Below are positions 1-64,000 of a stretch of DNA of 64,000 nucleotides, piece after piece. Source of the stretch: Dehalococcoidia bacterium. GTDB lineage: Bacteria > Chloroflexota > Dehalococcoidia > GIF9 > AB-539-J10. Position 1 is the first letter of the stretch; every line of letters starts with the position of its first letter. The DNA is taken from NCBI GenBank assembly GCA_003562475.1, contig PWUU01000035.1, positions 1 through 64,000 of the forward strand, given 5' to 3'. The notes beneath the pieces were generated by a model. It was not told the DNA's origin and searched no databases. It saw only the letters and a program-made list of their open reading frames with translations. A program made the translations under genes and the position numbers.

Positions 1-1032
1 TATCCGATAACGCCAACTACCGAGGTTCTTGAACGTATCGCCGTGCGGTTCCCCGAGGTTGGCGCGGTATTCACCCAGATGGAGGACGAGATAGCCTCCG
101 TCTGTTCCTGTATTGGCGCGGTATGGGCGGGTGCAAAAGCCATGACCGTCACGTCGGGTCCAGGTTTCACCCTGATGCAAGAGGGAATCAGCCACGCCAT
201 AATGACAGAGGCTCCTCTGGTCTTGGTCGACGGCCAGCGCGCCGGACCGGGCACAGGACAGGTGTTGGTGGGTGGGGGTGATGTGATGCAGGCGCGTTGG
301 GGAACACACGGTGGAATCCCTACCATTGCACTGGCTCCATGGTCGGTACAGGAAATGTACGATGGCACCGTACGCGCCTTCAACCTTGCGGAGCAATACA
401 GGACCCCTGTGCTGGTGATGGCGGAGGCGGTGACGATGCATCTGCGCGAGGTAATTGAGGTTACCGCGGAGGTACTGCTCTATGAGCGTGAGAAGGCTGG
501 CGGCATGCCGCCGTTTGGCTGCGATACGGAGGATGGAGTGCCTCCGATGCCCGGTTTCGGTGAAGGGGAGAAGCTACTTGTGACGGCATCGACACATGAT
601 GCGCGTGGTTTTCGGCGCACGGAGGACGCCACCACTCATCGAGTTCTAACCACGCGCCTATTCAACAAGATTGTGATGCACGTTTCTGAGATCGCACAGA
701 CGGAAGAATACTACCTCGACGACGCGGATATTGCGTTCGTCGCCTATGGGTTCACGGCTCGCGGTGCGATGGCTGCGGTAGAGGAGTTGCGACGCGAAGG
801 GATTAGGGCAGGATTGTTGCGGCTGAGTACTCTCTGGCCTTTCCCCGAGGATGACGTGAGGCGTGTGTCACAGCGAGTGAAGACTATCGTCGTGCCCGAA
901 ATGAACCTCGGACAGATCATCCATGTAGTGGCGGGAGTTGCCTGCTGCCCGCTGGTACCGTATCAACAGATGGACGGTACAGCAATCTACCCGTCGTCGC
1001 TTGTTGAGGTGGTAAGGAGGGTGGTGGGATGA
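1..1032 (+). CDS. korA: 2-oxoacid:ferredoxin oxidoreductase, alpha subunit (5' truncated)
   Basis: The reading frame is already open at base 1 and starts in the conserved YPITPTTEV stretch of the pyrimidine-binding domain, so the true start lies outside the window. The next part (QMEDEIAS, TSGPGF) is typical of the alpha subunit of KorAB/PorAB-type enzymes, and the C-terminal part has the domain II fold. The enzyme oxidises a 2-oxoacid to acyl-CoA with reduction of ferredoxin, or runs in reverse. The stop overlaps the beta-subunit start as ATGA, so the subunits are translationally coupled. The substrate (2-oxoglutarate or a branched-chain 2-oxoacid) cannot be read from sequence alone. Confidence 0.9.
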   Translation, partial: YPITPTTEVLERIAVRFPEVGAVFTQMEDEIASVCSCIGAVWAGAKAMTVTSGPGFTLMQEGISHAIMTEAPLVLVDGQRAGPGTGQVLVGGGDVMQARWGTHGGIPTIALAPWSVQEMYDGTVRAFNLAEQYRTPVLVMAEAVTMHLREVIEVTAEVLLYEREKAGGMPPFGCDTEDGVPPMPGFGEGEKLLVTASTHDARGFRRTEDATTHRVLTTRLFNKIVMHVSEIAQTEEYYLDDADIAFVAYGFTARGAMAAVEELRREGIRAGLLRLSTLWPFPEDDVRRVSQRVKTIVVPEMNLGQIIHVVAGVACCPLVPYQQMDGTAIYPSSLVEVVRRVVG

Positions 1033-1787
1033 CAGAAACGTGGAGAAGGTTCCTTCGGCCGGGCGTTGCCCTGCCGTTCTGTCCCGGATGCGGTCATCGC
1101 ATCCTCCTCAGGCACCTGCTTACGGCCATCGATGAGATGCGACTTGACATAGATCGCATGTTGTTCGTGTCTGGTATTGGTTGTGGCGGATGGATCCCCA
1201 GTCCGTGCATCAATGCGGACACGCTGCATTGCCTGCATGGACGGGCAATACCGTTCGCAGTCGGGGCGAAGCTTGTGAATCCAGGGCTGACTACTCTGGT
1301 AGTGAGTGGCGATGGTGATCTTGCGGATATCGGCGGCAATCATCTCATTCATGCGGCTCGCCGTGACTATGACATAACAGTCATCTGTGCGAACAATTTG
1401 AACTATGGCATGACTGGCGGGCAGGTGTGCTCCACCACCCCGGTGGGAGCGATTACATACACGACGCCGCGGGGGAATACGTACAGGCCGTTTGACCTTT
1501 GCTCGCTCGTCCGCGCCGCAGGCGCAACGTTCGCCGCGCGCTATCTGGTGACGCAGGGTCCGGAACTGGTCGGGGCCATCAAGAAGGCAATTGCTACTAC
1601 AGGGTTTGCGTTCGTGGACGCTCTCTCTCCGTGTCCCACCCAGTTTGGCAGGCAGAACCGGCTGGACGGTGTCAAAGCGGCGTATTCGTATGTTGAGTCC
1701 CTCACAATCTCGCGTGGAGCGCCAGTCGGCGCGGGTGATGATCGTGAGGATGGACTGCTGGCGACTGGTGAATTCACGGATGAGTAA
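1029..1787 (+). CDS. korB: 2-oxoacid:ferredoxin oxidoreductase, beta subunit
   Basis: A 252-residue thiamine-diphosphate-binding subunit. The N-terminal FCPGCGH and GIGCGGW motifs carry the cysteines usual for the proximal iron-sulfur cluster. The GDGDLADIGGNH segment followed by NNLNYGMTGGQ is the ThDP/Mg motif. It has no added ferredoxin domain, as expected for the short Kor-type beta subunit. It overlaps korA by 4 nt and korC by 8 nt, giving a korABC operon. A korD-type ferredoxin subunit, if present, would be upstream of the window. Confidence 0.92.
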   Translation: MTETWRRFLRPGVALPFCPGCGHRILLRHLLTAIDEMRLDIDRMLFVSGIGCGGWIPSPCINADTLHCLHGRAIPFAVGAKLVNPGLTTLVVSGDGDLADIGGNHLIHAARRDYDITVICANNLNYGMTGGQVCSTTPVGAITYTTPRGNTYRPFDLCSLVRAAGATFAARYLVTQGPELVGAIKKAIATTGFAFVDALSPCPTQFGRQNRLDGVKAAYSYVESLTISRGAPVGAGDDREDGLLATGEFTDE

Positions 1788-2316
1788 CACCAGGCAGATT
1801 TTGCTGTGCGGACTGGGAGGCCAGGGCGTCGTTCTTGCTGGCACGCTGCTTGGGGCCGCCGGATTTATCCAGGGGTTGCGCGTCTCGGGAACCAGTTCGT
1901 ATGGCTCTGCTGCCCGTGGAGGACAGTGCCGGTCCGAGGTGATTCTATCGGACAATATGATCTCGTTTCCCCTGGTCACCCGGGCGGATGTGCTTATTGC
2001 ATTCTCACAGTCGGCGTACGTGCGCTACCTGGCCTGGACTGCAACCCCGGACGGCCTGGTGTTCTACGATCCTTCGTCTGTGCAGCCCGAGATTGATGTG
2101 TTGCAGCGCCATATCAGTGTGCCGGCGATGGAGAGGGCAGAGGCGTCTCTCGGGACAACGGTGGGCGCAAACATTGTGATGCTGGCGGCGTGTGTGGCTG
2201 CTACTGGTCTGGTCAAACCCGAGGCGTTGGTTCGGGCAGTATCTGAGGGTTCCCCTGCGCGATTCCGCGATTTGAATTCGAGGGCACTTGAGCTGGGCTT
2301 CTCTCTTCTCGGGTGA
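1780..2316 (+). CDS. korC: 2-oxoacid:ferredoxin oxidoreductase, gamma subunit
   Basis: The start chosen is the ATG at 1780, which overlaps the end of korB; an upstream open extension in this frame lies inside korB and is not conserved-looking. The 178-residue product begins with ILLCGLGGQGVVLAG, the hallmark of the gamma (catalytic domain III) subunit, followed by SSYGSAARGGQCRSEV. It completes the korABC complex that links ferredoxin to 2-oxoacid metabolism. The length fits the family (about 175-190 residues). Confidence 0.92.
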   Translation: MSNTRQILLCGLGGQGVVLAGTLLGAAGFIQGLRVSGTSSYGSAARGGQCRSEVILSDNMISFPLVTRADVLIAFSQSAYVRYLAWTATPDGLVFYDPSSVQPEIDVLQRHISVPAMERAEASLGTTVGANIVMLAACVAATGLVKPEALVRAVSEGSPARFRDLNSRALELGFSLLG

Positions 2317-2386
2317 ATGTGAAGGACAGCACGTCGACCTGCAGGTCACCGTTCAACGATGCTAAAATCGTCCCAGGGGTTGAAAT

Positions 2387-3136
2387 ATGTCTGGACACTC
2401 GAAGTGGGCACAGATTAAGCGACAGAAAGGCGTTGCGGATGCCCGACGCGGCCAGATATTCACCAAACTCACGAGGGAGATAATGCTGGCGGTACGCACC
2501 GGTGGTGCGAATCCCGAGAGTAACTATCAGCTTCGTTTGGTGATGCAGAAGGCCAGGGACAGCAATATGCCTTCTGACAATATCGAGAGGGCCGTGAAGC
2601 GTGCCGCAGGCGAGGGCGAGGGCTCCAACCTGACCGAATTCGTGCTTGAAGGGTACGGTTCAAATGGTGTTGCCGTGTTAATTGAAGCTCTTTCAGACAA
2701 CCGTAACAGGACCGTGCAGGAAGTGCGCAGTATACTCACGCGCTATGGTGGCAGCCTTGGAGAGGCAGGATGCGTATCATGGTTGTTCGACACGCGTGGC
2801 GTTATCACGATCGATGCGGCTGACACGAGCGCGGATGATATCGCGCTGCAGGCCATCGACGCCGGCGCTGAAGATGTGAGAACCGATGGCGACTACGTCG
2901 AGGTGCATACCGAGCCAGCGCTCATGGAAGAAGTACGGAAAGCGCTCGAACAGAGTTTCAACGTGACGTCTGCAGAGGTATCACGCATACCCAAGACGAC
3001 TGTCATGCTGGACGACACGAAAGCCGGACAGATTATGGCCTTTCTTGACCAGTTGGATCAGCTCGATGACGTACAGAGGGTCTACTCGAACGCTGACTTC
3101 GCCGACTCTGCATTACGGGGGATGGGGCAGGCGTGA
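2387..3136 (+). CDS. yebC: YebC/PmpR family protein
   Basis: 249 residues starting MSGHSKWAQIKRQK, the invariant N-terminus of the YebC family, with the usual NIERAVKRAAGEG segment. An AGGGG ribosome-binding site lies just upstream of the ATG. YebC-family proteins have been described as transcriptional regulators and, more recently, as translation factors for proline-rich stretches; the sequence does not separate these roles. The gene is immediately followed by ruvC (1 nt between stop and start), the common yebC-ruvC-ruvA order. Confidence 0.95.
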   Translation: MSGHSKWAQIKRQKGVADARRGQIFTKLTREIMLAVRTGGANPESNYQLRLVMQKARDSNMPSDNIERAVKRAAGEGEGSNLTEFVLEGYGSNGVAVLIEALSDNRNRTVQEVRSILTRYGGSLGEAGCVSWLFDTRGVITIDAADTSADDIALQAIDAGAEDVRTDGDYVEVHTEPALMEEVRKALEQSFNVTSAEVSRIPKTTVMLDDTKAGQIMAFLDQLDQLDDVQRVYSNADFADSALRGMGQA

Positions 3137-3137
3137 C

Positions 3138-3635
3138 ATGATGCGGGTGCTCGGGATAGATCCCGGTACCGTTTTTCTCGGGTATGGGGTTGTGGAAGGC
3201 CCCGCGAATACCCTGCTGGTAGAATGCGGTGTTCTTAAGGTATCCTCCAGGTTGCCCGTCGAACGAAGGCTGTGCGCCTTGTTCGAAGGAATCTGCAGCG
3301 CAGTAGAGCGGTTGCGGCCTGACGAGGTAGCCATTGAGGAGCCGTTTGTCGGCGTGAATGTGAAGTCCGCGTTTATGGTGGGTCGCGCGCAAGCCCTGGC
3401 GATACTGGCGGCCGCAAGGTCGGGTTTGCCGGTGTCGTACTACTCGCCGGCCGAGGTCAAACGCCAGGTGAGTGGTTACGGGCGAGGCGATAAGTCACAG
3501 GTGCGTGCTATGGTCATGCTGCAGCTGGGAGTGAAGGAGCTTGCCGGAGATGTGGACGCCACCGATGCACTGGCGGTCGCACTATGTCATCTGCACACGC
3601 GTAACGCGCAGCGTCGATTGGCGGCTGAACGCTGA
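3138..3635 (+). CDS. ruvC: Crossover junction endodeoxyribonuclease RuvC
   Basis: 165 residues from the ATG at 3138 (a second ATG follows at 3141). The frame continues open into yebC, but the GIDPG motif fixes the N-terminus. The acidic catalytic residues are visible: Asp in GIDPG, Glu in AIEEPF and two Asp in the DVDATDALAVA stretch. RuvC resolves Holliday junctions by paired nicks. The stop overlaps the ruvA start (TGATG). Length is close to that of typical RuvC (about 165-175). Confidence 0.95.
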   Translation: MMRVLGIDPGTVFLGYGVVEGPANTLLVECGVLKVSSRLPVERRLCALFEGICSAVERLRPDEVAIEEPFVGVNVKSAFMVGRAQALAILAAARSGLPVSYYSPAEVKRQVSGYGRGDKSQVRAMVMLQLGVKELAGDVDATDALAVALCHLHTRNAQRRLAAER

Positions 3636-4216
3636 TGATCTCGTTTGTTGAGGGAGTGATCGAATCGAAAGGTCCTGACCACGTCATCCTGAACGTGGGT
3701 GGCATAGGATTTCTGGTGAAGACCTCGACACGAACTGCGGATGACCTCGGCGCGCCAGGCACGAGTGCTGTGCTCCACACGTGGTTTATGATTCGTGATG
3801 AGTCTGCGGTACTCTACGGTTTTGGGACCACGGAGGAACGTGAGGTATTTCTCGAACTCGTATCAGTGAGCGGCGTTGGCCCGCGAGTTGCTGTAGCGGT
3901 TCTGGGAACACTGCGTCCTGCGGAAGCAGCCGGTGCGATTGTGAGAGGTGATACGGCACTGTTGTCCCGCATTCCAGGGGTCGGCAAGAAGATCGCTGCG
4001 CGAGTGTGCGTAGAACTCGCTTCGAGGATGGATCGGTACGCGGAACTCGGAGTGTCACACGTCCACATGGGAGACACCGAGTTGGTTGAAGCGCTGACGG
4101 CGCTGGGGTATTCCATGCGCGAAGCGGTTGATGCCACGCGAACTGCCGGCGCAGACACGAGCATCCCTCTCGAGGATCGCCTTCGCAAGGCGCTGCGGGT
4201 ACTTGCTACACGTTAA
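3635..4216 (+). CDS. ruvA: Holliday junction branch migration protein RuvA
   Basis: 193 residues. The N-terminal OB fold starts [14 protein letters not shown]. The middle domain has the helix-hairpin-helix motifs VSGVGPRVA and [12 protein letters not shown], and a C-terminal domain III follows ([12 protein letters not shown]), which contacts RuvB. RuvA holds the four-way junction while the RuvB motor drives branch migration. The gene is coupled to ruvC by a 1-nt overlap and to uvrB by another. No ruvB is present in the window, so the motor must be encoded elsewhere. Confidence 0.95.
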
Positions 4217-6255
4217 TGAGTCCGTTCGCGGCAGAGCACAGCCGATACATCCGACTGCAAACCATTATGGACAAGACATTCCGCATTACGTCTGACATGC
4301 AGCCAACCGGTGACCAGCCTGCTGCAATCGACGGTCTGGTTGCCGGAATCGAACGTGGCTTTCATGAGCAGACGCTTCTCGGCGTGACGGGTAGCGGCAA
4401 GACGTTCACGATGGCGAACGTTATCGCCCGTGTGCAGCGTCCGACACTTGTAATCTGTCACAACAAGACGCTCGCTGCACAACTTGCCGCGGAGTTCAAG
4501 GAGTTCTTCCAGGAGAACGCGGTCGGCTACTTTGTGAGCTACTACGACTACTATCAGCCGGAAGCGTACATTCCGAGCACAGACACCTATATCGAGAAAG
4601 AGACCGACATCAATGAGGAGATTGACCGTCTGCGCCACGCGGCGACCAAGTCGCTGTTCGAGCGTCGTGATGTGGTCATAGTTGCATCGGTGTCCTGCAT
4701 CTACTCGCTCGGCGCTCCCGAAGAGTACCACAGCTTCGCGTTGCCCGTGACACGGGGCAAGAGTATTGGTTTGCAGCGGCTGGTCCGCACTCTTGTTGGG
4801 ATGCAGTACGAACGGAATGACATCGATCTCATGAGAGGGAGATTCCGTGTCAGGGGGGATACCCTGGAGTTATGCCCCGCCTATGAGGAGACTGCCGTGC
4901 GTGTCGAGTTCTGGGGAGATGAGATCGAACGCATTTCGGAATTGGACCCTGTCACCGGTGAGCTGCTGACTGACTTGGAGACAGTGGATATATACCCCGC
5001 CAAGCACTTCGTGACGCCCAGCGAGAAGCTTCAGGCGGCTATGGCAGATATCAGAGACGAGCTGCACCATCGGCTCGCGGAATTGCGGGCGGAAGGGAAG
5101 CTGCTGGAGGCACAACGCCTTGAGTCGCGGACTAACTACGATCTGGAGATGATGGCAGAGATTGGCTATTGCTCTGGAGTAGAGAACTACTCCCGACATC
5201 TGCAACGGAGAGAGGCAGGTAGCACGCCCTGGACGCTGCTTGATTACTTCCCGCCGGACTATCTCCTCTTCATCGACGAATCGCACATGACTCTTCCCCA
5301 GATAAGGGGCATGTATCATGGTGATCTTGCCAGGAAACAGGTGCTGGTAGATCATGGCTTTCGACTGCCGTCGGCACTTGATAATCGCCCACTACATTTC
5401 AACGAGTTTGCCGAGCGTATCAATCAGGTTATCTACGTGTCTGCGACGCCACGTCAGTATGAAATGACGAGAAGTGAGCAAGTATGCGAGCAACTGGTGC
5501 GACCGACCGGACTTGTCGAGCCGACGGTTGAAGTGAGGCCCACCGCAGGTCAAATAGACGACTTGATCGGAGAGATCAGAAAGCGAGTCGGAAAACGAGA
5601 ACGATGCCTGGTGACAACCCTGACGAAGCGGATGGCGGAAGACCTAAGCGAGTATCTTGCAGAGATGGGTATCAAGACCCACCACATTCACTCCGAGGTG
5701 GATACTCTTGAACGTATCCATATCCTGAGGGATCTTCGACTCGGCACCTATGATGTGGTGGTGGGTATCAACCTTCTGAGGGAGGGGCTTGACCTTCCTG
5801 AGGTGAGCCTTGTAGCAATACTCGACGCCGATAGAGAAGGCTATCTGCGGTCGGCTGAGGCCCTGATTCAGACCATTGGGCGTGCCGCCCGCCATGTAAA
5901 CGCGCACGCTCTGCTGTACGCTGATTCTGTGACTCAGTCGATGCGTAGTGCGATTGATGAGACGGGCAGAAGGCGTGCCGTGCAGGAAGAGTACAACAGG
6001 ATGTATGGTGTCACCCCGCAGAGCGTGTCAAAAGCGATACGCGATATCGCCCAACAGGTAGAGAAAATCTCGGAACCCTTGCGGCAATATGGCGGGCGAC
6101 CGGCGACGGCTCGAGAGCTCAACGTGTTGCTCAAACAGCTTGAGCGTGACATGAAACAGGCTGCGCAGGCGCTGGAGTTTGAGAGAGCAGCCCTTGTGCG
6201 AGACCGCATAGTTGAACTCCGTAAGGAATCGCAGGGGCTCTACATCAAAGAATAG
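4216..6255 (+). CDS. uvrB: Excinuclease ABC subunit B (UvrB)
   Basis: Up to 679 residues. Walker A GVTGSGKT is at about residues 57-63. The beta-hairpin region [17 protein letters not shown] inserts into damaged DNA. Helicase motifs [15 protein letters not shown] and QTIGRAARH follow, and a C-terminal UVR motif ([14 protein letters not shown]) binds UvrC. UvrB verifies the lesion and recruits UvrC in nucleotide excision repair. The first ATG (4216) overlaps the ruvA stop, but the family usually begins nearer the ATG at 4267 (MDKTFRITS); either start is possible. No uvrA or uvrC is nearby. Confidence 0.95.
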
Positions 6256-6416
6256 CCGCCACGCATCTTTTCACGGTTTTTGGTTGCGCTCACCCTGCCG
6301 AATCGGCGTATCACCATGATAGACTGCGTGCATAAGATGTCGTATGCGACCTCTTCTATTCGGAATATGAAACAGATACAATTATTGGTTCGAAAGCCAC
6401 GCGAGGTGTCAATAAC

Positions 6417-7913
6417 GTGAAGATTGACGTTAGTGCCGGTGATATCACCACGACACAGGTAGACGGGATCATGGTGAGCCTGTGCGAAGACTCGGAACCG
6501 CTTGGTGTCTCCAGGTCTGCAGTGGTGGCGGTCGACAACCTGCTTGGTGGCGCCATCGGTGCGCTACTGGATGCCAAAGGGGTCAAGGGGAAGCCCAATG
6601 AGGTCACCCTGCTGCATTCGCTTGGTCGGTTGCCGGCAAGGCTCGTGGCGGTATGTGGCCTCGGACGGCAATCGGAAGTGACACTTGACCGGGTCCGTGA
6701 CGCCACAGCTGAGGGATGCAGGGCCCTGCGTAGACTTGGCTGCCAGAGCATCGGCACAACAGTCCTCGGCTCGGGTTCTGTGGGTCTGGATGCCCGCGCG
6801 TGTGCCCAGGCCATAGCTGAAGGAGCGGTGCTGGGACTCTATATCTTCACGAAGTACAAGCCTCCTGAAGGCCCTGATGTAGAGCGCGTGCGCATAGTAG
6901 TACGCGACGTGTCTGATGTGGGAACACTGAGCCAGGCGGTCGACATCGGCGTGGTTCTTGCGGAGGCTACCAATTACGCGCGCGATATGGTGAATGAGCC
7001 TGCTAACTACATGACTCCTTCGCGTATGGCGCAGATGGCTCAGGATCTTGCTGCAACTCTTGATCTGCGTGCGACCGTGCTTGACAAGGATGACATGGTG
7101 TCGCTTGGCATGGGAGCTTTGCTCGGTGTGGCACAGGGTAGTGCGGAACCTCCGAAGTTCATCCGGCTGGATTATCAGGGCGATGGGGCTGAGGCGCACA
7201 GGACGGCGCTCATCGGCAAGGCCATCACTTTCGACTCGGGAGGCATATCGATTAAGCCGTCAGAAGGATTGGCCGAGATGAAGGACGATATGGCTGGAGG
7301 GGCTGCGGTAATCGCTGCTATGTCTGCGCTCGCGCGGCTTCAAACGAATGCTGCGGTAACCGCGCTGGTGCCTGCGACAGAGAACCTTCCAGGAGGACGT
7401 GCCTTCCGACCGGGCGATGTGCTGAAGTCTATGAGCGGCAAGACCATCGAAATCATGAGCACTGATGCGGAGGGCAGACTGGTGCTCGCCGATGCTATTA
7501 CCTACGCCATTAACGAAGCAATGTCACCGTTAGTCGATGTGGCGACACTTACCGGCGCCTGCCGGGTTGCCCTTGGAACGTCCTATAGCGGTGTTTTCAG
7601 CAACAACGAAGACGTCGCGGCGCGGTTTCTTCGTGCTGCCACCGGCACGGGGGAGCGCATGTGGCGGATGCCGCTGGCGGACGAGTATCGGGAATTGAAC
7701 AAGAGTCAGATCGCCGACATCAAGAACACAGGTAATCGTTATGGTGGTGCTATTACGGCAGCGCTGTTTATCTCAGAGTTTGCGGGAAGCACTCCGTGGC
7801 TCCACGCAGACATTGCAGGAACGGCTCATAGCACCAAGGACAGCGGTGTAGTGGTGAAGGGAGCCACCGGTGTGCCCGTGAGAACGCTCTGCGAGTTCGT
7901 GAGGAGTGAGTGA
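6417..7913 (+). CDS. pepA: Leucyl aminopeptidase, M17 family
   Basis: 498 residues starting at a GTG preceded by a GAGGTG ribosome-binding site. The C-terminal catalytic domain has ITFDSGGISIKPS, MKDDMAGGAAV and the family signature STDAEGRLVLADA, where NTDAEGRL is usual; these hold the two metal ions and the catalytic Lys/Arg. The N-terminal third is the usual macro-like domain. The enzyme removes N-terminal residues from peptides in the cytoplasm. It stands alone after a 160-nt gap and no terminator is evident. Confidence 0.94.
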   Translation: MKIDVSAGDITTTQVDGIMVSLCEDSEPLGVSRSAVVAVDNLLGGAIGALLDAKGVKGKPNEVTLLHSLGRLPARLVAVCGLGRQSEVTLDRVRDATAEGCRALRRLGCQSIGTTVLGSGSVGLDARACAQAIAEGAVLGLYIFTKYKPPEGPDVERVRIVVRDVSDVGTLSQAVDIGVVLAEATNYARDMVNEPANYMTPSRMAQMAQDLAATLDLRATVLDKDDMVSLGMGALLGVAQGSAEPPKFIRLDYQGDGAEAHRTALIGKAITFDSGGISIKPSEGLAEMKDDMAGGAAVIAAMSALARLQTNAAVTALVPATENLPGGRAFRPGDVLKSMSGKTIEIMSTDAEGRLVLADAITYAINEAMSPLVDVATLTGACRVALGTSYSGVFSNNEDVAARFLRAATGTGERMWRMPLADEYRELNKSQIADIKNTGNRYGGAITAALFISEFAGSTPWLHADIAGTAHSTKDSGVVVKGATGVPVRTLCEFVRSE

Positions 7914-7971
7914 CAGGTATTTCTGCCCGCTGTAACGGGAATTATTGCGCCGACAATAGCGCCAAAATGTA

Positions 7972-8724
7972 ATGGCGAGTACATTCGAAGCAGCCAGCTT
8001 CCATTTCAGCCCACCACCCCAACTTGCCTGGGCGCGTAGGGTCTTGATCAAGCCGCACGCATCCATTCCGGCACCCTATCCTGTCACCACCAGCCCTGAA
8101 CTCCTTGAGAACATCGTGTCCGGGGTCAGGCGTGTGACGGATGCTGAGATTCTGATTGCTGATGGCACGCGGAGCGGCGACCCGATATATCCTGTGTACG
8201 AGACGCTGAAGTACAGATTCAATCGTGTGTTGCTTCTCGACGTGAAAGACTCGATCTTCCTTGAACTTGAAAATCCATTGGTCGAGTTCTTCGCAACGCC
8301 GACGTTCTGGGTGCCGAATCTGGTGCTTCGCAGTGATTTCCTGATTAGCGTTGCTCCTTTCCACGTGGTGAACGGGAAGGGACGGTTCAGCATTGCGAAC
8401 CTCCTTGGCTTGTTGCCGCTCAGCGCGAGGAAAGGGCATGAGGTACCCGAATACCAGGGATTGAAGGGGTTGGATGTAGAGAAGGTTCTCGCAGATCTGT
8501 ATTTCACCGTACCGTTCGATCTGGCTGTGTTGGAAGCACAACAACGCCTTGACTACCAGGATGACCCTCTATCCGGGAGTTCAACCCACTACGGCAAGGT
8601 AGTCGTGGGCGAACCGTACGAAGTGGACACGGTGGCGTCCCGCCTGGTGGGCGAACAGCCTGAGCATCTTGCACTGATTGAGCGTGGACGGCAGACTCTG
8701 ACCGAGACTGGCCCCTCTCAATAG
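7972..8724 (+). CDS. DUF362 domain protein
   Basis: 250 residues with the pattern of the DUF362 family: a VLIKPHAS segment near the N-terminus, then TTSPELLENIVSGVRRVTDAEILIADG, and later a conserved SVAPFHVVNGKGRFSIANLLGLLP stretch. DUF362 proteins are widespread in anaerobes, sometimes fused to ferredoxin domains, and have no established biochemical role. This copy has no Cys clusters. It overlaps the convergent acylphosphatase gene by 7 nt at the 3' end. Confidence 0.75.
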   Translation: MASTFEAASFHFSPPPQLAWARRVLIKPHASIPAPYPVTTSPELLENIVSGVRRVTDAEILIADGTRSGDPIYPVYETLKYRFNRVLLLDVKDSIFLELENPLVEFFATPTFWVPNLVLRSDFLISVAPFHVVNGKGRFSIANLLGLLPLSARKGHEVPEYQGLKGLDVEKVLADLYFTVPFDLAVLEAQQRLDYQDDPLSGSSTHYGKVVVGEPYEVDTVASRLVGEQPEHLALIERGRQTLTETGPSQ

Positions 8725-8993
8725 CGTATCGTGAAGTCCGGGTAGCGCACGCTACTTTCCATCGGCTGTGCAGAGATCCCTGTCACGATAGCGCCACGCG
8801 GGCCCCTCTTCAGACGATCGAGAAACTCATTCAATTCCGGTTCTTGGCCGCAGGCGACCACCTCAACCTCATCGCCGTTGTCCATATTGCGAACGAATCC
8901 AGTTATGCCGAGGGCAGTCGCCTCTCTGACCGCAAAGTATCGATAACCGACGCCCTGCACGCGCCCACTTACAATCAATCGGAGTGCGATCAT
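8718..8993 (-). CDS. acyP: Acylphosphatase
   Basis: 91 residues, the normal size. The signature GRVQGVGYRYF carries the catalytic Arg18, and GFVRNMDNGDEVEV carries the catalytic Asn36. The enzyme hydrolyses carboxyl-phosphate bonds such as acetyl phosphate or carbamoyl phosphate. It lies downstream of rnc and the small basic protein on the same strand, about 70 nt apart, and could be the last gene of that unit. Confidence 0.95.
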   Translation of the reverse strand: MIALRLIVSGRVQGVGYRYFAVREATALGITGFVRNMDNGDEVEVVACGQEPELNEFLDRLKRGPRGAIVTGISAQPMESSVRYPDFTIRY

Positions 8994-9066
8994 GAGAGAA
9001 CCGTAAGCTCACGTATGCCTGTGCAAACCACAGTCCGGTCATTTTCGTAGTATGCAGTGGACGCGC

Positions 9067-9213
9067 CTACTCAGACTCCTCCTCTTCCTTGCGCCTCTTG
9101 CGTACCACTTCGGGAGGTGGTGGGGATGGGCTGGATTCTGCGATCAGCGGAGGTTTCTTCGCCCCTCTTCTTGGCTTCTTGGGCTCGCGTCGCTCAAAGT
9201 CTCGTCTGCCCAT
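9067..9213 (-). CDS. Small basic/acidic charged protein (48 residues)
   Basis: A short ORF with a near-ideal ribosome-binding site (GAAGGAGGA, 7 nt before the ATG), starting 3 nt after the rnc stop. The product starts MGRRDFERREPKK, has a Lys/Arg-rich first half, a Pro-rich middle (SPSPPPPEVV) and a charged tail ending RKRRKEEEESE. Nothing hydrophobic enough for a membrane helix is present. The composition suggests nucleic-acid or ribosome binding, but that is inference. I recall similar small ORFs in Dehalococcoidia but cannot confirm this here. Spacing implies cotranscription with rnc. Confidence 0.65.
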   Translation of the reverse strand: MGRRDFERREPKKPRRGAKKPPLIAESSPSPPPPEVVRKRRKEEEESE

Positions 9214-9216
9214 TGT

Positions 9217-9903
9217 CTAGTCCTCCTTCTGGCTGAGCTGTGACAGCGCGTGGCAGGCGGCGATCATCTCTGCTGCCTTACGATTGCGACCGGTACCGTG
9301 ACCGAGGACGCGATCATTGACTAGCACCTCAGCGGTAAACGATTTCTCGTGATCGGGACCTTCAGTGCGTACAATCCGGTAGTGTGGTAGAGGACAGTCC
9401 CTTGATTGCAAATACTCCTGCAACATTGCCTTATAGTTGGGTGTTGTACCATGCAATGTGACGGCCTGGATATGAGCGTGGAAGTGGCGAAGCACAAAGG
9501 ATTGAGCCGCATCATAACCTTGATCAAGGTATAGGGCACCCACGATTGCCTCAAGAGTATCAGCAAGGTTGCGGACTTTGTCCCGACCCCCACTCGCTGC
9601 CTCCCCCTTGCCAAGTCTCAAGAAGCTGCCCAACCCCAGACTTCGGGCGACTGTGGCCAGTGCCTCTCGTCGAACCAGTGCTGCACGCAATGCGGTGAGA
9701 GCGCCCTCGCCCGCCTCAGGCATTTGGCGGTACAGTGCCTCTGCGATTACTGCGCCAAGCACGGCGTCTCCAAGGAACTCGAGGCGCTCATTGCTGGCTG
9801 TCGTTGTGTTCTCCGATTCATGTACATGACTGCCATGTATTAGCGCGCGCTCAAGCAAAGCGCGATCACGAAATCGGACGCCCAGAATGTTCTCGATCTG
9901 CAT
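9217..9903 (-). CDS. rnc: Ribonuclease III
   Basis: 228 residues from the ATG at 9903; the frame is open further upstream, but family homology starts at MQIENILGVRF. The signature NERLEFLGDAVL carries the acidic metal ligands, a second acidic cluster is ADTLEAIVGALYLD, and a double-stranded-RNA-binding domain fills the last 70 residues (NYKAMLQEYLQ to AAEMIAACHAL). RNase III processes rRNA precursors and structured mRNAs. It lies about 43 nt downstream of the J-domain gene. Confidence 0.95.
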   Translation of the reverse strand: MQIENILGVRFRDRALLERALIHGSHVHESENTTTASNERLEFLGDAVLGAVIAEALYRQMPEAGEGALTALRAALVRREALATVARSLGLGSFLRLGKGEAASGGRDKVRNLADTLEAIVGALYLDQGYDAAQSFVLRHFHAHIQAVTLHGTTPNYKAMLQEYLQSRDCPLPHYRIVRTEGPDHEKSFTAEVLVNDRVLGHGTGRNRKAAEMIAACHALSQLSQKED

Positions 9904-9946
9904 AGTGTCAACAGTACACCCACTATCCCTTGTATTACCAGGATCC

Positions 9947-10789
9947 TCATCGGTGAGGATTCTTTGCAACGTGCTGGAAGGCTGTGTCCAATAGCCGTTC
10001 TGCGGTTTTCGGCGGGACGCCATCACGAGTAAGCTCGTCGATAACAAGCTGCCTGGCGGTCATAAGCTTCTCACCGACCACGCGCACACCATTATCGAGC
10101 GATGCGCTGAGATCGACATGCTCAGGCGTGAGCCGAGTATCCGCCCGAGTGGACTTGCCCGTCTTTCGGCGTATGCGCTCGAAGGCCTGATCCGATATCT
10201 CCACAGCGACGCCGCGGTTGAGGCCGCTCTGGACCAGGTGTTCTGCTAATTGGTCGCGCAATACCTTCGCCTCCTGTGTCACTACGCGGAGTGCGTCATC
10301 ATAGGATGCTCCCTGATCTATGTGAAGGGTGGTCGGTCGAGCCTGATCACTTCGGCGTTCGCTTTCGCCTGTGCTCTGCGCCTTCAACGCGGTGTTAACG
10401 AGATTGGTGGCGAGATCACGGGCTAGCCCGTCGCGGGTGATTTCCCCGATCAGGTACTCGCGTGCAGCGGCGATCTTGCGTGTGACGATGGCGAGGATGT
10501 CCTCAAGCGATGAAGTGGGATCGATGCGCTCCCGGGGTAGAGCGACCGTGAAATCGTGGCTGGACTCGTGCAGACCGATGTCTGCTAGAGAGGTTCGTCC
10601 GATACGGGCTCGTAACGCATGGAATGCGACGTTGATTCGTGCCATCCGAGCCATGGCGTCAGGCGCTTCGGAGCGATCGGGATGGTATTTCTTGGCAAGC
10701 GCCCGATATGCGGCTACAACGACCTCCGGCTCAGCAGTTGGCGTCACCTGCAGTGTCTCGTAGTGATTCTCGTTCGTAGTTTGGGTCAA
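9947..10789 (-). CDS. J-domain protein with three internal repeats
   Basis: 280 residues. An N-terminal J domain (about 8-65) has YETLQVTP and the HPD triad at 36-38, which stimulates DnaK ATPase. The rest lacks the G/F region, zinc-finger domain and C-terminal substrate domains of true DnaJ. Instead, three copies of a roughly 48-residue unit are visible at about 90-137, 157-206 and 225-274. Each has a short D-x-x-[SA]-S-[LY]-[DE] lead, an amphipathic helix and an [IE]-x-[RQ]-[DS]-G-[LV] turn. Such a protein may direct DnaK to a specific partner; function unknown. rnc follows downstream. Confidence 0.75.
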   Translation of the reverse strand: MTQTTNENHYETLQVTPTAEPEVVVAAYRALAKKYHPDRSEAPDAMARMARINVAFHALRARIGRTSLADIGLHESSHDFTVALPRERIDPTSSLEDILAIVTRKIAAAREYLIGEITRDGLARDLATNLVNTALKAQSTGESERRSDQARPTTLHIDQGASYDDALRVVTQEAKVLRDQLAEHLVQSGLNRGVAVEISDQAFERIRRKTGKSTRADTRLTPEHVDLSASLDNGVRVVGEKLMTARQLVIDELTRDGVPPKTAERLLDTAFQHVAKNPHR

Positions 10790-10909
10790 CGGGCCACCTC
10801 ACAGCGCAGACGTCTTACCAGCTGACGATACACTATGATACATTCCATATCGTTGTGTGGCTATACACTGCAGCAGGATATCAGCACTGATGGATGGCTC
10901 CCAAGCTCT

Positions 10910-10939
10910 TTGGTAGCCCGGTTGTGGGTATGGTATGCT
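10910..10939 (+). promoter_or_regulatory. Probable sigma70-type promoter of tRNA-Gln
   Basis: TTGGTA at 10910-10915, an 18-nt spacer and TATGCT at 10934-10939 put a start about 20 nt before the mature tRNA. Match to consensus is moderate. Confidence 0.45.
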
Positions 10940-10964
10940 AGTTGCCCGTTCAGGTGACTCGCGC

Positions 10965-11038
10965 TGGGGATTGGTCTAGCGGTAGGACGACTGACTCTGG
11001 ATCAGTTAGGCCTGGTTCGAATCCAGGATCCCCAGCCA
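10965..11038 (+). tRNA. tRNA-Gln(CTG)
   Basis: A 74-nt cloverleaf with encoded CCA. The acceptor stem pairs TGGGGAT with ATCCCCA, the D arm contains TAGCGGTAGGA, the anticodon stem ACTGA/TCAGT encloses loop CTCTGGA (anticodon CTG, codon CAG), and the T arm is CCTGG-TTCGAAT-CCAGG. The window also carries gatA, gatB, gatC and gltX but no glnS, so this tRNA may be charged by the indirect route (Glu-tRNA-Gln then amidation); that is inference. Confidence 0.95.
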
Positions 11039-11158
11039 GTTCCGGCAGCTACTCGCGGAGAAAGATCACTAACCCCTGTCTTCGGCAGTTCTTCAGGCAG
11101 TTGGTGGCGGGTAGACGTCGCGTTCGGTCACAGCAATAGCGTCGGCGCACGGACACAC

Positions 11159-11584
11159 ATGGACCTCTCGACAATTCTTTACAGGGTGTGGATCGCGTAC
11201 TCCGCCGGGTGGGGCCTGTGGGTGTCTGCCGGAATGTACGTTTGGTTCTGCATATGTCTGATGGTCATTGCGCGCAAGGGAAACACCAACCTCTGGTGGG
11301 CCGGTTGGATCCCGATCGTGAACCTTCACGTAGTGTGCGCCGCCGCGAAAGCGTCAAGGATCTGTTTCTGGCAACTGCTGATTGCAGCGGTGGCGCTATT
11401 CGCAGGCATTGTGCTATGGATGCCGTTGTGGATTCTCGTGTGGATGGTTCTTGGGGGAATTGTGTGGGTGGTCACGTGGGGCCGGATTTGCCACGACCGT
11501 GGCTATGCTCCAGCGCTTGGTGTGCTGGTTCTCGTGCCGGTGCTGAACCTCGTTCTGTTCGGACTTCTGGCGTTTGGTGACTAG
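11159..11584 (+). CDS. Small integral membrane protein, DUF5684-like
   Basis: 141 residues with four hydrophobic segments at about 15-38, 70-88, 90-108 and 117-138. The pattern RKGNTNLWWAGWIPIVNLHVV, with a later charged loop and final LVPVLNLVLFGLLAFG, matches the small membrane-protein family annotated as DUF5684, of unknown function. There is no clear ribosome-binding site before the ATG. It follows tRNA-Gln by 120 nt with no partner gene. Confidence 0.6.
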   Translation: MDLSTILYRVWIAYSAGWGLWVSAGMYVWFCICLMVIARKGNTNLWWAGWIPIVNLHVVCAAAKASRICFWQLLIAAVALFAGIVLWMPLWILVWMVLGGIVWVVTWGRICHDRGYAPALGVLVLVPVLNLVLFGLLAFGD

Positions 11585-11763
11585 CCAGGGCCACTTGCAT
11601 GGCTGCCTGGAATCCACCCTCGTGTACCACGCCGGTTCGGAATAATACCTTTGAGACAGTTCTGTGGTCCAACCCGCCTGACAGCAACTCATGACGCATA
11701 GCGGATTGTGTGTGGCCTGACGACATCCGTCGGACGAATGGCAGGTTCCGCTGAATAGCGGTT

Positions 11764-12615
11764 CTATCGCGCCGCACGCATAGCTCGCGCACGGCCGAAT
11801 CCCAGGAAGGTATAGACTCCTGGAGACACTCGCTGCAGACATGCAAACGGCCTTAACTGGTCTCCTGGACGACCAACCTCGATATCCCTGATCACCAGGT
11901 CACTGTCGAGGGCACCAGGAGTGTCGTAGACATCGGGCATCAACTCATCCCTGAGCATTACCCTGATGTCCTCCAGAGTAAACACACGTCGTCCTCTCGC
12001 AGCGAGTGCGAGGCTTGCGATGTATGGACCCCACTGGCGAAACGTATAGGTCTCATCGAACACCGCGCGTTCTTCGGGATCACTGATAAGCGTGTCTGCC
12101 AGGTGCTTCTTTACGTCGGCAATGGACGGTTCATCCTGAGGCTGTGAGCCGCCTGCCAGTTCCGGGATCGGCGTTGTGACAGTCCCCGACTGTGAGCTTC
12201 CGTTAGATTTCTTGCCCGCCGACCGTGATACTCCAAGCTCCCTGAGACGCTCCATGATCCAGAGGCGGGCGAGCATCTGAGGGGATTCGTCGAGGTCACG
12301 TGCGAGGACCCTGAGTTGCTCTGCTCGTGCAATTGGCAACTCGATCCGCAGCATTATCGAATCGGGCCCCGCCTCTCCTGGCTCACTTGCGCGTCCGGCA
12401 GTTGCCTTCCCCCCGGCACTGGAGGCCGACGCCATGCCGCCCACGCCCATGATACTCCTTAGCATGTATTCATCGACGTCCGGATCGCCGGGACCGGTGC
12501 GTCGCGCATGTCTCGGGTGTTGTGGCTGTCCGAAGAGCTCACCGTCATGGTGCTGAGGCGCATCGCCGATTGGCGACTGACGCGGTGAATGCCTCTTCTT
12601 GCCTCTGTCAAACAT
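11764..12615 (-). CDS. Hypothetical protein with a ribbon-helix-helix-like segment
   Basis: 283 residues from the ATG at 12615; an in-frame extension to 12681 has no support. The first 85 residues are low-complexity and His/Arg/Gly-rich. Residues 86-127 (SIMLRIELPIARAEQL, then LARLWIMERLRELG) resemble a ribbon-helix-helix DNA-binding motif. After a Ser/Gly linker, residues 185-275 form an ordered domain (FDETYTFRQWGPYIASLAL to SPGVYTFLGFG) that I do not recognise. It might be a DNA-binding regulator. It stands alone between the membrane-protein gene and the MFS pseudogene. Confidence 0.5.
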   Translation of the reverse strand: MFDRGKKRHSPRQSPIGDAPQHHDGELFGQPQHPRHARRTGPGDPDVDEYMLRSIMGVGGMASASSAGGKATAGRASEPGEAGPDSIMLRIELPIARAEQLRVLARDLDESPQMLARLWIMERLRELGVSRSAGKKSNGSSQSGTVTTPIPELAGGSQPQDEPSIADVKKHLADTLISDPEERAVFDETYTFRQWGPYIASLALAARGRRVFTLEDIRVMLRDELMPDVYDTPGALDSDLVIRDIEVGRPGDQLRPFACLQRVSPGVYTFLGFGRARAMRAAR

Positions 12616-12720
12616 ACTATGCCGCCGACGGGCAGTTGTCTTGTGCCACAAAATATAGCAGACAGCGCCTGGCATGCGCACGCTTGTAGTTGATCAATCG
12701 TGCTCGTCGTGCGCCTGTCT

Positions 12721-13340
12721 TCAGGTGAGATCAGTTCCAGCAATCTTGACGTGGTGGACAGTACCTCTCGCGAGGGAGGCAACTATTCCGATGAGACATG
12801 CGAAAGTGCAGAGCAAGAAGGTTGTCTGCATGGCGTCGACGAACAGGTGAACGGGAGTCGTGTCAACATCCGCTGTCCCGACCCTTGAGGCGATGAAGAG
12901 TGTGGCTATCCCCATGCTGGTGACCATCCCAACCTGACGGATCGTCGTCAGGATCGCCGACGCGACTCGGTATCGTTGGGTGTTGACTCATGTCATGACA
13001 GCATTCGTACTTGGTGAAGAAGAGACGCCCCCTCCGAGACCGAGGAGCGCGAGAGCGGCCATTAGCGATCCAATCGTGTAGGTACTCACATCGAGCGTGC
13101 GGATCGCTTTCTTCCATGCGCGTCGGCAATCCCGTCAAATGGAATGAGGAGCAGTGAACTCACAAGCAGGAATGATGTGGCAACCCAGGGCAGTTCTAGT
13201 GCAGTCATTTGCAGAGCGACGCCGATGGACGGCAAAGCGACGTTTACAGAGGACCCCAAGAATGGGAAGAGAAAGGCGGCGGCGCAGGTGACCAGTAGTA
13301 CCGCCCGCCTGGTGCCATGAGAGGAGTCCGAATCAGTCAC
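12721..13340 (-). pseudogene. Decayed MFS drug-transporter gene (DHA2 type)
   Basis: The intact N-terminal part (GTG at 13340) encodes the first two or three membrane helices and GIADAHGRKR, the loop 2-3 motif of the major facilitator family, then meets a stop near 13086. In another frame, remnants of the C-terminal part follow: a GLGGGVSSSPSTNAV segment, an in-frame TGA, then ASAILTTIRQVGMVTSMG and a last helix ending at 12721. About 300 residues of the middle are missing. So there is a large internal deletion, a frame change and a nonsense codon. Confidence 0.8.
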
Positions 13341-13546
13341 GGACGGCCATTATGCTCCAGTCGTGCGTGACTGTGATGCAAGTTGTTGCAAGAGAAACCG
13401 CAGCTCCATCGGCCAACTGCAGCATGACACCATTTGAACCATGGTGGTCGTCCTGTAAGAGCGCCAACACCGGCTCTCTTCCGGATGGGCGCAAAATCCG
13501 ATCACTACTGTGTGGCAAAGGATCAGGATATTTGAGCTTCAATGCG

Positions 13547-14185
13547 TCAGGTGGGGTGAGAGGCAGCCTTATACTTCTGCCATGTCTCCATTATCGCCGC
13601 TGTGGGCACAACGCCTTCGCGCACTACGTCAACCGTGCTCCCCATAACACGAACGACAGTGGAAGGTTTCTTCTGTTGTGCTTCCCCTGCATCGAGGATG
13701 TAGTCAACAGCGGTTCCAAGCTGCTGCCGGACCTGTTCTGCGTTCACTGCAGGTGGCCTGCCCGTCAGATTCGCACTGGTTCCCGTGATGGGGCCGCCAA
13801 AGCGTCGGATGAGCCGAAGGCAAAAAGGATCATCCGGAACACGGACACCAACGCAGCCATCCTGAAGGAGTGCGTCGGCGAGAGGGACATTAGTGGGAAG
13901 GACCAGTGTAAGTCCTCCAGGCCAGCATAGCCCGGCGAGGTGAAGCGCGAATGGGTCGGGGTCGCTGACCACGCTCGTCACGGACGAAATATCGTCGATT
14001 AATACAGGCAACGGAGCGTCCTTTGGCCTTCCCTTGATCTCGTAGATCCGTTGTACCGCCTTATGGTTGTGAATGTCGGCACCAAGGCCGTAGACGGTGT
14101 CCGTGGGGAACGCGACAATTCCCCCTTCTGAGAGGACGCGAGCAGCCTCGCCTATCTGGCGATCATAGTTGCCTGCGACGAACAT
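13547..14185 (-). CDS. tsaC: L-threonylcarbamoyladenylate synthase, TsaC/Sua5 family
   Basis: 212 residues from the ATG at 14185; an ATG at 14209 is also possible. The family core is clear: GGIVAFPTDTVYGLGADI near the N-terminus, YEIKGRPKDAPLPVLI, WPGGLTLVL and GPITGTSANLTGRPPA. It condenses threonine, bicarbonate and ATP to the carbamoyl-adenylate used for t6A at tRNA position 37. The length is that of the YrdC-domain form, without the extra Sua5 C-terminal domain. Partners TsaB/D/E are not in the window. Confidence 0.92.
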   Translation of the reverse strand: MFVAGNYDRQIGEAARVLSEGGIVAFPTDTVYGLGADIHNHKAVQRIYEIKGRPKDAPLPVLIDDISSVTSVVSDPDPFALHLAGLCWPGGLTLVLPTNVPLADALLQDGCVGVRVPDDPFCLRLIRRFGGPITGTSANLTGRPPAVNAEQVRQQLGTAVDYILDAGEAQQKKPSTVVRVMGSTVDVVREGVVPTAAIMETWQKYKAASHPT

Positions 14186-14384
14186 GCGTATCCATGTACA
14201 GCACTGCATCTTGCCGGTGAGTTTAGCAGAAGATTCTGGCGGGCCCAATCGGAGATTGTGTTGGAGAACCGGGCCCGGCGACCTTTCTCCGGTCCCCACT
14301 GCTGAGAGAGCGCCGTCTGACAGCGTCAGCATCCTTGCCAACGGAATGCATGCCGTGCAGAATTCCCGAGGGGGAGGGACGGAT

Positions 14385-15359
14385 ATGACGAAGCATGTGT
14401 CACTATCAGAGAATTTCGGCAGCCCGGAGAATTACGTATTCGACGCCAGGACTCCACCGGTGCTCACGGTGGCCGTTGGTGAGGAGTTCACGGCTGAGGT
14501 CCAGGATGCATATAACGGCATGCTGCGAGAAGATCCGACCAGGCTTCAACCTGCCGATCTTCCCGACTACACGGGGGTGCAGCCATTTCGGTACAACCCG
14601 GTTTGTGGACCCATCTATATCGAGGGAGTAGAGAAGGGAGATGCGCTGGCGGTGACTGTGCTGGAGATCAGCAACGTGTCGGATGGGTCCGTATCCACCG
14701 CACCTCGTGCGCACCACTTCGCCGGACTGCGAGGCTGGGAAGACACCGATGAGCCGTTTACGGGGATAGTGTCGAACGTCGCTGATATGGCTGAGTGGCA
14801 TTATCGAGAACGTACGTTTCGGTGGCCAATGCGGCCATTCCTTGGGACAATCGCTACCGCCCCTGAGTACGAATCACTGTCGACATTTCCCACCAACTTC
14901 GGCAGTGTGATGGCGGCGGGCGGCAACCTTGACTGTTGCGCCATTTGCCCGGGAGCTACTGTATACCTGCAGGCGACGAATCGTGGAGGCCTGCTTTTTT
15001 TCGGCGACCTGCATGCGTCCCAGGGAGACGGAGAGTTGTGTGGAGCCGCGAATGAGGTGAGTGGCCGGGTGCGACTTGTATGTAACGTTATTAAACGTAA
15101 GTGGCTTCGCAATGTACGGGTTGAAAACAGCGAGTTTCTCATATCTGTCTATTCGTATCGTCCTGTGGAGGAAGCGTTCAGACAGGCGGTGCGCGACCTG
15201 ATCCTTTGGCTTGAGAAGGACTACGGACTCACGAAGCGCGAAACGTATTTGGTCATGAGCATGTGTCCGGATTTTCGTCTACGTACTTACCAGATGAGTG
15301 CCGGACTTGGACGGCTCATGGCTACGGTGGGTGCGGAGTTTCCGAAATACTTGTTGTGA
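14385..15359 (+). CDS. Acetamidase/formamidase family protein
   Basis: 324 residues from the ATG at 14385, which follows a strong GGGAGGG ribosome-binding site; the frame runs open upstream but overlaps tsaC. Family features include GPIYIEGVEKGDALAVTVLEI, NLDCCAICPGATVYLQATNRGG, FGDLHASQGDGELCG and a C-terminal LVMSMCPDFRL stretch. Members release ammonia from formamide or acetamide, which would fit the nitrogen-metabolism genes further right. Substrate not determinable. It stands alone. Confidence 0.85.
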   Translation: MTKHVSLSENFGSPENYVFDARTPPVLTVAVGEEFTAEVQDAYNGMLREDPTRLQPADLPDYTGVQPFRYNPVCGPIYIEGVEKGDALAVTVLEISNVSDGSVSTAPRAHHFAGLRGWEDTDEPFTGIVSNVADMAEWHYRERTFRWPMRPFLGTIATAPEYESLSTFPTNFGSVMAAGGNLDCCAICPGATVYLQATNRGGLLFFGDLHASQGDGELCGAANEVSGRVRLVCNVIKRKWLRNVRVENSEFLISVYSYRPVEEAFRQAVRDLILWLEKDYGLTKRETYLVMSMCPDFRLRTYQMSAGLGRLMATVGAEFPKYLL

Positions 15360-15498
15360 GGCGATAACGTAGTCCTCAATGCAGGTCGCGTTAGATAACG
15401 TGGCAGTGCGCGTATGGTAATATGAGGCATGAGGCGTAATCGGCCCATGCCTGGAGGCTGGCAGTTCGCCTGTCAGGCTTCGATGATCGTGTCGTTGT

Positions 15499-16287
15499 TT
15501 GCCCGTGGACGCAGGTACGAGTGACTCGATACAACACGTTGCCGATGTCCTGGTTAGCTGCCACTACGTGGTCTGCTTGACCGGTGCAGGGATGTCGGTG
15601 GAGAGCGGGATCCGGCCATTCAGGGGTCCGAATGGGATCTGGACGGAGTATGGCGAACCTCCGCTTGATGACTACCGCCGTTTCGTGACCGATCCTGTGG
15701 GATACTGGAAGGGTTTGCTTCATCCGGTCGGATACTATCGTGAGTTGTATGCGGCACTTGAAGGGGCTGAGCCTCATCAGGGCTATGTGGCTCTTACTGA
15801 GCTGGAACGAGTAGGCGTCCTGAAATACATCATTACGCAGAACATCGATGGTCTGCACCGGAAGGCTGGAAGTTCGAACGTCGCCGAAATCCATGGAAGC
15901 TACCTGATGTGCAGGTGTGTCTCCTGTGGCGAAAGATTTCGCAGGGAGGAGGTGGACGTCTCCTCTCTGCCGCCCCGGTGTTTTTCGTGTGGTGGTGTGA
16001 TCAAGAGTGACGTGGTGGTCTTCGGTGAGCCCATTCCTGAAGATGTCGCCCGTACTTGTGTCGACCAGGCGGACCTTGCCGATTGCATGCTGCTTGTGGG
16101 CACTTCAGCATATGTCTATCCGGCGGCTAGTTTTCCGCGGCAGGTGAGTGCTGGTGGGGGAACTCTCGTTGAGATTGGGCCTCACCCGACCGAAATAACG
16201 GAGATGTGTGACGTTGTGGTGCGTGGCACCGCAGCTGAAGTGCTTCCGCAACTGGCTGATGCGGTGGCATCCCGCATGGATTACTGA
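15499..16287 (+). CDS. Sirtuin (NAD-dependent protein deacylase)
   Basis: 262 residues if translation starts at the TTG at 15499; a GTG at 15505 is an alternative. The NAD-binding GAGMSVESGI with FRG, TQNIDGLHRKAG (114-124) and catalytic His132 in IHG are present. Zinc ligands are Cys140, Cys143, Cys161 and Cys164. Sirtuins remove acyl groups from lysines while consuming NAD. The stop is 27 nt before purL, so the genes may be cotranscribed. The acyl preference cannot be told. Confidence 0.93.
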   Translation: MPVDAGTSDSIQHVADVLVSCHYVVCLTGAGMSVESGIRPFRGPNGIWTEYGEPPLDDYRRFVTDPVGYWKGLLHPVGYYRELYAALEGAEPHQGYVALTELERVGVLKYIITQNIDGLHRKAGSSNVAEIHGSYLMCRCVSCGERFRREEVDVSSLPPRCFSCGGVIKSDVVVFGEPIPEDVARTCVDQADLADCMLLVGTSAYVYPAASFPRQVSAGGGTLVEIGPHPTEITEMCDVVVRGTAAEVLPQLADAVASRMDY

Positions 16288-16314
16288 AGAGTAGCTGAGA
16301 GGAAGTGGTGAAGC

Positions 16315-19173
16315 ATGATACACAGGATTGAAGTGGCGTTCAGAGAAGGTCTGGTAGACCCGCGCGAGAACGAGGTGATGGCGGGAATACGAGACCTGGG
16401 GATCTCCGGTATCGAGCGGGTGTTTGTGACAGATGTGTACTGGCTGGAGGCTTCGCTCACCGAGGAGCAGTTGAGGGCAGTAGGTTCGACACTCCTGTCC
16501 GATCCGGTAGCACAGGTGTGCGGGTATGGTGACGAGCATGTACGAGGAACAGAACCTTGCTTGCGTGTGATCGAGGTCGGGTACAATCGCGGTGTCAGCG
16601 ATCCGCTTGAGTACACGATCCTCAAGGGTGTGAAAGACATCGGCATCGATACCGTTTCACGGGCACGTAGCGGCATCCGCTACGTGCTTCAGGGGTCATG
16701 CACCAGTGAGGACATCGAGGTCATTACTCACAGAATCCTTCTCAATCCCGTTGTGCAGCACGTGGTTCAGCCCGGAGAGGATTTCTTTCCATCCGAGCCG
16801 ACGTATCGGTTTGAGTTGCGCCATGTCCCTCTGCTTGACCAGAGCGACGTCGAGAGGGATCGCATTGCTTCCTCCTTTGGTTTTTCAAGGGACGAATTGA
16901 ATGCAATATGTCGATACTTCGCGTCAATCGGCAGAGAGCCGACCGATGTAGAACTTGAGACGTTTTCGCAGACATGGTCAGAGCACTGTGTGCATAAGAC
17001 GTTTAAGGCGAAGATAGTCTGCGATGATGAACCTATCGATAATCTGCTGCGCAGCACCATCATGCGCGCAACCCGTACGCTCAATCATGACTGGTGCCTC
17101 TCAGTGTTCGAGGATAACGCTGGTGTGATTGATTTCGATGGTGACCATGCCGTCTGTTTCAAGGTGGAGACTCACAACCATCCATCGGCGGTAGAGCCGT
17201 ACGGCGGAGCGGCGACCGGGCTGGGAGGTGTTGTTCGGGATGTGCTTGGTACAGGCCTGGGTGCTCGCCCGATACTGAATACAGATGTGTTCTGCTTTGC
17301 CCCGCCAGACACGCCATACCGCTCTGTTCCGACGGGCGTACTACATCCGCGACGGGTGTTCAAAGGTGTAAGGGCGGGTGTGGCAGACTACGGTAACCGG
17401 CTGGGAATTCCTACGGTGAACGGGACGCTACGATTCGACCCCCGCTACTTGGGGAATCCACTCGTGTTCTGTGGAACTGCCGGCATCATGCCACGGTGGG
17501 CTGCGCGAATGGGCAAACAGGAGCCCGGCGATCTTGTGGTCCTTTTGGGCGGTCGTACAGGGCGCGATGGAATTCACGGCGTGACATTCGCCTCGGAAAA
17601 ACTTGACGACACTTCTGCTGACAGCTCGCGAAGCGCGGTACAGATCGGCAACCCGATCGTCGAAAAGCAAATGATCGATGCACTTGTACAGGCGCGTGAC
17701 AGGAGACTGTACCGGCGTATCACCGACTGCGGAGGCGGAGGTCTTTCGTCAGCTGTTGGGGAGATGGGCGCGTCGACCGGCGTCCGCGTGCACCTTGACC
17801 GGGTGCCACTTAAGTACGCCGGACTGTCGTATGACGAGATCTGGATTTCCGAGTCACAGGAACGGATGATCGTAGCAGTACCTCCCGAGAATCTTGAAGA
17901 GTTGCTGCAGGTGTGCGCAGGCGAGGGCGTAGAAGCCACCGTTATCGGTGAATTTACGACAAACCGGCGTCTTGAGTTGCTGTATGACGGCGTTGTGGTA
18001 GGCGACCTGGACATGGAATTCCTTCACAATGGAATTCCACAGCTCGAGCTCAGTGGCGCCAGGCCTCGCGAGGAGTGGGCAGGTGAGGATCCGTCGCCTG
18101 GTGAATCCTACTCCTCTGTGCTGTTGGGCTTGCTGTCGTCCCTCAACGTGTGCAGCAAAGAGTGGGTCATCCGGCAGTACGATCATGAGGTGCAGGGTAC
18201 AAGCGTGCTGAAGCCGCTCGTGGGGCCGGCGGGAGATGGTCCGGGGGATGCAGCAGTTATCAGGCCTCTCCTCGACTCTGACCGGGGTCTTGCGGTTTCC
18301 AATGGAATCAATACACGCTATGGAGACATCGACCCGTACTGGATGGCGGCATCTGCCATCGATGAGGCGCTACGTCAGCTCGTAGCCGTCGGCGCAGGCC
18401 TCGAGAGGGTGGCTTTGCTCGATAACTTCTGCTGGGGTCGCGCCACAGAGCCTGAGAGCATGTGGGCACTCGTTCAGGCCTGTAAGGCGTGCTATGACAT
18501 GTCACTCGCCTTTGAAGTGCCCTTCATCTCTGGAAAGGACAGCCTGAACAACTTCAGCGAATTCGAGGATCGGATCATCTGTATTCCACACACGTTGCTC
18601 ATCTCGGCGATCGCGGTCGTTCCAGACGCCAATCAAGTCATCTCGATGGAGCTGAAAACGCCCGGCAACCTGCTCTACGTCGCAGGGAATACGTACGCGG
18701 AGCTTGCCGGGTCCGAGTATTGCGCGCTCCTCGGGGCTGGAGGCAGAAAGGTCCCCGAGGTCAGATTCGAGGAGGCTCGTGCGACGATGCATCGGCTGGC
18801 CGGCGCTATCGGTGGGGGGCTGGTCGTGTCATGTCACGACATGAGCGAAGGTGGTCTTGCAGTCGCGATGGCCGAGATGGCGTTTGCAGGAGGCCTTGGC
18901 GCCTCCGTCAACCTGTCCGCCCTACCTCTCGGCGAAGCGATCTCGCGAGATGACATAGTCCTGTTCTCGGAGTCGAATAGCCGTTTCGTCGTAGAGGTGC
19001 CAGTTGCGCAGGCACGACGTTTCGAGGAGTGGATGGCGGGCATCCCGTGCAAACAGGTCGGAACGGTCATACCTGATACGGATCTTCATATCCAGGGACT
19101 CGACGGCACTGTGGTGGTTTCCGTCCCGCTACACGAGTTGAAAGCTGCATGGAAACGACCGCTTGACTGGTAG
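16315..19173 (+). CDS. purL: Phosphoribosylformylglycinamidine synthase, PurL with N-terminal tandem PurS-like domains
   Basis: 952 residues, longer than the small PurL (about 720-750). Residues 3-71 and 82-153 both look like PurS (GLVDPRENEV and GVSDPLEYTI at matching points, SDPVAQ and LNPVVQ near each end). PurL proper starts near 170 with WSEHCVHKTFK, KVETHNHPSA, a GGGGLSSAVGEMG ATP region and a C-terminal CHDMSEGGL. It converts FGAR to FGAM in purine synthesis using ammonia from PurQ, encoded 5 nt downstream. The arrangement resembles a large FGAR amidotransferase lacking only its glutaminase domain. Confidence 0.93.
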   Translation: MIHRIEVAFREGLVDPRENEVMAGIRDLGISGIERVFVTDVYWLEASLTEEQLRAVGSTLLSDPVAQVCGYGDEHVRGTEPCLRVIEVGYNRGVSDPLEYTILKGVKDIGIDTVSRARSGIRYVLQGSCTSEDIEVITHRILLNPVVQHVVQPGEDFFPSEPTYRFELRHVPLLDQSDVERDRIASSFGFSRDELNAICRYFASIGREPTDVELETFSQTWSEHCVHKTFKAKIVCDDEPIDNLLRSTIMRATRTLNHDWCLSVFEDNAGVIDFDGDHAVCFKVETHNHPSAVEPYGGAATGLGGVVRDVLGTGLGARPILNTDVFCFAPPDTPYRSVPTGVLHPRRVFKGVRAGVADYGNRLGIPTVNGTLRFDPRYLGNPLVFCGTAGIMPRWAARMGKQEPGDLVVLLGGRTGRDGIHGVTFASEKLDDTSADSSRSAVQIGNPIVEKQMIDALVQARDRRLYRRITDCGGGGLSSAVGEMGASTGVRVHLDRVPLKYAGLSYDEIWISESQERMIVAVPPENLEELLQVCAGEGVEATVIGEFTTNRRLELLYDGVVVGDLDMEFLHNGIPQLELSGARPREEWAGEDPSPGESYSSVLLGLLSSLNVCSKEWVIRQYDHEVQGTSVLKPLVGPAGDGPGDAAVIRPLLDSDRGLAVSNGINTRYGDIDPYWMAASAIDEALRQLVAVGAGLERVALLDNFCWGRATEPESMWALVQACKACYDMSLAFEVPFISGKDSLNNFSEFEDRIICIPHTLLISAIAVVPDANQVISMELKTPGNLLYVAGNTYAELAGSEYCALLGAGGRKVPEVRFEEARATMHRLAGAIGGGLVVSCHDMSEGGLAVAMAEMAFAGGLGASVNLSALPLGEAISRDDIVLFSESNSRFVVEVPVAQARRFEEWMAGIPCKQVGTVIPDTDLHIQGLDGTVVVSVPLHELKAAWKRPLDW

Positions 19174-19178
19174 AAACC

Positions 19179-19949
19179 ATGAGGAAGCCGCGGGCACTCA
19201 TTGTCAGGGCACCTGGCACGAACTGCGATCTTGAGACTGCGTATGCGTTGGATGTTGCCGGTGCAGCGACGTCCCTTGTGCATATCAACCGCATAAGCTC
19301 GGGCGAGATGTCACTGGCAGGCTTCTCGATCTTCGTGATACCGGGTGGGTTCAGCTACGGCGACGACCTTGGTGCCGGCAAGCTAATGGCGAGAGAGCTT
19401 GAGCGACGACTCCGTGACCAGGTTGCGGAGTTTGTAAGGCGTGGAGGGCTTGTACTGGGTATCTGCAATGGTTTTCAGGTGCTCGTGAGGGCCGGCTTGC
19501 TGCCCGTGCCATTCGGCGAGCGACAGCGAGTGAGTCTGATTCCAAATGCGTCCGGACGCTTCGAGTGCCGGTGGGTGCACCTGCGTTGCGCGCCCGGGAA
19601 CCCGTGTGTCTTTACCCGTGATATTGCTGCTCTCGATCTGGGCGTTGCCCATGGGGAAGGAAGGCTGTATGTTCCTGGGCCGGTAGCCGATGACATTGTT
19701 CCTGTCCTGTACTATGCCACGCGTGATGGAAGCGAACCGGGATATCCAGCCAATCCAAATGGCTCATTTCGGAATATCGCCGGCATCTGTGATGCATCCG
19801 GGCGCATACTCGGCCTTATGCCACACCCGGAAAGATTTGTCCGTGCCTCACAGCATCCACAGTGGACCGCAAGAGGGGATAGAGGTGGAACCGGAGATGG
19901 GCTCTCGCTGTTTACGAACGCGGTTGACTACGCACGAAGCTTGTTCTAG
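19179..19949 (+). CDS. purQ: Phosphoribosylformylglycinamidine synthase, glutaminase subunit PurQ
   Basis: 256 residues. A class I glutamine amidotransferase with nucleophile Cys96 in GICNGFQ, the N-terminal RAPGTNCD motif typical of PurQ, GGFSYGDDLGAG, and the His/Glu pair in LMPHPER near the C-terminus. It supplies ammonia to PurL, 5 nt upstream. The 3' end is convergent with the NrpR-like gene, 13 nt away, with no visible terminator. Confidence 0.95.
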   Translation: MRKPRALIVRAPGTNCDLETAYALDVAGAATSLVHINRISSGEMSLAGFSIFVIPGGFSYGDDLGAGKLMARELERRLRDQVAEFVRRGGLVLGICNGFQVLVRAGLLPVPFGERQRVSLIPNASGRFECRWVHLRCAPGNPCVFTRDIAALDLGVAHGEGRLYVPGPVADDIVPVLYYATRDGSEPGYPANPNGSFRNIAGICDASGRILGLMPHPERFVRASQHPQWTARGDRGGTGDGLSLFTNAVDYARSLF

Positions 19950-19962
19950 GCCACACCGTCGC

Positions 19963-20955
19963 TCAGAGCTGGCCGATATCGACTAGCTGTTCGTACTCGA
20001 TGAGGCCGCTTTCCGCGTTGTTTTCTACGTCGAATCCTGCTTCTACAGCGGCTGCCACAGGATTCAGACCGCCGAGCAGGATCATTCCCGCGCGGTTCAT
20101 GCCGACGTCGATCTGACACACGGGCTCGCTGGTGTTGCCGAGAAGGAACACGGCGCTTATCCCGGCCGCCGCGAGCTCAGCAATACGCTTCTCCACCACC
20201 ATGCGCGATGGTGCCAGTATCTCGCGGAAATTGGCGAGGATGCGTCCCGAGCCCGAGCGAGCCGCATCCCTCACCGTTGTCATGCGGGCGCGTATATACT
20301 GTTCTGAAGGGTCAAGGGAAGTGCCATCGTATTTGATAATTGCGACGAATCGCCGGGGAGTCCTGTTCTTCAACTCCAGGATTCCACCGAAACGGGATTC
20401 AATTGGGACTGAAGACTTGAGCAGAACACCATTCACGACGACTCCACATACGGTAGCCAGGCCGATCTTGCCCTTGGGGACTGCGCGATTGCCAATCTTC
20501 TCTTCCTCGTGAGCGACTGCTACCAGGCGGCTGACGCAAAGACCGCCATCAAATGCCAGGCGCATCTCGTGGAGCGCATCGCTAAAGTCACCGGCATGAA
20601 ACAGCGACGTATTGATGGGCACAAGCCCCGTCTTGCGGACGGGATCGAACGTGGTCTGGAACGCGAGCAGCTGGAGCTTCTCAATGATGAAACCAACCTT
20701 CTCTGGTGCCAGCGCATGGCTCAGTTCTTCAAGCCCCTCCGAGGTAATGATTCTGCCGTCCCGCCTCATCGGCTCGGTATACCCTCGTTCGTCTGTCATT
20801 CGAAGGTGATATCGGACCGCCCGCTCGCTGAGGAATACCCCGTGACGCTCCAGTTCACGTGAGATGGCGATCGACCCGAGCGGTTTGGATGACTCCGAGA
20901 GAACCTTCAGAATGGCGATGGTCTTTCGTTCGGTGTCTCTATCCAGAGTTTGCAC
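19963..20955 (-). CDS. nrpR: NrpR-like transcriptional regulator of nitrogen metabolism
   Basis: 330 residues from a GTG with an AGGA ribosome-binding site. The N-terminal winged helix (about 8-70: AILKVLSESSKPLGSIAISREL, SERAVRYHLRMTDERG) is followed by a single NRD/DUF128 domain (about 85-325: LVPINTSLF, CGVVVNGVLLKSSVPIESRFGG, GLNPVAAAVEAG). In methanogens NrpR represses nif and glnA and is released by 2-oxoglutarate; few bacterial homologues are known. It is the last gene of nadE-carA-purF-pdxT-nrpR, 66 nt after pdxT. Control of the surrounding glutamine genes is a reasonable guess, not shown. Confidence 0.82.
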   Translation of the reverse strand: MQTLDRDTERKTIAILKVLSESSKPLGSIAISRELERHGVFLSERAVRYHLRMTDERGYTEPMRRDGRIITSEGLEELSHALAPEKVGFIIEKLQLLAFQTTFDPVRKTGLVPINTSLFHAGDFSDALHEMRLAFDGGLCVSRLVAVAHEEEKIGNRAVPKGKIGLATVCGVVVNGVLLKSSVPIESRFGGILELKNRTPRRFVAIIKYDGTSLDPSEQYIRARMTTVRDAARSGSGRILANFREILAPSRMVVEKRIAELAAAGISAVFLLGNTSEPVCQIDVGMNRAGMILLGGLNPVAAAVEAGFDVENNAESGLIEYEQLVDIGQL

Positions 20956-21021
20956 TGCTCAATCCTATCGCCGGATGGCGGATGTCGTTAAGCTGACGCT
21001 CTATTTGCCAAGTATACCGTG

Positions 21022-21639
21022 TCAGGCACCGATGCCCGATGTCCTGTATCCGTGCACTGGCAACATCGTGAGGAAATACTGATGGATGCGCAGGTCCGGG
21101 ACGAACTCGGGATGGAAGCTTGTGGCAAGTATCCGGTCCTGACGACAGGCCACAATCATCTTGTTGGTCAGCCGTGATAGTACGCGCACGTCCACGCCAC
21201 ACGATTCTATGATTGGTGCTCGGATGAAGACACCCCGAAAGGTGGCCTCTGTGATGCCCTCAACAATAAGATTCTCTTCGAAGCTCTCCACCTGTCGGCC
21301 GAATCCGTTTCGGGTCACGGAAATATCAAGCAGGCCAAGTGGGGACATCTGGTGACTTGACACCCGTTTGGCAAGTACGACGGCTCCGGCGCAGGTGCCG
21401 AGTGTGGGGAGACCGTTGCTTATTGCATTGCACAGCGGTTGGCGAAGCTTGAACTCATCGATGAGCCTGAGGAACGTGGTTGACTCGCCTCCAGGAAAGA
21501 TGATCCCGTCGATGCCGTCCAGGTCTTCAGGGAGACGAACCTCCCGTGCCGCAACACCGAGTTGTTTCAGGGCGGAGGCGTGTTCGACGAAAGACCCCTG
21601 AACAGCAATGATTCCGATCGTTGGCTCGCAACACGTCAT
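21022..21639 (-). CDS. pdxT: Pyridoxal 5'-phosphate synthase glutaminase subunit PdxT
   Basis: 205 residues from the ATG at 21639, which overlaps the purF stop as ATGA. Nucleophile Cys83 lies in GTCAGAV, the oxyanion loop is PGGESTT, and the His/Glu pair is in SFHPE. PdxT passes ammonia to PdxS for de novo vitamin B6 synthesis. PdxS is not in the window, although pdxS and pdxT are usually adjacent; here pdxT sits with other amidotransferases instead. Confidence 0.94.
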   Translation of the reverse strand: MTCCEPTIGIIAVQGSFVEHASALKQLGVAAREVRLPEDLDGIDGIIFPGGESTTFLRLIDEFKLRQPLCNAISNGLPTLGTCAGAVVLAKRVSSHQMSPLGLLDISVTRNGFGRQVESFEENLIVEGITEATFRGVFIRAPIIESCGVDVRVLSRLTNKMIVACRQDRILATSFHPEFVPDLRIHQYFLTMLPVHGYRTSGIGA

Positions 21640-23027
21640 CGGGCGGTCTCCAGGATGAACTTGCTCAGCCCCATCTGGATAGGGACTGGATACTGACCGG
21701 TCATACACGCAGTGCACAGAGTGCCTGCCTGGCGTTGCACCGCCTTGAGCAGCCCGTTGAGACTTATGTAGCCAAGGGAGTCTGCCTGCACATGCTCGCG
21801 TATCTCAGTTATCGTCATCCGAGCGGCGATAAGCTCTTCTTCAGTGGCCATGTCGACACCCAGGAAGCAAGGATGCTGTATGGGAGGCGCGCATATCCTC
21901 AAGTGTACCTCGCCGGCACCAGCGGCGCGCAATAGGGCAACTACGTGTGGTGTGGTAGTGCCGCGAACGATGCTGTCATCGAGCACGACAAGCCGTTTGC
22001 CAGCGATGGTACTCGTTAGAGGGTTGAACTTGAGCTGTACGCCGAGATCTCTCAGGTGCTGGTCCGGTGCTATGAAAGTGCGACCGATGTAGCGGTTCTT
22101 CAACAACCCTTCGCAATAGGGAATGCCGGACGCTTCTGCGAATCCAATGGCTGCCGGGATTGCTGAGTCCGGCACGCCTATTACCAGGTCTGCATCAATC
22201 GGATACTCGTCCCAGAGGCGGGCGCCCATACGCTGCCGTGTCTGGTAGACGAGCTGGCCCTCCACAACGCTGTCGGCGCGGGCAAGGTAGATATACTCGA
22301 AGACGCAGAAGGCATGGCGTTGGCCATCGCGCGTGTTCATGCACTGTATGTTGTCTGTGCTGAATGCAATGATCTCTCCAGGGCTGATGTCGCGTTCAAA
22401 CCGGGCTCCCACATGGTCGAGGGCGCATGATTCAGAGGCTACCACGGGGCCTGAACCAATGTGGCCGAAGCAGAGAGGGCGAACACCATGCGGATCACGT
22501 ACTGCGATGAGAGTGTCAGAGGTAAGCAACGTGAGGGAGTAGGCGCCGATGAGGCGGCGAGTGGCTGCGGCTACACGCTCGACCCAGCTTCGTCCCGCCG
22601 ATGCGAGTATGAGATTTGCAATGACCTCTGAGTCTGTGGTGGTGCGGAACGAGAGACCCCTCTCCTCGAGTTCGTGCCGCAGCTGGACTGCGTTAACGAT
22701 GTTGCCATTGTGTGCCAGTGCGAGCGCACCCTGGGGTCCTGATACCACTAGCGGCTGCGCATTGATGATGCTGTTGGACCCTGTCGTTGAGTAGCGGTTG
22801 TGGCCTATGCCTGAGAATCCGGTGAGACGTGACAGGGACTCCTCATCGAATACCTGGGAGACAAGCCCACTCCCTACGTGACGCTTCAGTTCGCGCCCAT
22901 TTGAGACCACGATCCCGCTGCTCTCTTGGCCGCGATGCTGCAGTGCAAACAGGGCAAAGAATATAAGGCGTGCCACCTCCTCTGGTGGTGCGAACGTGCC
23001 GAAGACGGCACATCTGTCGCGCATCAT
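21636..23027 (-). CDS. purF: Amidophosphoribosyltransferase PurF
   Basis: About 463 residues. The N-terminal nucleophile of this class II amidotransferase is the Cys in DRCAVFG. Choosing the ATG at 23027 (or 23024) leaves a propeptide of only four or five residues to be removed; a TTG at 23066, 1 nt from the carA stop, would give an 18-residue propeptide. LFALQHRGQESSGI and the PRPP loop VVLDDSIVRGTTT are present. The C-terminus has several Cys that could hold the iron-sulfur cluster of the Bacillus-type enzyme. First committed step of purine synthesis. Confidence 0.95.
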   Translation of the reverse strand: MMRDRCAVFGTFAPPEEVARLIFFALFALQHRGQESSGIVVSNGRELKRHVGSGLVSQVFDEESLSRLTGFSGIGHNRYSTTGSNSIINAQPLVVSGPQGALALAHNGNIVNAVQLRHELEERGLSFRTTTDSEVIANLILASAGRSWVERVAAATRRLIGAYSLTLLTSDTLIAVRDPHGVRPLCFGHIGSGPVVASESCALDHVGARFERDISPGEIIAFSTDNIQCMNTRDGQRHAFCVFEYIYLARADSVVEGQLVYQTRQRMGARLWDEYPIDADLVIGVPDSAIPAAIGFAEASGIPYCEGLLKNRYIGRTFIAPDQHLRDLGVQLKFNPLTSTIAGKRLVVLDDSIVRGTTTPHVVALLRAAGAGEVHLRICAPPIQHPCFLGVDMATEEELIAARMTITEIREHVQADSLGYISLNGLLKAVQRQAGTLCTACMTGQYPVPIQMGLSKFILETAR

Positions 23028-23067
23028 GCCTTGGCTTACCTTAACGCTCACCGAACGGGCTGTCAAT

Positions 23068-24168
23068 TCAGGTCGGCCTGCTCGAGTGTGTGTGCATCAT
23101 ATTGACGAACTGCTGGAATAGATAGGTGCTGTCCAGTGGCCCCGGGCTTCCCTCTGCGTGGTACTGGATGGAGATGAGGGGATAGTCACGATGTGTGAGC
23201 CCCTCAATAGTGCTGTCGTTCAAGTTCACGTGGCTTACTTCGACTCCGGTGGGGAGGGCAGTATGGTCTACGGCATACCCGTGGTTCTGCGTTGTGATGT
23301 ACACACGCCCTGTGGCAGTATCACGTACCGGGTGGTTGCCACCATGGTGTCCAAACTTGAGCTTGAATGTCCGCGCGCCAAGTGCCCGCGCCACTACTTG
23401 GTGTCCAAGGCAGATGCCCATTAGGGGCACGGAGCCGAGCAAGTAACGCATCGTCTCCTCGAGATCGGCGAGATGAACGGGATCTCCGGGCCCCGGCGAT
23501 ATGAGAATGCCGTTCGGTGATAGTTCTTGTATGCGTCCGGCTCCGGTGCTGATAGGCACCACCGTAACACGACATCCTAGGCCTGTAAGGTGTCTTATGA
23601 TGCTGTTCTTGACGCCGCAGTCCACGAGGACCACGTGTTGCGACTCCAGAGATGAAGTTGCAGATATGACTATTTCGTTCTCTGTACTCGCCTGGTGCGC
23701 GAGCGCCAACTCGCCGTATGCAGGCAGAGAGTGTAACTCGTGGAGCGCTTCCTCCGGCTTCATCTGTGAGGTCAGGAGTCCCATCATGACGCCTGCGGAT
23801 CTCAGTTTGCGCGTCAGAGCACGGGTGTCGACTCCGGCAATTCCGGGGATGCCCTGCCGGGCGAGGTAAGTGTCGAGGTTCTCCACTGACTGAGAATGGC
23901 TGGGGGCCGCGCAATGCTCACGTACCACGAGGCCGCGTGCCTGGATGTGGGTCGACTCGTTGTCTACCTCGTTAATGCCGTAGTTGCCCACCAGAGGGTA
24001 GGTCAGTGTGAGCAGTTGCCCGGCAAAGGACGGATCCGTCAGCATTTCCTGGTAGCCTGCCATGCTGGTGTCGAACACCACCTCTCCGTAGGTCGTGGTG
24101 TCCGCTCCAAACGATTCACCTTCGTATGTGGTTCCGTCTGCGAGTACCAGGTATGCTCTCTTCGTCAT
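23068..24168 (-). CDS. carA: Carbamoyl-phosphate synthase small (glutaminase) subunit
   Basis: 366 residues. The N-terminal small-subunit domain (YLVLADGTTYEGESFG, MAGYQEMLTDPSF) is followed by the class I glutaminase with Cys253 in GICLGHQ and a FGHHGGNHPV segment; the His/Glu dyad is in QYHAEGSPGP. It feeds ammonia to CarB for pyrimidine and arginine synthesis. Unusually, carB does not follow: the next gene is purF. It lies 44 nt after nadE. Confidence 0.95.
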   Translation of the reverse strand: MTKRAYLVLADGTTYEGESFGADTTTYGEVVFDTSMAGYQEMLTDPSFAGQLLTLTYPLVGNYGINEVDNESTHIQARGLVVREHCAAPSHSQSVENLDTYLARQGIPGIAGVDTRALTRKLRSAGVMMGLLTSQMKPEEALHELHSLPAYGELALAHQASTENEIVISATSSLESQHVVLVDCGVKNSIIRHLTGLGCRVTVVPISTGAGRIQELSPNGILISPGPGDPVHLADLEETMRYLLGSVPLMGICLGHQVVARALGARTFKLKFGHHGGNHPVRDTATGRVYITTQNHGYAVDHTALPTGVEVSHVNLNDSTIEGLTHRDYPLISIQYHAEGSPGPLDSTYLFQQFVNMMHTHSSRPT

Positions 24169-24212
24169 CTTGTTATCTCCTCACGGGAGCATAATTGGGA
24201 GAGCCCGCCACA

Positions 24213-25970
24213 TTACCCATGGAATCTGTTGGTAATCGGAAGGCGGCGGTCGCGTCCAAATGCGCGCGTCGTTATCTTGATGCCGGGTGGAGCCTGACGC
24301 CTCTTGTACTCGCTGCGATCGACAAGTCGAGCTGTGCGCTCGACGATCTCAGCGTCATAACCAAGTGCGATTATCTGGTCCACGCTACGGTCGTCCTCCA
24401 CATAGAGCTTGAGGATGGGGTCAAGCATTTCATATGGTGGGAGGCTATCGCTGTCCTTCTGGTTAGCGCGCAGCTCGGCCGATGGTGGTCGGCAGATGAC
24501 GGACTGTGGAATGACGGGCGTCCGGCCAAGCGAATTGCGGTGGTGCGCCAGATCGTAGACGAGCGTCTTAGGGACGTCCTTCAGTACAGCGAAACCGCCG
24601 GCCATGTCTCCGTACAGAGTTGTGTAGCCGGTCGCCATCTCACTCTTGTTTCCTGTCGTCAGCACGAGCCAGCGGAACTTGTTTGAGAACGACATCAGTA
24701 TGGTGCCGCGTATCCGTGCCTGCAGGTTCTCTTCAGTCGAGTCAGGCTCCTTGCCGTCGAAAGAGGGCGATAGCATGTCGAGGAACGCGGTATAGGCTGG
24801 TTCCACGGGGATTGTGAGAAGGCGTATGCCAAGGTTCTTTGCAACGGTTTGCGCATCGGCAACACTCTGAGTCGCCGTGAATCTGGAGGGCATGCATACG
24901 GCGACCACGTTATCGGCCCCCAACGCATCGCAGGCGATGCACGCGACGAGGGACGAGTCTATGCCGCCAGAGAGGCCGATAACTACCTGGCTGAAACCGT
25001 TCTTCCAGACGTAGTCAGTGGTTCCAAGAACCAGCGCCCTGTACACCTCTTCACGGGGATCAATCGGCTGGACGGTACAGGCATCAAGCGCAGGCTTCTC
25101 GCTGCCGAGCGTCGTCGGTGACAGAGAGATCTCTGTTCCCTGCGGCGACTGCCTGAGAATGAAAGTCTCGGTCTTGCGCCAGCGCGGGTCGTGCAGACGT
25201 GCGCGGAACACCGATTCAACCTGGACATCGGCGAGGACAAGATCTTCTTGGAACGGTTTCGCGGCAGCGAGTACGGCGCCCTGTTCATCGACGATCATAC
25301 TGTCTCCATCAAACACCAGCTCGTCCTGGCCGCCGACAAGGTTACACATGGCGAAGACACAGACGTTGTCTCTCGCTCGGGTCGCCAGCATCTGACGTCG
25401 ACTATCTCCTTTTTCCCGGTTGTATGGTGAGGCGCTGAGGTTAAGGATGACCTCGGCGCCATGTGCGGCCTGCACACTGGCGGGTCCGCCCTCATACCAG
25501 ATGTCTTCGCATATGGTGATGCCAATGCCAATGCCTCCGTAATCGAAGACAGGGCAGTGGTGACCGGCGCGATAGTAGCGGTTCTCATCAAAGACGCCGT
25601 AGTTGGGCAAGAAGACTTTGTGGTAGACACCCGCGATACGCCCTTCATGCAGTATGGCTGCTGCGTTGTACACGTCCGAGTCACTGTCGACGAAACCAAC
25701 TACCACGAGTGGTCCATGTGTGTGGGCCGCAATGTGATGTAACGAGCACTGGTTCTCCCGGATGAATCGCGGACGAAGCAAGAGGTCCTCGGGTGGATAG
25801 CCGGATACCGCCAACTCGGGAAACAGGATGATGTCGGCACCTTTCTCAGCCGCGCGGTCTATGTACTCGATAATGCGCGCGGTATTGCCGTCCAGATCAC
25901 CGACCGTGCTATTGATTTGGGCAAGCGCAACCCGGACAGAGAGTGCTGATTGTCTGCTTGGGTCACTCAT
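24213..25970 (-). CDS. nadE: Glutamine-dependent NAD+ synthetase
   Basis: About 585 residues from the ATG at 25970; an ATG at 25979 is possible. The N-terminal nitrilase-type glutaminase has the triad Glu52 (FPELAVSGY), Lys118 (YHKVFLPNYG) and Cys154 (TICEDIW). The C-terminal synthetase has the PPi loop SGGIDSS (334-340) and STEENLQARIRG. It amidates deamido-NAD with glutamine nitrogen. It is the first gene of the run nadE-carA-purF-pdxT-nrpR. Confidence 0.95.
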   Translation of the reverse strand: MSDPSRQSALSVRVALAQINSTVGDLDGNTARIIEYIDRAAEKGADIILFPELAVSGYPPEDLLLRPRFIRENQCSLHHIAAHTHGPLVVVGFVDSDSDVYNAAAILHEGRIAGVYHKVFLPNYGVFDENRYYRAGHHCPVFDYGGIGIGITICEDIWYEGGPASVQAAHGAEVILNLSASPYNREKGDSRRQMLATRARDNVCVFAMCNLVGGQDELVFDGDSMIVDEQGAVLAAAKPFQEDLVLADVQVESVFRARLHDPRWRKTETFILRQSPQGTEISLSPTTLGSEKPALDACTVQPIDPREEVYRALVLGTTDYVWKNGFSQVVIGLSGGIDSSLVACIACDALGADNVVAVCMPSRFTATQSVADAQTVAKNLGIRLLTIPVEPAYTAFLDMLSPSFDGKEPDSTEENLQARIRGTILMSFSNKFRWLVLTTGNKSEMATGYTTLYGDMAGGFAVLKDVPKTLVYDLAHHRNSLGRTPVIPQSVICRPPSAELRANQKDSDSLPPYEMLDPILKLYVEDDRSVDQIIALGYDAEIVERTARLVDRSEYKRRQAPPGIKITTRAFGRDRRLPITNRFHG

Positions 25971-26028
25971 TCGGTGCATCAAGTGAAACTCGCTAACTCT
26001 GACTCACCCGTACCCGCCCGTTGGTTGT

Positions 26029-26037
26029 ATTGTAACA
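26029..26037 (-). promoter_or_regulatory. Possible extended -10 promoter for nadE operon
   Basis: On the minus strand TACAAT (26034-26029) is preceded by TGT, an extended -10 pattern. No convincing -35 is seen. The implied start near 26022 gives a leader of about 50 nt to nadE. Confidence 0.35.
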
Positions 26038-26085
26038 GGTCGACGAAGTGATGGCTTTCACCCGTGGATCGCGAATCAGGCCGCA

Positions 26086-26114
26086 TTGCGATGGGATTCA
26101 GCGGCTGCTATAGT
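26086..26114 (+). promoter_or_regulatory. Probable promoter for glutamate dehydrogenase gene
   Basis: TTGCGA at 26086-26091 and TATAGT at 26109-26114 with a 17-nt spacer, followed by a T run. It diverges from the nadE promoter; the two -10 elements are about 75 nt apart, leaving room for a shared operator. Confidence 0.45.
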
Positions 26115-26120
26115 TTTTCC

Positions 26121-26361
26121 CATCTGGCGAACAAACAGCTGTGTGATTCCGGTCTTGCCGGTTGGGTTTCTCACGTGTTGTTTTCGGGACGCAGTGTATG
26201 GAGTCTTCGGGTTCAGCAGCCCGAGTCCACCAGGTACGATGAGAATCACTATTGAGCGGGTCGGAGTCCTGCTGTGATCACGTATGTGACGACCTGGAGA
26301 GCGATGCAGCTGTTGCATCCTGTGTGCCGGTGCAATCGCAATCGATAAGGAGCGTGGAGAT
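26121..26361 (+). other. Long untranslated leader of the gdh gene
   Basis: If the promoter at 26086-26114 is real, about 240 nt separate the start site from the gdh start codon. No ORF with a ribosome-binding site lies here. A short hairpin CCGG-TCTTG-CCGG is visible near 26145-26160. The rest of the 379-nt nadE/gdh gap holds the two divergent promoters and nothing else I recognise. Confidence 0.3.
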
Positions 26362-27609
26362 TTGGAGAGCATCAACCCGTTTGACATTGTGAAGCAGCAA
26401 ATAGACAAGTGTGCTGAGATAATGCACCTCGACCCAAGTGTGACGGCAATTCTCAAGTCGCCGGTGCGAGAGCTACACGTGTCGATGCCTGTACGTATGG
26501 ATGACGGCTCAGTTCGAGTATTCCAGGGCTTCAGAGTTCACTACAACGACGCCAGGGGTATCACGAAGGGCGGAATACGTTTTCATCCGGACGAGACGAT
26601 CGATACCGTACGAGCGCTCGCAGCGTGGATGGTGTGGAAGTGCGCTCTCGTTGATCTGCCTCTTGGCGGCGCGAAAGGTGGTGTGATCTGCAATCCCAAG
26701 GAGATGTCGGCTGGGGAGTTGGAACGGCTCAGCAGGGCGTATGTGCGAAGTGTGTTTCAGTTCATTGGCCCTGAGAAGGATGTGCCCGCGCCAGATGTGT
26801 ACACCACGCCGCAGATCATGGCCTGGATGATGGATGAATATTCTGTCATCTCGCAGAAACCGCAGTTCGGCGTTATTACGGGCAAGCCAGTGTCCATCGG
26901 TGGTTCTGTCGGTCGTGGTGATGCGACAGCACGGGGTGGTATGTACTGTATTCGTGAGGCTGCGAAGGTTCTTGGCATTGACTTGAGCAAAGCCACAGTC
27001 GCTGTGTATGGATATGGCAACGCTGGTTACAATGCAGCACGTCTCTGCCGGGATCTGTTCGGTGCCAGAATTGTGGCGGTCTGTGACAGCAAGGGCGGCG
27101 CATTCTGTGAGACAGGAATCGACCCGGAGACTGCCTACCGCTGCAAGTCATCAACGAGCACGGTTTGTGGCGTGCGTGACACCGACCGTATCTCCTCTGA
27201 TGAAATTCTCGAAATGGATGTAGATGTACTCATACCTGCTGCCATCGAGGGAGTCATCACCGGGAAGAATGCCGGAAAGGTCAGGGCTAGGATTGTTGCC
27301 GAGCTTGCCAACGGACCAACGACGCCTGAAGCGGATGACATACTTTTCCAGAATGGAATTCATGTTATCCCCGACTTTCTATGCAATGCCGGCGGTGTCA
27401 CTGTCTCATACTTCGAAATGGTGCAGAACTTCTATCTGTATCCGTGGACCGAGGCGGATGTACATGAGCGTCTCGACAAGAAGATGACCTCCGCCTATCA
27501 CTCAGTGGTGAACACGAGCCGCGAATACGAGATCAACATGCGGCAGGCGGCGTATGTCAGAGCAGTGGAGCGTGTTGTCGAAGTAATGAAGCTGCGCGGC
27601 TGGGTTTGA
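26362..27609 (+). CDS. gdhA: Glutamate dehydrogenase (Glu/Leu/Phe/Val dehydrogenase family)
   Basis: 415 residues, starting at a TTG with an AAGGAG ribosome-binding site upstream. The substrate domain has KGGIRFHP and LPLGGAKGGV with the catalytic Lys, and PAPDVYTTPQIMAWM. The Rossmann domain has VAVYGYGNAGYNAA. PDFLCNAGGV is the usual C-terminal motif. It interconverts 2-oxoglutarate plus ammonia and glutamate. The length and KGGIRFHP pattern fit the hexameric bacterial/archaeal type. It faces glnA convergently. Cofactor choice is uncertain. Confidence 0.92.
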   Translation: MESINPFDIVKQQIDKCAEIMHLDPSVTAILKSPVRELHVSMPVRMDDGSVRVFQGFRVHYNDARGITKGGIRFHPDETIDTVRALAAWMVWKCALVDLPLGGAKGGVICNPKEMSAGELERLSRAYVRSVFQFIGPEKDVPAPDVYTTPQIMAWMMDEYSVISQKPQFGVITGKPVSIGGSVGRGDATARGGMYCIREAAKVLGIDLSKATVAVYGYGNAGYNAARLCRDLFGARIVAVCDSKGGAFCETGIDPETAYRCKSSTSTVCGVRDTDRISSDEILEMDVDVLIPAAIEGVITGKNAGKVRARIVAELANGPTTPEADDILFQNGIHVIPDFLCNAGGVTVSYFEMVQNFYLYPWTEADVHERLDKKMTSAYHSVVNTSREYEINMRQAAYVRAVERVVEVMKLRGWV

Positions 27610-27699
27610 TTCGTAGAGCGCCCAGGCGGCTGTGGCGCCTGACCGGTGGAGTCTCAGGTTGATTGTGGCAGCGTGATCCGGGGATTTCGGCCTGGAATC

Positions 27700-27724
27700 A
27701 ACAGGGGGCCACCGGCCCCCTGTT
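27700..27724. terminator. Strong hairpin between convergent gdh and glnA genes
   Basis: A perfect 11-bp GC-rich inverted repeat (AACAGGGGGCC / GGCCCCCTGTT) with a 3-nt loop, in the gap between the two stops. No long T tract follows on either strand, so it is a probable bidirectional terminator or 3'-end stabiliser. Confidence 0.65.
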
Positions 27725-27748
27725 CCAGTAGCAGTGCCGAAGCGGACG

Positions 27749-29092
27749 CTAGAACACGGGCAAGTACCGGTTCAACTCGAACTCGGTGACCTGGGCCTTG
27801 TACTCATCCCACTCAATCAGCTTGTTCTGTATGAACGCGTTGAACACGTGGTCGCCGAGGGCTTTTCGCACCAAATCGCTCTGCTGAGTAAGCTGAACTG
27901 CTTCGTAGAGCGTGGATGGTAGTGATCCAACACCACGCCGTGTCCTCTCCTCGAGGCTCATGACATACACGTTCTCTTCAATGGGATCGGGACACTCATA
28001 GCCTTTCTCGATGCCTTCAAGGCCGGCAGCAAGCATGACAGAGAATGCAAGATACGGGTTGCATGCAGGGTCTGGAGAGCGAAGCTCGATTCGTGTGGCG
28101 TCTTCCTTGCCGGGTTTGTAACCCGGTACCCTGATCAGGTCTGCTCTATTGCGTCGTGCCCATGACAGATACACAGGAGCCTCGTACCCCGGGACCAGAC
28201 GCTTGTAAGAGTTGACGAGCTGATTGGTGATTGAGGTGAACTCAGGAGCATGCTTCAACAGGCCGGCGATATAGGATCGTGCTGTCTGCGAAAGACCGTA
28301 CTGCCCGTCTGGATCAAAGAACGCGTTGTGGCCGTCTTTGAAAAGAGACTGGTGGGTATGCATGCCGTTGCCGTTAACGCCAAACACGGGCTTGGGCATG
28401 AATGTCGCGTGTACACCGCGGTCGAGAGCTATCTGTTTGACGACCAGCCGGTAGGTCATAACGCTGTCAGCCATGGTCAGGGCGTCGGTATAGCGCATGT
28501 CAATCTCGTGCTGGCTGGCAGCTACTTCATGGTGGGAGTATTCGACGCCGATGCCCATTGCTTCGAGCGTCAGAACCGTCTCTCGCCTGAGGTCTGTGGC
28601 CAGATCCAGTGGCGTCATGTCAAAATAACCACCCTCGTCGAGCGGCTCTGTCCCGTACTTGTCCTTGAAGTAGAAATACTCGAGTTCTGGTCCAACGTAG
28701 AACGTATATCCAAGCTCAGCTGCTCTCTGCAGATTTCGCTTGAGGACGAAACGTGGATCGCCCTCGAAGGGCGTGCCCTCGGGCAGCATTACGTCGCAGA
28801 ACATCCTGGCAACTGAATGGTGTTCTCTGGGCCTCCATGGGAGCAACTGAAAAGTCTCTGGATCCGGTAGGGCCATCATGTCGCTCTCATCGATCCGGCA
28901 GAATCCTTCTATCGAAGAACCATCGAAACCCATTCCTTCCTCGAGTGCTCCCTCGAGCTCCTCGACCGTGATGGCGAAGCTCTTCAGCAAGCCAAGAATG
29001 TCTGTGAACCACAAACGGATGAACTTGACGTCGTGCTCTTTCGCCATCTTCAGTACGTATTCCCTGGCTTCGTCTCTCGTTTTCCTAGCCAT
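27749..29092 (-). CDS. glnA: Glutamine synthetase, type I
   Basis: 447 residues, with a GGAGG ribosome-binding site. GFDGSSIEGF, PELEYFYF, EVAASQHEID and VNGNGMHTHQSL are the active-site segments, and RIELRSPDPACNPYL carries the catalytic Arg. The shorter length and a NVYVMSLEERTRRG segment in place of the adenylylation loop point to the GSI-alpha subtype, regulated by feedback or protein contact rather than by adenylylation. It makes glutamine from glutamate, ammonia and ATP. gatB lies 128 nt upstream on the same strand. Confidence 0.96.
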   Translation of the reverse strand: MARKTRDEAREYVLKMAKEHDVKFIRLWFTDILGLLKSFAITVEELEGALEEGMGFDGSSIEGFCRIDESDMMALPDPETFQLLPWRPREHHSVARMFCDVMLPEGTPFEGDPRFVLKRNLQRAAELGYTFYVGPELEYFYFKDKYGTEPLDEGGYFDMTPLDLATDLRRETVLTLEAMGIGVEYSHHEVAASQHEIDMRYTDALTMADSVMTYRLVVKQIALDRGVHATFMPKPVFGVNGNGMHTHQSLFKDGHNAFFDPDGQYGLSQTARSYIAGLLKHAPEFTSITNQLVNSYKRLVPGYEAPVYLSWARRNRADLIRVPGYKPGKEDATRIELRSPDPACNPYLAFSVMLAAGLEGIEKGYECPDPIEENVYVMSLEERTRRGVGSLPSTLYEAVQLTQQSDLVRKALGDHVFNAFIQNKLIEWDEYKAQVTEFELNRYLPVF

Positions 29093-29220
29093 TTTTCCTC
29101 CCTCGGTGCGTACCGTTCTCCAGCCACCTTGCTGAATGCGTGAAATTATGTGAGTACATTGTTTCAGCGGTGTTTCGCCAGTGTTGCGGCACGGTGAATT
29201 GCAGACAAAATGCGGACGGA

Positions 29221-30666
29221 CTAGTCCTGCAATTCCTGCTGCAACAGCTCGCGGGTTATGGTGGGGTTGGCTCTGCCGCGAGTTAGCCTCATGACTTGCC
29301 CTGTAAGGAACGTAAGCGATTGAGTCTTACCCATGCGGAAGTCGGCAACCGCCCTGGGGTTCTCGGCGATTACCTGGCGTATTGCATCGCGGATCGCGTC
29401 GGAGCCACTGATTTGGCCGAGGTTCAACTCCTCGACGATCAACACAGGTGCTTTGCCTGTACGGTACATCTCTTGTAGCACCGTCTTGGCGGCAGGGCCG
29501 CCGAGAGTTCCCTGGTCGATCAGTTCGATAAGTGAAGAGAGTCCCTCAGGACTGATGAGGCAGTCGCAGATCTCTACTCCATCAGCGTTAATGAGGCGGC
29601 TTATGTCGCCGAGAAGCCAATTCGCGATAACGCGTGCTCTGTTGGGAGCGCATCGGGCGGCACACTGCTCGAAGAAGTCCGCCATCGGACGGGAGGAGAC
29701 AAGCGTTGTCGCGTCCTGTGGTGCGATGCCGAACTCGGATATGAACCTGTGCCGACGGGCATCCGGCAGTTCGGGCATCCGCTCCTGGACCCCGGCTATC
29801 CATGAAGGGTCGAGTATGAGCGGAGGCACATCAGGCTCAGGGAAGTATCGATAATCTTCGGCATATTCCTTGGTGCGCTGCAGGACGGTGATGCCCTCGG
29901 CGTCAACCCAGCCACGTGTCTCCTGTCTGAGATTGCCTCCTGTGGCCAGTATCTCGGCCTGTCGTTTCTGCTCGTGCTTGAGGGCACGATAGACGCTCCG
30001 GAAGCTGTTCATGTTCTTGACTTCGATCTTGGCGCCGTAGCTGTCGGAGCCTGCGGGTCGGAGACTGATATTAGCGTCGCACCTGAAGCTCCCCTCTTCC
30101 ATATTACCGGTTGAGACCCCGAGGTATCTCAAGAGATTTCGTAGCCGGACAAGATACTCACGAGCCTCCTCAGGTGATCGGATATCGGGTTCGCTTACTG
30201 TTTCCATGAGTGGCACCCCTGAGCGATTGATGTCAATGAGACTGTAGTCGCCCATATGGAAAGCTTTGGCGACGTCTTCCTCAAGGTGGACGCGCGTAAC
30301 TCCAATGCGTTTGACCTGTCCGCCGATCTCTATGTCAATCCATCCGTTTCGACCGATGGGAGCGTCGTACTGAGATATCTGGTAACCCTTCATCAGATCA
30401 GGGTAGAAATAGTTCTTGCGGTCGAAACGCGTGTGGAGGGGTAACTCACAGTGCAGCGCAATCGCAGTCGTTATGACGCACTCGATCGCCTGGCGATTGG
30501 CGACCGGTAGCGTGCCGGGCATACCCATGCACACGGGACAGACACGTGAATTCGGAGGAGAATCCTGATAGTCGGCGGAACACCCGCAGAACATCTTGGT
30601 TCGTGTGAGCAATTGCGCGTGCACTTCCAATCCAATGATCGTCTCGTATCCATCCTGATAAGCCAT
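29221..30666 (-). CDS. gatB: Asp/Glu-tRNA amidotransferase subunit B
   Basis: 481 residues preceded by a GGAGG site 5 nt from the ATG. GLEVHAQLLTRTKMFCGC, CPVCMGMPGTLPV (Cys zinc ligands), KNYFYPDLMKGYQISQYD and the C-terminal YqeY/tail domain are typical. GatB is the kinase/transamidase subunit that turns Glu-tRNA-Gln or Asp-tRNA-Asn into the amidated form with ammonia from GatA. gatC and gatA are 14 kb away, so the complex is encoded at two sites. Confidence 0.96.
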   Translation of the reverse strand: MAYQDGYETIIGLEVHAQLLTRTKMFCGCSADYQDSPPNSRVCPVCMGMPGTLPVANRQAIECVITTAIALHCELPLHTRFDRKNYFYPDLMKGYQISQYDAPIGRNGWIDIEIGGQVKRIGVTRVHLEEDVAKAFHMGDYSLIDINRSGVPLMETVSEPDIRSPEEAREYLVRLRNLLRYLGVSTGNMEEGSFRCDANISLRPAGSDSYGAKIEVKNMNSFRSVYRALKHEQKRQAEILATGGNLRQETRGWVDAEGITVLQRTKEYAEDYRYFPEPDVPPLILDPSWIAGVQERMPELPDARRHRFISEFGIAPQDATTLVSSRPMADFFEQCAARCAPNRARVIANWLLGDISRLINADGVEICDCLISPEGLSSLIELIDQGTLGGPAAKTVLQEMYRTGKAPVLIVEELNLGQISGSDAIRDAIRQVIAENPRAVADFRMGKTQSLTFLTGQVMRLTRGRANPTITRELLQQELQD

Positions 30667-30965
30667 TCATTCCTCCCGGGGGCAGGTTCCAATGGCCTGT
30701 GGTGGCGAACACACTCCCGCATAGTCCTGCGTCGCTGATGTTCGGATGAGCACACGATTCTCACGACGGTCGGAGTCACAGAACCAGTCGCTTCTCACTC
30801 GTCCCATGGACGCGGGAACCGGCATTCAACCAGCATGAGGTCGGAGGGAATAATACCACAGTACTACCATGGCAGTGTTTGTCGACGCTTGAATCTGTGA
30901 TCGGAAAGGCGCATGGCTCATGCACAGGGCCGTGCGGCCTGTGACATTCTTCGGAAGCGCGTCCG
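30667..30965 (-). other. Non-coding gap upstream of gatB
   Basis: About 300 nt without a credible gene. On the minus strand TATTAT (30855-30850) preceded by TGG may be an extended -10 promoter, giving gatB a leader of about 175 nt. A weak hairpin (ACAGGCC type) near 30925-30945 lies just after the response-regulator gene and may end the glutamate synthase operon. Confidence 0.3.
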
Positions 30966-31637
30966 TTACGCGGATTTCCGGAACCGGTAGCCGACATGAC
31001 GTACGGTGTCGATGAACGTGTGATTGGCGTCGTCAAGTTTGCTGCGCAAGCGTCTCACGTGGACATCAACTGTCCTGTCACCACCGTAGTAGTCATATCC
31101 CCAGACCCTGTCGAGGAGCGTTTGACGTGTGTGCACCCTTCCTGGGGCATGCGCCAGGAACTTGAGGAGCTCGTACTCCTTGAAGGTCAGCTCAATGAGT
31201 CGCCCGGCAACGCTCACCTCGCACGTCGCGAGATTGATAACGAGGTCGCCCCGGCGAAGCAGGTCTCCGCTCTCAGGATAGAGTTCGAGGAGATGCCTCA
31301 ATCTCGCGAGCAACTCGGCAACTGAGGCTCCACACACGAAGTAGTCATCAACTCCCACGGTGGGCCAGGCGGCTTCCAGAAGATCAGGGGTTATGATAGC
31401 CAGGAGCGGAGAGTGGGTCAGCGCCTTGATCCGTGGCGGCACGTGCATGAGGTCATCCGGTGAGGTGATAACCACAACTACGGCAGATGATGGGGGGAGG
31501 AGGAGTCCGTCGAGCTTCGCGCTGTATGCAGCACTCCAGACCTGGGCGGGCAGTGAGGTGAGGTCGGTCGACAGGTCTGGAAGAGGAGTTGGCTCCGGTT
31601 GTAGGAGCGCGAGGCGAGCAAGCGATGTGTAGCTCAC
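30966..31637 (-). CDS. Response-regulator-like protein with OmpR/PhoB-type winged helix
   Basis: 223 residues from a GTG, 9 nt after the previous gene's stop. Residues about 125-220 are a clear Trans_reg_C winged helix (ELTFKEYELLKFLAHAPGRV, VWGYDYYGGDRTVDVHVRRLRSKL, VRHVGYRF). The N-terminal part only partly resembles a receiver domain: a GVDDYF segment and the last helix are recognisable, but I find no phosphoacceptor Asp or acidic pair, and the first part is Pro/Leu-rich. It probably works without phosphorylation. Position at the end of the glutamate synthase operon suggests nitrogen control. Confidence 0.8.
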   Translation of the reverse strand: MSYTSLARLALLQPEPTPLPDLSTDLTSLPAQVWSAAYSAKLDGLLLPPSSAVVVVITSPDDLMHVPPRIKALTHSPLLAIITPDLLEAAWPTVGVDDYFVCGASVAELLARLRHLLELYPESGDLLRRGDLVINLATCEVSVAGRLIELTFKEYELLKFLAHAPGRVHTRQTLLDRVWGYDYYGGDRTVDVHVRRLRSKLDDANHTFIDTVRHVGYRFRKSA

Positions 31638-31646
31638 GGTCTGTTC

Positions 31647-32381
31647 TTAGTAAGCGTAGAGTCTGCCGTATGGGCGCAGGTACAGAGGAAACAGCTTTAC
31701 GAAATCTGCGTCGAGAATCTCGCTGGGCTCTGTGCCAAACTGGGCCGAGTACCGGGTAACGGCGTCTTCAAGAAGACGTCTCTCTGCCTCGTTCGGAGCG
31801 GCAACGCCTACCTCCCTTCCAAGCTGGTGGCTGTCGATCCGGCCACGAAGAAGGATGGCGCCGCCGTGCATTCCCGTCCCCACAAACCGTGCTCGAGACC
31901 AGCCGGAACCACGTTTGGTCAATCCTAACACGATGAGAGTCCCACCTGCCATGTACTCGCCAAGGAAGTCCTGTGCACCTCCGCCGATTACGATGATCGG
32001 GCCTTTCCCCTCATACTCCTTCATATGAATGCCTGCTCTGTAACCTGCACCGTCTCGCACAAGTATGGTGCCGCCCCTCGCTGCCAATCCAAGCGCATCA
32101 CCTGCATGTCCGTGAATCACAATCTCCCCGTCGTTCATGGTGTTTCCGATGCCATCCTGGCCGTTTCCATGAACCAGGAGAGAGGGTCCATTCATGAAGG
32201 CTCCCAGGTCGTTTCCCGGTGTGCCGTGGATCTTAACGGTAACGTGTCCGTGCAGATTGGTGCCGATGTAGCGCTGGCCATTCACGTTGCGGATTGTGAT
32301 ATGGGTCGCACCTTCAGCCACGGCGCGGTTAAGGTCTCGGTTGAGATCGCGATACGTGAGACGGGATGCGTCGATCTCCAT
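31647..32381 (-). CDS. Glutamate synthase GXGXG-domain protein (split C-terminal domain)
   Basis: 244 residues from the ATG at 32381 (AGAGG upstream); an ATG at 32411, 1 nt after the preceding stop, is an alternative. Repeated beta-helix turns are visible (GTNLHGHVTVKIHGTPGND, GPSLLVHGNGQDGIGN, GEIVIHGHAGDALG, GGTILVRDGAGYRAG), the fold of the C-terminal domain of the glutamate synthase large chain. In archaea and some anaerobes this domain is a separate gene, as here. It should assemble with the FMN and amidotransferase subunits next to it. Confidence 0.9.
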   Translation of the reverse strand: MEIDASRLTYRDLNRDLNRAVAEGATHITIRNVNGQRYIGTNLHGHVTVKIHGTPGNDLGAFMNGPSLLVHGNGQDGIGNTMNDGEIVIHGHAGDALGLAARGGTILVRDGAGYRAGIHMKEYEGKGPIIVIGGGAQDFLGEYMAGGTLIVLGLTKRGSGWSRARFVGTGMHGGAILLRGRIDSHQLGREVGVAAPNEAERRLLEDAVTRYSAQFGTEPSEILDADFVKLFPLYLRPYGRLYAY

Positions 32382-32412
32382 ATGCCTCTCACTACTGTTG
32401 CAGCGTGTCATG

Positions 32413-33915
32413 TCAACTGCCGGCCATCTTCACGCCCAGAATGTCCAATTCTCTCTCGTTGAGTCCAACTGCTCTGAGATGCAGGCGGTTACCCCTCAGG
32501 CTTTCGATGGCGTTCACTCCCATACCGCCGAGCATGTCCTTAAGTTCAAGACTCCAACCTCTGACGAGATTGACGAGGCGCTGTGCGCCAATCTCCGGGT
32601 TGATGCGCCTGGTGAGTGCAGGATCAGTGGTGCAGATGCCCCACGTGCACTTGCCGGTGTGACACTGCTGACACACGTGGCAGCCGAGGGCAATAAGAGC
32701 AGCCGTGCCTATATTGACGGCATCTGCACCAAGCGCAATAGCCTTTGCAACGTCGCCACTGCAGCGAATACCTCCGGAGGCTACGAGCGAAGCCTGATTG
32801 CGTATACCTTCGTCGCGCAATCTCGTGTCAACTGCTGCGAGAGCCAGTTCGATGGGAATCCCCACGTTGTCGCGTATGGCTTTCGGCGCTGCCCCTGTGG
32901 CGCCGCGCAGCCCGTCGATCACGATGATGTCTGCTCCGGCGCGCACAATGCCACTCGCAATAGCTGCAGCGTTGTGTACCGCTGCGATCTTCACCGAGAC
33001 CGGTTTCTCGTAGTTGGTTGCTTCTTTAATGGCGTAAATCAGCTGACGCAGGTCTTCGATCGAGTAGATGTCGTGGTGTGGTGCGGGTGAAAGTGCATCG
33101 GTACCCTTGGGGATCATCCGAGCTCTTGATATGTCATCGGTTACTTTCTCCGCGGGAAGATGGCCGCCTATGCCTGGCTTGGCCCCCTGGCCGATCTTGA
33201 TCTCGACCACGCGGGCAGAACGAAGGTATTCTGTGTTCACACCGAAGCGACCGGATGCTACTTGAACGATTGTGTTGGGCGTGTATCTGAGGAGCGACGG
33301 ATGCAGTCCGCCCTCGCCAGTGTTCCAGAGAGTACCCAGTTCTGTGGCAGCGCGTGCGAGAGATGTCTGCGCATTCAGGCTGATGGCGCCGTAGGACATC
33401 GCGGCAAACATAACGGGCGTCTCCAGCATCACTTGTGGAGCGAGTGTCGTGGTGAGGCGACCGGACTCATCGAGCTCCAGGCGATCGGGTTTCCGGCCGA
33501 GGAATGTCCTAAGCTCCATCGGTTCACGGAGCGGATCGATGGACGGATTTGTCACCTGGCTTGCGTTGAGCAGTAAGTGATCCCAGTAGATCCTGTGCTC
33601 CTTGTCATCTCCCATCCCGGTAAGCAGCATGCCGCCAGTCTCAGCCTGCCTGAGAATGTCCTCTATCACCTCCGGTCGCCAGTTGGCATTGGCTCTGTAA
33701 TCGAGAGGATTGCGCCGAATGGTAAGCGCACTGGTCGGACAGAACACCACGCATCTGTGGCAGCTCACACAATCACCCTCGTGGGCTTTCACTGCGGCAT
33801 CATCGTCGTCGAAGTAGTGGACACCAAAGCTGCACTGGTTGACGCAGACCTTGCACTGTATGCATCGTGCGGAGTCGCGATCGACCATGAACCTGGTTGG
33901 CAAGAAGCTTTTCAT
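32413..33915 (-). CDS. gltB: Glutamate synthase FMN/iron-sulfur subunit with N-terminal ferredoxin domain
   Basis: 500 residues from the ATG at 33915; the frame is open upstream but overlaps hisF. Two [4Fe-4S] motifs occur at the N-terminus (Cys18/21/24/28 and Cys49/52/55/59). The FMN barrel has MSYGAISLNAQTSLARAA, GEGGLHPS, IGQGAKPGIGGHLP, and VIDGLRGATGAAP. A cysteine cluster CHVCQQCHTGKC fits the 3Fe-4S site. It condenses ammonia with 2-oxoglutarate and reduces the product to glutamate. It starts 10 nt after hisF. Confidence 0.93.
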   Translation of the reverse strand: MKSFLPTRFMVDRDSARCIQCKVCVNQCSFGVHYFDDDDAAVKAHEGDCVSCHRCVVFCPTSALTIRRNPLDYRANANWRPEVIEDILRQAETGGMLLTGMGDDKEHRIYWDHLLLNASQVTNPSIDPLREPMELRTFLGRKPDRLELDESGRLTTTLAPQVMLETPVMFAAMSYGAISLNAQTSLARAATELGTLWNTGEGGLHPSLLRYTPNTIVQVASGRFGVNTEYLRSARVVEIKIGQGAKPGIGGHLPAEKVTDDISRARMIPKGTDALSPAPHHDIYSIEDLRQLIYAIKEATNYEKPVSVKIAAVHNAAAIASGIVRAGADIIVIDGLRGATGAAPKAIRDNVGIPIELALAAVDTRLRDEGIRNQASLVASGGIRCSGDVAKAIALGADAVNIGTAALIALGCHVCQQCHTGKCTWGICTTDPALTRRINPEIGAQRLVNLVRGWSLELKDMLGGMGVNAIESLRGNRLHLRAVGLNERELDILGVKMAGS

Positions 33916-33925
33916 AACAGTATGC

Positions 33926-34693
33926 CTATCTCCGTATGCTGATCCCGCGCTCGGCGAGGAATTGTTTCGTGCGGGGGATGTCGCTTTCATTGTAGTGGAA
34001 TATGCTTGCTGCGAGAACCGCATCCGCCTTGCCGTGAGCGAGCGCTCTGTAGAGGTCTTCGGGTGATCCGGCTCCACCGCTTGCAATGACAGGGATCGAC
34101 ACAGATGTTGCGATCGCATGTGTGAGGTCGATGTCGTAGCCGGAGCGATGCCCGTCGGCATCCATGCTTGTCAGAAGTATCTCGCCAGCTCCCAGAGTGG
34201 CTGCCTGCTTTGCCCATTCGATTGCACTCATCTGCGTAGACATGCTCCCGCCGTACGTGTGTACCTGCCAGCGCGGAGGCGAGCTGCCTGGAACGCGTTT
34301 GGCGTCTATTGCGACAACCACGCATTGACTGCCGAAGCGGACAGCAGCCCTGCTGATGAGGTCCGGACTGTAGACGGCTGCGGTGTTCACCGAGACCTTG
34401 TCTGCGCCACTCAGAAGTAGCTGGCGCATGTCTTCCACCGTGCGCAGGCCGCCGCCGACTGTGAGAGGAATGAAGACTGCGTCAGCCACGCGCTCTACGA
34501 CAGTCATGATGGTCTTCCTATGCTCTCTGCTGGCACTGATGTCGAGAAAGACCAGTTCGTCCGCGCCTTCCTCGTAGTATCGTCTGGCAAGTTCGACAGG
34601 GTCGCCAGAGTCACGCAGGACTTCAAAGCTCTTCCCTTTGACGACGCGACCATCCTTCACATCGAGACAGGGAATTATTCGCTTAGTCAGCAA
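33926..34693 (-). CDS. hisF: Imidazole glycerol phosphate synthase cyclase subunit HisF
   Basis: 255 residues if translation starts at the TTG at 34693, which has a GAGGTG site and places the catalytic aspartates exactly at Asp11 (PCLDVKDG) and Asp130 (VVAIDAKR), as in known HisF. The longer open frame overlaps the upstream gene and is rejected. Phosphate loops VGGGLR and ASGGAGS are present. HisF with HisH makes imidazole glycerol phosphate and AICAR. It lies inside the glutamate synthase operon, overlapping the amidotransferase gene by 11 nt; no other his gene besides hisH is in the window. Confidence 0.93.
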
Positions 34694-35831
34694 CGCAGGA
34701 CACCTCACTTGAAGGCCATTGCTCTTCCGAGGTCGGCACATGTCCAAGACGGGCAACAACCGGATGTCCACCAACTGGAATCCATGTGTCATCAAGATCA
34801 GGGCTGACAAATCGAATAGCAGACTCCTCTGATGAGAGGAACACTCTGGTTCCGTGCGAAGCCACGACCAGAGGTCTGAGGCGGATTCTGTCCGTGAGCC
34901 CGATCATCTCACCTCCTCGTGCAATGATAACGGTGAAAGGGCCGTTCAGCAGGAGTCCGCTATAGGTGATACGCAGCGCCTTCATGAGGTGCGCATTGGT
35001 CGCTTCCATAAGTAGTGCATCCGACCAGAATGGTGCTGCGAGGACACCGGCCGCAATTCCTATCGGAAGGCTGTGTCGCCGTACCAGTAAGTCGACCGCA
35101 TAAGCGACCACTTCAGTGTCGGTCTGTAGCGTGCAGACGTATCCATACTGCTCAAGGGTGCGTTTGTTAATACCGTATGAAGAGATCTCTCCGTTGTGGA
35201 CGACCGTCCAGTCGAGGAGGCTGAAGGGATGCGCCCCACCCCACCAGCCGGGTGTATTGGTAGGAAATCTCCCGTGGGCGGTCCACAAATACCCACTGTA
35301 GCGCTCCAATCTGAAGAAACGCGCGACATCGAAGGGATGCCCGACTCCTTTGAAGACACCCATGTTCTTCCCCGCCGAGAAGACCAGGCTGTCTGCAATG
35401 TGTGTGTTGATATACATGGTGCTGTCGGCAACATACTGCTCCTGGTCGGCGACCCCTAACCGATCGCTCCGGACGGAGGCGAAGTAACGTTGCATCATGG
35501 GGTGATTTGGAATGGCAGTTGGATCGGTCTCCATCGGCTCAGATTGCGCTATGGTGAACCATTCGGCCAACCATTCCTCGGTGTCTCGTTGCCCTTGCCG
35601 GCTGGTGTACATCACATGAAAGGCGTACTTGTCCTGGCGTTCCGGATAGAGTCCGTACGCCGCGAATCCACCGCCGAGTCCGTTATCTCTGTCCCGCATG
35701 AGGTCGATCGCACGGATCGCTACATCGGCAGGAATGGCCGCACCAGACGTGTCCATTACTCCGAAGATTGAACAACCGTCGATCACCTTGTCATCGCGAT
35801 ATCTGTTGTTTAGCTGTGTCGTATTATTCAT
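34683..35831 (-). CDS. Glutamate synthase amidotransferase subunit (class II glutaminase)
   Basis: 382 residues from the ATG at 35831, with AGGA upstream. The N-terminal nucleophile fold appears as [10 protein letters not shown] (Cys19 after a short propeptide), with [19 protein letters not shown] and [18 protein letters not shown] carrying the glutamine-binding residues and [14 protein letters not shown]. This is the GltB N-terminal domain as a separate gene. It would release ammonia from glutamine for the FMN subunit two genes downstream, with hisF between. Confidence 0.92.
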
Positions 35832-35906
35832 GCAGGCACTTCCTGATTCATGCCCACCAATCTCTGTGATGCCCAATGTCGGCGGACAATCCCACGCCGG
35901 CGGCCG

Positions 35907-37178
35907 CTAGCTGATGGCCGTCAGTTCATTGCGCCATAGAGTCTCGGGCAGAAAGAGGAGTCCGAAATCTTCCTGTACGAGGATGTCCTTCCACCCTTCA
36001 ACGTTCACCTTTCTCTTCAGCAGCAGGTGTAGCAGGCCGAATTTGGTCGTATCCCCCACTGCAACGATTCCGACCACGGTATCGTCACGAAAGATTACCT
36101 TCCTGTAGTATCCAGGACCTCTGGATGTAACATAATCATGTACGGCGGGATCGTATTCAACGATGCCGGCCGAGGCAACTGACACGCCGAAATAGGGTAT
36201 GGCATTGAAGGTCGTGCCGCCACCGTAGACACGATGCTCGCCGGCCATTACGGCACCTGCCACTGAGCCGCTTGCAACGGCGTTTGGCCATATCGGAAGT
36301 ACGGCATCTCGTCCTCGCGCCAGATCGTATGTCTGGCAAACATCCCCGCACGCGAACATGGAGGGTATCGACGTGCGCATCGAATTGTCGACTACGATAC
36401 CTCGATCGATAGACACGATTCCCTGGGCGAGTTCAGTACGTGGCTTCACGCCCACAGCGAGGATTACCAGCTCGCAGGGAATCCTCGCATAGTTGCTCAA
36501 TGTGACGCTCGAGACGGCATCTGATTGTGGGTGGTCGCCGTTGATTGACATTACACGTGTGTCTGTAATGATACGCACGCCTGAGGCGATGGCAGCCTGG
36601 TAGACTGCAGAGGATCCCTCGGGGTCCAGCACTGTGTTCAGAAGGCGAGGCTGCATTTCAACGATTGTGACGTCAACACCACGGGTTCGCAGTGCGTCTG
36701 CTGCACTCAGTCCGATGAACCCCCCGCCGATAACCACCGCACTGCGGACGAGAGGGAGGCGCCGTGATATCTCCTGTGCATCGTGGTAAGTGGCAAAAGT
36801 GAACACTCCTCGCCTGTTAATTCCACGGATCTCCGGGATGGTCGGAATACTTCCTGTTGCGATGAGCAGTTGATGCCAGGATACGCAAGACCCGTCATCA
36901 AGGGAGACGGTTCTCGCGTGCGGATCAATACGAATTGCGCGTGTGGCCAGCCGGAGATCGATACCTTGATCCTGGTAGAATGCTGTAGGAGCTTGCTGCA
37001 TTGTAGCAACGGTCATGCCCAGGGAAATATGCCTGGCAATAAGTGGCCGAGAATACGCTGGATATCTCTCGTCCGAAAGCATCAGGATGCTGCCGGAGAA
37101 GTCGAATCTGCGGATTTCCCGAGCGGCAGCGAGTCCTCCCGCGGATGCGCCTATGATAACGTACTCGTAGGTAACCAT
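35907..37178 (-). CDS. FAD/NAD(P)-dependent oxidoreductase, ferredoxin/rubredoxin reductase type
   Basis: 423 residues. The N-terminal FAD motif is VIIGASAGGLAAA, the NAD(P) motif is VVIGGGFIGLSAADAL, and the C-terminal FAD contact is SMFACGDVCQ. The last 90 residues (GVSVASAGIVE, YYRKVIFRDDTVVGIVAVGD) resemble the C-terminal domain of NADH:rubredoxin reductase-like proteins. It may supply electrons to the iron-sulfur glutamate synthase in place of GltD, which is absent. The gene lies between hisH (27 nt) and the amidotransferase gene (75 nt). Confidence 0.85.
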   Translation of the reverse strand: MVTYEYVIIGASAGGLAAAREIRRFDFSGSILMLSDERYPAYSRPLIARHISLGMTVATMQQAPTAFYQDQGIDLRLATRAIRIDPHARTVSLDDGSCVSWHQLLIATGSIPTIPEIRGINRRGVFTFATYHDAQEISRRLPLVRSAVVIGGGFIGLSAADALRTRGVDVTIVEMQPRLLNTVLDPEGSSAVYQAAIASGVRIITDTRVMSINGDHPQSDAVSSVTLSNYARIPCELVILAVGVKPRTELAQGIVSIDRGIVVDNSMRTSIPSMFACGDVCQTYDLARGRDAVLPIWPNAVASGSVAGAVMAGEHRVYGGGTTFNAIPYFGVSVASAGIVEYDPAVHDYVTSRGPGYYRKVIFRDDTVVGIVAVGDTTKFGLLHLLLKRKVNVEGWKDILVQEDFGLLFLPETLWRNELTAIS

Positions 37179-37205
37179 GCGTGTATCCTTTCTCGCAGGC
37201 TTTCG

Positions 37206-37817
37206 CTACGCGGCCGCCAGTTTGAGGAAGTTCTCGTAGAGACGAAGTCCGTTGGCACCACTCTTCTCGGGATGAAACTGGGTTGCGGTGGTAAGGCCGT
37301 GCTGTATAGTACTGCAGAAGCGGGTTCCGTAGTGGGTTGTTGCAGCGATGATGGATGCATCGTGGGGTTCAGCTACGAAGCTGTGGACGAAATAGAAATA
37401 GGAGTCATCCGGGATGCCGTGGAACAGTGCGGACTTTCTTGTTTGGTAGACCTGGTTCCAGCCGATGTGTGGCACCTTACAGATGTTTGGTAGTCTGACC
37501 ACCCGGCCCGGGAGTATGCCCAGACATGGTTGACCGGTTCCTTCATCCGAGTGCGTGAAGAGAATCTGCATTCCCATACATATGCCCAGAACTGGACGTT
37601 CTGCCGCGATCCAGGCTGCCACAACGTCCGACAGGCCGGTGCGTTGGAGATTTTTCATCGTGTCTGCCGCTGCACCGACCCCCGGCAGTATCATGGCGTG
37701 TGACGACTGGACATCGTGAGCGGATTTGATAACCACCGCGTCACAGCCGAGATGGCGCAAAGCGGACATAACACTTCGCAGATTTCCCGCACCGTAATCC
37801 ACAATCGCTACCTTCAT
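37206..37817 (-). CDS. hisH: Imidazole glycerol phosphate synthase glutaminase subunit HisH
   Basis: 203 residues. VDYGAGNLRSV begins the protein; nucleophile Cys80 lies in GICMGMQ, KVPHIGWN and YFVHSF are typical of HisH, and the His/Glu pair is in QFHPEKSG. It provides ammonia for HisF. It sits three genes upstream of hisF in the same operon, separated by the oxidoreductase and the glutamate synthase amidotransferase, an order that is not the usual one for his genes. Confidence 0.94.
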   Translation of the reverse strand: MKVAIVDYGAGNLRSVMSALRHLGCDAVVIKSAHDVQSSHAMILPGVGAAADTMKNLQRTGLSDVVAAWIAAERPVLGICMGMQILFTHSDEGTGQPCLGILPGRVVRLPNICKVPHIGWNQVYQTRKSALFHGIPDDSYFYFVHSFVAEPHDASIIAATTHYGTRFCSTIQHGLTTATQFHPEKSGANGLRLYENFLKLAAA

Positions 37818-37834
37818 GGTGTCCCTGTTATCGA

Positions 37835-38206
37835 TCAGTTGTTTATCGCCACTCTTACCGTGTGTGTTCGCGAAACGACATGGTGCTGAGATCCTTCTTT
37901 GACGTATACGTTCATTTGCTCGAGCACTTCGTAGTCACCGTTCTCCACCGAGGAGGAATCCCAGTGCAGAGGAAAATTCAAGGCTCTCTGATCTGATGCC
38001 CCCAGTTGTAGCCACGTATCCTGCCCGATCTTACGTATGAACCACTCGTTCATTATCTTAACGATCGGCCCGGACAATCCGATGGAGTCCAGCTCTCGTC
38101 GAAGAATTCCTTCGTCAACATCCTCCTTGAACAGTACCTTTCCGGACAGAATCCGTGATTCGTCTGGTATGGCGATGAAGTGTGGTCCCCAGCCTTTGCG
38201 CTCCAT
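37835..38206 (-). CDS. Hypothetical protein in glutamate synthase operon
   Basis: 123 residues with a good GGAG site 7 nt before the ATG. I do not recognise the family. The sequence is ordered and mostly hydrophilic (RKGWGPHFIAIPDESRILSG at the start, KIMNEWFIRKIGQDTWLQLG in the middle, then HHVVSRTHTVRVAIN at the end), with no Cys and no membrane helix. It lies between an FMN-type glutamate synthase gene and hisH, so it may be an accessory subunit of the complex; this is inference from position. Confidence 0.7.
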   Translation of the reverse strand: MERKGWGPHFIAIPDESRILSGKVLFKEDVDEGILRRELDSIGLSGPIVKIMNEWFIRKIGQDTWLQLGASDQRALNFPLHWDSSSVENGDYEVLEQMNVYVKEGSQHHVVSRTHTVRVAINN

Positions 38207-38282
38207 TGTTCTTCTCCTTCATCCTCTCGTTGTCTCCAGAACGAGGTGGCGTGTCGCAGTCGATAGGTAGTGTCACGAGCAT
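38115..38282 (-). CDS. Possible small ORF (55 residues) overlapping the hypothetical gene
   Basis: An ATG at 38282 follows a TAGGAGGT sequence that overlaps the upstream stop, an almost perfect ribosome-binding site. The product starts MLVTLPIDCDTPPRSGD and runs through the start of the 123-residue gene in another frame. It may be a real short peptide, a translational-coupling leader, or a chance frame. No homology is known to me. Confidence 0.3.
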   Translation of the reverse strand: MLVTLPIDCDTPPRSGDNERMKEKNNGAQRLGTTLHRHTRRITDSVRKGTVQGGC

Positions 38283-38294
38283 CGTCTCTACCTC

Positions 38295-39887
38295 CTAGCC
38301 GTCGAGTACCGCCAGCGCCTCTTCTCTATACGCGTCCATTACGTAGGGGATACCTGTTACCATGGCACACTCTTCGGTAAGCGACATGAGATCATTGCGC
38401 GTGATTGTGGAGACGGTGAAGTTGCGGCTGCCTGCCATAATCTGTTGCAGTCCCACCTTCAGCTTCTGCACGTAACTGTAGATGCCGATGGCGCCCAGGG
38501 GAATCCTCTGCATCTCTTCCGCACCGACCAGTTGTTTCACCTCTTCATAACACACGAAGATCTCCTCTGGTGAGGAGCCGAACTGGCTGATCGTGTTTGG
38601 CAGCTTGCCCTCTAAGAGCCACTTCGCAATGTTCTTGCCGACCATCCCTGGAATCATCAATGCGCGCCCCATGCAGACTGCCTTTACGTATGGTGCTCCA
38701 AGGGCAAGAGCCTTGAATATGCCGTCCTCTGAGCTGAAGCCGCCTGCAAATGCGATATCGGGAACACGTTCACCTCTTGTCGTCAACCGTTGGCAGAACT
38801 CGTATGCTGCAGAGTGGAGGTAGAGGCTCGGAATACCCCATTCTTCCATCATGCGCCACGGACTCATACCGGTACCACCTGGCGCACCATCAATAGTGAT
38901 GAGATCTAGATGGGCCTTTGAACCCCACTTGATAGCCATGGCCAGTTCGCGCAGACCATACGCCCCGGTCTTGAGCGTGATTCGCTTGAAGCCGACTTCG
39001 CGCAACTCCTGGACTGCCTGCAGGAATGCGTCCTCATCAATGAACCCGAGACGACTGTGTCGCTCGACTTCCTTGAGAGCACCACTATTGAAAGCCGATT
39101 GGCTTGTCGGGTCTGACGGGTCGGGCGTAACGATGTAACCTCGCTGCTGCAGTTGCAGGGCTCGGTCCAGCGATCCTACCTTGATCTCCCCTCCGATGCA
39201 TTTCGCCCCCTGACCCCACTTGAGCTCGATCGCATCGAGTCCGTGCTTCCGGCGCACATACTCGGCCGCCCCGAGGCGTGCGTCCTCAACATTTATTTGC
39301 ACAAGTATCTCGCCGTATCCGTTGTGGTACCGGCGATACGTTTCGATGCGGCGATCCATGTCGGGTGCATTGCAGACTCTGCCGTGTGCATCCAGCTCAA
39401 GATCCGGGTCAATACCGCAAACGTTCTCCCCACACACGAGTGTGATGCCGCTGATGGCAGCGCCTACCGCGAAGTGCTCCCAGTTTCTTCGTGCTATTTC
39501 CGTCGAGCCCAATGCGCCGGTGAAGACAGGCACCCGCATCGCGACCCTGGAATCCCAGCCATAGCTGGTCTCGGTATTCACCACAGGGAAGGTCGCTGTA
39601 TCGGGGTTGCCTGCCACGCCTTCTGGTAACCCCTTTGCACCGAGGGCGTACCCCTGGATGTTCAAGTGGGAGTAGTCGACAGGATAGTCTTTGTCTGCTC
39701 CCGCTGTGATCTCGCCGAAAGGCCCTGGATAGATGAGCTCGCGGCCGCGGAACGCTGCCCTGAAAACTTCACAGTTGCCGGTGCAGCCGTCGATGCATCG
39801 CGAGCACAATCCGCTCATGGGCACGACATCCCGTGATCGAGTTGCAGTTCGTGTTGCGTCGTTTGCATTGGGTCGTCTCAGGTTCAC
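38295..39887 (-). CDS. FMN-binding glutamate synthase-family protein (second copy)
   Basis: 530 residues, starting in an ATGA overlap with the ferredoxin gene. An N-terminal Cys cluster (Cys28, 31, 35, 39: CSRCIDGCTGNC) suggests an iron-sulfur site. The FMN barrel has ELKWGQGAKCIGGEIKVG, LITIDGAPGGTGMSP and DIAFAGGFSSEDGIFKALALGA. It is related to, but distinct from, the FMN subunit at 32413-33915, and lacks the CHVC cluster seen there. Such proteins are annotated as glutamate synthase domain 2. Substrate uncertain. Confidence 0.85.
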   Translation of the reverse strand: MNLRRPNANDATRTATRSRDVVPMSGLCSRCIDGCTGNCEVFRAAFRGRELIYPGPFGEITAGADKDYPVDYSHLNIQGYALGAKGLPEGVAGNPDTATFPVVNTETSYGWDSRVAMRVPVFTGALGSTEIARRNWEHFAVGAAISGITLVCGENVCGIDPDLELDAHGRVCNAPDMDRRIETYRRYHNGYGEILVQINVEDARLGAAEYVRRKHGLDAIELKWGQGAKCIGGEIKVGSLDRALQLQQRGYIVTPDPSDPTSQSAFNSGALKEVERHSRLGFIDEDAFLQAVQELREVGFKRITLKTGAYGLRELAMAIKWGSKAHLDLITIDGAPGGTGMSPWRMMEEWGIPSLYLHSAAYEFCQRLTTRGERVPDIAFAGGFSSEDGIFKALALGAPYVKAVCMGRALMIPGMVGKNIAKWLLEGKLPNTISQFGSSPEEIFVCYEEVKQLVGAEEMQRIPLGAIGIYSYVQKLKVGLQQIMAGSRNFTVSTITRNDLMSLTEECAMVTGIPYVMDAYREEALAVLDG

Positions 39888-40420
39888 TGCCGATCCTCCT
39901 CAGTAAGACTTGTGGCCGATGAGCTGCTGTGCGGGTAGTCGCCTGTGGCAGAGATAGCCGGCACCCGGATTCTCGGGTCGTCGGTCTGTTCGACCGCCAT
40001 CAGTGCATCATTCGGGCAGATGCACACGCAACGCGGAACAGCACGGTCCAGGCACCCATCACACTTGACGGCGTTTCCTGTCTGTTCGTCTCTGCGTATG
40101 GCTCCGAGGGGACAAACGAGCATGCATGTTCCACACCCGATGCATCTTGTGGTGTCGATGAGCACGAGTCCAGTGACGGGATCGCGACCGATAGCTCCGG
40201 TAAGGCAGGCGTCGATGCACGCAGCATTGGAGCAATGCTGACAGCGAACGGATAGATACTGCGATCCTCTCTGCTCCACTCTGATACCTCCTGCAGGAGG
40301 CGCAAGGCGTGTCTTGAGCGCCTTCAACGGATCATCATTGCCGGCGTGGTGTGCCTCGCAAAACACGCGACACAGCCCGCAGCCTATACATAACTCATCG
40401 CGGACAAGCACTCTTCTCAT
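39884..40420 (-). CDS. Polyferredoxin with four [4Fe-4S] motifs
   Basis: 178 residues from the ATG at 40420, which has AGAGG 6 nt upstream; ATGs at 40426 and 40450 are less well placed. Cysteines group as 11/14/17/21, 60/63/68/72, 93/96/99/103 and about 120/123/131/135, the pattern of HycB/CooF-type electron-transfer subunits. It is the first gene of the glutamate synthase operon and likely carries electrons to the FMN proteins. Confidence 0.9.
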   Translation of the reverse strand: MRRVLVRDELCIGCGLCRVFCEAHHAGNDDPLKALKTRLAPPAGGIRVEQRGSQYLSVRCQHCSNAACIDACLTGAIGRDPVTGLVLIDTTRCIGCGTCMLVCPLGAIRRDEQTGNAVKCDGCLDRAVPRCVCICPNDALMAVEQTDDPRIRVPAISATGDYPHSSSSATSLTEEDRQ

Positions 40421-40480
40421 GTTCATCCTCTCATCGATTGCAGTGTCCATCGTAGGCCACCGGCAACCGATGACCGCTAC

Positions 40481-40509
40481 AATATAGCACCAGACAATGT
40501 CGTTGTCAA
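40481..40509 (-). promoter_or_regulatory. Promoter of the glutamate synthase operon
   Basis: TTGACA (40509-40504), 17-nt spacer and TATATT (40486-40481) on the minus strand: a near-consensus sigma70 promoter. The start is expected near 40474, a leader of about 54 nt. The -35 is overlapped by an inverted repeat GACAA-N5-TTGTC (40493-40507), a possible operator. Confidence 0.75.
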
Positions 40510-40644
40510 GAGGAAAAGCAGCCGGTCATAGTCCGAAATCGCTGCTCCTGATGACATTTGCACCGGCAATCACAGCGGAGCAAATTGCCGGTGCGAGAGT
40601 CTTTCATCGTGTCGAGGCCGCGAGGAGAGCCGTGTTACGTGTCA

Positions 40645-40673
40645 TTGACAGCGGATAGATGCCTTTCTATAAT
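40645..40673 (+). promoter_or_regulatory. Consensus sigma70 promoter of pyrG
   Basis: TTGACA at 40645-40650, a 17-nt spacer and TATAAT at 40668-40673 match the consensus fully. The start near 40680 leaves a leader of only about 17 nt, with no obvious Shine-Dalgarno sequence. Confidence 0.85.
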
Positions 40674-40696
40674 GCGAATAGCTTCCGGCCACTAGT

Positions 40697-42325
40697 ATGG
40701 CGAAATACATCTTCGTTACAGGCGGTGTTGTAAGCTCGGTTGGCAAGGGGATAACCGTCGCTTCCATCGGCACTCTTCTCAAATCTCGTGGTCTGAACGT
40801 CGCTGTTCAAAAACTCGACCCCTACCTGAACGTTGATCCCGGCACTATGTCGCCGTATCAGCATGGCGAGGTGTATGTAACCGACGACGGAGCCGAGACC
40901 GATCTGGATCTTGGTCACTACGAACGCTTCATCGGAGTGAATCTATCCGCTGAGGCGAACGCCACGAGTGGTCGGGTCTATAGCTCGGTGATTAGCAGTG
41001 AGCGTGAGGGCAGGTTTCTTGGTGGCACCATCCAGGTAGTGCCTCACGTTACCGATGAGATCAAGCGCATTATTGTTGGTTGCGCCGAGCACCTTGAGGC
41101 TGACGTACTGATCACCGAAATAGGCGGGACTGTAGGCGATATCGAAGGCCAGCCATTCATCGAAGCGATACGACAGATCCGCAAGGATGTCGGGCGCCAA
41201 AACGTCATGTACATCCATGTAACGTTTCTCCCATTCCTTAACTCGACTGGAGAGTTGAAGACCAAGCCGACCCAGCATAGTGTGCGTGAGCTGCGCAGCA
41301 TGGGGATACAGCCGGATATCATCGTGTGTCGTAGCGACATCGAGATGCCGAACGAACTGCGGGGAAAGATCGCACTATTCTGTGACGTTCCGGCCGATGC
41401 AGTAATTCCACTCCCTACCGTTGAGAGTATCTACGAAGTGCCACTGGTCCTGGCGGGTGCCGGGATGGGGCGATTGGTTGGGGCCATCCTGGGACTGCCT
41501 GAAAGCGATGGTGATCTTTCGGTCTGGGAGGACCTTGTGGACCGGCTGCGCGGTGCAGAAGAAACTGTAGGGATCGCGCTCGTAGGAAAGTATGTCGAAC
41601 TGGAAGACACCTATCTGTCTGTCAGGGAGGCCTTGAAGCACGCTGCACTGTTTCACGATAAGAAGCTCGACCTGTTCTGGGTGCACTCCGGGCAACTGAC
41701 CCCGGAGAACGTCGGTTCCGAACTGTCCGCCGCTCAGGGTATTGTCGTGCCCGGCGGCTTTGGCATTCGTGGTATTGAGGGAATGATTGTCGCAGCGAGG
41801 TACGCACGCGAGAACAAGATCCCTTACTTTGGCCTGTGCCTTGGAATGCAGGTTATGGTAATTGAATTTGCGCGTGCCATGATGGGCTCTGAGTGCGTGA
41901 GCTCGACTGAGTTTTGGCCCGGTGTAGAGCATCCTGTCATCGACTTGCTTCCGGAACAACGGAGTATCGACCATCTGGGTGGGACGATGCGTCTCGGCAG
42001 CTATCCCTGCAGGCTGACGCCACATACCAGGGCTGCGTGTGCATACGGAGGCGACCTTATCTCCGAGCGGCATCGCCATCGGTTCGAGTTCAACAACGAC
42101 TACCGGGAGATGCTGGCAGCCTGCGGTCTGGTTTTCAGCGGCCTATCGGAGGATGGACGTCTGGTGGAGATCGCGGAGGTCGGTGAGCATCCGTGGATGG
42201 TCGGATGCCAGTTTCATCCCGAGTTCAAATCCCGTCCTGACTGCCCGCACCCTCTGTTCCGCGAATTCGTGCGTGCTTCCATTCAGACTGTACCTCCGGG
42301 AAGCCAGGCCCATCTTCCTTTGTAG
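40697..42325 (+). CDS. pyrG: CTP synthase
   Basis: 542 residues. The synthetase domain begins KYIFVTGGVVSSVGKGI (P-loop) and has KLDPYLNVDPGTMSPYQHGEV and EIGGTVGDIE. The C-terminal glutaminase has nucleophile Cys381 in GLCLGMQ and QFHPEF. It aminates UTP to CTP with glutamine nitrogen. Promoter and start codon are only about 20 nt apart, so there is no room for a long pyrimidine attenuator before the gene. Confidence 0.97.
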   Translation: MAKYIFVTGGVVSSVGKGITVASIGTLLKSRGLNVAVQKLDPYLNVDPGTMSPYQHGEVYVTDDGAETDLDLGHYERFIGVNLSAEANATSGRVYSSVISSEREGRFLGGTIQVVPHVTDEIKRIIVGCAEHLEADVLITEIGGTVGDIEGQPFIEAIRQIRKDVGRQNVMYIHVTFLPFLNSTGELKTKPTQHSVRELRSMGIQPDIIVCRSDIEMPNELRGKIALFCDVPADAVIPLPTVESIYEVPLVLAGAGMGRLVGAILGLPESDGDLSVWEDLVDRLRGAEETVGIALVGKYVELEDTYLSVREALKHAALFHDKKLDLFWVHSGQLTPENVGSELSAAQGIVVPGGFGIRGIEGMIVAARYARENKIPYFGLCLGMQVMVIEFARAMMGSECVSSTEFWPGVEHPVIDLLPEQRSIDHLGGTMRLGSYPCRLTPHTRAACAYGGDLISERHRHRFEFNNDYREMLAACGLVFSGLSEDGRLVEIAEVGEHPWMVGCQFHPEFKSRPDCPHPLFREFVRASIQTVPPGSQAHLPL

Positions 42326-42326
42326 C

Positions 42327-42356
42327 TTGACGCCAGCTACTGCGACAGCATACACT
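42327..42356 (+). promoter_or_regulatory. Probable promoter of tRNA-Glu
   Basis: TTGACG at 42327-42332, an 18-nt spacer and TACACT at 42351-42356. It starts within the last nucleotides after the pyrG stop and overlaps a small hairpin (GTAGCT/AGCTAC, 42322-42340). Confidence 0.45.
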
Positions 42357-42374
42357 TAGCTCGGTTTTTTCGGT

Positions 42375-42451
42375 GGCGCATTCGTCTAGCGGCCCAGGAC
42401 ACCTCCCTCTCAAGGAGGAGATCACCGGTTCGAATCCGGTATGCGCTACCA
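42375..42451 (+). tRNA. tRNA-Glu(CTC)
   Basis: A 77-nt cloverleaf with encoded CCA. Acceptor GGCGCAT pairs with ATGCGCT (one G-T pair), the anticodon stem CCTCC/GGAGG encloses CTCTCAA (anticodon CTC, codon GAG), and the T arm is ACCGG-TTCGAAT-CCGGT. It lies between pyrG and trpS in a region full of glutamate-related genes; gltX is 7 kb away. Confidence 0.95.
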
Positions 42452-42476
42452 TTCTTTTTGTGGGGTCTTCGTCACA

Positions 42477-43454
42477 ATGACAACGCGCGTGTTCTCAGGA
42501 TTTCGTCCCACCGGCCGTCAGCACATCGGCAATTACTTCGGCACTATCCGGAATTGTCTTCAATTGCAGGAGGAGTACGACTGCTTCTACTGCGTGGTTG
42601 ATCTGCACGCTTTGACTACGCTTGACAACACGGTGACCCTGCAAGAGGACATCCACAACATGGTGCTTGATTGGCTTGCTGCCGGGATCGATCCCAATAA
42701 GTGCGTCGTTTTTGTGCAGTCGCATGTTCCTGAGGTGACCGAATTGCACATGCTGCTCAGCATGGTGACGCCACTAAGCTGGCTGCTCCGCGTACCTACG
42801 TTCAAGGAGAAGGTGCGCATGCATCCTCAAAACGTGAACTACGGACTCGTCGGTTACCCGGTGTTGATGACGTCAGACATCGCATTGTATAAGGGAGAAG
42901 TCGTCCCTGTGGGTGAGGATCAGTTGCCCCACCTTGAGTTGGCGCGTGAGATTGTACGGCGGTTCAATTCCATCTTCGGAGAAGTGTTTCCCGAGCCACA
43001 GGCTAAGTTGACCGAGTTCCCGATGATTATCGGCCTTGACGGCACGGAGAAGATGAGCAAGAGTGCAGACAACTACATCGAGATTGGGGCCGCGCCTGAG
43101 GACATACGAAAGAAGATAGGCATCGCCTTTACCGACCCAGCGCGCAAGTATCGCGGAGATCCCGGCCATCCTGAGATCTGCAATGTGTTCACCCTTCACA
43201 AGATGTTCACCTCCGGTCGCATTCTCGAGATCGAACGTGAGTGCCGCAACGCCGGCATCGGCTGCACCGACTGTAAGAAGATGCTGGCGGAATCGGTTAT
43301 TGAGTACTTCGGTCCGTTCAGAGAACGACGGCTGGAGCTGGAATCGCGGCCTGAGTACGTGGATGAGGTGGTTCGTGATGGCGCCCGGAGAGCCTCGCGA
43401 ATCGCCCGTGAGACGCTCTCAGAGGTCAAGGCGGCGATGAATCTGCTGCCCTAG
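42477..43454 (+). CDS. trpS: Tryptophanyl-tRNA synthetase
   Basis: 325 residues from the ATG at 42477 (MTTRVFSGFRPTG); an earlier in-frame ATG at 42441 lies inside the tRNA gene and is rejected. The class I signatures are HIGNYFG and EKMSKS, with MVTPLSWLLRVPTFKEK and GYPVLMTSDIALY typical of TrpRS. Length is normal. The start is 26 nt after the tRNA end, so it may be read from the tRNA promoter. Its 3' end overlaps the opposing gene by 4 nt. Confidence 0.95.
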   Translation: MTTRVFSGFRPTGRQHIGNYFGTIRNCLQLQEEYDCFYCVVDLHALTTLDNTVTLQEDIHNMVLDWLAAGIDPNKCVVFVQSHVPEVTELHMLLSMVTPLSWLLRVPTFKEKVRMHPQNVNYGLVGYPVLMTSDIALYKGEVVPVGEDQLPHLELAREIVRRFNSIFGEVFPEPQAKLTEFPMIIGLDGTEKMSKSADNYIEIGAAPEDIRKKIGIAFTDPARKYRGDPGHPEICNVFTLHKMFTSGRILEIERECRNAGIGCTDCKKMLAESVIEYFGPFRERRLELESRPEYVDEVVRDGARRASRIARETLSEVKAAMNLLP

Positions 43455-43975
43455 CGATTCTTCCTCAACTCCAGTATCTTCCGGGCCGTTGCTGCCGCGG
43501 CAATGGCGCACACTCGCGGGCATCCGTCGGGATCGTGGCCACCTGCGTCATTGAACGCTTTGCGTTCCGCAGGGTCGGCGAATGCAAAGGCTCGACCGTA
43601 CAGATGTGTCTGGATCTCCGGGCACAGAGTGGATTGAAGAGACTCGGGGATGTTGTAGTGCGCCCGGATTCCGTCCTTGAATGCGTCGACGATATCCTGC
43701 GCGTGCTCCATGGCCTGGTTGTAGTCATCTCTGTCGGGCATCCGGCTTCGTCCGCACTCGATGCCGAGTGCCATCAGAGCGCCGATAAGTGCACCGCACG
43801 TCTCGCCTCGCCTCGCGACACCCGCCGACAGGACGGTTCCTGCCTTGAACGAGTCTGTGTTGCCGATGCTGAGTGCTTCCTGGAGCGCGCCTAGAACCGC
43901 CTGGGAACAACCCCAGAACCGGCTCTCCATCTCCATCGCTCTTCGCGATGCCTGAGTGACTGCTTCCTCCTCCAT
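43451..43975 (-). CDS. C_GCAxxG_C_C family redox protein
   Basis: 174 residues with an AGGAGG site close to the ATG. The pattern FWGCSQAVLGALQEAL, GTVLSAGVARRGETCGALIGALMALG, and late single cysteines (STLCPEIQ, DGCPRVC) follows the conserved cysteine spacing of this family, thought to be redox-active or metal-binding with no settled function. It is the last gene of gatC-gatA-this gene, 70 nt after gatA. Confidence 0.8.
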   Translation of the reverse strand: MEEEAVTQASRRAMEMESRFWGCSQAVLGALQEALSIGNTDSFKAGTVLSAGVARRGETCGALIGALMALGIECGRSRMPDRDDYNQAMEHAQDIVDAFKDGIRAHYNIPESLQSTLCPEIQTHLYGRAFAFADPAERKAFNDAGGHDPDGCPRVCAIAAAATARKILELRKNR

Positions 43976-44045
43976 GGTTCCTCCTAGTCTCGATGCTGCT
44001 CAAGATCGGATACGTCCGGTTTGCGCTGGAGGCAGATGTTCCCCT

Positions 44046-45509
44046 CTACAACGAAGGCTGTTTCAGGTGCCATTCCGAAATCTGTTGATACGCATGGCCA
44101 GCCTGGAACAGCAGGTCCTCTCTGAAGCTGCTCGCCATCAACTGCAGGCCTACGGGGAGTCCATCTGCGAACCCGCACGGAAGAGTCAGGGCGGGGATGC
44201 CCGCTATGTTTGCGGGGATGGTGAGAACGTCGCTTAGGTACATCTGCATCAGGTCATGGATCTTCGAACCTATTGGGAACGCCACCGTGGGCGATGTCGG
44301 CACAGCAAGCACGTCGCATTGCTCAAAGGCCTGGCGAAACTCCTCACGGATGATGTGCCGCACCTTCAGAGCCTTCATGTAGTAGGCGTCGTAGTAACCC
44401 GAGGACAGCGTGTGCGTCCCGAGCATTATCCTGCGCTTGACCTCGGGGCCGAACCCTTCGCCGCGTGTAGCCAGAACCGACTCTTCAGTAGTGGCAAGCT
44501 GGCGGGAGAATCCGTATCTCACTCCGTCGAAACGGGCCAGGTTGGCTGACGCCTCGGACGGCGCAATGATGTAGTATGCGGCAAGGGCGAACCTGGTCGA
44601 TGGCAACGAGATGTCCCTCAGAACAATTGCCCCCATGTCCTCGAGCGAGTGTATCGCGTCCTCGATGGCGCGTCGGACCTCGGGTTGCAGCCCCTCGACG
44701 AAGTACTCCTGCGGTACGCCGATGCGGAGTCCTTTGACATCGCGGCCGAGGTAGGTGGTGTAGTCCGGAACGTCGATCGGAGCGGACGTCGAGTCCTTGT
44801 CGCACCGGCCTGCAATCACGTTCATAACCAGGGCACAGTCGTTAACATCCCTCGTCAACGGCCCGATCTGATCGAGTGAGCTCGCGAAGGCGACCGCACC
44901 ATATCTGCTTACCCTGCCGTAGGTGGGCTTCATGCCTACCAGTCCACAGAAGGCGGCGGGTTGGCGGATGCTGCCGCCGGTGTCGGTTCCAAGCGCGAAC
45001 AGTGCTTCTCCTGCCGCAAGGCCGGCCGCAGAACCACCACTGCTGCCGCCGGGAACACAGTCGAGGTTCCATGGGTTGTATGATGGATAGAAGGCCGAGT
45101 GTTCGGTCGACGAGCCCATGGCAAACTCATCCATATTGGTCTTGCCGATGAGCACTGATCCCTGTACGAACAATCGGTCGATGACGGTTGCGTTGTGTGG
45201 TGGCACGAAGGTCTCGAGCATCCTGGAAGCGCAGGTGGTCGGGACACCCCGGGTGCAGAGGAGATCCTTGGCGATGAAAGGGATGCCCGTCAGTGACTGC
45301 GCGTTGCCTTCGGCACGCATGCGGTCAGCGGCTGACGCCTGTTCCAGGGCGTTCTCCGCACACACGGTAATCATCGCCTTCACCTGTGGTTCCACGCTTT
45401 CCAGTCTCGTCAGGCATGCCTGGGTGAGCTCACGTGCGGATATCTCACGGGACTGCAGAAGTCTCTGCGCCTCATGGAGTGACAGTTGGTGCAACTGATC
45501 GCAACCCAT
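44046..45509 (-). CDS. gatA: Asp/Glu-tRNA amidotransferase subunit A
   Basis: 487 residues with an AGGAA site. The amidase-signature triad is Lys81 (FIAKDLL), cis-Ser156 (PGGSSGGSA) and Ser180 (TDTGGSIRQPAAFCG), all present. GatA hydrolyses glutamine and channels ammonia to GatB. The gene follows gatC by 36 nt on the same strand. Confidence 0.96.
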   Translation of the reverse strand: MGCDQLHQLSLHEAQRLLQSREISARELTQACLTRLESVEPQVKAMITVCAENALEQASAADRMRAEGNAQSLTGIPFIAKDLLCTRGVPTTCASRMLETFVPPHNATVIDRLFVQGSVLIGKTNMDEFAMGSSTEHSAFYPSYNPWNLDCVPGGSSGGSAAGLAAGEALFALGTDTGGSIRQPAAFCGLVGMKPTYGRVSRYGAVAFASSLDQIGPLTRDVNDCALVMNVIAGRCDKDSTSAPIDVPDYTTYLGRDVKGLRIGVPQEYFVEGLQPEVRRAIEDAIHSLEDMGAIVLRDISLPSTRFALAAYYIIAPSEASANLARFDGVRYGFSRQLATTEESVLATRGEGFGPEVKRRIMLGTHTLSSGYYDAYYMKALKVRHIIREEFRQAFEQCDVLAVPTSPTVAFPIGSKIHDLMQMYLSDVLTIPANIAGIPALTLPCGFADGLPVGLQLMASSFREDLLFQAGHAYQQISEWHLKQPSL

Positions 45510-45545
45510 TATGTGGTTCCTTTCATGTCCGGTTGCCGTATCGGA

Positions 45546-45830
45546 TTACTCCAGGATAGGCGGCACTCTCAGACAGGAATCCTGCGTGGATGGGGCGTTG
45601 GCAAGGACTTCGTCGATGGTGAGCGACGGTTGTGGGGTGTCCTCCCGGAATACGTTCTGAAGCCGGCTGGCGTGGGCTGCGGCAGGCACGTCGTCGGTGT
45701 CGACTTCAGCAAGCGTCCGAAAGTGCTCCAGCACGATCGACAGATCATCCCGGAACTGCTCGACCTCCTCGTCGGTAACCCCGAGTCGTGCAAGCCATGC
45801 AATGTGGCGGACCTGTTCGTTAGAGAGCAT
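45546..45830 (-). CDS. gatC: Asp/Glu-tRNA amidotransferase subunit C
   Basis: 94 residues from the ATG at 45830, the usual size. The N-terminal helices VRHIAWLARLGVTDEEVEQF and the C-terminal strand LRVPPILE match GatC, which clamps GatA and GatB together. An upstream ATG at 45860 is less likely. Confidence 0.94.
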   Translation of the reverse strand: MLSNEQVRHIAWLARLGVTDEEVEQFRDDLSIVLEHFRTLAEVDTDDVPAAAHASRLQNVFREDTPQPSLTIDEVLANAPSTQDSCLRVPPILE

Positions 45831-45882
45831 CTGATGTAGCGGACTGCGGCATTGTAGCATCGCATCGTAACCCTCGCAATCC

Positions 45883-45912
45883 TTGCGAGAGCCGAGGTGC
45901 TACTCGTATAAT
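45883..45912 (+). promoter_or_regulatory. Probable promoter of the EF-G-like gene
   Basis: TTGCGA at 45883-45888, an 18-nt spacer and a perfect TATAAT at 45907-45912. The start near 45919 gives a leader of about 45 nt to the GTG start codon. Confidence 0.55.
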
Positions 45913-45963
45913 CTGTTCTGTTTCGGCGTCCAGACCGTCGAAGTCACGAAAAGGAGTGCTGCT

Positions 45964-47994
45964 GTGGAATCATATTCACCTGAGAGGATACGCAACGTCG
46001 CTGTGGTCGGGCATTATGGATGTGGTAAGACGACGCTTGCCGAGGTAATGGCGTTCCATTCTGGAGCCACGAAACGGCTCGGCAGTGTTGATGAGGGCAC
46101 CAGCGTGTCGGACTATGATCAGAGTGAGATTGACCGCCACATGAGCCTCAATCTTGCTGTACTGCCTCTCGAATGGAAGAAATGCAAGATCAACGTGCTG
46201 GATACCCCCGGTTATCTGGACTTTGCTGGCGAGGTGAAAGCGGCGCTACGCGTCTGTGACGGAGCGCTCATCGTGGTATGCGCCACTAACTCTGTGGAGG
46301 TGGGAACCGAACAGGTGTGGTCGTACACTCGCGAGTTCGAGCTTCCAGCCATGGTTGTGATTGGCAAGATGGATCGCGACAATGCTGATTTCTTCAAGAC
46401 ACTGGGCGACGTTCAGTCGCGACTCTCCAACCGCTGTGTGGCGGCGCAAATCCCGATTGGCTCGCAGGCCGAGTTTCGTGGCTACGTCGACCTTGTGACT
46501 ATGCGGGCGCACGTCCAGGGGGTTGAGCAAGACGTGCCTGCCGAACTCAGTGAACAAGCGGCCGCCTTGCGAGAGAACCTCATCGAAGCAGTGGTTGAAG
46601 CTGATGACGAGCTCATGAGCAAGTACCTCGAGGGAGATGAACTGTCGACGGAAGAGGTGGCTGATGCGCTGCGTCGCGCCACCGCACAGGGTATTGCTGT
46701 TCCTGTGCTAGTGGCGTCCGCGGCACGGAATGTTGGAGTGGACACACTCATGAACATGATCTGTGCGACGTTGCCGTCACCTCAGGAGCGACAGGCGACC
46801 ACATCGCAGATCGAAGCTTCAGCTGCAAGACCGGCGCTTGCGTTGGTCTTCAAGACCACTGCAGATCCGTTCACCGGGAAGGTCAGTTACTTCCGCGTGT
46901 ACTCCGGCGAGATTGCCAGCAACTCGCAGCTCGTCAACCTCAACCGGGGTGCCACTGAACGCATAGGTCAACTGTTCTTGCCATTGGGGAAACAGCAGAC
47001 CACCGTCAGCAAAGTTTCAACCGGCGATATCGGCGCGGTCGCCAAGCTCGGGGTCACGGGAACCGGCGATACACTGGGCATGAAGGATCAGGCACCATTG
47101 CCGGGTATTGTGTTCCCCAGGGCAACGTATAGCATGGCAGTTCACCCTGAGTCGAAGGGCGACCTCGATAAGATGAGCACTATCCTTCCTCGCATGATTG
47201 AAGAGGATCCGTCGCTGTTGTTGCGGCGCGATCCTGATACGGGCGAAAACCTGCTGTCCGGTGTGGGAGACACACACCTCGACGTTGTCAGGGACAAGAT
47301 GAGCCGCAAATTCGGGGTGAAAGTTGTACTTACGCCGCCGGCGATTCCCTATAAGGAAACGATTACGGTTTCAACTAGGGCCGAGTACAAGCACAAGAAG
47401 CAGACCGGCGGTCATGGCCAGTACGGGCACGTGTTCCTTGAGTTGCAGCCTCTTCCGAAAGGGGGCGGCTTTGAGTACGAGACAAGAATTGTCGGTGGCG
47501 CTATACCGTCCAATTTCCTGCCGTCCGTTGAGAAGGGAGTGAACGAGGGCAGACAGGAGGGGGTACTCGGTGGCTTTCCCCTCGTTGATTTGAAAGTCAT
47601 AGTCTACGATGGCACCTTTCACCCGGTTGACTCGTCCGACATTGCGTTCAAGATTGCGGCAGCGCAGGCGCTGAAGAAAGGCCTGCAGCAGGGTCAGCCT
47701 GTGCTGCTCGAGCCGATTATGAACCTCAACGTCAGGGTGCCTGAAAGCATGACTGGTGATGTCATTAGTGACTTGAATACGAAGCGAGGAAGGGTGCTGG
47801 GCATGAGCCCGGATGGTGGCTACAACGTTATATCCGCTCAGGCGCCCTATTCCGAACTGCTTCGGTATGCCATCGACCTCAGGTCAATGCTGCAGGGCCG
47901 TGGAGAATTCGAAATGGAGTTCAGTCACTACGAAGAAGTGCCTGCGCACCTTAGCCAGAAGATCGTGGCGCGGCAGTCGCAGAAGTCCGACTAG
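45964..47994 (+). CDS. EF-G-like translational GTPase
   Basis: 676 residues from the GTG at 45964, which has AAGGAG 8 nt upstream; the open extension to 45883 overlaps the promoter. P-loop GHYGCGKT is at 16-23 and DTPGYLDF starts at 80. The base-specificity motif is GKMD at 134-137 instead of NKMD. The switch I region reads GTSVSDYDQSEIDRHMSLN, which with DTPGY is typical of the second EF-G group (EF-G2-like) rather than main FusA. Domains II-V are complete. Function in this group is unsettled. No rpsL, rpsG or tuf lies nearby. Confidence 0.85.
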   Translation: MESYSPERIRNVAVVGHYGCGKTTLAEVMAFHSGATKRLGSVDEGTSVSDYDQSEIDRHMSLNLAVLPLEWKKCKINVLDTPGYLDFAGEVKAALRVCDGALIVVCATNSVEVGTEQVWSYTREFELPAMVVIGKMDRDNADFFKTLGDVQSRLSNRCVAAQIPIGSQAEFRGYVDLVTMRAHVQGVEQDVPAELSEQAAALRENLIEAVVEADDELMSKYLEGDELSTEEVADALRRATAQGIAVPVLVASAARNVGVDTLMNMICATLPSPQERQATTSQIEASAARPALALVFKTTADPFTGKVSYFRVYSGEIASNSQLVNLNRGATERIGQLFLPLGKQQTTVSKVSTGDIGAVAKLGVTGTGDTLGMKDQAPLPGIVFPRATYSMAVHPESKGDLDKMSTILPRMIEEDPSLLLRRDPDTGENLLSGVGDTHLDVVRDKMSRKFGVKVVLTPPAIPYKETITVSTRAEYKHKKQTGGHGQYGHVFLELQPLPKGGGFEYETRIVGGAIPSNFLPSVEKGVNEGRQEGVLGGFPLVDLKVIVYDGTFHPVDSSDIAFKIAAAQALKKGLQQGQPVLLEPIMNLNVRVPESMTGDVISDLNTKRGRVLGMSPDGGYNVISAQAPYSELLRYAIDLRSMLQGRGEFEMEFSHYEEVPAHLSQKIVARQSQKSD

Positions 47995-48021
47995 CCAGTA
48001 GTCACTGCTCGGGTATGCGAA

Positions 48022-48048
48022 GACGGCGCGGTTTACGGCCGCGCCGTC
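48022..48048. terminator. Strong hairpin between convergent EF-G-like and etfA genes
   Basis: A perfect 10-bp stem (GACGGCGCGG / CCGCGCCGTC) with a 7-nt loop, 28 nt after the first stop and 28 nt before the second. No T tract follows. Probably a shared bidirectional terminator. Confidence 0.65.
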
Positions 48049-48075
48049 CTCTATAGTGTGCAGGTGCATTCGTGA

Positions 48076-49071
48076 CTATTCCGCGAGCAACTCGCGAAGC
48101 CTTGATGTGAAGGCGGGAACCACCTCCTCGAACCTGCCAACAACCCCGTAGGTCGCCTCACGAAAGATGTTGGCCTCGGCGTCCTTGTTGATGGCGACGA
48201 TCGTCTTTGCACCCGAGCAACCGGCTATGTGTTGACTTGCGCCGGAGATGGCGACCGCGACATAAAGCTCAGGAGCCACGATCTTGCCCGTGAGGCCTAT
48301 GTGCATCGCCTCAGGTGCCCAACCGTTGTCGCACGCAGGGCGCGACGCACCGACAGCTCCATGCAGGACATCCGCCAGGTCCTTCAGTATGGTGGTGAAA
48401 GGCTCAGGTCCTCCAACTCCACGCCCACCGCTGACCACGACAGGCGCATCCTCGAGTTTGATTCCGACGACCTCCTCCTGTACCCGATCCTTGATCTGGA
48501 GTCGGGGAGGTGCGAGATCAACGCTCAATGCGACTGTACTTGGTGTGACGCCTGATGCGGGCTCTCCGGCTGACATCGCCTTGGGGCGAATGGTCGCGAC
48601 CTGCGGGAGGGTTTCGGTAGTGAAATCCACCAGGGCGTTACCACCGTACACGGGCTTGGTCATCAGCAGCTTACCGGAATCGGTATCAACCTTTATGTCG
48701 ATACAGTCGGTGGTCACCGCAGAACCGAGGCGAAAGGCCATGCGAGGGCCGAGTTCCCGTCCGAGGGGCGTATGTCCCATGAGAACCACCGCAGGCATTG
48801 CGGCAGCAACGGCCGCTGTCGCGACCGCGAGATGAGCTTCGACATCAAGGTCAGACCTGTCACCCAGTTGAGCGGTATAGACCGTCGCTGCTCCTCGTGC
48901 CGTCGCATCCTCAACTGCCGCAGCGGGTGCATCACCCGGAAGAACACAGCTTAGCTCCTGACCAAGGTCGGAGGCCAGCTTCCGTCCGCATTCCAGCAGT
49001 TCGCAGGTTGTACCTGCGAGCTTCGATCCCGCTACTTCTCCATATACCAAGACGCCTTTGTACTCTTGCAT
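48076..49071 (-). CDS. etfA: Electron transfer flavoprotein alpha subunit
   Basis: 331 residues from the ATG at 49071 with a GGAGG site 9 nt upstream; the frame extends upstream into etfB without homology. The C-terminal FAD-binding domain has VVSGGRGVGGPE, SRPACDNGW, IGLTGKIVAPELYVAVAISGASQH and IVAINKDAEANIF. EtfAB passes electrons from dehydrogenases to a membrane quinone reductase or takes part in bifurcation. It follows etfB by 25 nt; no partner dehydrogenase is seen in the window. Confidence 0.95.
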   Translation of the reverse strand: MQEYKGVLVYGEVAGSKLAGTTCELLECGRKLASDLGQELSCVLPGDAPAAAVEDATARGAATVYTAQLGDRSDLDVEAHLAVATAAVAAAMPAVVLMGHTPLGRELGPRMAFRLGSAVTTDCIDIKVDTDSGKLLMTKPVYGGNALVDFTTETLPQVATIRPKAMSAGEPASGVTPSTVALSVDLAPPRLQIKDRVQEEVVGIKLEDAPVVVSGGRGVGGPEPFTTILKDLADVLHGAVGASRPACDNGWAPEAMHIGLTGKIVAPELYVAVAISGASQHIAGCSGAKTIVAINKDAEANIFREATYGVVGRFEEVVPAFTSRLRELLAE

Positions 49072-49096
49072 ACTGTGACCTCCTACTGTCCGAGTG

Positions 49097-49906
49097 CTAG
49101 ATGATCTTGGCTGTGCGAAGCCGATCAGCGAGATTGGCTCCAGCCTCGGTGGGCGATTCCCCCTCCACAATCTCGCAGCGGGCTTCCTTCACGGGCTGAT
49201 ACAGGCGCTGAAGTCTGAGACGCCGTGCTGCGCTGCCAACATTGGCCGGGTCGACCCCCAGATCGGCCGGTGTCCATACGGTCGGCTGTTTCTTTGCGGC
49301 GGACATAATACCTTTCAGTACCGCATAGCGCAGGTTGCCGAGCTCGCTCGTAACAGTCACGACCGCAGGCGTCTCTACCTCGACAACCTGAAAACCATCG
49401 AGTATGACCTGCTCAATCCGGAGGCCTCCGTCAATTGCCTCTACCTTCCGAGCCAGCGTCACGACCGGAATATTCAGCAGTTCTGCAAGTCCCAGGCCTA
49501 CTTGTCCGGAATCCCAGTCCGAAGATTGACGACCACAGAAGATGACGTCGTATCCCTCAAGCTTGTTAACTGCCAGAGAGAGTGCGTATGCGGTGGTCCA
49601 GCTGTCGCTATCTTCGAATGCCGGGTCTTCAAGAAGCACCAATTCGTCGCCGCCAACTGCAAGTGCTTTCTTCACTACGTCACGCACCAGCTTGTTGCCA
49701 AGGCTCAGGACGGTAATCCTGCCGCCTGTCGAATCCTTCAAGCGTAGGGCTGCCTCCAGTGCAAACTCATCGTACTGACCGATAACCGGCTTGATATCAG
49801 GTGGTAGTGTCATCCTGCTGGTGGAGGCATCTATCTTGAAGGCAGTAGGTGGAGCCTCCGGATCCAGCGTCTGCTTGCAGCACACGACCATTCGTAATTC
49901 CGACAT
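49097..49906 (-). CDS. etfB: Electron transfer flavoprotein beta subunit
   Basis: 269 residues with a strong AAGGAGG site. VCCKQTLDPEAPP, QYDEFALEAALRLKD, VLSLGN and GRQSSDWDSGQVG (AMP or FAD contact) are typical of EtfB. It pairs with EtfA downstream and lies 24 nt after gltX, an odd partner. The sequence does not decide between classical and bifurcating type. Confidence 0.95.
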   Translation of the reverse strand: MSELRMVVCCKQTLDPEAPPTAFKIDASTSRMTLPPDIKPVIGQYDEFALEAALRLKDSTGGRITVLSLGNKLVRDVVKKALAVGGDELVLLEDPAFEDSDSWTTAYALSLAVNKLEGYDVIFCGRQSSDWDSGQVGLGLAELLNIPVVTLARKVEAIDGGLRIEQVILDGFQVVEVETPAVVTVTSELGNLRYAVLKGIMSAAKKQPTVWTPADLGVDPANVGSAARRLRLQRLYQPVKEARCEIVEGESPTEAGANLADRLRTAKII

Positions 49907-49930
49907 CTGAGGAACCTCCTTGAAAAACTG

Positions 49931-51412
49931 CTAGCCCTCGGGAGCGGAATCGTTGGCGGCGATTTCCAGCTGTGCGAGAGCGTGCGAAAGGCGCATGAGG
50001 CACCGGTCTCTTCCGAGTACCTCCATGGTATCAAATAGTGGCGGTGCAGCAGAGCGTCCGGTAGCTGCAACACGGAGGATGCTGAATACCTGTTTCGCGG
50101 TTAGTCCGGATTGATCGCAGACTGCACGAACGGCCCACTCCAGTGTCGATGCCTCCCAGTTGTCGATGTCTTCCAGCGTGGACAACACTCCACGAATAAC
50201 CCCGATAGTCTGTGTGCGGTCGATCCCCTTCGCGACCAGACTTGTGGCAGGGTAGTCAACAGTGTCGAGGAAAAAGAAGTCGGTCAGTTTGCCCAACTCT
50301 GAGAGTATCCTGGTGCGTTCCTGAACAAGTGCGGCAATCTTGCGTACATATGCCTCGTCTAGCGGTCGTGGTACTGACGGCGGCAGGTCCCGTTCAAGAA
50401 AGGGGATAGCACGGCGGGCGAACTCTTCAACCGGCAGCGCACGTATGTAGACGCCATTCATCCAGTCGAGCTTTGGCTTGTTGAAGACGGCTGCAGTCTT
50501 GCCTACACGGTCAAGCGAGAAGTGGGCGATAAGCTGGTCGCGGGTGAACAACTCGGTCTTGTCGTCGAGAGCCCACCCAAGCAGCGCCAGGAAATTGAAG
50601 AGGGCCTCCGGCAGATAACCACCGTCGCGGTACTCGGTCACGGTAGTGGCGCCGTGGCGCTTCGACAGCTTGGCCTTGTCGGGTCCGAGGATCATAGGTA
50701 GATGAGCGAACGCGGGTGGCGACCAGCCAAATGCCGCGTAGAGCATGACGTGCAGAGGAGTACTCGATATCCACTCGTCCGCGCGCATAATGTGTGAGAT
50801 ACCCATGTAATGATCGTCTACAACGTTGGCAAGGTGGTACGTGGGATAGCCGTCTGACTTGAGCAGTACGTAGTCGTTTAGTGTCGCGTTACTGAAGGTG
50901 ACCGGGCCGCGAATCAGGTCATTGAACGTAGTGTCACCCTTGCGGGGTGTCCTGAACCGGACAACCGACGGTGTTCCCGCGGCCAGGCAGGACGCCACTA
51001 CGTTCGCATCCAGGTCGCGGCAACGACCATCGTATCTCGGTGGCAGTTGTCGCCGTGCCAGTTCCGCCCTCACCTGTTCCAGCCGGTGGGGCGAGCAGAA
51101 GCAGTGGTACGCAGCTTCTGTGCGGACAAGTGTGTCTGCGGCGTCAAGGTACAGAGACAGCCTGTCTGATTGGAATATCGGTCCCTCATCCCAATCGAGA
51201 CCCAGCCACTCTAGTCCGTCCATTATCGATTCAACTGCGCCTTCTACACGGCGGGCTGTATCGGTGTCCTCAATCCTGAGGACGAACACACCGCCATGGT
51301 GTCGAGCGAATAACCAGTTGAATAGTGCGGTGCGTATATTACCTACGTGTGGATGGCCAGTGGGACTTGGCGCAAATCGTACTCTGACCGAATCTTGAGT
51401 ATCAGTCACCAT
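49931..51412 (-). CDS. gltX: Glutamyl-tRNA synthetase
   Basis: 493 residues from the ATG at 51412 ([19 protein letters not shown]). [17 protein letters not shown] is the HIGH region and KLSKRHGA the KMSKS region, with [10 protein letters not shown] between. With GatCAB in the window and no glnS, a non-discriminating enzyme that also charges tRNA-Gln is plausible, but the anticodon-binding residues were not assessed. Confidence 0.96.
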
Positions 51413-51482
51413 ACGTGGTATTCCCGGAAGGCCGTGGTCCTGGCACTGTGAAATCACCCGGACGCATAGCGTGCAGTCGTCC

Positions 51483-51764
51483 CTATTTTGCGGAGAGGAC
51501 TTTCTGCAGTCCCTTCAGTCGATCAAGGTGCTTCTTGAGCTTCTGCGCGAGTTGTTCGGCCCGCCGAAGGGCCATCTCAGTGTCTTCGAGCTCCGCCTGT
51601 ATGGAGAACAGAAGGCGACTCTGTTGCTGGGCGAGATCTGCCTCATACGCTGCCAGATCATCATATCCCGCCTCGCCAAGGAGTTCTGCAAGCAGCTTGC
51701 TCTCGCGACGCTGCTGGTCGCCTGCGAGGCGGTCGAGAGATTCAAGATACTGTTTGCTATCCAT
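51483..51764 (-). CDS. Small coiled-coil hypothetical protein
   Basis: 93 residues, almost all predicted helical with Leu/Ala heptads (SRLLFSIQAELEDTEMALRR, AEQLAQKLKKHLDRLKGLQ). No known domain. It lies between rluD (45 nt) and gltX (70 nt) on the same strand. Composition and codon use look like its neighbours, so I take it as real. Confidence 0.6.
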   Translation of the reverse strand: MDSKQYLESLDRLAGDQQRRESKLLAELLGEAGYDDLAAYEADLAQQQSRLLFSIQAELEDTEMALRRAEQLAQKLKKHLDRLKGLQKVLSAK

Positions 51765-51809
51765 ATCGAATCTGCCGCACTATACCATTTCGTACATCGA
51801 CGGGCAAGG

Positions 51810-52772
51810 CTACCACTCAGTAGTGTTACGCAACTGTGACAGGACAGCGACAAGGTCCTCGGGCAAAGGAGAGGTAAAGAGGCACTCGTGATTCGATTGT
51901 GGCGGTGTCAGTGTGAGGGAAGCTGCGTGAAGAAAGTGCCGTTGCAGTGACGGCTCGAGGGTACGCCAGGCAGAACGTTGGCCGTACGTGCGGTCGCCGG
52001 CAATGGGGTGCCCTGTGGAGGCAAGGTGCACCCTGATCTGGTGAGTCCGTCCCGTTATCGGCTGTGCTTCGAGCAGTGTGAACTCGCGGAATCTCTCGAG
52101 CGGGGAATAGGCGGTGCGTGCAGGTTTACCTGAAGACACCACTGCCATTCGCTTTCTGTGAATCGGATGCCGTGCGATCGGGGCGTCGATGTTTCCAGGC
52201 CCTTCTATATGCCCCACTACCAGCGCGACGTACATCTTGCGCACTGCGCCGCGCTTGAACTGCGCAACCAGCCATTCCCTGGCTTCATCGTGTCGAGCCA
52301 CCGCCATGATACCGGAAGTGTCCTTGTCCAGTCTGTGCACAAGGCCCGGTCGCAACACGTCACCGCAACTGATGTCTGGGTAGCGTGCGAGGAGCGCGTT
52401 GACCAGCGTGTGTTCATGGTGCCCCGGCGCAGGATGCACCACCATTCCTGCCGGCTTGTCGATGACGACCATGTGAGCGTCTTCGTAGATGATGTTCAGG
52501 GGAAGCTGTTCCGGGCAGGGTGGGCCGGGATCCTCAGGGATGGTGACGAGTATTGAGTCGCCGGTGCTAACAGGTTCCCCCGGTTTGCACGGGATGTTGT
52601 TTACAAGGACCCTCCCGTCTCGGATCAGCCGCCGTGCGCGAGACCGTGTTCCGATACCGGGCTGTTGCGCAAGAAACACGTCGAGGCGGTCACATGACCG
52701 GCCAGCGATGACTCTCAGTTGTCGGCCGACAGTCTCACATCCCACTACTATGGGCACTCCTGGATGTACCAT
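51810..52772 (-). CDS. rluD: Ribosomal large subunit pseudouridine synthase, RluD type
   Basis: 320 residues if started at the ATG at 52772, overlapping lspA by 38 nt; a GTG at 52745 would reduce the overlap. An S4 RNA-binding domain (about 27-75) precedes the RluA-family core with DKPAGMVVHPAPG, the catalytic HRLDKDTSG and PITGRTHQIRVHL. It modifies uridines in 23S rRNA. The lspA-rluD order is common. Confidence 0.93.
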   Translation of the reverse strand: MVHPGVPIVVGCETVGRQLRVIAGRSCDRLDVFLAQQPGIGTRSRARRLIRDGRVLVNNIPCKPGEPVSTGDSILVTIPEDPGPPCPEQLPLNIIYEDAHMVVIDKPAGMVVHPAPGHHEHTLVNALLARYPDISCGDVLRPGLVHRLDKDTSGIMAVARHDEAREWLVAQFKRGAVRKMYVALVVGHIEGPGNIDAPIARHPIHRKRMAVVSSGKPARTAYSPLERFREFTLLEAQPITGRTHQIRVHLASTGHPIAGDRTYGQRSAWRTLEPSLQRHFLHAASLTLTPPQSNHECLFTSPLPEDLVAVLSQLRNTTEW

Positions 52773-53253
52773 GGCGATACATGATCAAAACGAGCAGTAT
52801 GGTTCCAACGACGATACATGCGTCGGCAACATTGAAAGCGGGCCAGCGGATGCCTGGCAATACCTCGACGTCGACGAAATCGGTTACTGCAGAAAACGCA
52901 ATGCGATCGATGAGGTTACCAATCGCACCACCAGCAACAAGGGCGATGGTCACGGTCTCAAGAGTCGTTGGCCTGTAGTTATTGTGGACTGCAAGGTGAC
53001 GGAGGATGATGGGGATCAGTGCAAGTACGATGATCGATGCGATGGTCGGCACGAGGACGTAGCCTTGCCCGAAACCGAATACCAAGCCGGTGTTCTGGAC
53101 GTGCGTGAAATAGATTGGTCCGGCGACGTGCACTGACTCACCAACTGCGAGCATATCCCTGATCGAGTTCTTGCTCAACTGATCTACGAGGATGGAGCAC
53201 GCCAGCACGGCCGCGCCTGTGATGAACTGGGTCCTATGAAGCACCAGCGACAC
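52735..53253 (-). CDS. lspA: Lipoprotein signal peptidase (signal peptidase II)
   Basis: 172 residues from a GTG that overlaps the upstream gene's end. Four membrane helices are visible. The catalytic aspartates are in GGAIGNLIDR and PAFNVADACI, and the NTGLVFGF motif is conserved. It cleaves signal peptides of diacylglyceryl-prolipoproteins in the cytoplasmic membrane, so the organism makes lipoproteins. Confidence 0.95.
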   Translation of the reverse strand: MSLVLHRTQFITGAAVLACSILVDQLSKNSIRDMLAVGESVHVAGPIYFTHVQNTGLVFGFGQGYVLVPTIASIIVLALIPIILRHLAVHNNYRPTTLETVTIALVAGGAIGNLIDRIAFSAVTDFVDVEVLPGIRWPAFNVADACIVVGTILLVLIMYRHGTSRSAHSSGM

Positions 53254-53602
53254 TCTTCAGCTGCTGGGCCTTACAGCGCATGCAAAGAGAGGCTTGCGGC
53301 CTGGCTTCGAGCCTGTCCGGTTCTATATCGTTACCACAAAGCTCACACTTGCCGTAGGTCCCTGCATCGAACTTCGTGAGGGCGTGAGTGAGGTCCGCCA
53401 GGCTTTCTCGAAGCCGTCGCTCCATGGCGAGTCGCTTCTCGAGCTCGAAAGCCTCTGTCGCCTCCTCTTCCCGCTTGCCAAACGGGCTTCCTTCTCGGGA
53501 CTCTTCTGCGCTCTGAGTGTCTGCCCTAAGCAACTCGAGTCGCTCGAGCACCTGTGCCCTGTCATGTTCAAGCTTTGCGCGCAGCTGTTCGATAGTAGCC
53601 AT
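53234..53602 (-). CDS. DksA/TraR-type zinc-finger protein
   Basis: 122 residues. A long N-terminal coiled coil (about 1-78) is followed by the zinc finger Cys86, Cys89, Cys107, Cys110 (CELCGNDIEPDRLEARP). Such proteins insert into the RNA polymerase secondary channel. It is the first gene of a likely unit with lspA and rluD, behind a promoter at 53638-53666. Confidence 0.88.
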   Translation of the reverse strand: MATIEQLRAKLEHDRAQVLERLELLRADTQSAEESREGSPFGKREEEATEAFELEKRLAMERRLRESLADLTHALTKFDAGTYGKCELCGNDIEPDRLEARPQASLCMRCKAQQLKSVAGAS

Positions 53603-53637
53603 CTTGGTCTGTCCTCACCTTCTGACCGTTACCCTGT

Positions 53638-53666
53638 ATTGTACTCAACCCGGGCTTGAATACCAA
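53638..53666 (-). promoter_or_regulatory. Probable promoter of dksA-like/lspA/rluD unit
   Basis: TTGGTA (53666-53661), 17-nt spacer and TACAAT (53643-53638) on the minus strand, about 35 nt before the start codon. The rest of the gap to the PEP carboxykinase-like stop holds nothing I recognise. Confidence 0.5.
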
Positions 53667-53754
53667 GAAGGATGCAAGACACCCTCAGATTATGTATGGT
53701 TGGATGCCTTGCACCCGACGGAGTATTCAGAACCTGTGTAGTCGACCTTCCTTT

Positions 53755-55377
53755 CTATACGTCAAATACGTGCGGCAACGCGGGGTGGAGCGCGTCGCCC
53801 AGCTTCTCAAGTGCCTCCCGGCGAATCGTGTTGAGGCCATGCTGGTTCTCTTCGAACTCGGCGACAGCGAACAGTTTTTCCGGATGGAAGTAGATATCGT
53901 CAACCATTCTAACCGATGCTGGCACCTGAAAGCCGGTCGGCGAGTCAATCCAGTCCTCAAGACCGCCGCGAAGTAGCGAGTCCAGTATGGCCATCGTATC
54001 CTCAAGCCTGATGTCATGGAACCGGCTCTCCATGGTCTCCTCAGGATCACCGCCACCAGGGGCGACAACGCCAATGCTGCCGGTATTGAGCAGGTAGTAG
54101 TTCATGTGCGGCAGTTGCTGCAGAATCTCATAGAAGCGGTTTGCGTGTGCGGCGCGGTCGCCCGCCACAAATGGGTCATAGAAGAACTCCCCGCGGATGG
54201 TGCCTGCAAGCGCGGGATTGCCGGCCGAAGACTCCATTGCCTGTCCCAGCACCATGAGTGCCGTGGCCTGCTCGCGAGAGAGTCGGCTTATTGCCGGTAT
54301 GAGAGGGCCCCGCGTGACAAGAACGAAGTTGTCGATGTGCGGCACATCTATGTAGCTGCTTGCGTGCATGAAGTCCGATCGCTTGACTACTGCGCGACCA
54401 TTCGATGTGCGCTGGTAGTTGTAGAAATCGAAGTCTCCGTCGTCGGTCACGAAGACGTTCTCGCACAAGGTTGAGGGTTTATGCAGGCCGTAGTATATCT
54501 CGGCCTGATTGCCTGGATTGACACCCTCGGTCTTGACAAATACCCCACCGCCTTCGAATCCCCGGAACGATCCGTCCGGCATTAACGTACCACCGTCGTC
54601 CTGTATTAGCCAGGACTTCTCATGACTCTTTCGGGCCAGAATCTTGCAGGTGGTCGACGTCTTGCCGTTGGCGCTGAGTGCAACAAGAAGAGTGCGAACC
54701 GTTCTGTAGTCTCCGTGAGCTGACTGCAGATGGTCCTCGCGGCAGCCCGCGTGGAGAAAGATGCCGTTCCCGTAGGTCTTCTGTGTCCAGTCCTCTGCAG
54801 CGAAGACCCCCTTCTTATACTCGCCTATGTAGTTCCCGTTGCGTATGATCTTCACGTACTTGCCGTTATCAAGCATGGCAAGCCTGATGGTGATGTCTTT
54901 TTGCGCGAGCGGGACGTCCCGGTTTGTGTCGAAGGCGTCGTCGAAGAAGAATACGATATGATAGGTGGGATCCTCGACCGGCCTTGTAGGCGGGAAGAAC
55001 AGGTTCCGGCCGCCGTACGCGACATGGGCGAATCGCTCGGGGATCAATAGCCTGACAGTAGTTGTGCTCTGTCTATTGCCAACGATGCGGTCAACCGAGA
55101 TTAGCCTCTGGTGTGAGAGTGTCTCTTCACACTGCGCGAGCAATTGCGACTCATCGTCGCCAAACTGGTCATCAACACTGTTCTTGGTGAAGATGGCGGA
55201 ACGAGATGTGGGTTCGCTCTCCGCCACGTAGTTGCCGTATACGGTGTGCCGTATCCCCGGTTCACGCGCAAGGATTGACTCGAGCTCAGCATCATCGGGG
55301 TTGTCGACCAGTCTGCCCTCGGCTCTAGCCTTCTGTCGGATACGAATGGCTGTCCTTTCAAACTCGCGTAGATCCAT
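53755..55377 (-). CDS. Divergent ATP-type phosphoenolpyruvate carboxykinase-like protein
   Basis: 540 residues, the size of ATP-dependent PEP carboxykinase. The kinase region is recognisable but altered: the P-loop region reads LSANGKTSTT (234-243) where LSGTGKTT is usual, followed by an Asp-Asp pair (260-261) and FRGFEGGGVFVKTEGVNP, comparable to the FEGGCYAKT segment. YVAESEPTSRSAIFTKNSV near the N-terminus and NGNYIGEYKKGVF in the middle also look conserved. The canonical enzyme converts oxaloacetate and ATP to PEP. Whether this one does is open. It starts 7 nt after dnaK. Confidence 0.7.
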   Translation of the reverse strand: MDLREFERTAIRIRQKARAEGRLVDNPDDAELESILAREPGIRHTVYGNYVAESEPTSRSAIFTKNSVDDQFGDDESQLLAQCEETLSHQRLISVDRIVGNRQSTTTVRLLIPERFAHVAYGGRNLFFPPTRPVEDPTYHIVFFFDDAFDTNRDVPLAQKDITIRLAMLDNGKYVKIIRNGNYIGEYKKGVFAAEDWTQKTYGNGIFLHAGCREDHLQSAHGDYRTVRTLLVALSANGKTSTTCKILARKSHEKSWLIQDDGGTLMPDGSFRGFEGGGVFVKTEGVNPGNQAEIYYGLHKPSTLCENVFVTDDGDFDFYNYQRTSNGRAVVKRSDFMHASSYIDVPHIDNFVLVTRGPLIPAISRLSREQATALMVLGQAMESSAGNPALAGTIRGEFFYDPFVAGDRAAHANRFYEILQQLPHMNYYLLNTGSIGVVAPGGGDPEETMESRFHDIRLEDTMAILDSLLRGGLEDWIDSPTGFQVPASVRMVDDIYFHPEKLFAVAEFEENQHGLNTIRREALEKLGDALHPALPHVFDV

Positions 55378-55384
55378 GTCTAAA

Positions 55385-57271
55385 TCATACCTCCCGGAAC
55401 TCGCCGTCTACGGTGCTGTCGTCGGTATCGCCGCCAAAGCCCTGAGACTGTTCGGCGCCGGGCTGGTCGGCCTGACCATATACGGCGGCTCCAGCCTTCT
55501 GGATGCTATCGGATAGGGCCTGCATTGCGCCCTTGATTGCAGAGATATCCTGTCCCTGAAGGGCACTTCGCAGCGCTGCGGTATGGCTTTCTATCTCCTG
55601 CTTGGCGTCGGCGGGCAGCTTATCACCATGGTCGCGCAGAGTCTTCTCAGCCGTATAGGCTAGGCTGTCCGCGGCGTTGCGTGTTTCGACCTCTTCTTTG
55701 CGCCGTTTGTCCTCGTCTGCGTGCTTCTCAGCCTCCTGGCGCATCTTCTCCACTTCTTCCTTGCTCAGTCCGCTTGAGGCCGTGATGGTGATCTTCTGTT
55801 CTTTGCCGGTGCCCTTGTCACGGGCGCTGACGTTCAGTATCCCGTTAGCATCGATCTCAAAGGTCACCTCTATCTGGGGGACGCCGCGAGGAGCCGGCAT
55901 GATTCCGTCAAGGATGAATCGCCCGAGTGTTCGGTTGTCAGCTGCCATAGGTCGCTCTCCCTTGATGACGTGGATTTCGACGCTGGGCTGGCTATCTGTC
56001 GCCGTGCTGAATATCTGGCTCTTCTCGGTGGGAATAGTCGTGTTCTTCGGGATGAGTGGTGTGGCGACGCCACCGAGAGTCTCGATGCCCAGTGTGAGCG
56101 GTGTCACATCGAGCAGCAACACTTCCCCGACTTCGCCTTTCAATACGCCTGCCTGGATGGCCGCGCCCAATCCGACGGCCTCATCCGGGTTGACTCCCTT
56201 GACCGGTTCTTTGCCGAAGAACTGGCGGATGGCCTCCTGCACCTTGGGCATTCGTGTCTGGCCGCCTACAAGCACTACGTTGTCAACCTGTGAAGCAGTG
56301 ATGCCTGCATCCTGAAGGGCCTGCTTGACTGGCTCAAGGGTCCTATCGATCAGGTCGGCTGACAGTTGCTCCAGCTTCGCTCGTGAGAGCGTCATGGTCA
56401 GGTGCTTGGGCCCGCTGGCGTCGGCCGTGATAAATGGCAAGTTCACCTCGGTCTGGGCCACGGTCGATAGTTCCTTCTTCGCTTTCTCTGCCGCGTCCTT
56501 AATCCTCTGCAGTGCCATGCGGTCCTGTTTCAGATCAATGCCCGATTCCTTGCGGAATTCGTCGCAAACCCAGTCCATGATTCGCTGGTCAATATCGTCT
56601 CCACCAAGATGGGTGTCTCCGTTGGTTGCCTTCACCTGGAAGGTGCCCTCGCCGATGTCAAGCAGCGAGATGTCAAAAGTGCCTCCTCCAAGGTCGTACA
56701 CCGCGATGGTCTGATCGCCTGTCTTGTCCATGCCGTAGGCCAGGGACGAAGCCGTCGGTTCATTGATGATGCGCAGCACGTTCAAGCCTGCAATGGCACC
56801 CGCATCCTTGGTTGCCTGGCGCTGGCTGTCGTTGAAGTAGGCGGGCACAGTAATGACGGCGTCGGTCACCTTCTCGCCAAGGTATGCCTCAGCGTCAGCC
56901 TTCAGTTTCTGAAGTATCATCGCCGAGATCTCCTGGGGGCTGTAGTCTTTGCCTCCCATGACGACCCTGCAGTCACCGTTGGGGGCCTCGACGAGCTTGT
57001 AGGGCAGGCGCTTGAGGTCGTACTGAACGGACGCGTCCTGAAATCTGCGCCCGATCAAGCGCTTGATGCTGAAAATCGTATTCTCAGGATTGACAATCGA
57101 CTGGCGTTTGGCGATCTCGCCGACAAGTCGTTCGCCATTCTTACTGATGGCAACGACTGATGGTACCAGATTACCACCCTCAGCACTTGGTATGATCTTG
57201 GGCTCACCGCCCTCCATCACGGCGACTACGCTGAGGGTTGTCCCCAGGTCAATACCGATTGCTTTCCCCAT
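55385..57271 (-). CDS. dnaK: Chaperone protein DnaK (Hsp70)
   Basis: 628 residues with a strong GGAGG site. [51 protein letters not shown] and [11 protein letters not shown]-type segments define the ATPase; the substrate domain and a Gln/Gly-rich tail ending GEFREV follow. It is third in hrcA-grpE-dnaK, 35 nt after grpE. Canonical dnaJ is not the next gene. Confidence 0.97.
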
Positions 57272-57306
57272 GCTATGGTCCTCCTTCCTCCTTTGTTGTT
57301 ACTCTC

Positions 57307-57873
57307 TCAGTTCTCGTCCGGTGCGTAGTCACTCGCTTCCTGTGAGCCGACTACGACCATGCTCGGGCGCAGCACGCGGTCATTCAGCATGTAGCCCTTC
57401 TGTGCTTCCTCAAGGACGATACCGTCGTCTCCCGGTCGTCTCATGATCGCCTCGTGGTATCGCGGATCGAATGGTTGTCCGACCGCTTCAATCTGTGTCA
57501 AACCCTCGCTCGCAAGGGTCGTCTTGAGTTTCTCATAGCTCATCTTGGCACCTTCAGCCCACGCAGCTTTTCGCCTTTCTGAGACTGGCCGTGAGAAAGC
57601 ACGGTCAAGGTCATCGAGCGCACTCATGAGTTTCGCAACCAGAACGCTGTTTGCGAGGTCCATGGCCTCCCGCCGCTCATGCTGTGCTCTCCTCTTGTAG
57701 TTCTCCAGATCGGCTTGTGTTCGCTGCCAGTTAGCCAGATAGGTGCGTGCTCGTTCCTCTGCAGCGTCGAGCTGCTCGGTTAATGCTGCAATCTGATCTG
57801 AGTTCTCAGTCCCTTCGGTCTCTGTACTGTTATTGTCAGCGTGTTGATCGTGCGGCTGTTGATACTGGTTCAC
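57307..57873 (-). CDS. grpE: Nucleotide exchange factor GrpE
   Basis: 188 residues from the GTG at 57873, which has AGGAG 6 nt upstream and lies 10 nt after the hrcA stop; the ATG at 57900 is an alternative. An acidic, Gln-rich N-terminus, a long helix (ALTEQLDAAEERARTYLANWQR), and the C-terminal beta domain (GQPFDPRYHEAIMR, GYMLNDRVLRPSMVVVG) are typical. It releases ADP from DnaK. Confidence 0.95.
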   Translation of the reverse strand: MNQYQQPHDQHADNNSTETEGTENSDQIAALTEQLDAAEERARTYLANWQRTQADLENYKRRAQHERREAMDLANSVLVAKLMSALDDLDRAFSRPVSERRKAAWAEGAKMSYEKLKTTLASEGLTQIEAVGQPFDPRYHEAIMRRPGDDGIVLEEAQKGYMLNDRVLRPSMVVVGSQEASDYAPDEN

Positions 57874-57883
57874 GGCAGACTCC

Positions 57884-58903
57884 TCATTGCGGTGTTGCAT
57901 CGCCCAATGACTCACTCAGTATGGCGGATAGGTAGTTCACCGACGAAATAGCCTTTGTATAGTCCATACGTTTCGGCCCGACAACGCCTATCACGCCCCG
58001 TGACCGTCCGGTGAAAGCATAGTTGCCGATCACCAGGCTTAGATCCTGCAGCGCTTCATCTCGGTTCTCCTGGCCAATAATGACACGGATACCCTCTTCG
58101 AGGATCTCAGGGCCAAGTGCCATCTCGAGCCAATCGTCTCGCTCCACAAGCCTGAGGAGGGTGAGAGTCCTCTGGCCCTTGGCGAACTCGGGTTGGCTTA
58201 GCACAAGGTGCAGACCCTCTAGATAGGCCCGGCCGAGTTCCGGGCGATCCTCAGCTCGCATCATCGCCGCGATCTGACGCAATATGTCACGATCCTCGCT
58301 GATGTGCTGTATCTCGGCGGTGATCTCTTGGTGTGCCATACCGGCCAGATGTGCTGTGAGACGATTGGAAAGCTCGGTCAACTCGTCCTGCGTGTGAGAG
58401 GTGGGCAACGAAATCGTACGCTGTCGAACAACGGCAGGTTCACAGAGAACGAGAATGAGAAGAGCCAGCGTGTCCTGCAGCGACACAATATGCAGGTGCC
58501 TCAGGGTGGCCTTCGTGGATTTTGGCTGTGTTACGAGCGCTGCATTGTGCACGAAATGCGCGAGCAGTGTGGCTATGAGCCGGAGCCGCTTGTCGAGCTC
58601 CTCTCCGGCATCGTGACATACTCCGGCGATCAGAAGCTGGTCCGCAAGCGGAAGCTGAACGTCGCGACCAATAGACTCTACGTAGAATCGGTACGCGCGG
58701 TCAGTGGGCACCGAGCCCGCCGATGTGTGTGGTCGCATAACATACCCTTCCTCTTCCAGCGCCGTCACTTCGTTTCTGATGGTTGCCGGACTCACGCGCA
58801 GGTCTGTAAGCGCGATCGTCTTTGAAGCCACCGGGGTGCCAGTCGCAACATAACCGGTGACAATGGCCCGTAGTATGGCTTCTTTTCTCGGTGTTAGTCC
58901 CAT
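57884..58903 (-). CDS. hrcA: Heat-inducible transcription repressor HrcA
   Basis: 339 residues from the ATG at 58903 (a GTG at 58909 is an alternative). The N-terminal winged helix has LTPRKEAILRAIVTGYVATGTPV and VSPATIRNEVTALEEEGYV; the GAF-like and C-terminal domains follow. HrcA binds CIRCE and represses hrcA-grpE-dnaK, with release on heat shock. A CIRCE-like site lies right at its own start. Confidence 0.96.
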   Translation of the reverse strand: MGLTPRKEAILRAIVTGYVATGTPVASKTIALTDLRVSPATIRNEVTALEEEGYVMRPHTSAGSVPTDRAYRFYVESIGRDVQLPLADQLLIAGVCHDAGEELDKRLRLIATLLAHFVHNAALVTQPKSTKATLRHLHIVSLQDTLALLILVLCEPAVVRQRTISLPTSHTQDELTELSNRLTAHLAGMAHQEITAEIQHISEDRDILRQIAAMMRAEDRPELGRAYLEGLHLVLSQPEFAKGQRTLTLLRLVERDDWLEMALGPEILEEGIRVIIGQENRDEALQDLSLVIGNYAFTGRSRGVIGVVGPKRMDYTKAISSVNYLSAILSESLGDATPQ

Positions 58904-58929
58904 TAGCACTCTGCCTCATCGGCTGCTAA
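58903..58929. promoter_or_regulatory. CIRCE operator
   Basis: TTAGCACTC, a 9-nt spacer and GGCTGCTAA: the left arm fits the consensus exactly and the right arm differs from GAGTGCTAA at two positions. It lies between the hrcA promoter and start codon, as expected for autoregulation by HrcA. Confidence 0.85.
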
Positions 58930-58937
58930 TTCAAGGT

Positions 58938-58966
58938 AATCTAGCACGGGAAGTAAGTACTGTCAA
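58938..58966 (-). promoter_or_regulatory. Promoter of the hrcA-grpE-dnaK operon
   Basis: TTGACA (58966-58961), 17-nt spacer and TAGATT (58943-58938) on the minus strand. The expected start near 58931 is directly followed by the CIRCE site, so repressor binding would block early transcription. Confidence 0.75.
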
Positions 58967-58991
58967 AGCCGCGTGCGACGTCGTAATATAG

Positions 58992-59020
58992 TTGACCCAA
59001 CAAAGCGCACGGTGTATATT
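58992..59020 (+). promoter_or_regulatory. Promoter of glyA
   Basis: TTGACC at 58992-58997, a 17-nt spacer and TATATT at 59015-59020. The -10 ends 9 nt before the glyA ATG, so transcription should begin within a few nucleotides of the start codon. Confidence 0.7.
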
Positions 59021-59029
59021 ATTTTGTTC

Positions 59030-60289
59030 ATGAAATCTGCTCTCACCAGGGATGCACTTCGTTCAACTGACCCTGAACTCTTCGATCTCGTGGAGCGTGA
59101 GCACCGCCGGCAGGCCAGTACGATCGACCTCATCGCGTCCGAGAATCATGTCAGTCGCGCAGTACGGGAAGCGCTGGGTAGCCTTCTTACCGATAAGTAT
59201 GCCGAAGGATACCCCGGGCGTAGATACTATAGCGGCTGCGACGTGGTAGACGAGATTGAGTCTCTCGCCATCAGTCGTGCCAAGACCTTGTTCGGCGCTG
59301 ACCATGTAAACGTGCAACCTCACTCGGGCAGCCAGGCGAACTTCGCGGCTTATCTTGCGCTCATTCCAAGCGGCGCCACTATTCTTGCGATGGATTTGAG
59401 CCATGGCGGACATCTTACGCACGGTGCCGCAGTAAGCTTCTCTGGCAAGCTCTTCCGGGCCGCCACGTATGGGGTGGACAGAAAGACGGGTGTCATCGAC
59501 TACGAACATGTCCGCTCTCTCGCGTCGCATCAGCGACCGTCACTCATTATCGCAGGAGCCAGTTCGTACCCGCGCATCATCGATTTCTCCATATTCAGTG
59601 AGATCGCGCGGGACGTGGGTGCGCTTCTGATGGTTGATATTGCACATATCGGAGGCCTTATCGTGGGTGGAGTTCATCCCTCTCCTGTGCCGTACGCCGA
59701 TGTGGTTACGGGGACGACTCAGAAGACGCTCCGTGGTCCTCGAGGAGGCTTCATTCTTAGCAGAGAGGCATATGCTGCGAAAATTGACAGCGCCGTGTTT
59801 CCTGGGAGCCAGGGTGGACCGTTGATGCACTCGATAGCGGCCAAGGCAGTTTCGTTTCTGGAGGCGCAACAGCCATCGTTCAAGGAGTACGCCAGGGCTA
59901 TAGTAGCTAACGCGCGAATTGTCGCTGAAGTGTTCCTCGATGAAGGTTTGCGTGTCGTGAGCGGCGGTACTGATAATCATCTGGTACTCGTTGATCTGGC
60001 CAATCTCGGTATAACGGGGAGAGAAGCTCAAGATGCTCTCGAGCGAGCTGGCATCGCAGCAAACCGCAATAAGGTGCCGTACGATACACGTTCTGCAATG
60101 ATTGCCGGAGGACTGAGAGTTGGAACCCCGGCCATCACAACGCGAGGCTTTTCCGCCGATGAGGTACGGCTAGTTGCCCGTTGTATCTGCGAAGTATTAA
60201 GAGAGCCCACCAGTGAGCTAGCAAGAGATCGGGTGCACCGTGCCGTGCTTGAGATGTGCGAGCGTCATCCCATACCCGGAGACGATTAG
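59030..60289 (+). CDS. glyA: Serine hydroxymethyltransferase
   Basis: 419 residues from the ATG at 59030; the open frame runs upstream through the promoter and is rejected. Features include IDLIASENHVS, NVQPHSGSQANFAAY, MVDIAHIGGLI and the PLP-lysine motif TGTTQKTLRGPRGG (Gln where His is common before the Lys). It makes glycine and methylene-tetrahydrofolate from serine, feeding purine synthesis. There is no Shine-Dalgarno sequence; the promoter position suggests leaderless translation. Confidence 0.96.
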   Translation: MKSALTRDALRSTDPELFDLVEREHRRQASTIDLIASENHVSRAVREALGSLLTDKYAEGYPGRRYYSGCDVVDEIESLAISRAKTLFGADHVNVQPHSGSQANFAAYLALIPSGATILAMDLSHGGHLTHGAAVSFSGKLFRAATYGVDRKTGVIDYEHVRSLASHQRPSLIIAGASSYPRIIDFSIFSEIARDVGALLMVDIAHIGGLIVGGVHPSPVPYADVVTGTTQKTLRGPRGGFILSREAYAAKIDSAVFPGSQGGPLMHSIAAKAVSFLEAQQPSFKEYARAIVANARIVAEVFLDEGLRVVSGGTDNHLVLVDLANLGITGREAQDALERAGIAANRNKVPYDTRSAMIAGGLRVGTPAITTRGFSADEVRLVARCICEVLREPTSELARDRVHRAVLEMCERHPIPGDD

Positions 60290-60337
60290 TGTTGCTGCGA
60301 GTCGTACATATCGCGCGACAAGTACCGTAGCTACCAG

Positions 60338-60346
60338 TGGTATAAT
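60338..60346 (+). promoter_or_regulatory. Extended -10 promoter of prs
   Basis: TGG followed by a perfect TATAAT at 60341-60346; no good -35 at the normal distance. The start near 60353 gives a leader of about 30 nt with a GAGGT ribosome-binding site. Confidence 0.55.
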
Positions 60347-60384
60347 CCGATATGCGAATCCTTCGCAACTGAGGTATCGAGCAG

Positions 60385-61323
60385 ATGGACGAGCTCAAGG
60401 TATTCACGGGTAATGCGCATCCAACACTTGCTGCAGCAGTGTGTGGTTATCTGGGAATACCGGTGGGTAAGAGCCAGGTGTTCGAGTTCTCCAACGAGAA
60501 CACTTTTGTCCGGATATTGGAGAATGTCAGGCAACGCGACGTATTTGTCGTCCAGCCGATATGCAGCCCGGTTAACACCAGTCTCGTAGAGCTACTCATC
60601 ATGCTCGACGCGCTTAGACGCGCGTCCGCTGGTCGGATCACGGCAGTGGTGCCTTACTATGGTTACGGAAGAACTGACAAGAAGGACCAGCCGCGCGTGC
60701 CAATCACTGCCCGCCTTATCGCTGATCTGCTTACTACCGCCGGCGCTAACCGCCTGCTCACCGTAGATCTCCACGCACCGCAAATACAGGGTTTCTTCAC
60801 TATCCCCGTGGATGAGCTTACGGCGATTACGCTGCTGAGCCAGCATTTTCGTGACAAGAAGCTGGATAATCTTGTCGTTGTGGCTACCGACATCGGTATC
60901 ACAAAACGTGCGCGTGATGTTGCCGCCAATCTGGATGCATCGCTGGCTATTATTGAGAAACGTCGCCTCGGCAATGACGATGCCGCTGAAGCGCTCAACG
61001 TTATTGGCGACGTCAATGGGTGTGTCGCCTTGACAGTTGATGATGAGATAGACACGGGCGGATCCTTGACGGCCGTCTCCGAGACTCTCTTGACGAAGGG
61101 CGCTCGCGAGATCTACGCGTGCGCAACACACGCAGTGCTTTCCGGGCAGGCGATTCAACGTATCCAGGCATGTCCGGTGAAAGAAGTGGTCGTCACCGAT
61201 ACAATCCCCGTTGAGGCAGGGAAGCGGGTCGACAAGATAACCGTGTTATCCATCTCCTCACTGCTGGGTGAGGCCATACACCGCATACACACAGGGCTGT
61301 CCATTGGCGCCATGTTTGAGTAG
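60385..61323 (+). CDS. prs: Ribose-phosphate pyrophosphokinase (PRPP synthetase)
   Basis: 312 residues. The ATP-binding flexible-loop region and PYYGYGRTDKKDQPRVPI, TVDLHAPQIQGFF, the catalytic EKRR segment and the PRPP-binding loop VDDEIDTGGSL are all present. It makes PRPP, the substrate of PurF, HisG and other enzymes. Its N-terminus is a little short but complete. secA follows 30 nt downstream. Confidence 0.95.
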   Translation: MDELKVFTGNAHPTLAAAVCGYLGIPVGKSQVFEFSNENTFVRILENVRQRDVFVVQPICSPVNTSLVELLIMLDALRRASAGRITAVVPYYGYGRTDKKDQPRVPITARLIADLLTTAGANRLLTVDLHAPQIQGFFTIPVDELTAITLLSQHFRDKKLDNLVVVATDIGITKRARDVAANLDASLAIIEKRRLGNDDAAEALNVIGDVNGCVALTVDDEIDTGGSLTAVSETLLTKGAREIYACATHAVLSGQAIQRIQACPVKEVVVTDTIPVEAGKRVDKITVLSISSLLGEAIHRIHTGLSIGAMFE

Positions 61324-61353
61324 CCTGCCCATCCCGAGGTACACTGGTTTGCT

Positions 61354-64000
61354 GTGGCAAAGTTAGGCTCTGTGATCGGCAGGACCTTTGGCGGTCTCTT
61401 CGATTCAAACGAGAAGCAGCTGAAGAAGCTCGAATCTTTGGTCCGGCGTATCAATGAGTTCGAGCCCGAGTTCGTGCAGCGAAGCGATGTAGCGCTCGCT
61501 TCGACCACAGATACGCTTCGCGCCCGGCTCGATTCCGGCGCTAGTTTGGACGAGACGCTCCCTGAGGCCTTCGCCGCAGTGCGTGAGGCGTCGCGCCGCA
61601 CGATCGGCCTGCGCCACTTCGATGTGCAGCTTGTTGGCGGGATCGTGCTGCACCAGGGGCGTATCGCCGAGATGAAGACCGGTGAAGGTAAGACCCTCGT
61701 CGCGACGCTTCCGCTCTATCTCAATGCGCTCGTGAACGAAGGCACCCACCTTGTCACCGTGAACGATTATCTCGCGAAGCGTGACTGCCTGTGGATGGGG
61801 CCCATCTATCATCTCCTGGGGTTGTCTGTTGCCTGTATCACGGGACGCCAGGACGACGTTAACTTCCAGCCGTCGTTTGTTTACGACCCTGAGTACGAGG
61901 ACCCGGATGGCCGGTGGTCGAAGCTGAGACCCATCTCGAGACAAGAGGCTTATCGGGCCCACATTACCTATGGCACGAACAACGAGTTCGGATTTGACTA
62001 TCTGCGGGATAACATGGTTACCGACCTCACACAGTGTGTGCAACGGTCGCTTTACTACGCAATCGTGGATGAGGTCGACAACATACTGATTGATGAAGCG
62101 AGGACGCCGCTCATCGTCAGCGCACCCTCCGAAGAAGCTGCAAACTACTACGTTCTGCTCGATAGAGTCGTCGCGAATCTGGTTCGTAATCGAGACTATG
62201 TTATCGATGAGCGAACACGGTCAGTTCATCTCACTGACGATGTCGGCATTCCTCGCGTAGAAGGAGTGTTGCGCAATCAAGGATTGCTCAAAGGCTCAAG
62301 CCTGTTCGACCGCTCGAATTATGCCTTGACGTTCTATCTGCAGAGTGCATTGCGCGCGCATGCGCTGTTCCGGCGCGACAAAGACTATGTGGTGAAGAAC
62401 GGTCACGTCATCATTGTGGACGAACACACGGGGAGGTTGATGCCAGGTCGCCGGTACTCCGAGGGTCTGCACCAGGCGCTTGAAGCCAAGGAGCGTGTGC
62501 CCATACAACGCGAAAGCGTGACTCATGCCACGGTTACGTTCCAGAACTTTTTCAGGATGTACGAAAAGCTCGCGGGAATGACCGGTACTGCGATGACTGA
62601 GGCGGAGGAGTTCAGCCGGATTTACAAACTGGACGCAGTCGAAATCCCCACTCATCGCGACATGATTCGCAGGGATGACCCGGATCGTGTCTATCGCGAC
62701 GAGGCGGCGAAGTTCAAAGCCGTTGCGCGAGAGGTGAAGGCTCTTCATGAAGCCGGTAGACCGGTGCTGGTAGGCACGGCTTCAATTGAGGCATCCGAGG
62801 CCCTTAACGATCTCTTTGTGCGATATGGCATTCGTGCCGAGGTGCTGAATGCGAAGAACCATGAGCGCGAAGCGACGATTATTGCTGAAGCTGGTCGACT
62901 CGGTGCGGTGACAGTAGCGACCAATATGGCGGGACGGGGAGTGGACATAATCCTTGGAGGTGTGCAGGAGAATCGGAATGTCGAAGATTGGCAGCGCGAG
63001 CACGAGCGAGTGGTCGATCTGGGCGGACTGGCAGTAGTCGGCACGGAACACCATGAGGCACGGAGGATCGATAACCAGCTACGTGGTCGCGCGGGTCGGC
63101 AAGGTGACCCTGGCTCCACTATGTTCTTCGTGTCGCTGGATGATGAGATTATGCGGCGGTTTGGCGGCGAACGGGTCAGATCTTTGATGGAGTGGGCGGG
63201 AATGGACGATGAAACGCCCATTGAGCATTCGATGGTGACGAAGGCCTTGGTCAATGCGCAGGTTCAGACAGAAGGATACCACTTCGATGTTCGTAAACAC
63301 CTGGTCGAATATGACGATGTGCTGAACAAACACCGTGAGGTCATCTACGCTGAACGGCGCAAAGTGCTTGCGGCGAGCAATCTGAAAGACAACATTCTGT
63401 CCATGCTGCGTGACGAGTTGCGGTCGATGGTGATGAGTCGCGTTGACTCGAGTCTTGGAGAGATGGACCGGGATGGGTTGCTTCAGGACCTGCAGTCCAT
63501 CTTTCCAGTCTCTTCCGAGAATATTGACGAATTGTTTTCTACGCCGCCGCCGGGCGACTTGCTCGAGGAAATGGTGGAGCGGGTGACTCGATTCGGAGAG
63601 CAGGCATATGAGGCCCGTGAACAGGAGCTCGGCAGCGAGGCGATGCGTAAGGCCGAGCGTTTCGTCATGCTCCACGTCATCGATCGGCTTTGGATGGAGC
63701 ACCTGATGGCCATGGAATACATGCGGCAGGGCATCGGATTGCGTGCGGTCGGACAGCAGAAGCCACTGGTCGTGTATCAGAAAGAGGGGCACGCGCTATT
63801 CGAAGGGTTGCTTGAGGGTATACGGCACGATGTCCCTGCAGCGATGTTCCGTGTATCCGTGAAGTCGCAGCAGCCATCGACCCGAACCCGGCAGGGGATG
63901 CCTGTGCCCCATCACACCGGACACCAGGCCCGGCGGCCTGCTGCCGTGCTAAGCGGTAGGAAGGTTGGCCGTAACGACCCGTGCCCGTGTGCCTCCGGCA
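61354..64000 (+). CDS. secA: Protein translocase subunit SecA (3' truncated)
   Basis: The frame opens at a GTG at 61354 and continues to the right edge, giving 882 codons. MKTGEGKTLVATLP is the Walker A region, VDEVDNILIDEARTPLIVS holds Walker B (a DEVD form), TVATNMAGRGVDI and QLRGRAGRQGDPG are the later helicase motifs, and the helical scaffold domain follows. The end begins the zinc motif (NDPCPCASG) that binds SecB or ribosomes, so only a few residues are missing. It is the ATP-driven motor of Sec export. Confidence 0.96.
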   Translation, partial: MAKLGSVIGRTFGGLFDSNEKQLKKLESLVRRINEFEPEFVQRSDVALASTTDTLRARLDSGASLDETLPEAFAAVREASRRTIGLRHFDVQLVGGIVLHQGRIAEMKTGEGKTLVATLPLYLNALVNEGTHLVTVNDYLAKRDCLWMGPIYHLLGLSVACITGRQDDVNFQPSFVYDPEYEDPDGRWSKLRPISRQEAYRAHITYGTNNEFGFDYLRDNMVTDLTQCVQRSLYYAIVDEVDNILIDEARTPLIVSAPSEEAANYYVLLDRVVANLVRNRDYVIDERTRSVHLTDDVGIPRVEGVLRNQGLLKGSSLFDRSNYALTFYLQSALRAHALFRRDKDYVVKNGHVIIVDEHTGRLMPGRRYSEGLHQALEAKERVPIQRESVTHATVTFQNFFRMYEKLAGMTGTAMTEAEEFSRIYKLDAVEIPTHRDMIRRDDPDRVYRDEAAKFKAVAREVKALHEAGRPVLVGTASIEASEALNDLFVRYGIRAEVLNAKNHEREATIIAEAGRLGAVTVATNMAGRGVDIILGGVQENRNVEDWQREHERVVDLGGLAVVGTEHHEARRIDNQLRGRAGRQGDPGSTMFFVSLDDEIMRRFGGERVRSLMEWAGMDDETPIEHSMVTKALVNAQVQTEGYHFDVRKHLVEYDDVLNKHREVIYAERRKVLAASNLKDNILSMLRDELRSMVMSRVDSSLGEMDRDGLLQDLQSIFPVSSENIDELFSTPPPGDLLEEMVERVTRFGEQAYEAREQELGSEAMRKAERFVMLHVIDRLWMEHLMAMEYMRQGIGLRAVGQQKPLVVYQKEGHALFEGLLEGIRHDVPAAMFRVSVKSQQPSTRTRQGMPVPHHTGHQARRPAAVLSGRKVGRNDPCPCASG

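Follow-up and report, generated by a model that had tools for sequence, protein, structure and literature searches.

The window, a stretch of 64,000 nucleotides of contig PWUU01000035.1 from a Dehalococcoidia bacterium, encodes on its minus strand a J-domain protein (JDP) in which an N-terminal J domain is followed by three related, evenly spaced units (Table 1). The first-pass annotation had placed a J-domain protein with a triplicated helical unit at this locus, and the open reading frame (ORF) was confirmed with the same boundaries and strand. The start codon is our choice; the same aligned position is TTG or ATG in all seven orthologues that hold their start, and the copies in genomes G002 and G016 end at contig ends and are incomplete. 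For the closest pair of orthologues (G005 and G006), whole-protein dN/dS is 0.22 at a dS of 0.24, all other whole-protein pairs being too saturated for a reliable estimate. The JDP is a real gene under purifying selection. A gene for tRNA-Gln (CTG) lies divergently upstream (10965-11038, plus strand). A promoter and terminator scan returned three promoter-like sites against 1.1 expected, a result that is not used here as evidence.

Table 1. The repeat-JDP gene, its parts, and the rnc and dnaK genes of the window
Feature	Coordinates	Strand	Description	Basis
JDP gene	9947..10789	(-)	280 aa, TTG start	ORF; 8 orthologues aligned
J domain	10592..10771	(-)	residues 7-66, HPD at 36-38	Pfam DnaJ; PDB J domains of CbpA and DnaJ
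Repeat 1, hairpin	10376..10534	(-)	model helices 95-119, 122-139	profile E 9.1e-24 (unit in profile)
Spacer 1-2	10319..10378	(-)	20 residues; free sequence, fixed length	
Repeat 2, hairpin	10166..10330	(-)	model helices 163-187, 192-211	profile E 1.1e-22 (unit in profile)
Spacer 2-3	10115..10174	(-)	20 residues; fixed length	
Repeat 3, hairpin	9965..10129	(-)	first row of the repeat model	profile E 1.9e-25 (unit in profile)
rnc (RNase III)	9217..9903	(-)	next downstream gene; start 43 nt after JDP stop codon	ORF, chosen start
dnaK	55385..57271	(-)	sole full-length Hsp70 gene found in the genome	ORF; Pfam HSP70 E 7.7e-264

The proposal that three related units of about 48 residues follow the J domain is borne out by pairwise comparison. 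Raw local BLOSUM62 scores are 64 for units 1 and 2, 75 for units 2 and 3 and 89 for units 1 and 3, against a mean of about 22 (sd about 4.4) for shuffled units, and for each pair none of 5000 shuffles reached the real score. Profiles were also trained on a single repeat position of five proteins of the window's genus, with the window protein among the training rows at the trained position only. In five of six cases, such a profile gave the other positions of the window protein a higher score than any of 2000 shuffles; the exception was the repeat 3 profile, which scored repeat 2 at 8.5 bits when the best shuffle had 8.8. The proposed lead, D..(S/A)S(L/Y), recurs in the 18 aligned units of six proteins, with D in 15, S in 17 and L or Y in all 18, and the proposed turn has its G in every one. 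Amphipathicity did not discriminate, as only one of the six helices lay clearly above its shuffles.

With a core of 48 residues and a spacer of 20, the period is 68 residues, and the turn glycines are exactly this far apart in 14/14 intervals of seven proteins (six of the genus and that of G016). The distance between HPD and the first turn varies among these seven proteins, with values of 83, 84, 85 and 89. Mean identity of spacer 1-2 is 13% over ten pairs within the genus and 9% to G016, that of spacer 2-3 is 43% and 20%, respectively, and that of the 48-residue cores is 53-61% within the genus, all means being taken without G006, a near twin of G005. Length is held while sequence drifts, which suggests a constrained geometry. 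Fixed spacing is only suggestive because our own arithmetic, which places three or more changes of length all in a single linker out of three similar ones, gives about 0.04, and because the seven proteins are related.

The units are helical in AlphaFold2 models, as the word helical in the first description had anticipated. A single-sequence model of the whole protein contains three helix pairs at low confidence (pLDDT 51.7). Repeat 3, for which repeats 1 and 2 served as the alignment (three rows in all), was modelled as an alpha-hairpin at pLDDT 88.4, with helices at positions 7-35 (29 residues) and 40-54 (15 residues). Foldseek, run with this repeat model against PDB and BFVD, returned nothing that reached an E of 0.001.

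None of the usual DnaJ domains could be recognized, in agreement with the first-pass annotation: the zinc finger, the G/F region and the C-terminal DnaJ domain were all without a match, and Pfam matched nothing in the window protein beyond the J domain. Neither Pfam nor NCBIfam has a model that reaches its cut-off on the tail of the repeat-JDPs, PHROGs matches to the window protein are confined to the J domain, and PADLOC gave no match for the repeat-JDP. The description of the repeat as undescribed thus stands for these four collections. Sequence searches of PDB gave matches that, for the window protein, begin within the J domain and, for the repeat profile, had a best E of 0.22. Two families came closest. 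The Bdr family (NF040499, cut-off 40 bits) scored 13.3 to 32.0 bits on 7/7 tails, where 20-26 residues of the repeat core resemble only half the profile of the Bdr N-terminal region, and a search of 61 genomes, among them that of the window, found nothing that matched the model. The P5CR dimerisation domain (PF14748, P5CR_dimer) gave weak matches in three of eight members, the best at 20.2 bits with a cut-off of 25; like the repeat, it has a helix, a turn with G and a second helix, with weak similarity in sequence and fold, but the repeat-JDP is without the reductase domain. We read both matches as local resemblance through a shared helix-G-helix core rather than as family membership. Other candidates were rejected on score, namely Pfam and NCBIfam matches such as Spore_II_R and FtsX in G016, all below cut-offs, and an aldehyde dehydrogenase model with up to 20.5 bits on L004 and L005 (cut-off 403).

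In a review (PMC8215388), class A JDPs are defined by a G/F region, beta-sandwich client domains and a zinc finger, and class C JDPs by having only the J domain in common with DnaJ; the same text treats it as established that JDPs use their additional domains to direct Hsp70 to particular clients or locations. Class B JDPs have a G/F region and beta-sandwich domains without the zinc finger. With no Pfam match beyond the J domain, the window protein falls outside class A and also, its tail being helical in the models, outside class B. What it has in common with DnaJ is limited to the J domain, which is how class C is delimited in the review (PMC8215388). A curved DNA-binding protein model matches as far as residue 82, and the HscB model TIGR00714 reaches 21 bits (cut-off 46.75) over the J part only. 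The class C proteins HscB and DjlA likewise combine a J domain with a specific module, but their models match only the J part, the module of the repeat-JDP being its own triple hairpin array. A short JDP from another Chloroflexi record (L031) shares 54% identity with the query segment over its J domain, in a 157-residue ORF that is without the repeat and has a different C-terminal part. The best reading is that the window protein is a class C JDP whose triple hairpin module is undescribed and confined to its lineage. No such JDP was found in the literature searched, which does not show that none exists. A survey of prokaryotic JDP domains, Barriot et al. 2020, is cited by the review and may list this architecture.

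Searches for the repeat in other proteins recovered it, by profile, in eight of 84 genomes of the order: all seven of the window's genus and one of two of a second genus, g11. The g11 genome without a match is listed as 67% complete, so that absence there says little. The window's own genome has good matches to the repeat profile only in the three units of the window protein. The profile matched the own genome and two others in a sample of 400 genomes of the phylum, and four genomes of the genus and four others in a sample of 393 of the class; the order, phylum and class sets overlap. The additional matches are weak (E 4.6e-4 to 0.007) and look unrelated by reading, comprising a 241-aa ORF with a hydrophobic stretch, AIR-synthase-like and PIN-like proteins and two probable wrong-frame ORFs. 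Viral contigs gave 52 pattern matches, none of them a relative, and plasmid and phage records gave none. Among the 80 contig loci kept, the matches listed end by query residue 124, and nearly all cover the J domain only; four J proteins from this contig search (L031, L032, L033 and L066) were read, and none has the repeat. The two best J-domain matches of this search carry the labels Chloroflexi and Anaerolineales. Among the genomes searched, the repeat is restricted to two genera. The contig of G016 could be misbinned; it represents a separate lineage in any case, because its protein is only 37% identical to that of the window.

In a tree of 18 units, the repeats of the genus group by position, with support of 100/99 for repeat 1, 100/99 for repeat 2 and 97/96 for repeat 3. 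The triplication therefore predates the genus. Within it the three copies have stayed distinct, which is what one would expect of units that make separate contacts. The units of G016 do not group by position and lie near each other with weaker support (82-85); they are 68-80% identical to one another, with dN/dS of 0.11-0.21 between them, and so were homogenised or amplified apart.

The J domain itself is readily recognized, with Pfam DnaJ covering residues 8-60 of the window protein (E 9.5e-12) and matching all eight orthologues, above the cut-off in the seven with listed scores. The HPD motif is kept in 8/8. For docking on DnaK, the DnaJ of E. coli uses R22, K26, R27, K48 and K51 (PMC8215388). 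Of these five positions, K26 is the only one that is positive in all eight orthologues (R or K); those of R22, R27, K48 and K51 hold A or V, A, A and N, respectively. Six other aligned J domains of the same genome keep three or four of the five, and five of these six have the helix IV motif that the repeat-JDP lacks. With four of five docking charges replaced in every orthologue, action through DnaK may be weak or absent. By reading, the J domain of L031 has a similar pattern at the docking positions, so that the docking-poor J domain may be an inherited subtype rather than a product of decay.

The DnaK of this genome is the likely partner of this J domain. Within 55385-58909 (minus strand), the ORFs before dnaK resemble grpE and hrcA by reading, an arrangement usual for a heat-shock cluster. 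A further HSP70 match, short and N-terminal-like (L185, G000:C71:4705-4986), spans profile positions 2-86 only, in a 159-aa ORF; the gene is perhaps truncated where its contig ends, or it may encode a divergent Hsp70-like protein. In two more JDPs of this genome (L180, G000:C57:4120, and L181, G000:C27:6368), the J domain is followed by zinc-ribbon-like pairs of cysteines, and the C-terminal end is hydrophobic.

The reading that we prefer, in which we place about as much belief as doubt, is that of a class C co-chaperone whose tail array binds a partner or client and brings DnaK there. The N-terminal J domain would stimulate the DnaK of the genome through its HPD motif, and the three tandem alpha-hairpins, with their fixed 68-residue period, would together offer one partner or client a multivalent binding surface and so bring DnaK to it. 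Most of the positive charge is gone from the docking face of the J domain, so that recruitment of DnaK is probably weak and would depend on the high local concentration provided by the bound tail. The repeat-JDP is probably a lineage-specific adaptor. A narrower version, to which we assign a rather low probability, is that of a scaffold calibrated by its spacing, in which three distinct hairpins of a new repeat domain, at their invariant 68-residue period, would bind successive subunits or segments of a periodic partner and the attenuated J domain would deliver DnaK only once they are engaged.

About as probable as that version is the alternative that the hairpins mainly self-associate, giving a JDP dimer or larger assembly with avidity for DnaK and aggregates and with no specific client. 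Class A and B JDPs have a C-terminal dimerisation domain that gives avidity of this kind. When the repeat model is compared with PDB, the top rows are helices through which P5CR dimerises (VIA Z 5.6, 53 residues at an rmsd of 3.0), with rows for the EF-Ts dimerisation domain and IHF at lower VIA Z, and the P5CR_dimer family touches some of the members at the level of sequence as described above. However, the Foldseek E for the P5CR rows is 2.2, which is not significant, and their Z lies in a range typical of hairpins; helical hairpins give such values by their common arrangement. Self-association would also need less than the position-specific conservation seen in the three copies.

Less probable still is a J domain that has ceased to act with Hsp70, in a protein that would be a scaffold or holdase and in which this domain is a relic or binds something else. 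The loss of docking charges in all orthologues, compared with their retention in the six other JDPs of the genome, and the missing helix IV motif would both fit such a relic. Against it stand the invariant HPD and the slower change of the J domain than of the tail in G005 and G006 (dN 0.020 versus 0.064), as does the resemblance to L031, under which the pattern could simply be inherited.

The gene directly downstream, which we take to be rnc from recognition of its sequence, begins about 43-49 nt after the JDP stop codon in six genomes of the genus, by reading. The JDP gene lies directly upstream of rnc on 6/6 genus contigs that hold both, the seventh contig ending inside the JDP gene, and the two are likely cotranscribed in the genus. 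Homologues of rnc occur in 46 of 52 genomes of the family; among the 30 matches fetched from those 46 genomes, a J domain is present at six loci, all of the genus, and at none of the 24 others. The whole JDP-rnc neighbourhood is syntenic within the genus, which makes the adjacency weak and non-independent evidence that the two genes work together. The G016 copies of JDP and rnc are on different contigs, and a 1398-aa ORF near the JDP of that genome (L142, 1663-5856, plus strand) resembles a bacterial alpha-2-macroglobulin. Elsewhere in the window, an 84-aa ORF (13086-13340, minus strand) aligns with the start of transporter-like ORFs of 469-477 aa in congeners, so that no more than a remnant of this gene seems to be left in the window. 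A role for the JDP in serving RNase III or RNA processing, by which cotranscription with rnc across the short gap would reflect delivery of DnaK to RNase III or to ribosome assembly sites, is the least probable of the readings, given the general synteny of the region in the genus, the separate contigs of G016 and the lack of a nearby J domain at the other rnc loci of the family.

The sites at which Hsp70 acts are set by JDPs, and modules that target it in a new way reveal new places of action. In our preferred reading, as an adaptor that brings DnaK to a partner, the repeat-JDP would add to these modules a helical repeat that is not listed in the family collections searched, with unusually fixed spacing, on a J domain poor in docking charges and in uncultured bacteria. 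It also raises a testable question, namely, whether avidity mediated by the tail may act in place of electrostatic docking of the J domain on DnaK.
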